Shown: in pieces, positions 1-39,324 of the stretch
Layout of the letters: each line of letters opens with the position of its first letter
How positions within the stretch are numbered: position 1 is the stretch's first letter
Source: Negativicutes bacterium
GTDB taxonomy: Bacteria; Bacillota; Negativicutes; Sporomusales; JAOACF01
Direction: 5' to 3'
Length of the DNA: 39,324 nt
Assembly: GCA_026417995.1 (NCBI GenBank)
Contig: JAOACF010000007.1
Coordinates: 334 to 39,657 of the forward strand
Program-made: the position numbers and the translations under genes
Notes under the pieces: generated by a model
Told to the model about the DNA's origin: nothing
The model's database searches: none
What the model saw: only the letters and a program-made list of their open reading frames with translations

Positions 1-2
1 GT

Positions 3-347
3 GACGAGTTTGTGGCTGTGCTGCGGGAAATTGCTTGCGGCGATGCCGAAGCGGCCGCCGTGCGCATTCGTCAGGAAATTGCCCGGCATAACGCCGGCAG
101 CGCCCAACTGCCGCTTAGCATCTCGCTGGGCGTCGCCGAAGGTGTACCGCTGCAGGAAGACATCAATAACCTGTTTAAGCAAGCCGATGACGCGATGTAT
201 CGCGATAAACTCAGCCACAGCCCAAACTCTCGCAGCGCGATCGTCAATGCGCTGCTTCAATCCCTGGAAGCGCGCAATCCGGATGCGAAAGAAACAGCCG
301 AACGGCTCAAAGCTCAGTTGGCGGCGCTCGCCAAACAGCCTTGCTGA
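3..347 (+). CDS. GGDEF-domain protein, C-terminal part (5' end outside window)
   Basis: The window opens inside the GGDEF signature: the first complete codons read Asp-Glu-Phe. The next hundred residues follow the second half of a diguanylate cyclase domain, including the SLGVA strand and the QADDAMYRDK helix. After the domain come about 35 residues (AIVNALLQSLEARNPDAK and onward) that look like the first helix of an HD-GYP phosphodiesterase domain. The frame then stops, and no HD motif follows in any frame. Family knowledge: GGDEF proteins make cyclic di-GMP. Whether this one is active cannot be judged because the glycines and the N-terminal sensor part are off the window. Confidence 0.85.
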   Translation, partial: DEFVAVLREIACGDAEAAAVRIRQEIARHNAGSAQLPLSISLGVAEGVPLQEDINNLFKQADDAMYRDKLSHSPNSRSAIVNALLQSLEARNPDAKETAERLKAQLAALAKQPC

Positions 348-430
348 CGCTGCCCCCGCCTGCTTGCCTGGCTCCATGCTATTGACGGCATAGGCAGCGG
401 ACATATTCCGCCAACTTGCGGCAGCAATTC

Positions 431-458
431 GGCAAGCGGTTATATTTTGCCGCTTGCC
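431..458 (+). other. Stem-loop between GGDEF gene and zinc-ribbon gene
   Basis: GGCAAGCGG and CCGCTTGCC form a perfect 9-bp stem around a 10-base loop. No T-run follows on the plus strand, so it is not a standard intrinsic terminator. It lies 18 bases before the ribosome binding site of the next gene and could be a weak terminator or an mRNA-end structure. Confidence 0.4.
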
Positions 459-487
459 GGCCAATAATAGCTACCGGAGGTGTTTGT

Positions 488-880
488 ATGGAAGGATTTG
501 TCTGCGCCAACTGTCATTTCTGGCTTGCAAGCGCGGTCAGCGCCTGTCCGGACTGCGGCGCTCAATTTATCTGGGAAGGCGAAAATAAAAATGTCATTGA
601 CCGCATCCAGCCCGACTGCCTGATTCACCGTTATGAAGGCTCCGATCTTCTGGAGCCGGCCGTTTTGCTAAAAGAGGGGAAAACCAACATGAAAGTAGCC
701 ACCCGGCTCAAGGAATACGCCAAGCCGGTAGTCGTACCCAAGCATAAGGTATACAGTTTTGATCAGTCTGTGTTAAGCACCATTCAAAGCCTGCGCCACG
801 AGCGCACATCGACAATCAGCCGATTCGATCAACTGATCGGCAGCCACTGGCAGCTGTTAAAGCCTTATAAAAAAAATTAA
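488..880 (+). CDS. Zinc-ribbon protein of unknown function
   Basis: A 130-residue protein with an N-terminal zinc ribbon: cysteine pairs at residues 6/9 and 20/23 (CANC and CPDC). The rest has no motif I recognise; the tail is basic and ends in KPYKKN. I start it at the ATG at 488 because GGAGG lies 7 bases upstream and the cysteine pairs follow at once. A longer reading from 416 has no ribosome binding site. It is followed directly by a strong bidirectional terminator and stands alone as a single gene. Function unknown; a small metal-binding or nucleic-acid-binding role is only a guess. Confidence 0.7.
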   Translation: MEGFVCANCHFWLASAVSACPDCGAQFIWEGENKNVIDRIQPDCLIHRYEGSDLLEPAVLLKEGKTNMKVATRLKEYAKPVVVPKHKVYSFDQSVLSTIQSLRHERTSTISRFDQLIGSHWQLLKPYKKN

Positions 881-906
881 GCCGGCTAAAGCCGGCCTAA
901 TTTTTT
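871..906. terminator. Bidirectional intrinsic terminator
   Basis: A 16-bp stem with one G-T type mismatch and a TAAA loop. A six-base A-run begins the left arm and a six-base T-run ends the right arm, so it works in both directions. It separates the convergent zinc-ribbon gene and aminotransferase gene and overlaps both 3' ends. Confidence 0.9.
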
Positions 907-2050
907 ATCCTTTATGCCACTCGCTCCAGGCCGCGCCTACGCCAGCGCCGGGAGTAACGGTTATGCCGCAGTCGGTAAGCGCCCGCTCAATCGCGTAGAG
1001 GGTAACGACAAGCTCGTTGATGCAAATATTGCCCATATGCCCGACGCGGAAGATTTTTCCCTTGAGCGCCCCCACGCCGCCGGCGACAAACACGTCGTAC
1101 TTCTCCATTGCTGCCCGGAATGCAGCATCATCCAATCCCTCTGGATAGGTAATAACCGAAAGGGTTGGCGCCAGCGCTTCCGGACTGGTTACCGGCTTTA
1201 GCCCAAGCGCCGCGATGCCTGCCCGAAAACTGCGGCCAATGCGCTCATGCCGCTTATAACGCTCTTCCAGTCCTTCCTGCAGGATGAGCTTAACGGATTC
1301 ATTCAGCGCTACGATATGATTTACAGGCGGCGTCGAGAAATAAAGCGCCGGGTTTTCCATAATCGGCAGCCAGTTCTTCCAGTCGGTATAGTAGCCGGAA
1401 ACGGCGCCAAGCTCCTCGCGCCGGGCAAGCGCTTTGTCGTTAAAGGCCACCATTGTAAGGCCGGGAGGAGTGCCAAATGCCTTTTGACAAGTTGTGACAA
1501 TGATATCCACGCCGTAATCCTTCATCGGCTCGGGAATTCCGGCGCTGGCGCAGACGCCGTCCAGGATATACAGCGTATTATATTTGCGGGCCAGTTCGCC
1601 CACTTCTTTCGCCTGACCCAAAACGCCGGTAGAAGTATCAACGTGGGTTAAGGTTATTGCCGCATACTTCTTGGCCGCCAGCTTGGCCTCAATTTCCGGC
1701 AGCGGCACGCGCTCTCCCGGAGGACAGGTCAGCACATCCGCCTCGATGCCATATGCTTTGGCCATAGGCCCAAACCGGTCGCCGAACAAGCCGTGGCTGA
1801 TAATCAGCAGGCTCTCTCCCGCTTTTACGGTGTTAACCAGGGCCATTTCCATCGACAGTGTGCCTGCCCCGCCCACTACAATCACATGGTCGGCTTGAAA
1901 GATGGTCTTAAGCCCTGCCAGGCATTCCTTGTAGATAGCGACAAAGCCGCCATAAGTATGGCCGTAGGTTTGCACAGCCATAGCCTCCCGGATGGGTTCC
2001 GCCACCGGGGTAGGACCGGGAATCATAACTAGCGGTTTTTGTTTAAGCAT
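905..2050 (-). CDS. Class V aminotransferase, alanine-glyoxylate / serine-pyruvate type (PucG-like)
   Basis: 381 residues, the usual length for this family. Fold-type I PLP enzyme: the N-terminal PGPTPV segment (11-16) is typical of alanine-glyoxylate aminotransferases, Asp164 in the YILDGV strand should bind the PLP ring nitrogen, and Lys190 in TTCQKAFGTPPGL is the Schiff-base lysine. These enzymes move the amino group between alanine or serine and glyoxylate, or related oxo-acids. The exact substrate cannot be read from sequence. GGAGTG precedes the ATG. It is a single gene, bounded by the terminator at its 3' end and by the deacetylase gene stop 77 bases upstream. Confidence 0.88.
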   Translation of the reverse strand: MLKQKPLVMIPGPTPVAEPIREAMAVQTYGHTYGGFVAIYKECLAGLKTIFQADHVIVVGGAGTLSMEMALVNTVKAGESLLIISHGLFGDRFGPMAKAYGIEADVLTCPPGERVPLPEIEAKLAAKKYAAITLTHVDTSTGVLGQAKEVGELARKYNTLYILDGVCASAGIPEPMKDYGVDIIVTTCQKAFGTPPGLTMVAFNDKALARREELGAVSGYYTDWKNWLPIMENPALYFSTPPVNHIVALNESVKLILQEGLEERYKRHERIGRSFRAGIAALGLKPVTSPEALAPTLSVITYPEGLDDAAFRAAMEKYDVFVAGGVGALKGKIFRVGHMGNICINELVVTLYAIERALTDCGITVTPGAGVGAAWSEWHKG

Positions 2051-2126
2051 GGTATCACTCCGTTATAATATACTATACTGTATTACTACGGTAACCTGCC
2101 GCAAAATCCCTGCTTTTGCGGCAAAT

Positions 2127-2813
2127 TTACCGCGCTGCTTCGCTGTAGCTGAACAGTTCGGATACCGTAACAAACCGGTATCCCTGCTCCCTTAGCGCCT
2201 CGAGCAGCAGCGATACGGCCTGAGGCGTCCCCGGCGCATACGCGCCGTCATGCAGCAGAATAATTGCGCCCGGTCTTACCTTGTCGGCAAGCTCGCGGGC
2301 CAGGCGCTGGGGAGCAGGATTGGACCAATCCCGGCTGTCGATTGACCACATGGTCATTACATAGCCGCGTTCTTTGAGCAATCCAATAACCCGTTCGTCA
2401 TAATAGGCGCCCGGGGGTCTAAACAGCGTCGGCCGCGGTGCTGCGGCCATAATCGCCGCTTCTGTTCTGGCTATTTCCTCGACGATTTCCCGGTCGCTTA
2501 AGCCGGTCAGCCATTTATGCGAAAACCCGTGATTGCCGATCTCGTGCCCGGCAGCGGCTATTTCCGCCAGCTGCTGCGGCAGTTCCTCCGCGCGGCGGCC
2601 CAATACAAAAAATGTCGCTTTCGCCTGATACGCCGCTAGGACTTGCAGTATCCGCGGGGTAGTTTGTGCATCCGGGCCATCGTCAAAAGTAAGGGCCACA
2701 ACCTTCTCCTGTGTCGCAACCTCCCGAACCCCTTTATGCCCTGCCGCCAGCTGCAGAACCAGCCCCAGCGAAATTGCGGCCAGTATAGCCATACACCACT
2801 TGCGTAAGCGCAT
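2127..2813 (-). CDS. Polysaccharide deacetylase (NodB family), exported, sporulation type
   Basis: 228 residues with an N-terminal hydrophobic segment (about 7-25), a signal peptide or anchor. NodB motifs are complete: TFDDGPD (about 42-48), the HEIGNHGFSH metal motif, RPPGAYY, DSRDW and LLHDG. These enzymes remove acetyl groups from cell wall or cortex sugars; members of this size in spore formers include PdaB-like proteins. A GGAGGAGGGGG ribosome site precedes the ATG. About 40 bases upstream, CGTACTAT (2851-2858, minus strand) with CATAT 15 bases further back vaguely resembles a SigE promoter, but this is weak. Divergent from the DacF-type gene. Confidence 0.9.
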   Translation of the reverse strand: MRLRKWCMAILAAISLGLVLQLAAGHKGVREVATQEKVVALTFDDGPDAQTTPRILQVLAAYQAKATFFVLGRRAEELPQQLAEIAAAGHEIGNHGFSHKWLTGLSDREIVEEIARTEAAIMAAAPRPTLFRPPGAYYDERVIGLLKERGYVMTMWSIDSRDWSNPAPQRLARELADKVRPGAIILLHDGAYAPGTPQAVSLLLEALREQGYRFVTVSELFSYSEAAR

Positions 2814-2943
2814 GCCCCCTCCTCCGGTATCAGCGTAATATCATCCTTTAATAGTACGCGCCGCCTCTGCCGGATATGTCTGCCAAAACCCCGCATCATC
2901 CCCGGGCAGGCGCAATATAATTAACTATCATGGGAGGAGAATG

Positions 2944-4101
2944 ATGATAGTGAAAGCATTGCGCTATATACTGATACTCCTTTGTCTGCTCTATGGGGGA
3001 AGCAGCGCCTCCGCCCAGGCGGCGCCGGCAGTTAAAGCGCACAGCGCAATCCTGATGGATGCCAAAACCGGTCAGGTTTTATTTGAAAAAAACAGCCGCC
3101 GGCAAAACGCCCCGGCCAGCACGACTAAAATTATGACAGCAATCTTGGCCATTGAAAGCGGCCGGCTTGACGAGACTGTCACGGTCAGCCCCCGAGCCGC
3201 CGGCACCGGCGGCTCGTCGATGCATCTGTTTCCCCGTCAGCAGCTCACCCTGCGGGAGCTTGTGACCGGGCTGATGCTGCGCTCCGGCAACGATGCCGCC
3301 GTGGCTATAGCCGAACATCTGGCCGGCTCTGAGGATGCCTTCGTGGCAGCGATGAACCGGCGCGCACAAGAATTGGGAGCATATCAGACCCACTTCCGCA
3401 ACCCGCATGGACTTTCCGCGCCCGGACATTATTCCACCGCCTTTGACCTCGCCTGGATCACCCGTTACGCCCTGACCAATCCAACATTCGCCGCAATTGT
3501 CGGCACAAAGGAAACCTCCATCGAATGGCAGGACCGGAGCGGCCGCGAGCGCGATATCAGCCTGCGCAATACCAACAAACTGCTCTGGATGTTTGAAGAT
3601 GCGGACGGCGTCAAAACCGGCACTACCGGCGAAGCCGGCCCCTGCCTGGTTTCGAGCGCCACGCGCGGCAACCAGAAGCTGATCGCCGTCGTTCTTAACG
3701 ACCACTCGCGCTGGTTTGATTCGATGCAGCTCTTAAAGTACGGCTTTAATAACTACGACCTGTTTACTTTTGCCGAACAGGGCGAGGTGCTGGCGTCTTT
3801 GGGCGTCGAGAGCGGCGCCGCCGCCGAAGTGGATGCCGTCGTAGCCACACCCGCCGCTTTGGTGACCTCAGCCGCCGACTACGAGGCCGTAAGCGTGGAA
3901 GTCGACCTGCCGGAAAAGGTAAAAGCTCCCGTCTACAAGGGGCAAAAGCTGGGCGAAATCATTTTCTTCATCCACGACAAACCGGTGAAAACCGTTGACA
4001 TTGTTGCCGGTCAAGACGTGGAGGAAAACACGCTGAGCCGGATGGTACTGCGTCAGCTTACCCGCATTTTCCGTTTTCTCGCGGCTTGGGGCCTGCTGTA
4101 A
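2944..4101 (+). CDS. D-alanyl-D-alanine carboxypeptidase, DacF/PBP5 type
   Basis: 385 residues. A signal peptide (about 1-27, ending near ASA-QAA) is followed by the S11 serine peptidase domain with STTK at 59-62 (catalytic Ser59), SGN at 114-116 and KTG at 224-226. A PBP5 C-terminal beta domain follows, then an amphipathic end (about 365-385) for membrane attachment. It trims the terminal D-alanine from peptidoglycan side chains outside the membrane. Two ATG codons are tandem at 2941 and 2944; GGAGG is 3 and 6 bases away, so I prefer 2944. TATAAT at 2916-2921 could be the -10 box. In spore formers such proteins act in vegetative wall or cortex modification; which applies here is not visible. 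Confidence 0.92.
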   Translation: MIVKALRYILILLCLLYGGSSASAQAAPAVKAHSAILMDAKTGQVLFEKNSRRQNAPASTTKIMTAILAIESGRLDETVTVSPRAAGTGGSSMHLFPRQQLTLRELVTGLMLRSGNDAAVAIAEHLAGSEDAFVAAMNRRAQELGAYQTHFRNPHGLSAPGHYSTAFDLAWITRYALTNPTFAAIVGTKETSIEWQDRSGRERDISLRNTNKLLWMFEDADGVKTGTTGEAGPCLVSSATRGNQKLIAVVLNDHSRWFDSMQLLKYGFNNYDLFTFAEQGEVLASLGVESGAAAEVDAVVATPAALVTSAADYEAVSVEVDLPEKVKAPVYKGQKLGEIIFFIHDKPVKTVDIVAGQDVEENTLSRMVLRQLTRIFRFLAAWGLL

Positions 4102-4140
4102 ATGCACCCTTCACAGTGTTTTATGCGCCAATGCTGCGGC

Positions 4141-4923
4141 CTAGTCCGGCTTGCGGTAAAAGAAAGGCATATAATGCTGAAAGCCTATTTCCCGGAAATT
4201 AAGAATAGCTTCAGTACCGCCGACAAACAGGACGCCGCCCGGCTTTAGGGAGGCCAGGAAGCGGCGGTACAGGGCGTCTTTGGCTTCCTCGGTAAAATAG
4301 ATGACGACATTGCGGCATAAGATTAAATCAAACCCTGTTTCAAATTTATCGAGCAGCAGATTATGCCGGACAAATTCTACGCGGCTCCGGATATCTTCGC
4401 GCAGCATAAACTGCTGACCGCTTTGCCGAAAATATTTGCTTTGCCGGGCCGGCGATATTGCTTTCAGTTCCGAGGCCTGATAAACGCCCGCTTTGGCTTT
4501 GGCCAGCATTTCGCTGTCGAGATCGCTTGCCAGTATCCGGTGCCGGGTATGTGGCGTCAGTTCATCCAGAATAATCGCCAACGAATATGGTTCGGCCCCG
4601 GTTGAGCAGCCGGCGCTCCAGATATTGAGCTTAGCGGAACGGGACAGCAGTTCCGGCAGCACTTTCTTCTCCAGTTCTTCAAACTTCTCCGGCGTCCGGA
4701 AGAACTCCGTAACGTTGATTGTCAGGTAATCAATGAAGTCTTTATAAAGTTTGGCATCACGGTCGATCAGGTTAAAAAAATCTACATATGTTGCCACTCC
4801 GTGCCGGTTCATCAGGTTGGTAATCCGCCGCTGCATTTGCGCCGGCTTGTAGTCGTTTAAATTAATGTTGGACTTGGCAAAAAACTTTTGTTTGAAAACT
4901 TCCCAGTCTTTTTCGCTGCTCAC
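4141..4923 (-). CDS. CheR-type chemoreceptor glutamate methyltransferase
   Basis: 260 residues with the CheR all-alpha N-terminal domain and the SAM-dependent methyltransferase domain: TEFFRTPEKF, the SAM loop NIWSAGCSTGAEPYSLA, ASDLDSEML, and the CRNVVIYF strand. It adds methyl groups from SAM to glutamates of chemoreceptors. The start is a GTG at 4923 with GGAGGG six bases upstream; a longer TTG reading to 4989 would run into the alanine dehydrogenase hairpin. No other chemotaxis gene is nearby, so it may be a stand-alone CheR. It converges on the carboxypeptidase gene with only 39 bases between and no clear terminator there. Confidence 0.92.
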   Translation of the reverse strand: MSSEKDWEVFKQKFFAKSNINLNDYKPAQMQRRITNLMNRHGVATYVDFFNLIDRDAKLYKDFIDYLTINVTEFFRTPEKFEELEKKVLPELLSRSAKLNIWSAGCSTGAEPYSLAIILDELTPHTRHRILASDLDSEMLAKAKAGVYQASELKAISPARQSKYFRQSGQQFMLREDIRSRVEFVRHNLLLDKFETGFDLILCRNVVIYFTEEAKDALYRRFLASLKPGGVLFVGGTEAILNFREIGFQHYMPFFYRKPD

Positions 4924-4985
4924 CGTCAACCCTCCGCCGAAATTGCTGATAATGCTATTTCGACAAAAAATGGCATTTTCCTGCG

Positions 4986-5020
4986 ACAAGGGACTGCTTC
5001 AGCCCGAAGCAGTCCCTTGT
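4986..5020 (-). other. Perfect 15-bp stem-loop after alanine dehydrogenase gene
   Basis: A perfect 15-bp inverted repeat with a 5-base loop (AGCCC), 25 bases after the ald stop codon on the minus strand. The strand's next T-run is about 14 bases beyond the stem, so it is not a canonical intrinsic terminator; it may still terminate or protect the ald mRNA 3' end. Confidence 0.55.
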
Positions 5021-5045
5021 ACAGCGCGCAATTCCGGCAGGCATT

Positions 5046-6164
5046 TTACGGCAGCGCTTCGGCCAGCGGTGTGTACGGCAGCCCGTGCGCAACCGCCACC
5101 GCCTCATAGGTCACCTTACCATTAACAACATTAACGCCTTTGGCCAATCCCGGATCATCTAAAATAGCCTGCCGATAGCCTTTGTTAGCAATCTGCAGAG
5201 CATACTGGATTGTCGCATTGGTCAGGGCAAAGGTCGATGTCCGAGCCACCGCGCCCGGCATATTTGCGACCGAGTAGTGTACAACGCCGTGTTTGACATA
5301 AACCGGATCGCTGTGGGTGGTTACCCGGTCAATAGTTTCAATTGATCCCCCTTGGTCGATGGCCACGTCTACAATCACCGAACCGGGCTGCATCGACTTC
5401 ACCATGTTTTCCGTCACCAGCTTGGGTGCCCTAGCCCCCGGCACCAAAACGGCCCCGATTAACAGATCGGCTTTTTTTACCCATTCAGCGATATTATACG
5501 CATTGGACATAACGGTAACTGCACGGCCGCCAAAAATGTCATCCAACTCGCGCATCCGGTCGGCTGACCGCTCAAGGATGGTTACCCGCGCTCCCATGCC
5601 GAGAGCCATTTTGGCGGCATTCGTGCCCACTACCCCGCCGCCGATAATGACTACTTGCGCCGGTTCTACCCCCGGTACGCCGCCGAGAAGCACACCTTTG
5701 CCGCCTTGCGGCTTTTCTAAAAACTGGGCGCCAATCTGCACGGACATGCGACCGGCTACCTCGCTCATAGGCGTTAAAAGCGGCAGAGAATGACGGGCGT
5801 CTTCGATTGTTTCGTAGGCAATGCCTACAACCTTTTTGGCAAGCAGGGCGCGCGTAAGTTCTGGTTCCGGCGCGAGGTGGAGATAAGTAAACAGAATTTG
5901 TCCCTCGTGGAATAAGCCGTATTCGGGCGGCAAAGGCTCTTTTACCTTCATAATCATTTCCGCGCGCTCAAAGAGCGCGCTTTTGTCACTGATGATTTGA
6001 GCGCCTGCGGCCGCATAGCTTTCGTCGCTGAAGCCGCTGCCCGCGCCGGCGTCTTTTTCCACCAGTACGGTATGCCCTGACTTTTTAAGCATTTCCGTTC
6101 CGGCCGGGGTCAGGGCGACACGGTTCTCATTATTTTTGATTTCTTTGGCTACGCCGATAATCAT
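5046..6164 (-). CDS. ald: Alanine dehydrogenase
   Basis: 372 residues, the usual length. It converts L-alanine, water and NAD to pyruvate, ammonia and NADH. The key residues sit at the numbers known for the family: Arg15 (substrate), Lys75 in MKVKEP and His96 in YLHLAPE. The NAD fold shows [14 protein letters not shown], and VDVAIDQGG carries the catalytic Asp. GGGAGG lies 9 bases before the ATG. It is monocistronic. In spore formers Ald supports alanine use during sporulation and germination. The upstream region holds an AT-rich inverted repeat that could be an operator. Confidence 0.96.
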
Positions 6165-6293
6165 TGTCTTTTATACCTCCCGCTTATTGCATGCCTTATC
6201 CTATTGCAAATCGAATGCCAATCGCCAAGGCGCCGGCTGACTAGTTTCGGCCAAGGCATGCGCCGCTATTTGTAAATGAATGTTTCCAAATTC

Positions 6294-6309
6294 GTAAATT
6301 TTTATTTAC
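6294..6309. promoter_or_regulatory. AT-rich inverted repeat upstream of ald (possible operator)
   Basis: GTAAAT-TTTT-ATTTAC, a perfect 6-bp inverted repeat with 4-base spacer, lies about 130 bases upstream of the ald start. A related half (TGTAAATG) lies at 6271-6278. The 323-base gap between ald and the amidohydrolase otherwise holds only the terminator at 6336. The regulator is unknown and the repeat could be chance in AT-rich DNA. Confidence 0.3.
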
Positions 6310-6335
6310 ATGCGTTTTTTTTAATTTCCAAGAAA

Positions 6336-6363
6336 GAACGGCCCTCGCAGCCGAGGACCGTTC
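6336..6363 (-). terminator. Intrinsic terminator of the fhs-folD-amidohydrolase operon
   Basis: A 12-bp stem with one mismatch and a CAGC loop. On the minus strand it is followed by TTTCTT. It lies about 125 bases past the amidohydrolase stop codon and before ald. Confidence 0.6.
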
Positions 6364-6487
6364 ATTATATGCATTTATTTATTAATTTGCCTTGCTTTTT
6401 GGCGCTACCCAACACCTCGGCCCCATACCCCCGCTAAGTTTAGGCAGCGGCAACGTGCCACACCGTTCAGCATCAGCGCGCCAAGTA

Positions 6488-7651
6488 TTATTGCCAGCAT
6501 ACAGTTTGATCCGGCGCCACAGAACCGGCAGCTCCGTCAATAATCACTGTTTCAGGCCTGCTGCCAAGCAGCAGCGGATGCCCGGTCCAGATAACGATAT
6601 CGGCGTCTTTACCGGCCTCAAGGCTTCCTACCCGGTCGGCCACACCGAGCAGCTCGGCCGCGTCGATGGTGATGGCCCGAAGCGCCTGTTCCGCCGCCAG
6701 CCCAAAACGGGCAGCCAGTCCGGCGTATACGGGCAAAAAGGCGCAGGGAAGCACAGGATGATCGCTCATCAGCGCAAACGGTACGCCGTGGGCGGCGAGC
6801 ACCGCCGGTGTCGTAAAACTGCGTTCTTTTAATTCCATTTTGCTGCGCGTTGTTAAGTTCGGGCCGATTACCGCCTTAGCGCCGTTTTCGGCCAGCACTT
6901 CCGGAATGAGATGGCCTTCGGTGGCGTGTTCAAGAATTATCTCCACCCCGAACTCGCGCGCTATGCGCAGTGCGGTCACAATATCATCGGCGCGGTGCGC
7001 ATGAGCCCTGAGCGGCATTTCGCCGCGCAGCACGCGCCCCACGGCTTCCAGCCCCAGATCAGTCTTATGGTCTTTGTCGCCTTTTTTGGCCAGGTATTCC
7101 TGGGCTTTGACAAATGTTTCCCGGATTAACGCCGCCGTCGCCATCCGGGTATACGGCATCTTCTTTTGTTCGCCGTATACCCGGCGGGGGTTTTCGCCAA
7201 AGGCAATTTTTAGGCCGGCATACCGGCGCACAACCATTTTTTCCACGGTAGGCTGCTTTTTTGTCTTGATTACTACGCATTGCCCGCCAATGGGATTGGC
7301 GCTGCCGGGCGCCACCATGACGGTGGTCACGCCGCCGCCTAAAGCGTCGGCAAGCCCTACATCGTCGGGATAGATGGCGTCAAGCACATCCATCGCCGGT
7401 GTAATGGGCTGACTTGCTTCATTGCCGTCTTCGCCCGCCCAGTCAAGCGACTCGGCATATACGCCCAAATGAGTATGCGCGTCAATCAGGCCGGGGGTTA
7501 TCACCCGGCCTTTGGCCTCCAGGCGCCGGTATCCTTCAGGAACTGCAAGTTTGCCAACAGCCTCAATTTTTCCTTGTCTGATCAAAATGGTTCCGTCTTC
7601 AATCGCCGGGCCGTTCATTGTCAAAATCAGCCCGCCGGTAATTGCCATCAT
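6488..7651 (-). CDS. Amidohydrolase, imidazolonepropionase-like
   Basis: 387 residues of the metal-dependent amidohydrolase superfamily: N-terminal beta-sandwich, then DAHTH (57-61) with the two metal histidines, RAHAHRADD, ILEHATEGH (third and fourth His) and LMSDHPV with the catalytic Asp, ending in GSLEAGKDADIVIW. It hydrolyses a cyclic amide or similar bond; the substrate is unknown. The start ATG at 7651 overlaps the stop of the Spo0E-like gene in an ATGA pair, with GAGGAG eight bases upstream, so the two are translationally coupled. Being in the one-carbon operon makes a purine- or folate-related substrate thinkable, but that is inference only. Confidence 0.88.
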   Translation of the reverse strand: MMAITGGLILTMNGPAIEDGTILIRQGKIEAVGKLAVPEGYRRLEAKGRVITPGLIDAHTHLGVYAESLDWAGEDGNEASQPITPAMDVLDAIYPDDVGLADALGGGVTTVMVAPGSANPIGGQCVVIKTKKQPTVEKMVVRRYAGLKIAFGENPRRVYGEQKKMPYTRMATAALIRETFVKAQEYLAKKGDKDHKTDLGLEAVGRVLRGEMPLRAHAHRADDIVTALRIAREFGVEIILEHATEGHLIPEVLAENGAKAVIGPNLTTRSKMELKERSFTTPAVLAAHGVPFALMSDHPVLPCAFLPVYAGLAARFGLAAEQALRAITIDAAELLGVADRVGSLEAGKDADIVIWTGHPLLLGSRPETVIIDGAAGSVAPDQTVCWQ

Positions 7652-7839
7652 TCTGTTTTCTCCTCTTTGCATTGTTGCGCGGCCTTGAGCTGATCATGCC
7701 TGACAATCAAGTCGTCCAGCGCTCGGCTCAGCTCCGCCACAGCCGGGTCCAGGAAACTGCCGCGGCGGTCAGCAACCAACCGATGCAGCCGGTCGCGCAC
7801 ACGTTCAATTTCAGCTTGCAATTCTATTAATTCTTTCAT
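7648..7839 (-). CDS. Spo0E-like aspartyl-phosphate phosphatase
   Basis: 63 residues, two helices, with the Spo0E pattern: IERVRDRLHRLV in the first helix and DPAVAELSRALDDLIVRH in the second, including the SxxLD core. Such proteins remove phosphate from Spo0A-P and delay sporulation. Start at the second ATG (7839) because GGAG lies six bases upstream. The gene sits between folD (41 bases upstream) and the amidohydrolase (ATGA overlap), so it is embedded in a one-carbon metabolism operon. Recognition rests on the helix pattern; no test of phosphatase activity is possible here. Confidence 0.82.
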   Translation of the reverse strand: MKELIELQAEIERVRDRLHRLVADRRGSFLDPAVAELSRALDDLIVRHDQLKAAQQCKEEKTE

Positions 7840-7879
7840 TACACACTCCAGCACTTACTTAAAACGGCGGCCCATGTGA

Positions 7880-8722
7880 TTAACCTTCATCCATAAATTG
7901 GCGCAGCACGGCTTCCATTACCATAACAGTGCTAACTGCACCCACCCCACCTGGTACCGGCGTAATCGCCCCGGCGACAGCCGCCACTTCGTCAAAGGCG
8001 ACATCGCCGACAATTTTGCCGCCCGCATCGTTAATGCCCACATCGATTACCACCGCGCCCGGTTTAACCATCTCCGCCGTCACCAGGGCAGGCTTCCCGG
8101 CGGCGGCAATCACAATATCCGCCTGACGGACAAGCGCTGCCAAGTTCACCGTTTGAGAATGGCAAACCGTAACGGTGGCATTTTGGGCCAGCAGCAAGTG
8201 AAACAGCGGCTTGCCGACCACATTGCTGCGGCCAATGACCACCGCATGCCGGCCAGCAACCGGGATATTATAGTGCTGGAGAATAGCCATAACTGCCCGC
8301 GGCGTACAGGGCGCCCAGCGGCTTTTCCCGGCCGCAACCAGCCCGATATTAACCGGGCTGATCGCATCCACGTCCTTTTCCGGGGCAATAACCGCTGCAA
8401 CCTTGTCGGCGCTTAAATGCCGGGGCAGCGGCATCATAGGCAAAATCCCTTGCACGGCAGGGTCGGCATTCAGCCTGGCGATGAGCGCCAGCAGCCCGCT
8501 CTCGTCAGTATCGCCGGGCAACTTGTGGACAGCCGTAGGAATACCCACGCTGTCACCCATCTTAACTAAGCGGCCGGCATAAATGACCGATGCCGGATCA
8601 TCGCCGGTCAGCACTACGGCCAGGCCGCAGGTTTTGCCTGCTGCCGCCGCATCCTGCACCCGGCGCATAATCAACGCTTTTAAGTTTGCCGCAACTTTTT
8701 TCCCGTCCAGTATAACCGTCAA
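7880..8722 (-). CDS. folD: FolD-like methylene-tetrahydrofolate dehydrogenase/cyclohydrolase, divergent active site
   Basis: 280 residues with the two FolD domains. The NADP part is conserved (VVIGRSNVVGKPL, APCTPRA, KDVDA, PVPGGVG). FolD oxidises methylene-THF and hydrolyses methenyl-THF. Two catalytic positions differ: in the usual YVxxK motif, Tyr48 is kept but the lysine four residues on is Leu52 (a lysine remains at 54), and the usual GILVQLPLP reads GILPMMPLP, replacing the catalytic glutamine by methionine. The PGGVGPMT signature reads PGGVGAVST. It follows fhs at 49 bases, consistent with the folate branch of one-carbon or acetogenic metabolism. Bifunctionality is doubtful. Confidence 0.88.
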   Translation of the reverse strand: MTVILDGKKVAANLKALIMRRVQDAAAAGKTCGLAVVLTGDDPASVIYAGRLVKMGDSVGIPTAVHKLPGDTDESGLLALIARLNADPAVQGILPMMPLPRHLSADKVAAVIAPEKDVDAISPVNIGLVAAGKSRWAPCTPRAVMAILQHYNIPVAGRHAVVIGRSNVVGKPLFHLLLAQNATVTVCHSQTVNLAALVRQADIVIAAAGKPALVTAEMVKPGAVVIDVGINDAGGKIVGDVAFDEVAAVAGAITPVPGGVGAVSTVMVMEAVLRQFMDEG

Positions 8723-8771
8723 ACTTATGTTTCCTCCTTCACTGCGTCGCGTGCCAAACGTCAGCCGGCGG

Positions 8772-10442
8772 TTAGAACAGCCCGCTGATGCGGCCGTTCT
8801 TATCGACGTCGATATTTTCCGCCGCCGGTATTTTGGGCAGACCGGGCATGGTCATGATATCGCCTGTCAGCATAACGACAAAACCGGCCCCGGCCGAAAC
8901 CCTGACCTGGCGGACAGTGATGGTGAAGCCCTGCGGCCTGCCGAGCAGGGCCGGATCGTCGGAAAATGAATATTGCGTCTTGGCCATGCAAACAGGCAAT
9001 TGTCCATAGCCCAGCTTCTCCAGATCGGCAATACCGGCCTCGGCCTCTTTGGTAAAGGTGACGCCGTCTGCGCCGTAGATCTCGCGCGCAATTAAGGCCG
9101 CTTTCTCCTTAAGCGGCATTTCGATGGGATACAGCGGTTGATAGGCTGCCTGGTTGCCGTCAGCAAGCGCAAGCGCTTTCTCCGCTAGGTCCAGTCCGCC
9201 GGTGCCGCCTTCAGCCCACACCTTGGAAAGGGCTGCCGGGACTTTAAGCTCGCGGCACAATTCTAACACCGCGTCAAGCTCGTCCGCTGTATCGGTAGGG
9301 AAAGCATTGACCGCTACCACGACCGGCACGCCGAATTTGCGCACATTTTCAATATGCTTGGCCAAATTGGCGGCGCCCCGCTTGACGGCGGCGGCATCAG
9401 GCACGGCAAGGGCGGCCTTGGTAATACCGCCGTGCATTTTCAACGCGCGCACGGTGGCGACCAGCACCGCCGCCCGGGGCTTGAGGCCCGCATAGCGGCA
9501 TTTAATATTAAAGAATTTCTCTGCCCCGAGGTCTGCGCCAAAGCCGGCCTCGGTCACGACATAGTCTGCGAGTTTGAGCGCCAGTTTAGTCGCCATCACG
9601 CTATTGCAGCCATGCGCTATATTGGCAAACGGCCCCCCGTGGATAAAGGCCGGAACATGCTCCAATGTCTGCACCAGATTGGGTTTAATGGCCTCGCGCA
9701 ATAGCGCCGCCATCGCGCCTTGCGCTTTTAGCATGCTTACTGTAACCGGCCGGTTATCGTAGGTATAGCCGACAACAATATTCGCCAGACGGTTCTTCAG
9801 GTCTTCCAAGTCGCTTGCCAGACAAAGAATGGCCATCACTTCCGAAGCAACGGTAATGTCAAATCCGTCTTCGCGCGGTACGCCGTGCGCTTTGCCGCCC
9901 AGGCCGACGATGATATTGCGCAGAGCCCGGTCATTCATATCCACCACTCGCCGCCAGACAATACGGCGCGGGTCAAGGTTCAGTGCATTGCCTTGCTGGA
10001 TGTGGTTGTCAATCATCGCGGCGAGCAGGTTGTGCGCAGCGCCCACGGCATGGATATCGCCGGTAAAATGGAGGTTGATGTCCTCCATCGGTACAACCTG
10101 CGAATAGCCGCCTCCCGCCGCGCCGCCTTTCACGCCCATGCAGGGGCCCAGCGACGGCTCCCGCAGCGCCACCGCCACTTTGCGGCCCAGCTTGGCAATC
10201 GCCTGGGCGATACCCACCGTCGTGGTAGACTTTCCTTCCCCCGCCGGGGTGGGCGTAATTGCCGTAACCAGAATCAGTTTTCCGTCCGGTTTGTCTGCCA
10301 ACGAATTGTATAGTTCCAGCGAGATCTTCGCCTTATAGCGGCCGTAGTGCTCCAGATAATGCTCATCTATACCCAGCTTGGCGGCAATCTTGTCCACCGG
10401 TTCCATTTTGGCTGCCTGGGCAATCTCAATATCACTCAACAT
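8772..10442 (-). CDS. fhs: Formate-tetrahydrofolate ligase
   Basis: 556 residues, the usual family length. It makes 10-formyl-THF from formate, THF and ATP. The P-loop TPAGEGKST lies at about 65-73, followed by [19 protein letters not shown] and the FTGDIHAV segment. ATG codons at 10442 and 10445 both follow a GGGGGGAAG site; a longer frame to 10568 adds 42 residues unlike the family and is rejected. It is the first gene of a run with folD, a Spo0E-like gene and an amidohydrolase. The gap of 200 bases to the divergent SASP gene shows no riboswitch I recognise. Confidence 0.97.
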
Positions 10443-10588
10443 CATGCTTCCCCCCGCCTTGCAATTTTGTTGTGCCAAGAAATATACTGGAAAAATTAGC
10501 ATAATATCTTCGGTTTCGATGATAGTATCTCCTGCCCCCTGGTAAATATTTTTCGCAACGCCTTCCACTATTTAACATAACAATGCGC

Positions 10589-10618
10589 GAATAACCAACC
10601 ATGTGGATTGCGATACTA
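10589..10618 (+). promoter_or_regulatory. Possible SigG-type promoter of the alpha/beta SASP gene
   Basis: GAATA at 10589-10593 fits the SigG -35 consensus (GHATR). After 18 bases, GATACTA at 10612-10618 fits the -10 consensus CATNNTA except for the first base. It lies about 30 bases before the ribosome binding site. The H-type SASP gene has a -10-like GATAATA at the same 18-base spacing. Confidence 0.5.
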
Positions 10619-10649
10619 AAACTACCGAAAATAGAGGAGGTGAAAAAGG

Positions 10650-10850
10650 ATGGCAAGAAGCAGAAAGCCTGTTAACCCTGCAGCGGAGAACGCCCTTGAC
10701 CGTATGAAATTTGAAGTCGCTTCCGAACTGGGCATCGCCGAAAAAGTACGGTCTAACGGCTGGGCGACCATGACTTCCGCAGACTGCGGTCGGGTTGGGG
10801 GGCAAATGGTGCGCAAAATGATTGAGCAATACGAATCTACTCTTCAGTAA
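10650..10850 (+). CDS. Alpha/beta-type small acid-soluble spore protein
   Basis: 66 residues with both SASP signatures: KFEVASELGI, containing the Glu that the germination protease GPR cleaves after, and DCGRVGGQMVRKMI, the DNA-binding helix. These proteins coat spore DNA and protect it from UV and heat. GAGGAGGTG lies 8 bases before the ATG. The usual GNLTSRDCG reads ATMTSADCG here, a small deviation. Single gene with its own terminator; expression in the forespore is expected. Confidence 0.96.
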   Translation: MARSRKPVNPAAENALDRMKFEVASELGIAEKVRSNGWATMTSADCGRVGGQMVRKMIEQYESTLQ

Positions 10851-10870
10851 TCTGATTGAGATACCAGCAA

Positions 10871-10900
10871 GGGCGGCACTCCAGCCGCCCCTACATTTTT
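10871..10900 (+). terminator. Intrinsic terminator of the SASP gene
   Basis: GGGCGGC and GCCGCCC form a 7-bp GC stem with a 6-base loop, followed by CTACATTTTT. A second GC hairpin (10909-10923) lies between this and the converging polX gene but lacks a T-run. Confidence 0.75.
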
Positions 10901-10926
10901 CGTATAGTGCCGCCGCAGGCGGCAAT

Positions 10927-12648
10927 TTATAATTGTTTGCGTCTCAGCAGTTTTTTCACGGCCGTCACGTCCCGGGTATTGAGAATATCCGCTGGCGTCA
11001 GCCAGCCTTTGCGGGCCATCGCCACGCCAAACCGCACATAATCAAGCTCATCCGCGGCATGCGCATCGGGATTGACGGAGAATAGGACGCCTGCCTCCCT
11101 GGCCTGACGGTGCCAACGCCAGTCGATATCCAGGCGGTAGGGGCTGGCATTGATTTCAATAATTGTACCGGTGTCAGCCGCCGCACGAATGACGGCCGGC
11201 ATATCCAGGGAATATCCTTCCCGGGCCAGCAGTATCCTCCCGGTAGGGTGCCCCAGCATGGTTACATACCGATTTTCCATCGCCCGGATGATCCGCCGGG
11301 TCATGTCGGCCTCGCTTTGGCGAAAGGCGGAATGCACCGAGGCAATGACAAAGTCAAATTCGGCCAGGATCTCGTCCGGATAGTCCAGCGATCCGTCTGG
11401 CAGGATATCGCTTTCAATGCCGGCAAAAATGGTAAACCCGGCATCCAGCGCGTTTAGCTTGTCAATCTCGCGGCGCTGCTCCCGCACGGCCTCGATAGCA
11501 AGCCCCCCGGCATAAACCGCCGTCCGGCTGTGATCGGCGATGCCGAGATATTGCCAGCCCCGTTCTTTAGCCGCCTGCGCCATCCCGGACAAGCTTACGC
11601 TGCCGTCAGAATAATGCGTATGAATATGGAAAACGCCGCAAATCCGGTCTTCGGCAACAAGTTCCGGCAGATGCCCCGCCGCCGCTTCTACCTCTCCCGC
11701 CCCTTCCCGCAGTTCCGGCGCGATATAGCTAAGCCCCAGCGCTGCATACAACTCTTGCTCCGTCTGCGGGGCGATGATCGACCCGTCGCCTGCTTCCAGG
11801 CCATGCGCATGAATTGTATAGCCTTTGTCCCTGGCCAAGTCCTGCAAAGCGGTATGGTGCTCCCCGCTGCCGGTAAAATAATGCAGCGCGGCGGCAAACT
11901 GCGGCGGCGGCGCAATGTGGATATTAAGGTTCATGCCGGCAGACAGTACGCCGCTGATTTTAGCAGATCCGGCACCGGTGACCCGCATCACGCCCGGCAT
12001 GTTTGCGACGATAGCGGCGACACTTTCCGGGCTATGCGCGGCGACTACAATATCGATGTCTTTCACAATTTCGCTGCGCCGCCTGATGCTGCCGGCCACC
12101 TCCGCCCGCAGCACGTCGTCGTGAGCGCTCAAGTATTCGGCAATTTTTTCGGCCAGCGGCCAGGCATCCACTAAAAGAAACTGCCCTTGAAACTTTTTCA
12201 CGTATTCAATACCCTGCAAAATTTTTTGCTGGGTTTTTTCGCCAAATCCCGGCAGTCCGACCAGCCGATTTTCCCGGCAGGCATATTCCAGCTCGCCGAT
12301 CGACTGTATTCCCAGCTTATTATGTAGTATAAGCGCTTTTTTCGGGCCTAAACCGGGAATTTTGATCAACTCGAATAAAACGGGGGGAATAGCGGCTTTC
12401 AACTCGGCGTGATAGGCAATACCGCCGGTGCGCACAAATTCTTCGACTTTGGCGCTGAGCGCCTTGCCAATGCCTTTTATTTCCCCCAGACTGCCTTTCG
12501 CCACTAATGCTTCAAGCTCGCCCTCCAGCCGCTCAATTGTGGCGGCGGCAATCTGATAAGCCCTCGCCTTGAACGGATTTTCGCCTGCAAGCTCGAGCAT
12601 GACGGCAATTTCCCCCAACAGCATGGCCAGCTTTGCTTTATCGTTCAT
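10927..12648 (-). CDS. polX: PolX: X-family DNA polymerase with PHP 3'-5' exonuclease domain
   Basis: 573 residues: 8-kDa and helix-hairpin-helix part (1-150), Pol X palm and fingers (about 155-310), PHP domain (about 338-573). PHP metal ligands are all visible: H341, H343, D348, H373, E412, H439, H467, D528 and H530. In the palm, D197 and D199 (KDIDIV) are kept, but the third carboxylate, normally VDLRV, reads LNIHI with Asn242 (codon AAT). Bacterial PolX fills gaps in base excision repair and proofreads with the PHP domain. Here polymerase activity may be reduced while the nuclease looks intact. GAGGAGG before the ATG overlaps the stop of the upstream penicillin-binding gene, so the two are probably coupled. 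Confidence 0.95.
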   Translation of the reverse strand: MNDKAKLAMLLGEIAVMLELAGENPFKARAYQIAAATIERLEGELEALVAKGSLGEIKGIGKALSAKVEEFVRTGGIAYHAELKAAIPPVLFELIKIPGLGPKKALILHNKLGIQSIGELEYACRENRLVGLPGFGEKTQQKILQGIEYVKKFQGQFLLVDAWPLAEKIAEYLSAHDDVLRAEVAGSIRRRSEIVKDIDIVVAAHSPESVAAIVANMPGVMRVTGAGSAKISGVLSAGMNLNIHIAPPPQFAAALHYFTGSGEHHTALQDLARDKGYTIHAHGLEAGDGSIIAPQTEQELYAALGLSYIAPELREGAGEVEAAAGHLPELVAEDRICGVFHIHTHYSDGSVSLSGMAQAAKERGWQYLGIADHSRTAVYAGGLAIEAVREQRREIDKLNALDAGFTIFAGIESDILPDGSLDYPDEILAEFDFVIASVHSAFRQSEADMTRRIIRAMENRYVTMLGHPTGRILLAREGYSLDMPAVIRAAADTGTIIEINASPYRLDIDWRWHRQAREAGVLFSVNPDAHAADELDYVRFGVAMARKGWLTPADILNTRDVTAVKKLLRRKQL

Positions 12649-12659
12649 AGGAACCTCCT

Positions 12660-14624
12660 CTAACGGCCTTCGAACCAGACCGTCACTTCCGCCCCTCTGT
12701 CTACTACCGTGTTGGCGGGAATGCTCTGCTTTACGGCAATGCCCGTTCCCGCAGGGTTAATCGCCAGTCCCAGTTTATTAAGGCTGTCAGCTGCCTCGCG
12801 TATAGTTTTCCCAAGTACATTCGGTACAACCACTTTGCCGGGGGGCGGCGGCGAAGCGGCTCCGACCGTCTCGGCAGCAGGCTTGTCCTGCGGCCGGGGT
12901 GCGGCAATGGGTTCAAACCCGGGCAGCGGCTTGATATTCAGATACCGCATCACTTGGGTCATAATCTCGCTGAATACGGGCGCCGCCACTTCGCCGCCGT
13001 AGTAAACGCCGCTCGGGTCGTCAATAATCACCAGCGCGGCGACCTGCACATCGTCAACAGGCCCGTAACCGACAAACGAGGCTATATACTTTCCGGCTTC
13101 ATAGCCTCCGCCGCCGCTGCGCAGCTTTTCGGCCGTCCCTGTCTTGCCCGCAAAGCGGTAGCCTTTTACCGCCGCCTTTTTACCGCCGCCCTCGGTAACG
13201 ACTTTTTCCAGCATTCCGGTCATAATCCTGGCCGTCTCGGCCGAGACCACCTGACGCACCGGCTGCGTTGCGACACTGCTGACAACCGAGCCGTCGGGAT
13301 TACGAATTTCTTTGATAATATGGGGTTTTAGCAAAACTCCGTCATTGGCAAGCGCCGCAACGGCGCTTAACAGCTGCAGCGGCGTAACGGCGATGCTCTG
13401 ACCGATCGACATTGTCGCCAAATCTGAGGCGCGCATGTTCGCGGTTTCAAAAAGCAGCCCTTCCTCTTCGCCGGGGAGTTCTACGTCGGTAGCCTTGCCA
13501 AACCCGAAAGCCCGGGCATAGTCATTCAGCCGGCTGGCACCCAAACGCATGCCCACTTGGACAAACCCCGTATTAATCGAATTTTTGATAATATCGACAA
13601 ACGCGATATTGCCGTAGCTGCCGCCATCCCAGTTCTTGATCCGTCGTCCGGACACCTCGACATAGCCGTTGTCCTGAAAGCGCTCTTCCGGCCTTACCAC
13701 TCCCTCCTGCAGGGCGGCGGCCGCAACAATGGCCTTGAAGGTTGAACCCGGCTCATAGATTATGGAAACTGCCCGGTTTTTCCACTCAGCAGGGCCATAG
13801 TCAAAAAAGCGGTTGGGATTGTACGCCGGACGGTTGGCCATCGCCAGAATCTCGCCGGTGCGCGGATTAATGACAATGGCGGTGGCCGAGCGCGCTTTAG
13901 TCCTGGCCATAACCCGGTCAAGACTTTGCTCCACGATAAACTGAATGGTGTTATCAATGGTCAAAAGTACGCTTTTGCCTTCTTTGCGCGGCAAAAACGT
14001 AAAAATCGATTTATAAATCGGCACTCCGTAGCTGTCCGTTTCCACAATCTGCTGCGAGAGTTCCCCTTTGATGGTCTTGTCAAGCACCATTTCCACACCG
14101 TCAAGCCCGGCATCATCCGTGCCGACAAAACCCAGGACATGCGCGGCAAGAGTGTCATTGGGATAATAACGCTTGCTTTCCTCAATAAACCCGAAACCTT
14201 TGAGCTGCTGCTCCTTGATGAGGCGCGAAACCTTTTCCGCCTGTTCTTTGTCGAGGGTGCGCTTAATCCAAATAAACCGGGCGTCCGCACGCAAACGTTC
14301 TTTAATATCGGCGGCCTTCATCCCCAGTATGGGGCTCAGCATTTCCGCCAGTACGCCGGCATCCTTGTCCAGTTCTTGCGGATTGGCATACAGCGATTTG
14401 CTTAAACTGCTGATTGCCAGCTCCCGTCCGTTACGGTCAAAAATCGTGCCGCGCGGCGACTGCAGCGCTTTGGTATCCCGCAGTTGAACAGCAGCCTTTG
14501 CTTTCAGCTGTTGTCCCTGAACAAGCTGAAGCCAGGCGAACCGTCCGGTCAGAATTGCTCCTGCCAGGAGCAGCGCCAGCAGGAAATATAGGATGCGCCG
14601 CTCTACCGAGGCGCCTCTGGGCAT
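12660..14624 (-). CDS. PASTA penicillin-binding protein, SpoVD/FtsI class B transpeptidase
   Basis: 654 residues: one N-terminal membrane helix (about 10-35), the PBP dimerisation domain beginning RGTIFDRNG, the transpeptidase with STFK at 294-297 (catalytic Ser), SIN at 349-351 and KTG at 494-496, a proline-rich linker, and one C-terminal PASTA domain (about 595-654). It cross-links peptidoglycan at septum or spore cortex. The single PASTA domain recalls SpoVD, but the gene is outside a dcw cluster, so vegetative FtsI versus SpoVD cannot be settled. I use the ATG at 14624, with AAGGA 8 bases upstream; the ATG at 14633 is too close to its purine run. Confidence 0.92.
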   Translation of the reverse strand: MPRGASVERRILYFLLALLLAGAILTGRFAWLQLVQGQQLKAKAAVQLRDTKALQSPRGTIFDRNGRELAISSLSKSLYANPQELDKDAGVLAEMLSPILGMKAADIKERLRADARFIWIKRTLDKEQAEKVSRLIKEQQLKGFGFIEESKRYYPNDTLAAHVLGFVGTDDAGLDGVEMVLDKTIKGELSQQIVETDSYGVPIYKSIFTFLPRKEGKSVLLTIDNTIQFIVEQSLDRVMARTKARSATAIVINPRTGEILAMANRPAYNPNRFFDYGPAEWKNRAVSIIYEPGSTFKAIVAAAALQEGVVRPEERFQDNGYVEVSGRRIKNWDGGSYGNIAFVDIIKNSINTGFVQVGMRLGASRLNDYARAFGFGKATDVELPGEEEGLLFETANMRASDLATMSIGQSIAVTPLQLLSAVAALANDGVLLKPHIIKEIRNPDGSVVSSVATQPVRQVVSAETARIMTGMLEKVVTEGGGKKAAVKGYRFAGKTGTAEKLRSGGGGYEAGKYIASFVGYGPVDDVQVAALVIIDDPSGVYYGGEVAAPVFSEIMTQVMRYLNIKPLPGFEPIAAPRPQDKPAAETVGAASPPPPGKVVVPNVLGKTIREAADSLNKLGLAINPAGTGIAVKQSIPANTVVDRGAEVTVWFEGR

Positions 14625-14703
14625 GTACAACATCCTTCCCTGGAACTTTAATAAGTCTGGTCATATTAGTTCTCTACAAAATGTGCTTTCCCTTGCGGGA
14701 TAG

Positions 14704-14728
14704 AAAAAAAGAGCGCCGCACAGCGCTC
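14704..14728 (-). terminator. Intrinsic terminator of the 14.7-15.5 kb gene pair
   Basis: GAGCGC and GCGCTC pair around a 6-base loop and are followed on the minus strand by seven T residues. It is six bases from the stop codon of the exported serine/proline-rich protein. Confidence 0.85.
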
Positions 14729-14733
14729 CCTGT

Positions 14734-15216
14734 CTAGTATGAACCTCTGCGGTTCCTACCGTTGTCCCGATTTTTGAACTTCAGCCATACCCAGCGTATC
14801 GCCGCGATAATGGCCGCCAGAAAGAGAATGTTGATCAGCACGCCCAAGAGGGACGCCATAAAGCCCATATGGCCAAAACCAAACATGTTGCCTAAGAGGC
14901 CGCCCAGCAGCATGCCGCTGCCAAACAAGCCGGCATTGCGCCAGAAGCCGCCGGTGGAAGGCTGCTGCGACGGCGGGACTTGCCCTGTTCCCGGTTTAAC
15001 CTGAGTAGCGGGAGCTTTCTCGCTATAACTTGACGCCGGCGCCGAGGGTTTATAGCCGGAACCCGTCGTGCCCGGAGCCGCTTGCGGCGTGCTTGGCTTT
15101 ACGGTTGTACCGCTGGAAGGCCGCGGCGACGAAGATTTCGAACTCGAAACGGCGGCAAATGAAACCGAACTAAAGGCAAGCAGCAAAACCAATGTCAGCG
15201 CTACAATTTTCTTCAC
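14734..15216 (-). CDS. Exported or membrane serine/proline-rich protein, function unknown
   Basis: 160 residues. Signal peptide (1-21, ending SFA-AVS), a Ser/Pro/Thr-rich low-complexity stretch (about 23-88), a glycine-rich segment (GLFGSGMLLGGLLGNMFGFG), one long membrane helix (about 120-147) and a basic tail. The layout, glycine motif plus helix, resembles the N-terminal part of bacterial Tim44-like membrane proteins, without the Tim44 domain. Start is GTG with GAGGAGG six bases upstream; that site lies in the last codons (Glu-Glu-Glu) of the preceding gene, so the pair is co-translated. Function unknown. Confidence 0.7.
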   Translation of the reverse strand: MKKIVALTLVLLLAFSSVSFAAVSSSKSSSPRPSSGTTVKPSTPQAAPGTTGSGYKPSAPASSYSEKAPATQVKPGTGQVPPSQQPSTGGFWRNAGLFGSGMLLGGLLGNMFGFGHMGFMASLLGVLINILFLAAIIAAIRWVWLKFKNRDNGRNRRGSY

Positions 15217-15217
15217 T

Positions 15218-15487
15218 TTATTCCTCCTCGTAGATCCTCACATCTTCGGGAAAGGCGTAAATGGCAGCCAAATTCGGCAGTTCACCCGTCAGGTACCGAT
15301 CAATATCATGAATATCAATGTAAAACGTGGTCTTAACCTCAAGGTAGCCTTGTTTCTTATCCGCCGTAAGGCTTTTGAGATGTTCCCGCAAGCGATGGCA
15401 TTGTTCCTCAGTTGCGGTCACATCCAGTTGGACAAGCGGTATTCCGTACTCGCGCAGAATGTCCTGCAGGCTCAGTCTTTCCGACAT
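15218..15487 (-). CDS. Small conserved-looking protein, function unknown
   Basis: 89 residues, acidic, soluble, with no motif I can name. It opens with a short helix (LSLQDILREYGIP) followed by alternating strands and helices. The Glu-rich C-terminus carries the ribosome binding site of the next gene, one base away, so the two form an operon. The start ATG has AAGGAG 11 bases upstream, a little far. A TATAAT box at 15542-15547 lies about 55 bases upstream. It could also be a small regulatory or binding protein; nothing in the sequence decides. Confidence 0.65.
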   Translation of the reverse strand: MSERLSLQDILREYGIPLVQLDVTATEEQCHRLREHLKSLTADKKQGYLEVKTTFYIDIHDIDRYLTGELPNLAAIYAFPEDVRIYEEE

Positions 15488-15541
15488 CGAATCTGATTCT
15501 CCTTTTTGGCGCTTAATATCCTGTCAGGCGCCTCAGTTATT

Positions 15542-15570
15542 ATTATATACTATGCGCCGCCAAAAATGAA
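15542..15570 (-). promoter_or_regulatory. Possible SigA promoter for the two-gene unit ending at 14734
   Basis: Perfect TATAAT (minus strand, 15547-15542) with a poor -35 TTCATT 17 bases upstream, which lies in the T-rich tail of the preceding terminator. Located about 55 bases before the start codon at 15487. Confidence 0.35.
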
Positions 15571-15573
15571 ATG

Positions 15574-15601
15574 CCGGCGGCAAGCGCGCGCTTGCCGCCG
15601 G
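15574..15601 (-). terminator. Terminator of the siroheme reductase gene
   Basis: A perfect 28-bp GC-rich palindrome (14-bp arms) five bases after the stop codon, followed on the minus strand by a T-rich stretch (ATTTCATTTTT). Confidence 0.75.
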
Positions 15602-15606
15602 GTTGC

Positions 15607-16539
15607 CTACGCTTTATTTAAAGCGCTTAATAACGCGTCAAGGTCTATACCGTGAATACCCGCAGCTTTTTCAAGGTTTTCGCCGTTTGCCGACGGGCAG
15701 CCGAGACAACCCATGCCGTGAGCCCGAAAAATGGCAATAGTGTTCGGATTTTGACGGATAATATCGCCGATGATGCTGTCCTTAGTAATCGGCCCGTTCT
15801 GTATAGGGGCTGCATTGACCGCAGATGCGGGCGCAGCCGCCGTCGCTTTCGTCTCCGGCTGCTCTGCCGGTTGTCTGCCGGCATACAGTTCCATAACATC
15901 CCGGCGGAAGTTCTCCCAGCCGATCCGTTCGATAAATTCTCCCATGCGCTCAATATCGGCGTACTGTTTATAATAAGCCAGCACAATTTCCACCAGCGCT
16001 AAAACCCGGTCCTCATCCAAGCCTTCCGCTAAAACTGTAGCCAGGCGGGGTTTGCGGCCGCAACTGCCGCCCACTAATACTGTCCATCCTTCTTCCGTAG
16101 CCATGACGCCAATATCTTTTATATGCACTTCGGCGCAGGAATTGGGGCAACCCGCGACGCCGATTTTCAGCCGCGAAGGCATTTCCTGCTTATGATAGCG
16201 TTTATCGAGCTCCATCCCCAGCTTGACTGAGTCCGCCAGCCCGCGCTTGCAAAAAGCGCTGCCGGGGCACATCTTGACGCTGCGGACGCAGTTGGCGTAA
16301 GACAGCGCCGGATTGACGCCCAGTTCCTCCCAAACTTTATCGACATCCTCGCCCTTGAGCCCGATGATCATGATGCGCTGCGCCGAGGTAATTTTCAGGG
16401 TCGCGCCGTATTTTTCCGCCACATCAGCGTATTTCCGGATTAGGCCGGGCTTGATAAAACCGCCGGGAATACCGGGCGTTATTGCGTAAGTTCGCCGCCC
16501 TTCCCGTATTTTTTGCAAGTTTGCCGCTTTTGGCAACAT
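15607..16539 (-). CDS. Siroheme/4Fe-4S sulfite-nitrite reductase family protein fused to DUF1858 domain
   Basis: 310 residues from the ATG at 16539 (314 from 16551). Residues 1-215 are a compact nitrite/sulfite reductase unit with the classical siroheme-FeS ligands: C91-x5-C97 (CPGSAFC) and C131-x3-C135 (CPNSC). An Ala/Pro linker follows (about 222-248), then a DUF1858 domain (about 252-310) with FRAHGMGCLGCP, whose CxxC is at 278/281; this domain is known beside or within hybrid-cluster-type proteins. It probably reduces or handles sulfite, nitrite or nitric oxide; which one is not decidable. It is a single gene, with two CRP/FNR-type palindromes upstream and its own terminator. The 16539 start suits the predicted transcript start at about 16556. 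Confidence 0.85.
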   Translation of the reverse strand: MLPKAANLQKIREGRRTYAITPGIPGGFIKPGLIRKYADVAEKYGATLKITSAQRIMIIGLKGEDVDKVWEELGVNPALSYANCVRSVKMCPGSAFCKRGLADSVKLGMELDKRYHKQEMPSRLKIGVAGCPNSCAEVHIKDIGVMATEEGWTVLVGGSCGRKPRLATVLAEGLDEDRVLALVEIVLAYYKQYADIERMGEFIERIGWENFRRDVMELYAGRQPAEQPETKATAAAPASAVNAAPIQNGPITKDSIIGDIIRQNPNTIAIFRAHGMGCLGCPSANGENLEKAAGIHGIDLDALLSALNKA

Positions 16540-16562
16540 TTCTCTCACCATCCTTTGCTTTT

Positions 16563-16568
16563 ATCATA
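16563..16568 (-). promoter_or_regulatory. -10 box of the siroheme reductase gene
   Basis: TATGAT on the minus strand (5 of 6 to TATAAT). No good -35 box is present; the activator-type palindrome at 16590-16605 is centred 34.5 bases upstream of the box's downstream edge, which places it near -41.5, as in class II activation. Confidence 0.5.
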
Positions 16569-16589
16569 CTCCGGGCAGCAGATGGCGGC

Positions 16590-16605
16590 CGTGACGAAAG
16601 TCACA
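16590..16605. promoter_or_regulatory. CRP/FNR-family binding site, proximal
   Basis: CGTGA-N6-TCACA, one base off the perfect CRP/HcpR-type palindrome TGTGA-N6-TCACA. It replaces the -35 region of the siroheme reductase promoter. No CRP/FNR regulator is encoded in the window. Confidence 0.65.
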
Positions 16606-16612
16606 GGTTAGA

Positions 16613-16628
16613 CGTGATATTTCTCACA
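16613..16628. promoter_or_regulatory. CRP/FNR-family binding site, distal
   Basis: A second CGTGA-N6-TCACA with different spacer bases, centred 23 bp from the proximal site, about two helical turns, so both dimers would bind roughly the same DNA face. Confidence 0.6.
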
Positions 16629-16643
16629 CCTTGATAATTCCAG

Positions 16644-17750
16644 CTAAAATTCCATTGTCGCCGGCGATTCCCAGCGGCCGGCATGCGACAGAATGATTTC
16701 TGCCAGCATCTTGGCGCCGCCTTTGCTGACATTTACAACCGGCAGGTTTACGGCGCTTTTCACGGTAAGCTGCAGCCTCACCGGATCAACCATACCCGGA
16801 ACATAGGTATTGTCTTCCACCCGGTATTCGGGATAAAACGGATTGACGGTGATCGCCATAAGCGGCACCCGCTTTAAAACCGCTACCAGTACACCCGCTT
16901 CATCCAGTTTGGTCAGCATGGCAAAATAGCTTTGATCTTCCGCTGCGACCAGCAGTTTCACAGGGTCTTGCACGGCTAAAATGACCCGGCGCCCTTCCAG
17001 CCGCTCGGCAAGGGCTGCCAGCGCCTTGCCCGTGATGATGCCCGGCACATAGAGGCAACCTCCCTCGGGAATGTCCGCAGCCAATGCGCTGTCAACATCC
17101 TGCGCGGTTAAGAGCGAAAGCTTCATCGACCGGCCGCGCACCCGCAGTCCGGCATCCAGGACGGTGACGCCGGGATAGTTGCGCCGTGCGATTTCGGCCG
17201 CTGCCGGCGGCTGCGGCAGACGGGCAATAGCGGCGAAACTTTGGGCCTGAGCGGCCAATAGCGCAATATTGCGGCTCTTGGCGGCGCCGGTTGCCAGGAT
17301 CATGCCGTCCATTTCACCAAAAGGGGCAATTCGATTCAGCGCTCCGTCAAAGATGGCTACGCCGTGGCTCAGTCGTTTCAGCATATCGGCAATCCGCCTG
17401 ACTTCATGTGTTTTGTTGGGGCCTGCGGTCACAACCAGCCCGGGTCTTAACACTTCGGCGATCTGCACTTTGCCCAGCGGCGTGCCGACATCAGTCGTTT
17501 CCAGCACCCGGAAAGCCGCCGTGCCCGTCTTCAGGCACATTTCCGCGGTTGCGACTATATCTCCGGCCTTTACCTCCAGGCGGGGCTTGGGCAAGCCGGT
17601 AATGGCGTCGATGCTCTCACCGTCATAGCCGATACTGGTCAGCAGCAGAGGTATGCCTCTAGCGCGCAGTTCGGCCATGATCGCGATCGTGGCGGTCGTT
17701 TTGCCTGTATTTTTGGCTGTGCCGGCAATCCCTACCTTAATAAACTGCAA
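16644..17750 (-). CDS. P-loop ATPase-like protein, KamB-like aminomutase reactivase (proposed)
   Basis: 368 residues from a TTG start with GGAGG eight bases upstream (the upstream regulator ends in that site). A P-loop GTAKNTGKTT lies at about 10-19, followed by LLTSIGYDGE and the TGLPKPR and GDIVATAEMCL segments. From memory, AKNTGKTT, TSIGxDGE and LPKPR are shared with KamB, a subunit of the lysine 5,6-aminomutase reactivating factor; I could not check this. Reactivases swap damaged cobalamin for adenosylcobalamin using ATP. Its place at the end of the cobalamin-mutase cluster supports that role. The longer frame to 17795 overlaps the regulator and has no ribosome site. No KamC-like partner is seen. 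Confidence 0.65.
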   Translation of the reverse strand: MQFIKVGIAGTAKNTGKTTATIAIMAELRARGIPLLLTSIGYDGESIDAITGLPKPRLEVKAGDIVATAEMCLKTGTAAFRVLETTDVGTPLGKVQIAEVLRPGLVVTAGPNKTHEVRRIADMLKRLSHGVAIFDGALNRIAPFGEMDGMILATGAAKSRNIALLAAQAQSFAAIARLPQPPAAAEIARRNYPGVTVLDAGLRVRGRSMKLSLLTAQDVDSALAADIPEGGCLYVPGIITGKALAALAERLEGRRVILAVQDPVKLLVAAEDQSYFAMLTKLDEAGVLVAVLKRVPLMAITVNPFYPEYRVEDNTYVPGMVDPVRLQLTVKSAVNLPVVNVSKGGAKMLAEIILSHAGRWESPATMEF

Positions 17751-17754
17751 GGCG

Positions 17755-18480
17755 CTATCCTCCTTTGCCCTCCCAATACCGTTCGACGTCGGCAATCAGG
17801 TTGTTCACATGGGTGATCATCGCCTGCCTGGCCTTCTCCGGGGCACGGCCGGCAATCGCCTCATAGATGTTCTTATGGTCAATATATACCATACTGTGCA
17901 CGCGTTTGCGGATAAACTCCAGCACCGGCGAGAGTTGGGTATCGACGCGGATGAGCTTGATCGCCGAAGCCAGCACGCGGTTGCCGGCCATTTCGGCAAT
18001 CGTCGCGTGAAAACAAACGTCTGCCTCGGCCGTGGTTTCCCCCTTTTCCACGCCGCGAAACTGGCCTTCAAGGCATGCCGCCAATGCGTCAATTTGCTGT
18101 CTGGTGCCATTTACCGCCGCCAGCGCGGCAAGCTCGCTCTCGATCGCCCGGCGGGCCACAAGCACTTCGAGCAGTTGTTCTTTGGTATGTCCTTGCAGCG
18201 CCTCGGCCAGTTCAGCGCCCCAGCGCAGACCCTTGCTTTTTGTCGCCAACTCCTGCAGCTTTTCCATTCCTGTCGGCGATATCAGCCGTCCCTGATACCC
18301 TGCTTTCAGCGCATAGCCGCATTCATCAAAGTCGCGCAAAATCCGCCCAACGGTAGCTTCACTGACCGAATATCCCTTTTTGCGGAGCATGCTGCTGATG
18401 GCGCCGCAGCCGACAGGCTGCGCGGCATCCTTAAGAATAGTCAAAATTTCCGCTGCAAGGCGCTCTTTTTCCTGAAGCAC
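17755..18480 (-). CDS. Transcriptional regulator: winged helix (HTH_12 / NrpR-like) plus FCD ligand domain
   Basis: 241 residues. Residues 5-68 look like the winged helix found at the N-terminus of NrpR and RNase R type proteins (LTILKDAAQPVGCGAISSML, then SEATVGRILRDFDECGY), not the GntR helix-turn-helix usually attached to FCD domains. Residues about 95-235 are an FCD domain, with likely metal or ligand residues D154, H158, H202 and H224. FCD regulators sense small organic acids. GTG start at 18480 with AGGGGGAG just upstream. It lies inside the second unit of the cobalamin cluster and is the best candidate to bind the CTCATC-N3-GATGAG operators. Confidence 0.75.
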   Translation of the reverse strand: MLQEKERLAAEILTILKDAAQPVGCGAISSMLRKKGYSVSEATVGRILRDFDECGYALKAGYQGRLISPTGMEKLQELATKSKGLRWGAELAEALQGHTKEQLLEVLVARRAIESELAALAAVNGTRQQIDALAACLEGQFRGVEKGETTAEADVCFHATIAEMAGNRVLASAIKLIRVDTQLSPVLEFIRKRVHSMVYIDHKNIYEAIAGRAPEKARQAMITHVNNLIADVERYWEGKGG

Positions 18481-18494
18481 GGCAACTCCCCCTG

Positions 18495-18941
18495 TCAATT
18501 ACCGCCCGCCGCCATAACGAAGCGGATGGCATCACCGGGCTGCGCCTCTATTTCCCGGCCGGTTTTAAGGTTTTCCGTCAAAATCACAATATTTAAGTGG
18601 TTGGGCATATGCGTTTCATCAAAACCCAACAGCTTGCCGATGCAGGCATCGCGCAAATATACAGCGTCGCCGGCGACAACAACTCCTTCGCGGGCAACGC
18701 TGAAAAAGCCAAGATAAGCGATGCGGTCAACCCGGCCGCCTGCTTGAATGCCCTGCTGGTCAGTCAGGATAAGTTCATGCACCTGATAGCGGTTTAGGCA
18801 GCGGGAAGGCTGCGGAATTAAGACGAGGCCCCGGTTTTCCATGCGGCCGTCCAGCACGGCCACGAGCCGGCCGGAAACTTCGGCTTTCCGGTAATAAGGA
18901 TTCGCGGTAAACAAATTTTGCTTATATGGATCTGCCGACAT
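18495..18941 (-). CDS. Unknown protein of the cobalamin-mutase cluster
   Basis: 148 residues, mostly predicted beta strands, no signal peptide and no membrane helix. I do not recognise the family. Phrases such as GRLVAVLDGRMENRGLVLIP and LTENLKTGREIEAQPGDAIRF suggest a small barrel or binding fold. Start ATG at 18941 with GAGGTGAG just upstream; a frame extending to 19031 would overlap a stem-loop. It follows the transporter gene and ends 15 bases before the regulator start, so it belongs to the same transcript. A role in the same pathway is inferred from position only. Confidence 0.6.
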   Translation of the reverse strand: MSADPYKQNLFTANPYYRKAEVSGRLVAVLDGRMENRGLVLIPQPSRCLNRYQVHELILTDQQGIQAGGRVDRIAYLGFFSVAREGVVVAGDAVYLRDACIGKLLGFDETHMPNHLNIVILTENLKTGREIEAQPGDAIRFVMAAGGN

Positions 18942-18984
18942 AATACTCACCTCGCCAAATCTTGCTTGACAACCTAAAGCCAAA

Positions 18985-19015
18985 GCAGGGGAAATAGCTG
19001 GCGCCACTCCCCTGC
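18985..19015 (-). other. Intercistronic stem-loop after the transporter gene
   Basis: GCAGGGGA and TCCCCTGC pair perfectly (8 bp) around a 15-base loop containing GGCGCC. On the minus strand it is followed by GCTTTGGCTTT, a broken T-run. It could lower expression of the downstream genes or stabilise the transporter mRNA. Confidence 0.5.
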
Positions 19016-19031
19016 ATATGAATTTTACCAA

Positions 19032-20414
19032 CTACATCAGGATAACGGCGACAATGGTAGTGGCGATAAAGCCGCAGACAACCGGAATCAAGTTGCGGCG
19101 GGCGAGTTCGAGCGGGTTCACGCCGCAAATAGCGGCAACCGGGATTAAGCCCCAGGGAATAATTGTACCGCCGCCCGTCCATACGCCGGCAATCTGGCCT
19201 AACGCCGCCAGCGTGGCTGTATCAATGGTAATGGCCTTGCCAAAAGTGGCGGCCACGCTGCCCACCAGCGGCAGCGGGGAGAAGCCGGAGCCGTCCAGGC
19301 CGACGATGATGCCGGTGCCTAGGCTGACAAGCGCTACGAAAGCTTTATTCAGCGGAACGGCCTGGGATAAGGCCACGCCAAAATCTTCGAGAAAGCCGGT
19401 AGCCGTTTTCACTTCTAAAATTTGTTTTGCCAGTTCGCCTTTGCCCATAAAGAAAAATCCGCCGATGATGATAACCGGAGCAAAAATCTTGATGCCAAAC
19501 ATAAAGCCGTCACGCACATAATCCGTGATTTTTTCCAGACCTTCCCAGCCAAATTTCAGCATAGTGCCTACCGCCAGAATAATCAGCGCGGTCGCGCCAA
19601 GCAGCGCAGTCGCATCACCGCCCCGCAGCTTGAGGGCGAGCATAGCGTACACATCAAGCGCAAATGCCAGCGGCGTGACAATGGCGAGGAAGTACGAGAT
19701 CCAGTTGATATCGCGTTTTACCGTAGCGGCGGCAAGAGCCTCCCGGTCTGCCTCGAGCATATGCGGCTTGGCCTTGATGTCACGTTTTAGCATTACGAAA
19801 GCAACAACCGTTGTGACCAAGCCCATGGTAATAGCAAGCGGCACGCTGGCGCTGATAACCTGAGACGGATCGGCAAAACCGGCTGCTTTGGCCGTAATCG
19901 TCGGTGCTCCTTGAATAACATAGTCAGTTGACAGCGCTATGCCATGGCCAAACAGGTTCATAGCCACAGCCGCACCGATAGCTGGCAATCCCGCGCGGAC
20001 GGCGACCGGAAACATGATCGCCCCAATAAGCGCCGTCGCCGGCGAAGGCCAGAAAAACCAGGAGGCAATCATCATACTAAGCCCCAGCACCCAGAAGGCG
20101 ATAGCGGGACTTACCATGAGTTTGGCTGCAGGGCTCATGACCAGGTAATCGGCGCCGGTTTCCGAGAGTAGCTTGGATAAAGCAACAATCAGCGAAATAA
20201 TAACGATAATACCCCAAAATTCGTTGCCGGCAACAATCAACGCATTGTATACAGTGCTTACCCCGCCGACAAAACTCTTTTTAAACAGCCAGCCGACGGT
20301 CAAAAGCCCCAGAACACAGGGAATCAGCGGATCCTTGCGGAGCCCCATTACCACGATTACCACGCCGACCCAGAACAAAAACAGCCAATGTGACGCGGTC
20401 AGTTCAATTGCCAT
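19032..20414 (-). CDS. Membrane transporter, ion-transporter superfamily (GntP/DcuC/CitMHS-like)
   Basis: 460 residues, about 11-12 hydrophobic helices. Two helix-break motifs are visible: ASWFFWPSPATALIGAIMFPVAVRAG in the first half (about 115-140) and VGLDGSGFSPLPLVGSVA in the second half (about 370-390), each like the re-entrant loops of the ion-transporter superfamily. Members import carboxylates or gluconate-like acids with protons or sodium, or exchange them. AGGAGGG precedes the ATG. It is the first gene of the second unit and carries one CTCATC-N3-GATGAG operator upstream, so it probably imports the pathway's substrate. Exact family and substrate uncertain. Confidence 0.75.
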   Translation of the reverse strand: MAIELTASHWLFLFWVGVVIVVMGLRKDPLIPCVLGLLTVGWLFKKSFVGGVSTVYNALIVAGNEFWGIIVIISLIVALSKLLSETGADYLVMSPAAKLMVSPAIAFWVLGLSMMIASWFFWPSPATALIGAIMFPVAVRAGLPAIGAAVAMNLFGHGIALSTDYVIQGAPTITAKAAGFADPSQVISASVPLAITMGLVTTVVAFVMLKRDIKAKPHMLEADREALAAATVKRDINWISYFLAIVTPLAFALDVYAMLALKLRGGDATALLGATALIILAVGTMLKFGWEGLEKITDYVRDGFMFGIKIFAPVIIIGGFFFMGKGELAKQILEVKTATGFLEDFGVALSQAVPLNKAFVALVSLGTGIIVGLDGSGFSPLPLVGSVAATFGKAITIDTATLAALGQIAGVWTGGGTIIPWGLIPVAAICGVNPLELARRNLIPVVCGFIATTIVAVILM

Positions 20415-20536
20415 TGTCGAACCCTCCTAAATGACTAAGATAAATTTCCCAAGCTAGCACGAATAACCAATTGGCTTCGGGTTCATGTTTGTCTGAACTG
20501 CAAAGTCGCTCCGGGACTCCCCCTTCCCTTTGTTGC

Positions 20537-20551
20537 CTCATCAGAGATGAG
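20537..20551. promoter_or_regulatory. Operator copy 3: CTCATC-AGA-GATGAG
   Basis: Perfect 6-bp inverted repeat with a 3-base spacer, about 125 bases upstream of the transporter gene. The flanks extend as an imperfect GTTGCC/GGCAAC pair. This is the main feature in the 295-base gap between the transporter and the FAD oxidoreductase gene. Confidence 0.7.
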
Positions 20552-20709
20552 CGGCAACCGCCGCGTCTCCATCGTAATATTCTATTTAATTTGACATTTT
20601 TATTAATTCGCCATTTTTACCTAAACACCTTTTGCTATACCCAGTTTGCTCTGTTCCTCTTTTTCCCAGGAGCAAAAGGGCCGGAAGACCATCTCCCAGC
20701 CCCTATGCC

Positions 20710-22017
20710 TTATTGCGCGGCGCATAGTGCCGCCGTCGTGACCGGAATGGCGAATACGCCGGTCAGGCCCGTTGCCCGCACCCGCTCCCGGATGGCGGCG
20801 ACATCGGTCGTATATAAGCCTTTGGCTTTCATCCGCTCAAAATATTTAGCGCCGGAGAAAGTATACTTTAAGGTCAGGCCCGCTTCGGTCTGCATCTCGG
20901 CGCGCACGTACGCAATAGCATCGCCGATTGCCAGCGTTGCGGGAAGAACCAGCAGGGAAGCGCCGACTGCCTGCCGCACGGCATTGTGTCCGGCAAGTGT
21001 ACCGGTAACAATAGCCTCTGTATGGCCGACCAAAAGACCGGCTTTCTCGCCGCCGCAGAACAGATTGTCCAGCCCCTCCACTTTGAGCGCATTATCGCGG
21101 GGCGAAAGCGCCAGATAACGGATGGAGTTGCCTACGCCGCCGGCATATGGATCTTCATACCGGGCATTGGCAAAACCGGGAATGCTGCGCAATTTATCGA
21201 GCGGGTAGAAGGGCGACATGAGTTTGGCGTGTCCGGTATCGAGCAAAATGACATTTTCGGCAAAGTCCTGCAGGGCATACTGCTGACAGGCTTTAATCGC
21301 CAGCGATTCCTGTTTGCGCAATTCCGCCGGAATCGGCACAACTGCAACACCGCGCTCATTCAATTCCCGCACCAATTCTTCGCTGAGCGATTCCTTGTGC
21401 AGCTTGCACGAGCCGCTCATCGCACCAAAACTGCCGTCAGCTTTCCTGCCGATAATTTCGGTTACGCCGGCCTGCGCCGCAATGCTCACCCGCGGTCCGA
21501 ATGTCGGACAGCGCAGAATGCACATGGCGCAGCCGTTGCCGTATTTCAGGCAATTGCCTTGCGGTCCGGCCGAACCGGTCGCTTCCACAAAAGCATCGGC
21601 GGCAAACACCTGCCCTTTGTCGCTAACCACCGCCCGGATGCGAGAACCGTCCATAACCACGCTCTGGATGCGGCTCTTCAGATGCACCTTTACGCCGGCG
21701 CGGACAAGTTTGGCGCGTACGACAGGTTCGATCCTGGCCACATCATACAGCGTCGCGTGTTTGTGCCCGGGAAATTCGATGTTCTTATGCCGGGCGGTTT
21801 CCTCCACGGCGTCAAATAAATCGCCGCCGCCCAGCGCATAGGCTTCTTCCGTCGCCGTAAACCGGCCGTTATTGCGCATAATGCCGCCGACAAGCCCTGT
21901 TCCCAGCAGCATATCGGTGCGCTCCAGCAAATGGACTTCAGCCGCTCCGGCCTTTTTCGCGGCAATCGCTGCCGCGCATCCGGCCCAGCCGCCGCCAACT
22001 ACTACAATGTCAGACAC
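20710..22017 (-). CDS. FAD-dependent oxidoreductase with cysteine cluster
   Basis: 435 residues from the GTG at 22017, with AAGGAGGG seven bases upstream. The Rossmann FAD motif VVGGGWAG lies at about 6-13, and a C-terminal GLFCGGEKAG-like segment (here LDNLFCGGEKAGLLVGHTEA) closes the FAD fold as in GidA/fumarate-reductase-type enzymes. A CX6CX2CX3C cluster at C156, C163, C166 and C170 (NGCAMCILRC) may bind an iron-sulfur centre. Substrate unknown; an amino acid or oxo-acid oxidation is possible from context. Last gene of the first unit, 40 bases after the PLP enzyme gene. Confidence 0.8.
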   Translation of the reverse strand: MSDIVVVGGGWAGCAAAIAAKKAGAAEVHLLERTDMLLGTGLVGGIMRNNGRFTATEEAYALGGGDLFDAVEETARHKNIEFPGHKHATLYDVARIEPVVRAKLVRAGVKVHLKSRIQSVVMDGSRIRAVVSDKGQVFAADAFVEATGSAGPQGNCLKYGNGCAMCILRCPTFGPRVSIAAQAGVTEIIGRKADGSFGAMSGSCKLHKESLSEELVRELNERGVAVVPIPAELRKQESLAIKACQQYALQDFAENVILLDTGHAKLMSPFYPLDKLRSIPGFANARYEDPYAGGVGNSIRYLALSPRDNALKVEGLDNLFCGGEKAGLLVGHTEAIVTGTLAGHNAVRQAVGASLLVLPATLAIGDAIAYVRAEMQTEAGLTLKYTFSGAKYFERMKAKGLYTTDVAAIRERVRATGLTGVFAIPVTTAALCAAQ

Positions 22018-22057
22018 AGAAAAACCCTCCTTACTGTCTTTGCCCGGGCAATGTCGA

Positions 22058-23524
22058 TTAAGCAATACCCGCATACTTGCAGGTGATTTCGATCAGGCGC
22101 ACCAACGCTCTTATCGCATAACGCATCGGCTCTGCCAAAACCTGGCCCTTACTGTCGCAGGTGCCCAAACCGGGCGAAATATAGATATTGCCGTCATAGG
22201 CGACTGTAGGTATGACGCCCATCTGCGCCATGCCGGTCTGGAAGATGTTCGACCCTGCATACATGTCTTCGATCGAGAAAATCGGAATGCCTAGCTCGCC
22301 CTGCTGCCATGTATTTTCGTAATTCACCTCTACTGCCGTTGAATTATACGACTTCGAGATGAGAATCCCTTCTTTCAGCCGGGCAGGCAGGTTAATTTTG
22401 GCAAATTCCTCTCGGACGATTTGTTCCAGGTCGTCTACCGGCTTGGTTAAAACCTCCGGCTTATCTCTTAGCACTTTAAGCGCCTGAATTTGCGTCAGCA
22501 ATGCTTCTTTGCCGGGATCAAATGTCACATAAGCCGCTTTGCCGTAAGATGCGGTAGTGCCGTAGCGGTCACCGTGCATGCCCATGGCCCGGCGAATGGG
22601 TACCATGACTTCTTCTTTGCCGATGATCAGGCCGCTGGTTGCCGCGCCGGTCGCTTTGTCCATGCTGTAGATAATTATGTCCGCGCCGGTTTTATGCGGA
22701 TTGCAGCCAACAAAAGGCAGCCCCCAGGCATTGTCAATCACATAGGGCACATTGTAGTCGCGCGCGATTTCGCCTATGTATTTTTGCAAGAGCGGCGTAC
22801 CGTCCTCGTCCTTAACGCCGTAGCCGTAACCGGGCGTTTCATAACCGAGCGAGGTGAATCCGGAGAGCATGCTGGCGTGGATGGCCGCATGCCTGGCAAT
22901 AATCTCTTTCGATTGCTCAGGATCAACCGCGGTCAAAAGCGGCACGGGATGGTATTTCAGGCCGTGCACGTCGTACTTGGCGCCGGCCAGCGGCACAATT
23001 ACCGTGTCCAGGTTATTCTGGCGCTTGCCGTAAAAGCCGAGTTCGCCGGCGGTCGAGCCCCTGTCGGCAAAAATATCTTTAAAGCGGGGCGGCACGGGAC
23101 GTCCATAACTTGCCTGGTGGTGCAGGTGTTTTTCGTAAGGAGCGATGTAGCGGGCGCGGTAGTTGTCGCCCCGGCCGAGAAGCGGCGGTGAAAACAGCGT
23201 GTCAAACGTGACCCAGAGGCCTGCTTCGCAGGTAGAAGTCGGCGCGGCGTCGTATTCGTCGCCATAAACACTTTTGACAATTTCGCGGATTTCATCGACC
23301 AGTTTGGCCAGCGGCACAACCTCTTTCGCGCCTTCTTCGCTTGCGGCCAGAATGTCCTCGCGGAGCGGTGCCGGACAGCCCGAAATGGCCCCTGTCAGGC
23401 CAAATTTGCCCCGCAGTTCTTGGGGTATCCCAATCTCATCCGCCACTGCCTTCGCCTCGGCATAGATATTGGGAATATTCTGCTGCAGCTGACGATACAT
23501 TTGGAATTTGAACTTTGGTTTCAT
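22058..23524 (-). CDS. Fold-type I PLP enzyme of unknown specificity (SelA/DgaE-like lysine motif)
   Basis: 488 residues. PLP fold is shown by YVIDNAWG with Asp264 (ring nitrogen) and by YSMDKATGAATSGLIIGKEE with Lys290 (Schiff base). The DK-x-GG/A-x-SG-iivGK pattern and the RYGTTASYGKAAY region recall SelA and D-glucosaminate-6-phosphate lyase (DgaE) rather than ordinary aminotransferases. An N-terminal region of about 130 residues (HLHHQASYGRPVPP and before) is not one I recognise. It may do a beta-elimination, lyase or transfer reaction on an amino acid. AGGAGGG precedes the ATG. It sits between the cobalamin mutase-like gene and the FAD enzyme. Confidence 0.75.
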   Translation of the reverse strand: MKPKFKFQMYRQLQQNIPNIYAEAKAVADEIGIPQELRGKFGLTGAISGCPAPLREDILAASEEGAKEVVPLAKLVDEIREIVKSVYGDEYDAAPTSTCEAGLWVTFDTLFSPPLLGRGDNYRARYIAPYEKHLHHQASYGRPVPPRFKDIFADRGSTAGELGFYGKRQNNLDTVIVPLAGAKYDVHGLKYHPVPLLTAVDPEQSKEIIARHAAIHASMLSGFTSLGYETPGYGYGVKDEDGTPLLQKYIGEIARDYNVPYVIDNAWGLPFVGCNPHKTGADIIIYSMDKATGAATSGLIIGKEEVMVPIRRAMGMHGDRYGTTASYGKAAYVTFDPGKEALLTQIQALKVLRDKPEVLTKPVDDLEQIVREEFAKINLPARLKEGILISKSYNSTAVEVNYENTWQQGELGIPIFSIEDMYAGSNIFQTGMAQMGVIPTVAYDGNIYISPGLGTCDSKGQVLAEPMRYAIRALVRLIEITCKYAGIA

Positions 23525-23600
23525 TGGTAAAACCCTCCTGTGTATTTTTTATTTTAAAGAACTACCTGATTACTGCCCGCTCAAGGCCCCGTTCAGCCTA

Positions 23601-25415
23601 TCAGCAGCCGATAACGGTTCCCCGGCCGATTCTGCCCGGATATGCCCCCTCCTGCGTACTTCCCAGCAGCCCGTCATAAACTGCTTGGATAAAATCACCC
23701 CGCTCGGCTACCGCAGTCAGCACCTGTTCAATGCCCTCAACCAGTTGCTGCGCCCAAACACCGGCCTGGGCGGTAGGCTCAATGCCGGCCGTGCCGAAGA
23801 AGCGAAAGCCTTCCTGCACGGCCTGCAGCGTGTCAATCCTTGCCGCTGCGGTAATGGGACCGCCTGAATACGCCTCATCGGCCGACGCGATAGAGATGGC
23901 ATCCACCTGAAGGGATGCGGCGAGACTGGCGTGCAGCGCAGTGGTTATAGCCGACTGAACACGGTCCTCGGTATGCGTGAGAAAACCGATGGGAGCGCCG
24001 GGCCAGAGAGGAGCGTTCAGGATTTGACGCAGCGCCTGAACTTTGGCGACATTAAAATCAATGTAGTTGTCGGCCATCCAGCCATTAATCATCACTTCCG
24101 GCGAATAGGCAAACAGCGGCTGCAGAATGGGTTTTGCGCCCAGCTCCAGCGCCAGATCGGCTACGATGAGCATGCCGGCGAAAGCTTTATGCGCGGGCAC
24201 GCCGCACAGTTCCTCATTGGTCACAATATCAAACGGCAGATTGTACGCGGCAGCATATCCGACCGCCGCGCAGCCATCCACGACCATGCGCTCCGGGTCG
24301 GTGCCTGCGCCCAGCATGCCATAACAAAAATTGATCTTGGTCAGGTCTGCCCCTAATTTCCCGGCCAGCACCACCGTCTCCGGGGTATTGAGCCCCCGGT
24401 GGGCGCGCACCTGCCACAGCGTGGCGGCATGAATGCCGGCGCGAATACGGTCTAAATTCGCCGGAGTCAAAACCGTCCCGTCTTCCTGATGCGTCAGAAA
24501 CCCGTCAAGAAACCCTTCGGTCCGGGCGCCCCAGGAGGGGTCAAAATGAACAACTCCGTCAACCCCCCAAGCCTCGCTGGCCAGAATATGCCCGATATCC
24601 ATAAACGGGCAGCCGGTACCGTACTGGTTAAAAACAAGCGGCCGCTTGCCGGTATGGCGAACGCTGCGTACCGGCGTCTGAGGCCTTACTGTCGCCAAAT
24701 ACGCTTCTAGGTCGCGCACCTCGCCCGGAGTAACCCGTCTGGTTTTCGGATGCAGTTCTCCCTGCCCGTAAAAATTCCGCGGGATTTCCCCGCATAAGGC
24801 CGCGTACTGCCGCGTGAAGTATTCATCAACGCTACCCTCGCGCCACTTTGCGGCATCCCAGCCGGCATGGCGCAACTCTGCCCGCATGATACCCGGTGAG
24901 GTGCGGCCCGTGACCCATTCCCGGATCATGCCGGTTACCCGTTTGACCTGCCGCTCAATGCCGGCGTGACGGTACCGGTAATCATATCCCTGGCAGATAT
25001 CGAATTTTTGCTTCAGGCTGGCCTCACGGTTGGGAGCATATTCTCTCTCCTCCACAAAGCAAATTACCTCAGCCACGCTTGTTCCCGGACCGAATCCGGC
25101 GTCAAAGCCAAGCTCGGCTGCCAGCTCCGGCCTTATAGCCATGCCGCCGATACCGATGCGGGCAGTTTGCCTGAGGCCGGCGGCATCCGCCATATCGATA
25201 AACCGCGCCAGCAGTTCGGCGACGCCATACCCCAGCGTGCGGCTGACAAGAATGGTGTCAACCTTGTCTTCCACCGCCCGGCTGATAATCTCTTCAAGCA
25301 ATAAGTCAGGCGGCAGCAAAATAGTCGTATGGCCGGCAGCTTCAAGACCGCGCGCCATCATTTTGAGGCCGATATCATGCACTGGATCGAGCGGCGCTAA
25401 CAGTACCTTCTTCAT
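23601..25415 (-). CDS. Cobalamin-binding domain fused to lysine-5,6-aminomutase-like TIM barrel
   Basis: 604 residues. Residues 1-125 are a B12-binding Rossmann fold: DPVHDIG (10-16, axial His13), ILVSRTLGYG, and the ELGFDAGFGPG loop, closest from memory to KamE of lysine 5,6-aminomutase. Residues about 240-604 resemble the KamD barrel: SWGARTEGF, the APIGFLTHTEDR segment and the closing VYDGLLGS region. In lysine 5,6-aminomutase the parts are separate, and Lys144, eleven residues after the axial His, holds PLP; the matching residue here is Leu24. So this looks like an adenosylcobalamin mutase without that PLP anchor. ATG overlaps the upstream stop as ATGA. Confidence 0.78.
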   Translation of the reverse strand: MKKVLLAPLDPVHDIGLKMMARGLEAAGHTTILLPPDLLLEEIISRAVEDKVDTILVSRTLGYGVAELLARFIDMADAAGLRQTARIGIGGMAIRPELAAELGFDAGFGPGTSVAEVICFVEEREYAPNREASLKQKFDICQGYDYRYRHAGIERQVKRVTGMIREWVTGRTSPGIMRAELRHAGWDAAKWREGSVDEYFTRQYAALCGEIPRNFYGQGELHPKTRRVTPGEVRDLEAYLATVRPQTPVRSVRHTGKRPLVFNQYGTGCPFMDIGHILASEAWGVDGVVHFDPSWGARTEGFLDGFLTHQEDGTVLTPANLDRIRAGIHAATLWQVRAHRGLNTPETVVLAGKLGADLTKINFCYGMLGAGTDPERMVVDGCAAVGYAAAYNLPFDIVTNEELCGVPAHKAFAGMLIVADLALELGAKPILQPLFAYSPEVMINGWMADNYIDFNVAKVQALRQILNAPLWPGAPIGFLTHTEDRVQSAITTALHASLAASLQVDAISIASADEAYSGGPITAAARIDTLQAVQEGFRFFGTAGIEPTAQAGVWAQQLVEGIEQVLTAVAERGDFIQAVYDGLLGSTQEGAYPGRIGRGTVIGC

Positions 25416-25663
25416 TTCCCTTCCCCCTGCGCAACGCCGCTTTGCAGCCAGCCGTAAGCGTCTGACGGCCGGTGAATGTACGCCCGGCCCCGTACTCTGG
25501 TTCCCGGGCCTTCATGCCGTGCATATACGATGTCGACATCGCGAAACCCCCATGATTTAAGCAAGCCGGTCATCAAATTGCGCCCTTCCGCCTCGCAGGA
25601 ACATACAAAAAAGGTTTCCACATCCAAAGCATCCATGATTTGCCTGGCAGCTTCCTGCATACC
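25412..25663 (-). CDS. Small unknown protein at the head of the cobalamin cluster
   Basis: 83 residues from the ATG at 25663, with GAGGTG five bases upstream. Its only notable features are FFVCSCEAEG near residue 20 (two cysteines) and a basic middle (RHEGPGTRVRGR). I do not recognise the family. Its stop overlaps the start of the mutase gene as ATGA, so the two are coupled and the product may be a small subunit or chaperone of the mutase. A longer frame to 25726 would translate through the operator and is rejected. Confidence 0.65.
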   Translation of the reverse strand, partial: GMQEAARQIMDALDVETFFVCSCEAEGRNLMTGLLKSWGFRDVDIVYARHEGPGTRVRGRAYIHRPSDAYGWLQSGVAQGEGK

Positions 25664-25675
25664 ATCACCTCTTTG

Positions 25676-25690
25676 CTCATCACGGATGAG
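25676..25690. promoter_or_regulatory. Operator copy 1: CTCATC-ACG-GATGAG
   Basis: Perfect 6-bp inverted repeat just upstream of the ribosome binding site of the 83-residue protein. On the minus strand it is preceded by GCTA, as operator copy 2 is on the plus strand. Binding here would block RNA polymerase or the early transcript. Confidence 0.72.
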
Positions 25691-25740
25691 TAGCGAGCGC
25701 CAAAAAATAAAATTGCTGCGCAACATACCTTTTGATGCTA

Positions 25741-25755
25741 CTCATCTTTGATGAG
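25741..25755. promoter_or_regulatory. Operator copy 2: CTCATC-TTT-GATGAG
   Basis: Second copy, centred 65 bp from copy 1 (about six helical turns), in the 258-base gap between the divergent cobalamin unit and the aminotransferase gene. Spacing would allow a repression loop. No cobalamin riboswitch was recognised in this gap. Confidence 0.72.
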
Positions 25756-25921
25756 GGAATATTCTCTTTCTATCCCCCAAAATTCCTGCTGTATTGGTAA
25801 AATATTTTTAAAATTTTTTAAAGTGAATATACTCGCTCTCAATATGCTTCCATTTTTGTTAGCTGCAGGGTATGATAATGTTAGATAATACCAGCCGAAA
25901 AACAATAACGAGGTGAGCAGC

Positions 25922-27109
25922 ATGAAATTCGCAAAGCGGTTGAATTTCCTCGGCATCGAAAATGCCTTTGAAGTGTTGGCCGAAGTGACCAAGCTGAAGG
26001 CGCAAGGCCGGGATATTATCAGCTTCGCTATCGGCGAGCCCGATTTTGACACCCCGGCAAACATCAAGGAGGCCTGCATCAAAGCCATTCAGGCCAATCA
26101 TACCCACTATGGCCCGTCGGCCGGCCTTCCCGCGCTGCGCGAGACGATCGCCGCCTACATCGCCAAAACCCGCGGCATCAGTGTCAGCGCCGATGAAGTT
26201 GTCGTTACGCCCGGCGGCAAGCCAATTATTTATTACATTATCCACGCACTGGTTGATCCCGGCGATGAAGTTCTTTATCCCAATCCCGGCTTCCCCATCT
26301 ATGAATCGGTAACCAATTTCGTCGGCGGCAAACCGGTGCCTGTTCCTTTGCTCGAAGCAAAAGAATTCAGCCTGGATACCGACTACCTGCGCTCGCTTAT
26401 CACCCCCAAAACCAAGCTCATCATCCTCAACAGCCCGCAAAATCCGACCGGCGGCATGCTCACCCCGGCCGACCTCAAAGCCATTGCCGCGATGGCAGTC
26501 GAACATGACCTCTGGGTGCTGTCGGACGAGATTTACAGCCGCGTCCTCTACTCCGGTGAATTTCACAGCATCAGCGCGCTGCCGGGGATGAAAGAACGCA
26601 CTATTATCCTGGACGGTTTTTCGAAAACTTACGCTATGACCGGCTGGCGCCTGGGTTATGGCGTTATGCCTTCAGCCCTGGCCACTTGGGTGTCTCGCTT
26701 AATCACCAACAATGAATCCTGCACCAATACTTTTATCCAGTATGCGGCAATTGAAGCGCTCACCGGGCCGCAGGACGCCACGGCGGCCATGGTGCGCGAA
26801 TTCAAAGCCCGCCGTGATTTAATTGTCGACGGGCTTAACAGCATCAAAGGCTTTTCCTGCAAGCTGCCGAACGGCGCATTTTACGTTTTCCCCAATGTCA
26901 CCCAAGCCTGCCGCAACCTCGGCCTGCCTGACGCCAAAGCGCTGCAGCAGCTTCTCCTGCATGAGGGCAATGTCGCTGTGCTGCCCCGCACGTCTTTCGG
27001 CGTAAAAAATATCGGCGAGACGGAAGAATATGTGCGTTTCTCCTACGCCACCTCGCGGGAAAACATCATCGAAGGCTTAAAACGGATCAAGGCGGTAGTG
27101 GAAAAATAA
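25922..27109 (+). CDS. Class I/II pyridoxal aminotransferase (aspartate-aminotransferase-like)
   Basis: 395 residues. Motifs: FAIGEPDFDTP, NSPQNPTGG, SDEIYS with Asp202, GFSKTYAMTGWRLGY with Lys235 as Schiff base and Arg243, and a C-terminal Arg in VRFSYA for the substrate carboxylate. Type I aminotransferases of this kind act on aspartate, alanine, aromatic or branched amino acids; the specificity is not readable. Start ATG at 25922 with AGGTGAG 8 bases upstream. It is divergent from the cobalamin cluster and shares its operator-bearing gap, so co-regulation is possible. A TATGAT at 25872-25877 may be its -10 box. Confidence 0.92.
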   Translation: MKFAKRLNFLGIENAFEVLAEVTKLKAQGRDIISFAIGEPDFDTPANIKEACIKAIQANHTHYGPSAGLPALRETIAAYIAKTRGISVSADEVVVTPGGKPIIYYIIHALVDPGDEVLYPNPGFPIYESVTNFVGGKPVPVPLLEAKEFSLDTDYLRSLITPKTKLIILNSPQNPTGGMLTPADLKAIAAMAVEHDLWVLSDEIYSRVLYSGEFHSISALPGMKERTIILDGFSKTYAMTGWRLGYGVMPSALATWVSRLITNNESCTNTFIQYAAIEALTGPQDATAAMVREFKARRDLIVDGLNSIKGFSCKLPNGAFYVFPNVTQACRNLGLPDAKALQQLLLHEGNVAVLPRTSFGVKNIGETEEYVRFSYATSRENIIEGLKRIKAVVEK

Positions 27110-27122
27110 CTGCGTGTACGCC

Positions 27123-27160
27123 AAAACAGGTCATCGGCAATGCGCCAATGACCTGTTTTT
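27123..27160. terminator. Bidirectional intrinsic terminator
   Basis: Long stem with one mismatch (AAAACAGGTCAT and ATGACCTGTTTT arms with an inner GGC/GCC), flanked by A-run and T-run. It separates the aminotransferase gene and the converging cca gene and touches the cca stop codon. Confidence 0.85.
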
Positions 27161-28643
27161 AGTGTTCGTTCTGAGAGCGTGCAGCATAGCGGGAGGCCCA
27201 GCGTTCCGCCGCCGCCAGCACAGCTTGGGGTTCGTTCGCCAAGTTGCCGTCCTGAATGCGCTTGAGCAAATTGCGCAGGCAAGGCCCGATGAGACGGGCT
27301 TCGCCCAGCGCCGCGCGCAATGCTGCGCTTTCATAAGCAATATCAGCGGTATGCACCGGCATTCGCTCTGCCGCCGCCAGAACTGTGGCCGCCATCGCCT
27401 CGGCCTCAGGCATTTCCTCGTCACTCATCCCGGTTGCTTTGATGTCGGCCAAACATAGCCGGGTAAGCTGCCTGACTGCTTCCACCAAATCCCGGGTTGC
27501 CGCAAAGCAGCCGGACCTCGCTTCTTCGCGCAGCCAACGGTTAATAATGATCGGCGTCAGGCACCCTGCCGCGAGGGGCAGGCGCATATGCCGGGAGACA
27601 AGCCAAACCGTGCGATTTTTGACTTTATCCGGCAGCCGCAGCCGTAAAAGCGCCGCTTCAGCCAGTTCCGCCCCCTTGCGCTCGTGGCCGCAATCTGTGA
27701 TCTTGCCGCCGGCATCGACCGCGCGAATGCCTGCCAGTCCCTTGCCGCAATCATGCAATAGCGCCGCCCATCTGATTGCCGGCTCCGGCGGAACCTCCCG
27801 CAGCGCATGCAGCGTGTGCGCCCAGACGTCGTAGCGGTGATACTCGCGATTCTGCGGCAGATCTACCAGATGAAGCACCTCGGGTAGTATGGCAACCGGG
27901 CGATACTGCCCGCGCTCTTTTACCCGGCAGCAGGCGGCTAAGAGTCCACCCCGCGCCATGGCGTCAATGCCCCTGTCGCAATATGGGGCGAGCAGCGTCC
28001 GGTCTAATTCCGCGCGTACGCGCTCGAGCGCCAGGCCGTTGATCCGGTTGAGGCTTTGCCCCATAGCCCTAAGCGTGTTTTCTTCGATGCGAAAACCAAG
28101 TTCGGCGGCAAAGCGGCATGCCCGGAACATTCTCAGCGCATCTTCCTTGAATCGTACTGCCGGATCGCCGACAGCCCGGATAATGCCGGCGCGGGCATCC
28201 GCCTGCCCGCCGTAAGGATCGATCAAATCGCCCCCGGCATTCATTGCCAGCGCGTTAAGCGTGAAGTCGCGGCGGCCAAGATCTTCTTCGATGCTTTTGG
28301 CCAGCCAGACCTCGGCCGGACGGTGGCTGTCCTCGCCATACCGTTCTCCCCGGTATGAAGCAATCTCTACGGAATTTCCCAGCACGACCGCCAGCACAAC
28401 GCCAAAGTTCAGTCCTTGTATGCCCGCCACCCGCCAGCCGCTGCTCGCGGCGATGCGGCTAATTTGTTCCGGCGCGGCGTCAGTGGCAATATCATAGTCC
28501 TTGGGCGTGCGGCCAATCAGCATATCCCGCACCGCGCCGCCGACCAGATAGGCCTGATGGCCGGCGCCGGCCAGCGCTTTGAGCACGATTTGCACATACT
28601 CCGGAATATTGTTGCGCATGACTGTGTTCACATCCGTTTGCAT
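27159..28643 (-). CDS. cca: CCA tRNA nucleotidyltransferase with HD domain
   Basis: 494 residues. Adds or repairs the 3' CCA end of tRNAs. Class II motifs: GGAVRD at 35-40, metal aspartates in DYDIAT at 49-54, RRDFTLNALAMN, the ED..RMFRACRF neck motif, then an HD phosphohydrolase motif (LLHDCGKG, about 295-302). The start lies one base after the sbcC stop codon (TAG-G-ATG), so translation may be coupled; no strong ribosome site is visible, and an alternative ATG at residue 9 is possible. The HD domain links it to the phosphatase-bearing subgroup. Confidence 0.95.
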   Translation of the reverse strand: MQTDVNTVMRNNIPEYVQIVLKALAGAGHQAYLVGGAVRDMLIGRTPKDYDIATDAAPEQISRIAASSGWRVAGIQGLNFGVVLAVVLGNSVEIASYRGERYGEDSHRPAEVWLAKSIEEDLGRRDFTLNALAMNAGGDLIDPYGGQADARAGIIRAVGDPAVRFKEDALRMFRACRFAAELGFRIEENTLRAMGQSLNRINGLALERVRAELDRTLLAPYCDRGIDAMARGGLLAACCRVKERGQYRPVAILPEVLHLVDLPQNREYHRYDVWAHTLHALREVPPEPAIRWAALLHDCGKGLAGIRAVDAGGKITDCGHERKGAELAEAALLRLRLPDKVKNRTVWLVSRHMRLPLAAGCLTPIIINRWLREEARSGCFAATRDLVEAVRQLTRLCLADIKATGMSDEEMPEAEAMAATVLAAAERMPVHTADIAYESAALRAALGEARLIGPCLRNLLKRIQDGNLANEPQAVLAAAERWASRYAARSQNEH

Positions 28644-28644
28644 C

Positions 28645-31600
28645 CTACAAAATACAGAAACTTGCCCGGCTGCCAGCCTTGCCTGCCTCGATTTCCAGAC
28701 GGGCGTCTATACTGTTCTTTAGCTCCGGCACATGAGAAATAATGCCTACCAGCCGCCCGGAATGCTGCAGCTCAATCAGGCAGTTGATCGCGCTGTCGAG
28801 CGATTCGGGATCAAGTGTGCCAAATCCCTCGTCGATAAACATTGTCTCCAGGCTGATGCCGCCGGCGCAGGCCTGCACCACGTCCGCCAGGCCCAGCGCC
28901 AGCGCCAGGGAAGCCTTAAAGCTTTCGCCGCCGGAAAGCGTCTTAATATGCCGGGCCCGGCCGGTATAATTATCAAACACTTCCAGCTCCAGCCCGCTTT
29001 GCGCCGCGCCTTTGCCTTTGCCGGCAATCCGGCTCATTTCGTAACGTCCGCCGGTCATTTTATGAAGGCGCAGATTTGCCGCACTGATAATATCTTCGAA
29101 AAAAGCGGCCAAAACGTAACGCTCAAAGCTGAGCCGCTCTTCATTGTTGCCTTTGGCCGTATTGGCTAATTCGGCAACAATGCCGTATTCCTGCTCTTTC
29201 TTGCTCAGCTTGCGCTCCAGTTCGCGTATGCCGCTGAGCAAATCACGGTTTGTCTTAAGGCGGGCGAAGACGATTGTGCGCTTTTCGTGCAAAGCTTTCT
29301 TCTCTTGCTGAATTGCCGCAAGTTCATCTTCCAGTGTCGCCGTATCCCTAAACAGCATGCCAGCTGCCTCCGCCTCGGCGGACCGCCAACTCTCCCGCGC
29401 CAGGTTGAGCTGCTCGCGGTAAACGCGAATAGAGTGCTCTAGCGCCTCGATCTGCCGCTCGTCCAGCCGGGCCTCTTCATAGGCGCTGAAATCGGCAAAG
29501 CCGGCTGCCGCGATGCCGGTCATTAAGCCTGCCGCCGCGGCCTCTGCGTCGGCCAGCGCTTCCTCGTAGGCGGCTTCCAGCAGTTCTTGCTCCGTACGCT
29601 TCTTTTCATATTCCAGCCGTCCCTGCCGGCAGGCAGCCTCAGCGGCCGCCAGCGCCTCCTGGCTAGTGGCAATTTGCTGCTCCAGGCCGGCGATCTCCGC
29701 CGCAAGACGCCGCTCATCGCGAAACTCCTCGGGCAGCTCAAGCATTAGATCAGTAAGCGTTTTTTGCAGCGCCTGCTCTTCGCCAAAGGCGATGCGGTAG
29801 CTATCCGTCAGTCTTTCCAGTTTTTCCGCCGCCGCTGCCAGCTTGCTTTCCAGTTCTCCCAAACTTCGCGCCAGGACCGGCTCTTGCTGCCGGAGAGCCT
29901 CCAGCGCCGCCGCTTTAGCCGCGAGCGCCTGAATTTGCGCCGCGAGCTTTTGCGTTTCCTTGTCCACTCTTGCCGCCAGCGCTTCTTGCTCCATGCCGGC
30001 AATCTCTTCGCCCAGACGGCGGGACAATTCCTGCTGCAGGCTTGCCGCCACGCTTCGCTGCGCCAGCCCTTCCGCCCGTACCTGTTCGTACTCCGCCCTG
30101 ACGGCTTCAAAACGTTCTTCCTGCCGGCGCAAAGCCGCCTCAGCCTCTTGAAGCTGCGCTTCGGAAGGCATGCCGTCTGCCAGCGCGGCCGGAGCGGGGT
30201 GCTCGCACGAACCGCATACCGGACAGCTTTTTCCCGGTACCAGCGCCTGCGCCAAGATGCCTGCCTGGCCGCGCATAAATTCCGCCTTCATATGTTCGAG
30301 CGTGCGCTGCCGGCTTTCCAGCCGTTCTCTTTCCTGCCGCAAAGCTTTTTGCTTCTGTTCAAACAGCCGCCGCAGCGCGGCCAATTGCTCATTTGCATCC
30401 TTAAGCCGCAAAGCGCGTTCCTGGTTGTCCCGGCAAATCTCCAGCTCTGCCTGGCATTGAGCGCAGGCCGCGGCTGCCGCTTGAGCCGCTTCCAGCTTTT
30501 GGCGGACAGCGCTGATTTCAGCCCGCAGTGTTTCGGCCTCTGCCTTCGTCTTCTGCACTGCCTGTTCGGCCTGCTTTAGTGCGTGCACGGCTTGGGCATG
30601 CCCCGAGCGCGCTGCGGCTAATGTTTTTACCTTTTCGCCAAATCCTTTCAGCACCGTCAGCCGCTCCCGCAGCTTTGCGCGCAGCGGCTCGCGCGACAAT
30701 TCCGCGTCATAGGCTGACTGGCTTGCGGCGGCTTCTGCCGCTAATAGTTCCGCCTGCTGGCGCGCCGCCGCCAGTTGGGCCGCTCTGCGAGCGGCTGCAT
30801 CCCGCCGGCTGCTTGCGTTTTCTTCCAGACCGCGCAGCGTTAATGCCTTGCGGCCTAGCTGCAGCTTGTCTTCCTCAGCCTGATAATAAGCCAATTGGCT
30901 CTCCAGCATTTCCTTGCGCCGCGCGGCTTCATCCCTGGCTGCCAGTTTGCGGTTAATATCGTGTGCCCGGAAAATCTCCTGCTGTTTTGCCGCCGCCAAA
31001 GCCTCCTGCGCCTCCGCCAAAGCCTGCAATTCGTGCTGCAGCGCCTCATCTTGCGCTAAGCAAGATGAGGCCTCTTCCAGAATGGCGGCCGTATGGAGAC
31101 TGGGCAAGGCAATTAACGCCGCCAGCTTCTCGCTGCCGCCCGCATCAAGCGCCCGCAAGCTTTGATCCCGCTGCGCCACAACGCTTTTTATCTCGTCGCG
31201 CAGCGTCCGCTCCCATTCACCGAGTTGCTCCTGCACCCGGCGAAAGCCTTCTGTGCCGAAAATGCGCTGGAGAATAATTTCCCGGTCTTTGCTTTCCGCC
31301 GTAAGCAATTCGCGAAATTCCCCCTGCGGGATCATGATAATCTGTCTAAACTGCTCATAGCTGATATTCATAATTTGCTGGATCTTTTCATTGACTTCCC
31401 GCACGCCGGCAATAACTGCTCCGCCGCCGGTTAGCTCCCGGAATTCCGCCTCAGCCGCCTGCTCGGTATAGCCCTCGCCCTTCGCCTTGCGCTTGAGCTG
31501 CCTGGGTTTGCGCCTGACTGAATACCGCCTGCCGCCCAATTCAAACTCCAGCTCGACCACAGTCGGCATATCGTCGCCGGCAAAGTCGCTGCGCATGTTT

Positions 31601-31791
31601 TCGCCGTCACGGTCGCCGCCGCTGCCTTTGCCGTAAATGGCATAACAGATAGCGTCGAAAATCGTGGTCTTGCCCGCGCCGGTAGGCCCGGTGATCAAGA
31701 AGATGTTGCGCCCGTTAAGCTCGGCAAAGTCGATGACCTGTTCAGCGGCATACGGCCCGAACGCCGTCATGGTCAGTTTTATCGGCCGCAC
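28645..31791 (-). CDS. sbcC: Exonuclease subunit SbcC (Rad50-like SMC ATPase)
   Basis: 1048 residues, full length. N-terminal Walker A TGPTGAGKTT at about 34-42, long coiled coils on both sides of a zinc hook CPVC (about 520), then the signature LSGGESF (about 950) and Walker B MFIDEGFGTLD (about 985). With SbcD it cleaves hairpins and DNA ends in double-strand break repair. GTG start, two bases after the sbcD stop. The coils are rich in Ala, Glu and Gln. A 12-bp perfect inverted repeat lies within the reading frame at 31043-31071. Confidence 0.97.
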   Translation of the reverse strand: MRPIKLTMTAFGPYAAEQVIDFAELNGRNIFLITGPTGAGKTTIFDAICYAIYGKGSGGDRDGENMRSDFAGDDMPTVVELEFELGGRRYSVRRKPRQLKRKAKGEGYTEQAAEAEFRELTGGGAVIAGVREVNEKIQQIMNISYEQFRQIIMIPQGEFRELLTAESKDREIILQRIFGTEGFRRVQEQLGEWERTLRDEIKSVVAQRDQSLRALDAGGSEKLAALIALPSLHTAAILEEASSCLAQDEALQHELQALAEAQEALAAAKQQEIFRAHDINRKLAARDEAARRKEMLESQLAYYQAEEDKLQLGRKALTLRGLEENASSRRDAAARRAAQLAAARQQAELLAAEAAASQSAYDAELSREPLRAKLRERLTVLKGFGEKVKTLAAARSGHAQAVHALKQAEQAVQKTKAEAETLRAEISAVRQKLEAAQAAAAACAQCQAELEICRDNQERALRLKDANEQLAALRRLFEQKQKALRQERERLESRQRTLEHMKAEFMRGQAGILAQALVPGKSCPVCGSCEHPAPAALADGMPSEAQLQEAEAALRRQEERFEAVRAEYEQVRAEGLAQRSVAASLQQELSRRLGEEIAGMEQEALAARVDKETQKLAAQIQALAAKAAALEALRQQEPVLARSLGELESKLAAAAEKLERLTDSYRIAFGEEQALQKTLTDLMLELPEEFRDERRLAAEIAGLEQQIATSQEALAAAEAACRQGRLEYEKKRTEQELLEAAYEEALADAEAAAAGLMTGIAAAGFADFSAYEEARLDERQIEALEHSIRVYREQLNLARESWRSAEAEAAGMLFRDTATLEDELAAIQQEKKALHEKRTIVFARLKTNRDLLSGIRELERKLSKKEQEYGIVAELANTAKGNNEERLSFERYVLAAFFEDIISAANLRLHKMTGGRYEMSRIAGKGKGAAQSGLELEVFDNYTGRARHIKTLSGGESFKASLALALGLADVVQACAGGISLETMFIDEGFGTLDPESLDSAINCLIELQHSGRLVGIISHVPELKNSIDARLEIEAGKAGSRASFCIL
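31043..31071. repeat. 12-bp perfect inverted repeat inside sbcC
   Basis: GCCTCATCTTGC and GCAAGATGAGGC arms around GCTAA, in the first coiled-coil coding part of sbcC. It encodes normal-looking sequence (SCLAQDEALQ), so it is not an insertion that breaks the frame. Confidence 0.75.
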
Positions 31792-31793
31792 GC

Positions 31794-32960
31794 TTATGCC
31801 CCCCTTTCCGCGGCTTCCGCCTCGCTAATCGCCCTGGCGATGACTTCCCGCCGCTCTTGGGTAAATTCCCGTCCGGTGATGCTGGTATAAAAGTCCTGAA
31901 AAAGTTCCAGTTTTGTCTTGCTTTTATACCCATCCCCCGCCGCTGTCCGGGCGGCTTTTTCCGGACGTCTTTTGGCCGCGAATTCCAGGCCCAGCACATT
32001 GGGATACACGGCCCGCAGCTTATTCATCGGGTCGATTATTTCGCCTTCGTCGGTCAATGTTACATGCAGATAGTCTTCAACATTGCCATCCCGGTAAAAG
32101 GCAGGGTCAAGCAGCGTTTTAAGGTCGCCCTGAATTTTGCGCAGATTACGGCGCGGGATTAAGTCTTTCAGTTCAATGGCAACTTCACCCGCCCCGCCGA
32201 TATGCACTATCGTCACCGCTTTGCGCTGGTTAACTTCGGAAAATGAATATTTAAGCGGCGACCCGGCGTACCGGATACGATCGGTACCCACCTTTTGCGG
32301 CCCGTGCAGATGCCCGAGCGCCGTATAGGTAAAGTCCCGGAAATACTCCGCGTTTACATATTCAGTGCCGCCAATTGCCAACGGCTTCTCGGACTCGCTG
32401 ACTTCGGGATCGTCGGCGCCGCGGATAAAGCCGTGAGCAACAATCACATTGCGCTCGGCCGGATTATAGCCTGCCCGGATTGTTTCCAGCACCGTCCGCA
32501 TTGCCCCGTCATGATCAACAATGCCGGGGGCCGCGAAAAGGTCCCGGACGATTGCCGGCTGGGCAAAAGGAATTAGGTAAAAATTAACCGGCCCGTATTC
32601 GTCCTCTAAAACGACACGCCGCACTTGCCTCCCCAGCCGTCCTTCGATATGAAGGCCGCGCTGGCGGACAATGCCGCTGGCAAAGCCAATGCGGTCAGGG
32701 CTGTCATGGTTTCCCGCTACCGCCAGTACCGGCACGTTTAAATCAAGCACGATCCGGCTGAGCGTGCGGTCTAAGAGCTCAACTGCCTCCACGGGCGGCA
32801 CCGCCCGGTCATAGATGTCGCCGGCGATAATCAGCGCATCCGGCCGCTCGACGCGGATCAACGCAATCAGTCGCTCCAGAATATGCTCCTGGTCCTCAGT
32901 CATATATACCTGATTGACAATTTTGCCGATATGCCAATCGCCCGTATGGATTATTTTCAT
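31794..32960 (-). CDS. sbcD: Exonuclease subunit SbcD (Mre11-like nuclease)
   Basis: 388 residues. Metallophosphatase motifs in order: GDWHIGK (7-13), GDIYDR, GNHDSP, VAHGF and GHLHGPQ. It supplies the nuclease active site of SbcCD. The ATG at 32960 follows GGGGGGAAGG; a longer frame to 33224 runs through the SASP terminator and gene and is rejected. The C-terminal part (about 290-388) is the usual SbcC-binding region. First gene of the sbcD-sbcC-cca run. Confidence 0.96.
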   Translation of the reverse strand: MKIIHTGDWHIGKIVNQVYMTEDQEHILERLIALIRVERPDALIIAGDIYDRAVPPVEAVELLDRTLSRIVLDLNVPVLAVAGNHDSPDRIGFASGIVRQRGLHIEGRLGRQVRRVVLEDEYGPVNFYLIPFAQPAIVRDLFAAPGIVDHDGAMRTVLETIRAGYNPAERNVIVAHGFIRGADDPEVSESEKPLAIGGTEYVNAEYFRDFTYTALGHLHGPQKVGTDRIRYAGSPLKYSFSEVNQRKAVTIVHIGGAGEVAIELKDLIPRRNLRKIQGDLKTLLDPAFYRDGNVEDYLHVTLTDEGEIIDPMNKLRAVYPNVLGLEFAAKRRPEKAARTAAGDGYKSKTKLELFQDFYTSITGREFTQERREVIARAISEAEAAERGA

Positions 32961-33050
32961 GGCCTTCCCCCCAGAATTGCCGCCCGTCTGCTTGACAAAC
33001 GGCCTGACGGTAACCAATTCCCTGCGAGGCCGCCAATTTCCTGCCGCTAA

Positions 33051-33093
33051 GAAGACGACGGCCGGAGCGTTAAACGCCCCGGCCGCCGTCTTC
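33051..33093 (-). terminator. Terminator of the H-type SASP gene
   Basis: A 15-bp stem with one mismatch continues into an inner GCGT/ACGC pairing. It is three bases past the SASP stop codon; the following minus-strand stretch is TTCTTAG, so the T-run is modest. Confidence 0.65.
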
Positions 33094-33096
33094 TCT

Positions 33097-33294
33097 TTAT
33101 TCGTGCTTGCTAACCGGCCCTGTCTCGACAAGCTGGTCCAGCGAAACATGCAGTGTATTGCGGTCTTCCAGATAGGTAACATGGGCCGTATTGTTTCCTT
33201 TATCAACATCCTCAATCCAGACATAATTATTCCGGTATTTTACCCCGATAATATCCGGCGAATTGAGAATTTCTTCCGCTCTGTCAGCCTTCAC
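33097..33294 (-). CDS. H-type small acid-soluble spore protein
   Basis: 65 residues matching the SspH family layout: RAEEILNSPDIIGVKYRNNYVWIEDVD followed by AHVTYL and a closing VSLDQLVE. Family knowledge: forespore-made spore-core proteins of unknown detailed role. GTG start with GGGGG about 8 bases upstream. A SigG-like promoter lies about 25-50 bases upstream, in keeping with forespore expression. It is a single gene between sbcD and a repeat-containing gap. Confidence 0.88.
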   Translation of the reverse strand: MKADRAEEILNSPDIIGVKYRNNYVWIEDVDKGNNTAHVTYLEDRNTLHVSLDQLVETGPVSKHE

Positions 33295-33316
33295 GCGATC
33301 GCCCCCTTTTTGCTTA

Positions 33317-33346
33317 TATTATCTGCTGTATCAAAGAGGCCGATAC
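33317..33346 (-). promoter_or_regulatory. Possible SigG-type promoter of the H-type SASP gene
   Basis: On the minus strand GTATC (33346-33342) is followed after 18 bases by GATAATA (33323-33317). The -10 differs from CATNNTA only in the first base, exactly as at the alpha/beta SASP gene. The -35 has one mismatch to GHATR. Confidence 0.4.
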
Positions 33347-33434
33347 CAATCAAAAAGGCAAAAGGATTTCAGAATACAGGAGTCAGAATAAAGAAACTCT
33401 GAATACCTGATGCTCTCCGGTCCCCCATTCTTAA

Positions 33435-33462
33435 TTCTGACTTCTGACTTCTGACTTCTGAA
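33435..33462. repeat. Tandem heptamer TTCTGAC repeat
   Basis: Three exact TTCTGAC units and a fourth ending in A, in the 184-base gap between the SASP gene and the YhaM-like gene. Nearby at 33371-33381 GAGTCAGAAT reads as the inverted unit. It looks like a degenerate interspersed element common in intergenic DNA of some Bacillota, from memory. Confidence 0.7.
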
Positions 33463-33478
33463 CTCCTAAACTAACTCC

Positions 33479-34450
33479 TTATTCGCCATTGCCAGGTTTA
33501 TAAATCTCCCGCTGCAGCCCCCGGTCGTAGGCGGAAAAACTGCCGGGCTCGACCTGCCGGACCGCCAGATCAAATTGATCATTCTTGGCGCTGATATTAT
33601 CCAGGTAATGGATAAGCTGCGCTTCTTTTGTCTTGGGCAGCACCGGGCTGCCCCACTCAGGCGCGCCGTGGTGGGAGTAGATGCCGTGTTCCAGCACGAG
33701 CGCGGTTTCCTGATCCAAACCGACCGACCTGCCGGCAGCGGCAACCATTTTCAGGCCCAAACAAATGTGCCCGAGCAATTTGCCGGACTTGGTAAAACCG
33801 ACCGGCAATCCGTAACCGTCCACCTCAATTTCTTCCACCTTGCCAATGTCGTGCAGGATCGCTAGGGCTGTCATCATATCCTGATTTAAACCGCCGTCGC
33901 GGCGGCAAAAGTCCATTGCGTAGCTTAGCACCTCATGCGTATGCTTCAGCAGCCCGCCGATCGCAGCGTGATGGTAACTGAGCGCCCCGGGGTGATATTG
34001 AAATTTCCGGCTGACTATCAGATCTTCCTTAATCAGCGCCTCAACTGTTCCGCGCAGGCCCGGGTGGCGGATCGCCGCGGCGGCGGCAAGAATTTCACGG
34101 TACATCGCCGCCAAATCGCCATCAACATGCGGCGCAAGCTCGCGAAGACAGCCGCCGATCTCTTCTGCGGACGGAATTATTAGCTCATTGACAGTAAGCT
34201 GCACTTCATTGTTATAGCAGCCGGTAATCCCCTTAAGCTTTAAAAAACTCCGGCTCTTTAGCGCTTCTTCCTGACTGGGCGCAATGTTCCACAGCCGTGC
34301 GGCCATGCTGCCGGTAACGTCGCTCACGGTGAATATGCCGAACCGGCCCGCCTTTTCCGTCGTCCGCGCTTCAAACCGGGATACCGCATAAAGCCCGCTG
34401 ACGGCCTGCCCCTGCTGCATCTTCTTTATTTCGCCGACACTCAAGCGCAA
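33479..34450 (-). CDS. YhaM-like 3'-5' exoribonuclease (OB fold plus HD domain)
   Basis: About 323 residues. An OB-fold nucleic-acid-binding part (about 10-110; FGIFTVSDVTGSMAARLW) precedes an HD domain with HHAAIGGLLKHTHEV, ILHDIGKVEE, GHICLG and the HGIYSHHGAPEWGSP closing motif, as in B. subtilis YhaM, which trims RNA from the 3' end. Start: a TTG at 34450 has GGAGG eight bases upstream, while the ATG at 34468 has no ribosome site (the GGAGG lies inside its codons). The frame open to 34687 crosses a repeat and a terminator and is rejected. Confidence 0.9.
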   Translation of the reverse strand: MRLSVGEIKKMQQGQAVSGLYAVSRFEARTTEKAGRFGIFTVSDVTGSMAARLWNIAPSQEEALKSRSFLKLKGITGCYNNEVQLTVNELIIPSAEEIGGCLRELAPHVDGDLAAMYREILAAAAAIRHPGLRGTVEALIKEDLIVSRKFQYHPGALSYHHAAIGGLLKHTHEVLSYAMDFCRRDGGLNQDMMTALAILHDIGKVEEIEVDGYGLPVGFTKSGKLLGHICLGLKMVAAAGRSVGLDQETALVLEHGIYSHHGAPEWGSPVLPKTKEAQLIHYLDNISAKNDQFDLAVRQVEPGSFSAYDRGLQREIYKPGNGE

Positions 34451-34502
34451 GATAATATCCTCCCTCATGTTGCTGCTTGTACTATATTGGCGAACGAGGG
34501 GT

Positions 34503-34577
34503 GAAAACCCTGCTTGCAGCAGACTACTAGGAGACTGCTGCAAAAGTCCATCTGCGTTGTTGCTCCTGCGGGTTTTC
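34503..34577. repeat. Palindromic intergenic element (possible MITE remnant)
   Basis: An inner 9-bp perfect repeat (TTGCAGCAG at 34514-34522, CTGCTGCAA at 34535-34543) is nested in an outer pair (GAAAACCC at 34503-34510, GGGTTTTC at 34570-34577). The CTGCTGCAAAAGTCCATCTG stretch is one I recall from repeated elements in related genomes. Only one copy is in the window, so copy number is unproven. Confidence 0.5.
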
Positions 34578-34650
34578 GCTCCAACGTACCTCCAGGTAAT
34601 AGACTTGAGCTCCACACCGATTATTCCCATATCCGCCAAAGATGCGGAAA

Positions 34651-34680
34651 GACCCCCGGCGAGAAAACTCGCCGGGGGTT
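34651..34680 (-). terminator. Intrinsic terminator of the second Spo0E-like gene
   Basis: A perfect 12-bp GC-rich stem with AAAA loop, 13 bases after the Spo0E-like stop codon; the minus-strand follow-on is CTTTCC. TTT follows on the plus strand, so it may act in both directions. Confidence 0.8.
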
Positions 34681-34692
34681 TCGTCATGCAGC

Positions 34693-34851
34693 TTATCCGT
34701 GTTTAATACGTCTATTATATTCATTAAGCTTTTTGTCAAGCAGTCTGCTGACCCTGAGCACATCAGGATGCGATATGCCCCTCTCCCGGGCAACAATATG
34801 CATAATCCTGCGCAGTCGCTCAATGCGTATGCGAATCTTTCCGGCTGACAT
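34693..34851 (-). CDS. Second Spo0E-like aspartyl-phosphate phosphatase (very small gene)
   Basis: 52 residues, a gene below common length cut-offs. The translation shows the Spo0E pattern: IERLRRIMHIVARERG as first helix and HPDVLRVSRLLDKKLNEYNRR as second, with the SxxLD core. Expected role: dephosphorylation of Spo0A-P. AGGAGGA lies five bases before the ATG, a strong site. It has its own terminator, and a CRP/FNR-type palindrome lies 55-70 bases upstream, suggesting redox or nitrosative control of sporulation entry. The pattern is clear, but activity is unproven. Confidence 0.82.
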   Translation of the reverse strand: MSAGKIRIRIERLRRIMHIVARERGISHPDVLRVSRLLDKKLNEYNRRIKHG

Positions 34852-34878
34852 GCGGTTCCTCCTGCCTCTACTAACTAC

Positions 34879-34884
34879 ACATTA
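34879..34884 (-). promoter_or_regulatory. Possible extended -10 box of the second Spo0E-like gene
   Basis: TGC-TAATGT on the minus strand (hexamer 3 of 6 to TATAAT, with the TGn extension). A shifted reading GCTAAT two bases upstream is also possible. The downstream edge is 34.5 bases from the centre of the palindrome at 34906-34921. Confidence 0.35.
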
Positions 34885-34905
34885 GCACAAATGGTTATTT
34901 TTTGC

Positions 34906-34921
34906 TGTGATCTGCATCACG
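34906..34921. promoter_or_regulatory. CRP/FNR-family binding site upstream of Spo0E-like gene
   Basis: TGTGA-N6-TCACG, the same palindrome class as the two sites before the siroheme reductase gene. Centred near -41.5 relative to the predicted start for the Spo0E-like gene. Confidence 0.6.
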
Positions 34922-34965
34922 GTACATCCTTGCTGCCGGTTAAGCTCCACATACTGCAGCTTCCC

Positions 34966-35023
34966 AAAAATGTCGCCGCAGCATTATGCTTGCGGCGACT
35001 TCATTGTCAGCACGATTATATCG
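34966..35023 (-). ncRNA. Possible 58-nt small RNA or leader attenuator
   Basis: Predicted transcript from the strong promoter at 35030-35058, starting near 35023. It opens with an inverted repeat (CACGAT-TAT-ATCGTG, 35011-35025) and ends in a stem of GTCGCCGCA and TGCGGCGAC arms (34972-34999) followed by CATTTTT on the minus strand, a good intrinsic terminator. Only a 6-codon frame (MKSPQA) is present, without ribosome site. It could be a free small RNA or a terminated leader of the Spo0E-like gene about 115 bases downstream. Confidence 0.5.
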
Positions 35024-35029
35024 TGTATC

Positions 35030-35058
35030 ATTATATATGGCACAATAATCAGCGTCAA
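35030..35058 (-). promoter_or_regulatory. Near-consensus SigA promoter
   Basis: TTGACG (35058-35053), exactly 17 bases, then TATAAT (35035-35030) on the minus strand: 11 of 12 consensus bases with ideal spacing, the best promoter in the window. It lies after the cotJ terminator and has no long reading frame directly downstream. Confidence 0.75.
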
Positions 35059-35086
35059 GCCCACTAACCGCCCGTAAAAATCGGAA

Positions 35087-35114
35087 AGAAGCCTTCCGGC
35101 GCCGGAAGGCTTCT
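35087..35114 (-). terminator. Terminator of the cotJABC operon
   Basis: Perfect 28-bp palindrome (14-bp arms, no spacer) 13 bases after the cotJC stop codon, followed on the minus strand by TTTCCGATTTTT. Confidence 0.8.
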
Positions 35115-35126
35115 CCCAAGCATTTT

Positions 35127-35723
35127 CTATTTCTTCTCAAACTTGTGCCCGTTCCAGATATGGCACTTGCCCATGTACTCATTTACCTCGTTCAGCATTT
35201 CGCCAAAACGCTGGAAGTGCACGACTTCCCGCTCCCACAGGAAGCGCAGCGTATCTTTAACGCAGGGATCGTCGGTGCATTCGATCAAATGCTCATAGGT
35301 AGTGCGCGCCTTTTGCTCGGCGGCCATATCTTCGGTAAGGTCTGTGATCGGGTCGCCAAGAGCTGCGATATATTTAGCCGTCCAGGGTACGCCGTTGGCG
35401 TCCGTCCAGAACAGGCCGTGGTCATGCTGCACATATTGACCTTCCCAGCCGGCTGCTTTAAAATCTTCGCAGTCAGCGCCCTGGATTAATTTATAAACAA
35501 GGGCGGCAATCATTTCCATATGCGCCAGCTCTTCGGTGCCGATATCCGTGAGGAGAGCTTTCGCCTTGTTAAACGGCATGGAATAGCGTTGATTTAAATA
35601 GCGCAGCGAAGCCGACAACTCACCGTCGGGACCGCCGTACTGCGTGATAACCATCTTGGCAAATTTGACATCCGGACAGCTTACCCTCACCGGATGCTCC
35701 AACTTCTTTTCATAAATCCACAT
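35127..35723 (-). CDS. cotJC: Spore coat protein CotJC (manganese-catalase family)
   Basis: 198 residues of the ferritin-like manganese catalase family. Likely metal ligands: Glu35 (GELSASLRYLNQR), Glu65 and His68 (EELAHME), Glu136 (AAEQKAR), and Glu166/His169 (REVVHFQRF). CotJC is an inner coat protein and may remove peroxide. It ends the order cotJA - cotJB - cotJC, 25 bases after cotJB, which strongly supports the identity. Mother-cell expression is expected. Confidence 0.96.
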   Translation of the reverse strand: MWIYEKKLEHPVRVSCPDVKFAKMVITQYGGPDGELSASLRYLNQRYSMPFNKAKALLTDIGTEELAHMEMIAALVYKLIQGADCEDFKAAGWEGQYVQHDHGLFWTDANGVPWTAKYIAALGDPITDLTEDMAAEQKARTTYEHLIECTDDPCVKDTLRFLWEREVVHFQRFGEMLNEVNEYMGKCHIWNGHKFEKK

Positions 35724-35748
35724 TTATCAGTTTCACCTTCCCTTCCGC

Positions 35749-36003
35749 TTACATTTCCCAGGGCCAGGGACTTTCGATCCACTGCCAGGGTTTATCGGAG
35801 TAGCTAAAGCCAAAATTCATCAGAGGCCCGTACTCTTCTTCGTATTCTTTCTTGAGTTTGCACAGCGCGTCTACAGCGCAGTTGTAATCGTTGATGGCGT
35901 CTTCATCACAAGGATGGGTGTCCAAATACAAATTAAGCTCCACTGCCACGAACTCCATTTCCTGAATTCGCTTCAGCATCGCCAGTTGTTTTTCACAGTT
36001 CAT
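35749..36003 (-). CDS. cotJB: Spore coat protein CotJB
   Basis: 84 residues with the CotJB pattern: IQEMEFVAVELNLYLDTHPCDEDA followed by a PLMNFGFSYSDKPWQWIESPWPWE ending rich in Trp. It works with CotJA and CotJC in the coat. GGAGGTG precedes the ATG by 7 bases; the gap to cotJA is 19 bases. Detailed function is unknown in the family. Confidence 0.95.
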   Translation of the reverse strand: MNCEKQLAMLKRIQEMEFVAVELNLYLDTHPCDEDAINDYNCAVDALCKLKKEYEEEYGPLMNFGFSYSDKPWQWIESPWPWEM

Positions 36004-36022
36004 CTATTTCACCTCCGTCCAA

Positions 36023-36253
36023 CTACTCGGGAATGGGATATACGCCCCAAAGCTCGGGGAACAAAGTGCCTTTCATCAATGCCTCAGACGGCGAAAAAGC
36101 CTTGGTATAACATTGCCACGGCACATAGGAGTGCGCTAAAATTACCCGCTCGGGCACTTCGCCGCACATTTTGCCTTCTGCGCCTGCGTGAACCATATCT
36201 TCATATTTATCCATTTCATATTCATACCACTTGGCATTAGACGGTTTTTTCAC
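36023..36253 (-). CDS. cotJA: Spore coat associated protein CotJA
   Basis: 76 residues. The C-terminal half (RVILAHSYVPWQCYTKAFSP and GTLFPELWGVYPIP) is the CotJA signature. Its N-terminus is basic and rich in Glu/Lys. GTG start with AAGGAGGA five bases upstream. It opens the cotJ operon. Upstream, CATAAAAT (minus strand, 36285-36292) matches 7 of 8 bases of the SigE -10 box, but no fitting -35 is seen. Confidence 0.93.
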   Translation of the reverse strand: MKKPSNAKWYEYEMDKYEDMVHAGAEGKMCGEVPERVILAHSYVPWQCYTKAFSPSEALMKGTLFPELWGVYPIPE

Positions 36254-36381
36254 GAAACATCCTCCTTCCTGTAATAACCTACTATATTTTATGTGAATTG
36301 CCTGACCTCTGCTACAAACTTCCGAGAATTTACCGCTTGCTCCAGCTAAGAAAAATTGCTAATGCGGTCTTTTTAGTGTTC

Positions 36382-36455
36382 TGTCATTGCGAACAAAGCC
36401 CAGCGGAGTGAATAAATCTCGTCTTGAGATCGCCACGCTAGCGCTCGCGCTGACA
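36382..36455. repeat. REP-like palindromic element
   Basis: Imperfect inverted repeat starting TGTCATTGCGA and ending CGCGCTGACA, with AATCTC-GTCTTGAGAT at the centre. The style (TGTCATTGCGA...GAGAT...GCTGACA) is a well-known class of interspersed palindrome. It lies in the 306-base gap between cotJA and the PspC gene. The rest of that gap holds the terminator and nothing else I can see. Confidence 0.65.
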
Positions 36456-36481
36456 TGAAACTTATAGTTTCCAGTATATAA

Positions 36482-36547
36482 AAAAAGACCGCCTTGCGCC
36501 CGCGCCGCACAATACGTGCTGCTGCAGGAACAAGACGGTCTCTTTTT
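36482..36547 (-). terminator. Intrinsic terminator of the PspC-domain gene
   Basis: AAAAAGACCGCCTTG pairs with CAAGACGGTCTCTTTTT with one mismatch and a one-base bulge; on the minus strand the stem ends in a T-run (CTTTTTTTAT). The loop holds a small GCAC/GTGC hairpin. A second copy of the 3' half (GCGGTCTTTTT) lies at 36364-36374, beyond the REP-like element. Confidence 0.75.
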
Positions 36548-36559
36548 ATTTTTCAACCT

Positions 36560-36838
36560 TTACGCTGCAGGCATCAGCAGAAACGCCAATAAATAGAGGC
36601 CTATACCGGCGCCACGGTAAATAACCGCCAAGCTCCAGATCAGGCGGATCAGCGTCACATCAAAGCCGGTGTAATTGCTGATACCGGCGCACACCCCGAA
36701 AATCATACCCCGCTCGGCGTCAAGCGCCAGCGGCTTAGGCGGCAGCATATGTTTGACAGGCGACGGATCTGCCTGGAGAAAATACCAGACAGCGAACCCA
36801 CTGAGAATGTATGCGCCAACCCTGACAAGCATCAGCAA
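36560..36838 (-). CDS. PspC-domain membrane protein
   Basis: 92 residues. One membrane helix near the N-terminus (about 5-20), then a PspC domain: the GVCAGISNYTGFDVTLIRLIWSL phrase and YRGAGIGLYLLAFLLMP. PspC proteins act in envelope-stress response. I start at the TTG at 36838, nine bases after GAGG; an ATG six bases on (36832) is the alternative. Single gene with its own terminator. Confidence 0.88.
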   Translation of the reverse strand: MLMLVRVGAYILSGFAVWYFLQADPSPVKHMLPPKPLALDAERGMIFGVCAGISNYTGFDVTLIRLIWSLAVIYRGAGIGLYLLAFLLMPAA

Positions 36839-36916
36839 GGAAAGTCACCTCAATACCGCGATGTTCTTGCATGACTCAGTATTGCCGGTTTCTTTCCTGT
36901 TTAAACAATTGTCTGA

Positions 36917-37393
36917 CTATTTATGCAGCAAGCTCATTTTAATTTTAACCAGCGCCTTGCGGACGTTTTGCTCCCCGTCATAATGGCAGTTTGGCCGATG
37001 CGCATCCCAGGGAAACAGCACCACATACATGCCTGCCGTGAGCCTAAGCTCACTCGCATGCGCCACCGCGCGGAAGAACAACAAATCCCGCTCCGCCAGG
37101 TAGTTCTCGGCTATTTCCAGCTCCGGCGTGCGGCGCGCATAGCCGATAGTCTCGGCGCCGCGAATGATGTACTGGATGTCGGCGTACCGTTCGTGCGCCT
37201 CAAATTTTCTTTTTTCCGGCATCTCCGTCTTGTATTCATTGATTGTCACATACATATCGTCGTCCTGAATACTGTGCCGTCCCAGCGGCAATTGCGCCAG
37301 ATCCTGCGATCGCAGATACTCAAGCGCGGCCGCTACCGCCGCCGGCAGGTTCCCCCGCTCCAGCGCCAAATCGTCAATGTGCCCCAGAATCAT
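36917..37393 (-). CDS. YhcH/YjgK/YiaL family protein
   Basis: 158 residues, a beta-barrel cupin-like family. Landmarks: GRHSIQDDDMYVTINEY, KRKFEAHERYADIQYIIRGAE, and the FPWDAHRP motif with metal-binding His. E. coli relatives YhcH/NanQ act in sugar-acid or sialic-acid metabolism (anomerase). Function here is unknown. Probably in one transcript with the ftsW-like gene, whose stop is 14 bases upstream. Confidence 0.9.
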   Translation of the reverse strand: MILGHIDDLALERGNLPAAVAAALEYLRSQDLAQLPLGRHSIQDDDMYVTINEYKTEMPEKRKFEAHERYADIQYIIRGAETIGYARRTPELEIAENYLAERDLLFFRAVAHASELRLTAGMYVVLFPWDAHRPNCHYDGEQNVRKALVKIKMSLLHK

Positions 37394-37407
37394 CCTGATG
37401 CCCCCTC

Positions 37408-38601
37408 TTATTCGTTCTTATTATTTTTCACAAGCCTTAGCTTGGCCCGTTCCTGGATGCGGGCCGCCGGCCCGGACACCTTTTCTGCCGGCTGACGGAC
37501 GGTCTTATGTGCCTGCCGGCTTACGCTCAAAAGCATCCCCAGCGCCAGCATATTGACAATCAGCGAAGTGCCGCCGTAGCTGATAAACGGCAAGGGCACC
37601 CCGGTCACCGGCAGCAGCCCGGAAACCATCGCCATATTGCCTATTCCCTGCCCGACAATCAGCGCAGTCGTACCTGCCGCGAGCATCTGGCCGAACCCGT
37701 CAGCAGCCTTGAGTGCAATCTTCAGGCCATACCATCCCAGCATCGTAAATAAAACGATCACCGCCAGCACTCCCATAAAGCCCATTTCCTGCGCCAAAAC
37801 GGCAAAAGCAAAGTCGGTATGCGCCTCAGGCAGATAGTGAAATTTGCTCGCACCCATTCCCAAACCGCTGCCGGCAAGGCCGCCGGAACCGATTGCAAGC
37901 AACGCCTGCACGGCCTGATAGCCGGCCGTCTGTGCATAGGACCAGGGATCCAGCCAGGCCATGATCCGCTCCGCCCGGTAGGCTGCATTTTTGGCTAAAT
38001 AGCCGATACTGATTGAACCGAGCATAAAGAGGATTAAGCGCTCTTTTCCCGGAATGCCGGCAAGCAGATACAATAAAACGGCAAGGCCGACAACAACCAG
38101 CGCGGTTCCCATATCCGGCTGGCGAAAAATCAAAAAGCCCATGCCGCCTACAAACACCAGCGGCCAGGATAAAAGCGTATGCGGCAGCTTGCGGTCAATG
38201 CGGGTCCCCAAAAAGGCGGCTGTCACAAAAATCGCGGTTAGTTTGGCAACCTCAGAGGGCTGGAAGACAATCCCGCCGAAACTCAGCCAGCGCCGGGCGC
38301 CATTGGCCTCAAGACCGGCAACGCCCACGGCAAAAAGCAGCGCTAAAGTCACAAGCGCCGCCGGTGCAGCCAGCGGCCGCAGCTTGCGGTAATCCAGGCG
38401 CACCAGCGAAACAAACCCCACCACGCCAATAAAAAAATACAGGATATGCCGTTTGATAAAAAACAGACTGTCGCCCAACTGCTTGCCGGCCATAACAAAA
38501 CTGGCGCTGAAAACATTCACCATGCCGAAAACCGCCAGGGTCAGGCTAATATAGATAATCGCTTCCGCCGGGCTGGACCACGGCATCTTCATGCGCCGCA
38601 A
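37408..38601 (-). CDS. FtsW/RodA/SpoVE family peptidoglycan polymerase
   Basis: About 397 residues, roughly ten membrane helices. Family signatures: QPSEVAKL in the cytosolic loop, FRQPDMGTALVV, and the C-terminal VTGVPLPFISYGGTSLIVNM. SEDS proteins polymerise glycan strands at septum (FtsW), wall (RodA) or spore cortex (SpoVE). The sequence cannot separate FtsW from SpoVE. AGGGGG lies nine bases before a TTG at 38601; the ATG at 38592 is the alternative. The basic C-terminal tail (about 375-397) is cytosolic. Confidence 0.93.
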   Translation of the reverse strand: MRRMKMPWSSPAEAIIYISLTLAVFGMVNVFSASFVMAGKQLGDSLFFIKRHILYFFIGVVGFVSLVRLDYRKLRPLAAPAALVTLALLFAVGVAGLEANGARRWLSFGGIVFQPSEVAKLTAIFVTAAFLGTRIDRKLPHTLLSWPLVFVGGMGFLIFRQPDMGTALVVVGLAVLLYLLAGIPGKERLILFMLGSISIGYLAKNAAYRAERIMAWLDPWSYAQTAGYQAVQALLAIGSGGLAGSGLGMGASKFHYLPEAHTDFAFAVLAQEMGFMGVLAVIVLFTMLGWYGLKIALKAADGFGQMLAAGTTALIVGQGIGNMAMVSGLLPVTGVPLPFISYGGTSLIVNMLALGMLLSVSRQAHKTVRQPAEKVSGPAARIQERAKLRLVKNNKNE

Positions 38602-38706
38602 AGCAAATGTCCCCCTTGTACCGGTTGAAAATATCGCAGAAGAATAACCAAAAGGGCTATCCATCAATATTATATAGCATCATCGCGATTTACGGGAGGT
38701 TGCTTT

Positions 38707-39324
38707 ATGATTGATAGCCCGTTCAAGATTGTTTTAGCCGACTTATCCAGTCATACCATATTATATGTCGACGTGCCAACAGGCAAGATTATGAGTGAAA
38801 TTCCCTATCCGGCCTCCGTCCGCCCGGCCGGAGCAATTCTTGCCGAAGACCGGCGCACCGCCTATATCCCTGCTGTCAATAAAAGCGGCAAGGGCATCCT
38901 CTTTGCTTTAAATCTGGAAAGCATCTCGCTCTACCAACTCCCTGTGGATTTCCCCTCTCCCATCCGATTTTGCCTGGCGCCGGGCGGCCGGCACGCCTAT
39001 CTGGCAGATACCGCCGGTGCGCTGTACGCTCTCGACCTTGCATCCCTTGCGGTCAAACAGTGGGGACATATGCCGGAAGACACCGGTTGTGCAGGCATCG
39101 CTGCCTCGGATAACAGCGTGTATACTGTCTGGGAATGCGCCGAAGACGGCGCTATCGCCATCTTTAACCGGCAGGGCGAACTGACGCAGCAAATTCCGTT
39201 GCAAGGCAAGCCTACATATTTAGCGCTCACCCCCCAGGGCAAGCTGCTGGTCGCTCATACTGCCGGCAAAAGCGGCGGCGAGGGCATCGATATTATCGAT
39301 ACGGCGCGCTGCGGCGGGCTGTTT
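38707..39324 (+). CDS. Beta-propeller protein, N-terminal part (3' end outside window)
   Basis: 206 residues visible from an ATG at 38707 with GGGAGG 7 bases upstream; the frame is open to the end. It consists of repeated blade-like units of about 40 residues, each with the pattern hydrophobic strand - DxxTG/S - strand (for example YVDVPTGKIM, AYLADTAGALYALDLASL, LALTPQGKLLVAHT), as in YVTN/YncE-type propellers. No signal peptide. Divergent from the ftsW-like gene. Function unknown; such proteins often bind partners or act as scaffolds. Confidence 0.72.
   Translation, partial: MIDSPFKIVLADLSSHTILYVDVPTGKIMSEIPYPASVRPAGAILAEDRRTAYIPAVNKSGKGILFALNLESISLYQLPVDFPSPIRFCLAPGGRHAYLADTAGALYALDLASLAVKQWGHMPEDTGCAGIAASDNSVYTVWECAEDGAIAIFNRQGELTQQIPLQGKPTYLALTPQGKLLVAHTAGKSGGEGIDIIDTARCGGLF

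Follow-up and report, generated by a model that had tools for sequence, protein, structure and literature searches.

A conserved palindrome, very probably the operator of an HTH_12-FCD regulator, in gene clusters for an uncharacterised B12-dependent enzyme system

Regulators of the FadR subfamily of GntR proteins (PdhR, LldR, DhdR, TM0439) combine an FCD effector domain with a GntR DNA-binding domain, and they recognise palindromic operators with a 3-bp centre. The gene cluster described here shares both the FCD domain, in its regulator, and a palindrome with a 3-bp centre, but the DNA-binding domain of this regulator is HTH_12. If the regulator binds the palindrome, its operator (CTCATC-N3-GATGAG) also differs from the FadR-type consensus, published as TKGT-N3-ACMA (PMC4494728). 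Other proteins with HTH_12 (PF08461), such as ribonuclease R, have the winged helix in common with it, but in the cluster's regulator the winged helix is fused to FCD. Archaeal NrpR is presumably an HTH_12 winged-helix protein as well; the operator of NrpR differs from CTCATC-N3-GATGAG. For the enzymes, the nearest described systems are lysine 5,6-aminomutase and ornithine 4,5-aminomutase, which share with the cluster a B12-binding domain (in its 604-aa protein) and a KamB-like partner. The predicted barrel of the 604-aa protein resembles the lysine 5,6-aminomutase alpha subunit (TM-score 0.53-0.63). Unlike these aminomutases, however, the 604-aa protein is a single chain in which the B12 domain comes first, and the score for the curated lysine 5,6-aminomutase beta subunit is far below the cut-off (48.9 vs 280 bits). 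Searches of Pfam, NCBIfam and PDB sequences, with one fold search for the 604-aa protein, place the enzyme genes in broad classes only, and the 460-aa membrane protein has no Pfam or NCBIfam match.

Both domains of the regulator are constant among its relatives. FCD (PF07729) and HTH_12 (the Pfam match spans residues 17-81) were found in 41 of 41 aligned sequences and the GntR winged helix (PF00392) in none of the 41, being absent among the 22 families listed at E <= 0.01. In the predicted model, the all-helical, C-terminal FCD part aligns structurally with PdhR over 135 residues at 1.3 A (Z 21.9), and the model matches DhdR with Z 21.2. Four residues, D160, H164, H208 and H230, are invariant in the 41 sequences and constitute a putative metal site, resembling the D/H/H/H metal ligands of metal-binding FCD proteins. 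The regulator appears to be a new variant, with a FadR-type effector domain, no GntR DNA-binding domain and, if it binds the palindrome, no GntR operator.

In the window, by which we mean the whole stretch of 39,324 nt that was analysed, an exact scan returned the three copies of CTCATC-N3-GATGAG that the first-pass annotation had reported (Table 1), with no fourth exact copy and no copy with one mismatch. There is one match with two mismatches, at 14208. Among perfect 6-bp dyads with any fixed gap from 0 to 10, this palindrome is the only one with more than two copies in the window. The earlier estimate of about 0.002 chance occurrences per 39 kb agrees with our computation from base composition (0.0022 per window, 0.146 per genome). 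All three copies are between genes, as had been claimed: that at 20537 lies between a gene end at 20710 and the ATG of the next gene at 20414, and that at 25741 lies 65 bp upstream of the copy at 25676, between divergent starts at 25660 (minus strand) and 25922 (plus strand). The pair with a shared GCTA/TAGC flank and 65-bp spacing does exist, although it is formed by the second and third copies by coordinate, not by the first and second. The copy at 25676 is one base upstream of an AAAGAGG ribosome-binding stretch (from 25674). A longer open reading frame (25412-25726) would cross this copy; the shorter start at 25660 is preferred because of its ribosome-binding stretch.

Table 1. Positions of the operators, genes and promoter-like elements in the window.
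Feature	Coordinates	Strand	Remarks
KamB-like reactivase	16644..17795	-	213.7 bits vs curated cut-off 210, barely above
Regulator, HTH_12 winged helix + FCD domain, 241 aa	17755..18480	-	GTG at 18480; inferred binder
DUF6917 protein	18495..19031	-	
460-aa membrane protein	19032..20414	-	"Permease" from hydrophobic sequence
Candidate operator before membrane protein-DUF6917-regulator-KamB-like unit	20537..20551	.	CTCATC-AGA-GATGAG
Weak sigma-70-like promoter near copy 20537	20606-20579	-	No more than shuffles give
FAD-dependent GidA-like oxidoreductase	20710..22074	-	
Putative PLP-dependent enzyme, 488 aa, weakly DgaE/SelA-like	22058..23524	-	
604-aa protein	23601..25415	-	B12-binding domain at the N-terminus, then a barrel similar to the alpha subunit of lysine 5,6-aminomutase
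Conserved small protein, 82 aa, first gene of enzyme operon	25412..25660	-	
Candidate operator, proximal	25676..25690	.	CTCATC-ACG-GATGAG; upstream, by one base, of the 82-aa gene's ribosome-binding stretch
Candidate operator, distal, enzyme operon promoter	25741..25755	.	CTCATC-TTT-GATGAG; sigma-H-like element directly upstream, minus strand
Sigma-H-like promoter element AGGAATT ... GAAT	25761..25787	-	Gap to GAAT 16 bp; ends 5 bp before operator
Class I aminotransferase, divergent	25913..27109	+	ATG probably at 25922; may be a further target of copy 25741

The probability that the palindrome is a dispersed repeat, or that it arose by chance, is practically negligible. Matches do occur elsewhere, since 45 genomes without the regulator hold 20 exact ones (0-3 each), but of the 14 inspected, 12 are in open reading frames and two are terminator-like stems; with these genomes as the comparison group, Fisher's test gives p 0.0012. 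In the genome of the window itself (236 contigs, 2.65 Mb, 89% complete), the palindrome occurs at the window's three places and nowhere else, so that the scattered copies named by the first-pass annotation as the sign of a repeat element were not found, and the reversed control pattern has no match. Furthermore, a blind dyad scan of 57 loci (gaps 0-16) ranked CTCATC/GATGAG with N3 first, in 40 of 57 loci, against eight for the best unrelated 6-bp dyad; 59 other permutations of the half-sites reached a mean of 0.085 and a maximum of one locus in the same 57. With three genomic copies, this first rank and an expectation of 0.0022 per window, we rejected a chance or repeat element. The refined consensus is CTCATC-A-N-T-GATGAG. 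None of the window's spacers (AGA, ACG, TTT) fits A-N-T, whichever strand is read, except that ACG (CGT-type) conforms in half.

Instead, comparison with 102 related loci makes it very probable that the palindrome serves the cluster's own regulator as its operator. When a cluster is defined as the regulator (at least 36% identity) with at least three of five core genes (n=63), the exact site is present in 56 of the 63 clusters adjoining the regulator, and an exact or one-mismatch site in 60; the motif thus does precede orthologous clusters, a check proposed at the outset. The 91 exact sites are spread over 64 of the 102 loci, none within a family gene. By contrast, where enzyme genes have no regulator beside them, the exact site is present at only two of ten loci (Fisher p 2e-5 for 56/63 vs 2/10, uncorrected for relatedness, the loci being related and the counts not independent), and the other eight (L235-L242) have neither an exact nor a one-mismatch site. 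Four genomes, G096, G137, G358 and that of the window, have the site at the regulator-linked locus and lack it at another enzyme-gene copy. Sites also accompany the regulator where the enzymes are missing: L200 and L211 have a site beside the regulator and no enzyme cluster, and some Synergistota have no cluster, yet a site immediately before the regulator gene. In L034, L200 and L211, the centre of the site precedes the regulator match by 20-47 bp. This distribution supports the FCD regulator, which the first-pass annotation had named as the likely binder.

There are exceptions. The exact site is absent in seven of the 63 clusters, of which L134, L208 and L209 are without even a one-mismatch site. 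The sequences of L208 and L209 are cut inside the cluster. Regulator loci with fewer than three core genes have an exact site nearby in only 7 of 29 cases, and three genomes that contain the regulator, G001, G015 and G048, have no exact site anywhere; in two of them, G015 and G048, one-mismatch sites lie near the regulator. Of the two site-bearing loci without an adjacent regulator, L243 has the regulator on another contig of its genome, and L244 carries its site by an enzyme gene of G078, in which (78% complete) four sites and no regulator were detected. G078 would fit a different regulator, encoded elsewhere, that binds the palindromes beside which the FCD protein is a mere neighbour, and the link of the FCD protein to the sites does come from comparison. 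We nevertheless consider another binder quite improbable, because eight of the ten enzyme-gene loci that do not adjoin a regulator are site-free, L200 and L211 keep a site beside the regulator without the enzymes, and altered recognition helices accompany missing or degenerate sites. Among 57 loci not chosen by helix, those whose recognition helix begins with SEAT have an exact site in 40 of 52 cases, and those with other residues in none of five. These five are more distant relatives and have no cluster. Where T49 is changed to S (SEAS), one arm of the site is broken in five of six loci. We claim no base contact for T49, because L212 and L228 keep SEAT, yet have one broken arm.

The position of the sites relative to promoters bears on how the regulator may act. 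Hexamers resembling a -10 element lie within 10 bp upstream of the sites 32 times, against 12.7 in shuffles (82 sites), and 20 of the 82 have AGGAWWW-N13-15-GAAT in the 70 bp upstream (shuffled mean 0.30). As the sites are often just behind a -10 element, and many have a sigma-H-like promoter, repression at the start of transcription is likely. The sigma-H-like element emerged only when promoters were compared among loci. In the window, its gap is 1-2 bp longer than in the sigma-H (Spo0H) consensus, published as RMAGGRWWW - N11-12 - RRMGAAW (PMC4754846). SigH is encoded in the same genome (TIGR02859, 372.4 bits, cut-off 294.8), where the strict pattern is frequent (137 places vs 18 for the reversed control). 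A sigma-70 promoter was set aside, since each promoter region offers one weak candidate at about shuffle level, as was a terminator reading of the palindromes, the two promoter regions containing nothing terminator-like. A hairpin in the 5' leader RNA that controls translation at the ribosome-binding site would suit the many sites 5-40 bp upstream of a gene start, some of which continue into GGAGG. It is very improbable, however: other sites are about 100 to 900 bp from a gene start, and spacer positions 1 and 3 favour A and T, respectively, though a one-base loop forbids their pairing. There are also no compensated pairs among 26 sites that carry one mismatch or two, a weak argument in that single mismatches cannot compensate. 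With no Rfam match in the window at the gathering threshold, no compensated pairs and a spacer preference useless to a hairpin, we discarded the RNA element.

The same comparison does not bear out the proposed repression loop between the two copies 65 bp apart. Such a loop, needing both sites, would be an addition to the operator reading and not an alternative to it. One promoter does carry two sites, 65 bp is 6.2 helical turns, and FCD regulators with several operators exist. Exact pairs within 300 bp, however, were found in only 5 of the 102 loci (64 with an exact site), and their spacings of 36, 60, 65, 67, 83 and 108 bp have no common helical phase (those other than 65 bp being 3.4, 5.7, 6.4, 7.9 and 10.3 turns), which makes a loop unlikely.

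Taken together, sequence comparison establishes the site, its conservation, its position and its link to the regulator. The HTH_12-FCD regulator is highly likely to use the palindromes as its operators. It would bind them directly as a dimer, each winged helix on one CTCATC half-site, and, as a repressor rather than an activator, would block initiation or early elongation. The block would be lifted once the FCD domain takes up an inducer. A carboxylate of the pathway, coordinated through a metal, would probably play this role. As the regulator gene belongs to one of the two units under control, the protein would also control its own expression. The first-pass annotation was thus supported in assigning the sites to both promoters of the cluster, but the genes appear to encode a cobalamin-dependent enzyme system and not cobalamin synthesis. 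Judged by the position of its sites, the regulon extends beyond the cluster; the copy at 25741 also faces the divergent aminotransferase gene. Aminotransferase genes adjoin sites in L047 and L087 too, so that three genomes point to this enzyme as a possible member.

Two loci outside the cluster offer a hint about the ligand. In L216 (Synergistota), the same palindrome precedes a diaminopimelate dehydrogenase-like gene by about 200 bp. Behind the regulator of L211 come diaminopimelate epimerase-like genes and genes for an amino-acid ABC transporter; the inducer could therefore be diaminopimelate or a relative, perhaps from cell-wall turnover at entry into sporulation. HTH_12-FCD proteins might then be a separate, undescribed regulator lineage with its own operator code that, with sigma-H, controls an undescribed adenosylcobalamin-dependent diamino-acid pathway, although this wider proposal is speculative and has a low chance of being right as a whole.

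Open-licence PubMed Central held no paper on DUF6917, nothing related to the motif halves, and no title or abstract on this system under FCD with aminomutase or regulon, KamB reactivase, FCD with winged helix and ribonuclease R, or HTH_12. A candidate operator, binder and regulon can now be proposed for an uncharacterised B12-dependent enzyme system that many anaerobic Bacillota possess; the regulator occurs in Synergistota as well. The regulator would represent a class in which the FCD sensor domain is joined to a different DNA-reading domain. Finally, the candidate regulon (aminotransferase, permeases, NIF3-like and MFS proteins, and diaminopimelate enzymes) may offer a way towards the substrate of the system, by screening ligands against a single purified protein.

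The palindrome CTCATC-N3-GATGAG occurs exactly at the three positions tabulated below and, as the first-pass annotation had stated, nowhere else in the window: a motif scan found no further exact or one-mismatch copy, and only 0.0022 exact copies would be expected from base composition. In the source genome (2.65 Mb in 236 contigs, 89% complete), the exact palindrome is confined to the same three places, and a reversed control pattern does not occur at all. The sites do lie upstream of both units of what had been called a cobalamin cluster, but these genes constitute an enzyme system that depends on cobalamin and not a pathway that makes it. As modelled (mean pLDDT 87.3), the 604-aa protein resembles the lysine 5,6-aminomutase alpha subunit (TM-score 0.53-0.63). 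Its B12-binding domain precedes a barrel like that of lysine 5,6-aminomutase; outside residues 9-116, there was no Pfam family match.

Positions of the proposed operator copies and associated features in the window
Feature	Position	Strand	Remarks
Operator copy	20537		exact; precedes unit 2
Operator copy	25676		exact; precedes unit 1
Operator copy	25741		exact; precedes unit 1 and also faces the aminotransferase gene
Sigma-H-like element	25787-25761	-	gap 1-2 bp above consensus; ends 5 bp before copy 25741
Unit 1	start 25660	-	82-aa protein, 604-aa protein with B12-binding domain, 488-aa putative PLP enzyme, FAD enzyme
604-aa protein	23601-25415	-	in unit 1
Unit 2	start 20414	-	membrane protein, DUF6917 protein, regulator, KamB-like reactivase
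Regulator	start 18480	-	GTG start; 241 aa; in unit 2
Aminotransferase gene	start 25922		divergent

Related loci were drawn from whole genomes (8-20 kb around regulator relatives; 56 loci, some weak relatives being left out) and from a single scan of named genomes (66 loci), giving, after removal of 21 duplicates, a comparison set of 102 including the window. Judged by their record titles, the named loci come from Bacillota (Lucifera, Tepidanaerobacter, Fervidicola, Desulfosporosinus, Heliorestis and others) and Synergistota, apart from a few weak ones in other groups. In a blind search of 57 loci for 6-bp dyads with gaps of 0-16, CTCATC-N3-GATGAG ranked first, being present in 40, while the unrelated runner-up reached eight and the 59 other permutations of the half-site averaged 0.085 loci (maximum 1). 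The motif also precedes orthologous clusters: where a regulator of at least 36% identity accompanies at least three of five core genes, the site is exact in 56/63 loci, and exact or with one mismatch in 60/63; with fewer core genes, the figures are 7/29 and 17/29. The 91 exact sites, spread over 64 of the 102 loci, never fall inside a family gene, and the genes behind them encode DUF6917 (39), the small protein (32), the permease, the regulator and the PLP enzyme (three each), the FAD enzyme and the aminotransferase (one each) or other products (nine). Their spacer favours A at position 1 (75%) and T at position 3 (90%), a preference that the window spacers AGA, ACG and TTT match only partly.

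Does the site follow the regulator or merely the enzyme genes? Searches of 398 phylum genomes found the regulator in 39, the 604-aa enzyme in 39 and both in 36. Ten extra loci were taken around copies of the enzyme gene that do not neighbour a regulator, and none contained one; eight (L235-L242) lack any exact or one-mismatch site. Of the others, L243 has an exact site and a regulator on another contig of its genome, and L244 has an exact site in a genome (78% complete) in which no regulator was found. Treating these related loci as independent, exact sites occur in 56/63 regulator-linked versus 2/10 unlinked loci (p = 2e-5), or, with the same independence assumed and the three-core-gene rule applied to both groups, 56/63 versus 1/7 (p = 8e-5). 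At the genome level, exact matches occur in 12/15 genomes with the regulator and 14/45 without (p 0.0012); of the 20 matches in the latter, 14 were inspected, 12 lying within reading frames and two being terminator-like. Three genomes (G001, G015 and G048) encode the regulator yet lack any exact match. Where Synergistota loci have no enzyme cluster, the site is located immediately upstream of the regulator gene itself: exact in L200 and L211, with one mismatch in L203, L215 and L217, with two in L206 and L216, and absent in L207.

Extra copies of the enzyme genes were also seen. L235, on contig C176 of the source genome, carries a second set of genes, for the small protein, the B12 enzyme (sharing about 70% identity), the KamB-like protein and the permease, the last truncated by the contig end, with neither regulator nor operator. 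In L213, a Desulfosporosinus contig, the enzyme genes are duplicated; one exact site precedes the first copy, and a further one is found some 3.3 kb upstream of the second copy.

The regulator carries HTH_12 and FCD domains by Pfam. Among 41 aligned relatives, collected partly via a pattern that includes the recognition helix, both domains are universal, a GntR domain is absent (E <= 0.01), and D160, H164, H208 and H230 are invariant (numbering of the 247-codon frame from 18498). The model (mean pLDDT 88.0) comprises a winged helix, whose recognition helix begins at residue 47, and a C-terminal domain made up entirely of helices, which superposes on PdhR (Z 21.9) and DhdR (Z 21.2). Among 57 loci chosen irrespective of helix sequence, the exact site accompanies SEAT at the helix start in 40/52, and other residues in 0/5. 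This association is only suggestive, because greater distance and a missing enzyme cluster also set the five non-SEAT loci apart. Six Synergistota loci have SEAS, and in five the site before the regulator is broken in one arm; L212 and L228 keep SEAT, yet their site is likewise broken. In three Synergistota loci (L203, L207 and L216), a second family regulator a few kb away carries SMAT instead of SEAT and is not preceded by a site.

The 65-bp spacing proposed to support a repression loop is correct, but it separates copies 25676 and 25741, and not the two copies originally named. A loop is possible in the window; however, it is not conserved, as exact sites less than 300 bp apart occur in only 5/102 loci, and the spacings (65 bp in the window, and 36, 60, 108, 67 and 83 bp) differ in phase.

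In regulator-bearing relatives, a crude gene caller classed 18 exact sites from 17 regions, the cluster's own site in G008 among them: 11 as intergenic and seven as lying in reading frames. Intergenic sites precede a second permease copy (80% identical) and NIF3-like genes, one of these followed by an MFS gene, and another lies between divergent FAD enzyme and aminotransferase genes. Among Synergistota, L216 has an exact site before a diaminopimelate dehydrogenase-like gene, and in L211 diaminopimelate epimerase-like and amino-acid transporter genes lie downstream of the regulator; these neighbours offer a hint of the regulator's ligand.

Pairing an operator with an FCD regulator that controls its own gene is an arrangement already known. 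As far as our searches of open-licence papers show, the HTH_12-FCD architecture, the operator sequence and the regulon are new.

Hexamers resembling a -10 element are concentrated within 10 bp upstream of the 82 sites analysed, with 32 observed against 12.7 in shuffles. From site position alone, we infer repression and not activation: in the simplest reading, the regulator would repress at the transcription start, and a ligand would relieve this repression. A sigma-H-like AGGAWWW-N13-15-GAAT element lies upstream of 20/82 sites (0.30 in shuffles), and a looser form upstream of 34/82 (1.8 in shuffles), mostly before DUF6917; the published consensus reads RMAGGRWWW-N11-12-RRMGAAW (PMC4754846). 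In the window, copies 25676 and 20537 lack a sigma-H-like element. Seven loci without the regulator (L236-L242) represent a Bacillota type of enzyme cluster with neither site nor sigma-H-like element, the latter being absent from 14 upstream stretches of 250 bp. SigH is encoded in the source genome, and the sigma-H-like elements before part of the operators suggest that the cluster is linked to the stationary-phase or sporulation transition.

Follow-up and report, generated by a model that had tools for sequence, protein, structure and literature searches.

The window (the whole stretch of 39,324 nucleotides that was analysed) carries, in transcription order, genes for a small subunit, a large protein that we call the mutase, a PLP enzyme, an FAD oxidoreductase, a membrane protein, a DUF6917 protein, an FCD regulator and KamB (Table 1). 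The open reading frame of the mutase, which had been proposed in the original prediction, was confirmed by homologues with 62-73% identity across their full length and by full-length copies in 39 of the 399 sampled genomes of the phylum, although its strand had to be corrected to minus. The dataset comprised 57 mutase loci, including some duplicated records, from which 55 distinct mutase sequences were aligned, and more than 150 residues were invariant in an alignment of 18 members of the family. The small-subunit gene was immediately upstream of the mutase gene in about 54 of the 57 loci and was recovered by clustering in 47; the overlap of its stop codon with the mutase start codon (ATGA), as present in the window, was the commonest arrangement. 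Among the same loci, the PLP enzyme was found in 52, KamB in 49, DUF6917 in 48, the FAD protein in 46, the regulator in 40, RidA in 32 and the membrane protein in 24, and RidA was missing from the operon copy in the window. The true start of the DUF6917 gene is probably downstream of the listed one, and the membrane-protein family had no match in Pfam. In another locus (L050:11543-13165), the membrane-protein and small-subunit genes of the operon have a transposase-like gene between them.

Table 1. Genes of the operon and segments of the mutase chain, with their positions in the window
Feature	Position	Strand	Remarks
82-aa protein, homologue of the KamE/OraE dimerisation domain	25412..25660	minus	hhalign to KamE residues 26-63, E 1.1e-5
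Fused B12-domain and KamD/OraE-like barrel protein (mutase)	23601..25415	minus	604 aa
KamE-like cobalamin-binding domain, residues 1-126 of the mutase	25038..25415	minus	Pfam PF02310, E 3e-12; hhalign to KamE
Codon of axial His13 in the B12 domain of the mutase	25377-25379	minus	
OraS-like segment, residues 149-183 of the mutase	24867..24971	minus	hhalign E 1.2e-6
KamD-like barrel, residues 255-586 of the mutase	23658..24653	minus	hhalign and shuffles; Foldseek
HFDPSWGAR, residues 290-298 of the mutase	24522..24548	minus	site of the missing KamD PLP-phosphate loop
Arg337-Ala338-His339-Arg340 of the mutase	24396..24407	minus	opposite KamD Tyr236-Ser238
Lys360...Tyr365 of the mutase	24321..24338	minus	Lys360 invariant; strand end in the model
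Fold-type-I PLP enzyme, family of its own, 488 aa	22058..23524	minus	invariant Asp289-Lys290
FAD oxidoreductase	20710..22074	minus	four invariant cysteines (C175, C182, C185, C189)
Membrane protein, probably a transporter	19032..20414	minus	
DUF6917 protein	18495..19031	minus	Pfam PF21891, E 9e-48
Regulator, winged helix (HTH_12) and FCD ligand domain	17755..18498	minus	assigned from a clustered homologue
KamB-type AdoCbl-enzyme reactivase	16644..17795	minus	NCBIfam NF052386, 213.7 bits (cut-off 210)

The Pfam and NCBIfam models matched nothing in the mutase outside the B12 domain, and the barrel is without a family model. A search of 18 family members with PF09043 (KamD/OraE) gave no match; in a further search, one family member had a weak score against this model (E = 0.0025). 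The closest curated NCBIfam models, those of the lysine 5,6-aminomutase beta subunit and OraE, scored 48.9 bits against a cut-off of 280 and 30 bits against a cut-off of 800, respectively. Sequence searches against solved structures were confident for the B12 domain only. Within this domain, the DPVHDIG motif with His13 and the ELGFDAGFGPG loop are present as originally described, and Asp10, Pro11, Val12, His13, Asp14 and Leu24 show no variation among the 55 distinct homologues.

Profiles were compared by using hhalign, with KamD, KamE, OraE and OraS taken from genomes and with 100 column-shuffled templates as the control. The B12 domain of the mutase was aligned with KamE (E = 2.5e-23, 35% identity), and the barrel scored 43.2 with the KamD profile (shuffled maximum 28.1; n = 100) and 36.3 with the OraE profile (shuffled maximum 33.3; n = 100), the alignment of the barrel with KamD being a remote one (about 25% identity, hhalign probability about 50%). 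Residues 149-183 matched OraS (score 40.9, shuffled maximum 18.4; n = 100), with KTSPGVERA in the mutase family consensus and HTSPSIERS in OraS. The 82-residue protein matched the dimerisation domain of KamE (37.2; shuffled maximum 19.5) as well as that of OraE (26.8; shuffled maximum 21.9), and its match to Pfam OAM_dimer was weak (E = 0.032). The three barrel segments that had been likened to KamD were aligned with counterparts in KamD (SWGARTEGF with PYGPTTEGF, APIGFLTHTED with APLKYMPPTK and VYDGLLGS with IERGMFAD).

The AlphaFold2 model of the mutase, based on the 18-sequence alignment (mean pLDDT 76.5, pTM 0.77), places a beta/alpha barrel after the B12 domain, with pLDDT below 50 in active-site loops (residues 267-272, 293-299, 305-315, 438-448, 475-486 and 512-527). 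In the Foldseek search with this model, the best solved match was KamD (1xrs_A; E = 1.4e-14, 513 columns); the KamD structures (1xrs_A, 8t0v_A and 9q1a_C) were followed by OraE, methylmalonyl-CoA mutases were far below, and a GlmE-type barrel was absent among the 50 matches listed. The resemblance of the barrel to KamD is not a chance one, as shown by this match and by a profile score above those of all 100 shuffles. In the tree of the B12 domains, whose root is uncertain because the sole outgroup is remote, the mutase family formed a single group apart from KamE and OraE.

The profile matches of the barrel, the B12 domain, the OraS-like segment and the dimerisation domain indicate that every domain of KAM/OAM (lysine 5,6-/ornithine 4,5-aminomutase) is present but rearranged, and they demonstrate, at the level of the sequence comparison, the common descent of the mutase and these enzymes. 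As read from the genes, the dimerisation domain is a small subunit of its own, and the B12 domain, the OraS-like part and the barrel are in one chain. D-lysine 5,6-aminomutase (KamD/KamE; 1xrs, 8t0v, 9q1a) has in common with the present system the barrel fold, the KamE-type B12 domain, the dimerisation domain, the KamB-type reactivase and Tyr263. However, the B12 domain of the mutase is fused N-terminal to the barrel, the dimerisation domain is split off as the 82-residue protein, the Asp of the DxHxxG motif is one residue further out (DPVHDIG), and KamA, Kdd, Kce and Kal were not seen in the mutase operon. D-ornithine 4,5-aminomutase (OraS/OraE; 3kow-3kp1) resembles the mutase in having the barrel and the B12 domain in one chain and in the TSPSIER sequence of OraS (TSPGVER in the mutase family), whereas its domain order is reversed (barrel, dimerisation domain and B12 domain in OraE), its OraS part is fused into the mutase chain, its Lys629 is lacking in the mutase, and Ord and OrtAB are lacking in the operon. 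The description of the barrel and B12 parts as separate is accordingly correct for lysine 5,6-aminomutase but not for OraE, in which they are already fused in the opposite order.

The PLP contacts of lysine 5,6-aminomutase are Lys144 (KamE), Ser238, Tyr263, Asn299, Arg184, Arg268, Ser189 and the main chain of Gly187-Ser189; Tyr263 stacks on PLP, Ser238 is at the pyridine nitrogen, Tyr236 is near PLP, and the adenosyl group has Glu341 as its proposed partner (PMC3958899), the counterpart of Glu341 in OAM being Glu338 (PMC4413051). None of the 55 distinct mutase homologues has a lysine at the Lys144/Lys629 place; a conserved lysine that might bind PLP (Lys360) lies elsewhere. Leu24, which had been assigned to this place, does occupy it by residue counting; in the alignment, however, the loop of KamE bearing Lys144 is deleted after residue 22 of the mutase (8-residue gap in hhalign), and Lys144 has no counterpart. 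In the profile alignment of the barrel, Gly187-Gln188-Ser189 of KamD falls in a 9-residue gap after Ser294 of the mutase, Asn299 is opposite another gap, and Arg184, Tyr236, Ser238 and Arg268 correspond to Asp292, Ala338, Arg340 and Ala370, respectively, with moderate confidence at Arg184 and Tyr236 and high confidence at Arg268. The sole PLP contact retained is Tyr263, which corresponds with high confidence to Tyr365. The replacements at the KamD PLP contacts are fixed or nearly fixed across the 55 homologues (R337, H339 and R340 in 55, A338 in 54), and His290, Asp292, Arg298, Lys360, Tyr365 and R376 are also invariant in the family. Judging from this conservation, His290, Asp292, Arg298, Arg337, His339, Arg340, Lys360 and Tyr365 may line a new pocket. 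Glu341 of KamD is opposite Ala/Cys436 of the mutase family (moderate confidence), and Glu440 may be a substitute for the glutamate that assists the breaking of the Co-C bond in KAM (Glu341) and OAM (Glu338).

Neither the Schiff-base lysine nor the PLP-phosphate site nor the Ser238 at the pyridine nitrogen was found in the mutase, and the curated cut-offs of PF09043 and of the NCBIfam KamE and OraE models were not reached, so that the name aminomutase would be unwarranted without an assay. The separate grouping in the B12-domain tree, the recognisable KAM/OAM domains and the missing or replaced PLP-site residues support the earlier suggestion that the mutase represents a new adenosylcobalamin-mutase branch, either PLP-free or holding PLP differently, and the mutase is probably a third, uncharacterised and PLP-free branch of the AdoCbl aminomutase lineage. 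If PLP were held differently, the mutase would still be a PLP-dependent radical aminomutase, with another invariant lysine forming the Schiff base, the phosphate on new residues, the ring on Tyr365 and Arg340 at the pyridine nitrogen. Such an arrangement would be in line with the retained equivalent of Tyr263 and with Lys360, which is conserved in 55 of 55 homologues and, lying at the end of a strand in the model, would be the best candidate should some lysine bind PLP; an arginine at the pyridine nitrogen occurs in alanine racemase, a true PLP enzyme. We nevertheless regard it as unlikely, considering that the lysine and phosphate loops are deleted, that both phosphate arginines are gone and that no new phosphate-binding motif is evident in the mutase.

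The cofactor is suggested by the genes accompanying the mutase. KamB is the downstream neighbour of the mutase in 38 of the 57 loci and lies six genes downstream on the same strand in the window. The genome containing the window encodes only two copies of KamB, each in a mutase cluster; the second copy (201.9 bits, slightly under the cut-off of 210) directly adjoins the mutase in a second small subunit-mutase-KamB set (contig G000:C176, L079), and the two mutase copies are 69% identical. PF09043 (KamD/OraE) was unmatched in this genome (89% complete), the identical search succeeding in other genomes, and with the two KamB copies beside the mutase copies no other client of KamB is visible. Among 38 further mutase genomes, PF09043 was above the cut-off in only 18, which speaks for an occurrence of the mutase independent of KAM/OAM. 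Cobalamin adenosyltransferases are encoded in the genome of the window. Scans for a cobalamin riboswitch close to the operon were negative in the window and in seven homologous loci. From the KamB pairing, the absent KamD/OraE match and the adenosyltransferases, which constitute the best evidence, we infer that the mutase works by AdoCbl radical chemistry and is served by a reactivase of its own. The HDIG motif is common to the corrinoid proteins of methyltransferases, and the mutase might in principle be a corrinoid methyltransferase having the B12 domain and the barrel in a single chain. This is very unlikely, given the KamB-type reactivase gene in the operon and the best matches, which were KamE for the B12 domain and KamD/OraE for the barrel; a best match to a methyltransferase, named beforehand as contrary evidence, did not arise.

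The PLP enzyme was present in 39 of 39 mutase genomes and in 2 of the 360 others, and DUF6917 in 39 of 39 and in 1 of 360, respectively, both being present also where they are unlinked to the mutase. In the sole DUF6917 genome without the mutase, the PLP-enzyme gene is truncated where a contig ends. Since the mutase genomes span many families, though the genomes are not independent, shared ancestry alone is unlikely to explain the co-occurrence. The FAD family is broader, with paralogues in 114 of the 399 genomes. The genome of the window has, on a separate contig (G000:C177, L118), a second DUF6917-RidA-PLP-FAD set. This partnership bears on the view that the mutase is a degenerate, non-catalytic relative such as a B12-dependent sensor, as the loss of several catalytic residues might suggest; with a perfect enzyme partnership in 39 genomes, a dedicated reactivase and more than 150 invariant residues (18 sequences), we find this view scarcely credible.

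The PLP partner has the fold of the SelA/DgaE/SepCysS-type fold-type-I enzymes, with the catalytic lysine in a DK motif, but it forms a family of its own, without a close characterised relative, with 12-16% identity among the structural matches listed and with long, conserved extensions on both sides of the SelA-like core; a CPxP motif near residue 50 is invariant in the family. The fold did not identify the type of the partner, the SelA, SepCysS, AGT and SHMT types scoring alike. The fold type I of the partner and its invariant Asp289-Lys290 suggest that the PLP chemistry of the pathway is done by this other protein. In the DUF6917 family an HE pair is invariant, and there is a motif resembling THxPNHxN; the interpretation of DUF6917 as a remote OrtA (thiolase subunit, OrtAB-like) was rejected, the profile score of 15.1 being within the shuffled range (maximum 20.5). 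The cysteines of the FAD protein follow the invariant pattern C-x6-C-x2-C-x3-C and, from this spacing, may hold an iron-sulphur cluster. A cysteine-rich protein of about 288 residues without a Pfam match is encoded in 15 loci (L048:7823-8689 and 14 others), often divergently and beside the FAD gene.

Glutamate mutase and ethanolamine ammonia-lyase use AdoCbl for radical chemistry in a TIM barrel without PLP; GlmS of glutamate mutase is a separate subunit, and the B12 of ethanolamine ammonia-lyase is bound base-on, outside a Rossmann B12 domain. The mutase would share with them the PLP-free TIM-barrel chemistry proposed here, but the sequence families differ. In glutamate mutase, arginines bind the substrate directly and PLP is not needed. 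With R298, R337, R340 and R376 invariant, the mutase could similarly be a carbon-skeleton mutase of the glutamate-mutase type that has a KamD-type barrel and converts a dicarboxylate without an amino shift. This too we consider improbable: RidA, the PLP enzyme and the FAD oxidoreductase as partners suggest amine chemistry, and methylmalonyl-CoA and other carbon-skeleton mutases were ranked far below KamD and OraE by Foldseek.

The explanation that we favour, with a confidence moderately above even, is that the mutase is a PLP-independent, two-subunit AdoCbl radical enzyme (mutase or lyase) sharing an ancestor with KAM/OAM and serving an uncharacterised catabolic pathway. Points against it are the remoteness of the barrel alignment, the low pLDDT of the model in active-site loops, the retained equivalent of Tyr263, the occurrence of an arginine at the pyridine nitrogen in true PLP enzymes, the Ala/Cys436 opposite Glu341 and the negative riboswitch scans. 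In the scheme that we infer, AdoCbl rather than methylcobalamin would be used, and PLP would be absent from the enzyme. The enzyme would consist of the 82-residue dimerisation subunit and the large chain with the B12 domain, the OraS-like helices and the TIM barrel, and cobalamin would be held base-off with His13 as the lower ligand. The B12 domain would close over the barrel, as in KAM/OAM, bringing the 5'-deoxyadenosyl radical beside the substrate. The invariant basic residues replacing the PLP pocket (His290, Arg298, Arg337, His339, Arg340 and perhaps Lys360) would directly bind a substrate that is probably small and anionic, either an amine or an amino acid. The substrate radical would then rearrange by a 1,2-shift or undergo elimination, with no PLP aldimine involved, in principle as in ethanolamine ammonia-lyase. 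KamB would swap out inactivated cobalamin, and the substrate or product would be processed by the obligate partners, namely the separate fold-type-I PLP enzyme, DUF6917, the FAD oxidoreductase and, mostly, RidA. RidA, present in most genomes, suggests that the catabolic pathway, regulated by the FCD protein, would pass through an imine or enamine. The wider proposition, namely a third class of the KAM/OAM lineage that discarded its built-in PLP while its pathway gained an obligate, separate fold-type-I PLP enzyme of a new family, and that forms with this enzyme, DUF6917, RidA and an FAD oxidoreductase an unknown amine-catabolic pathway with an uncatalogued radical reaction, is in our estimation evenly balanced between true and false.

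To our knowledge, the classes of AdoCbl radical enzymes are few, and B12 and PLP are combined in KAM and OAM only. PLP is considered to be what enables the amino shift of these enzymes, and a close structural relative without the PLP site allows one to ask what the role of PLP is, by what route the site was lost and what replaced it. No paper on such an enzyme was found in the literature searched, preprints and most subscription journals being outside its scope. Through the 39-of-39 co-occurrence, the genes of the pathway, the PLP partner and DUF6917 become targets that can be identified, and there is now a strong lead to the function of DUF6917 (40 of 399 genomes, 39 of them with the mutase) and a lead to that of a PLP enzyme without an assigned family. 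If the third-class proposition is true, the pathway occurs in about one in ten of the genomes sampled from the phylum.

We also considered the neighbouring genes as a guide to the substrate, but rejected this approach; outside the core cassette, these genes change from lineage to lineage and seem to reflect synteny, not function. In the window, a gene for a small nitrite/sulphite-reductase-like protein with a DUF1858 domain (15607-16551) follows KamB on the same strand. In another locus (L009:13293-17810), PrkA, YeaH and SpoVR-like sporulation genes are immediately downstream of the mutase-KamB pair.
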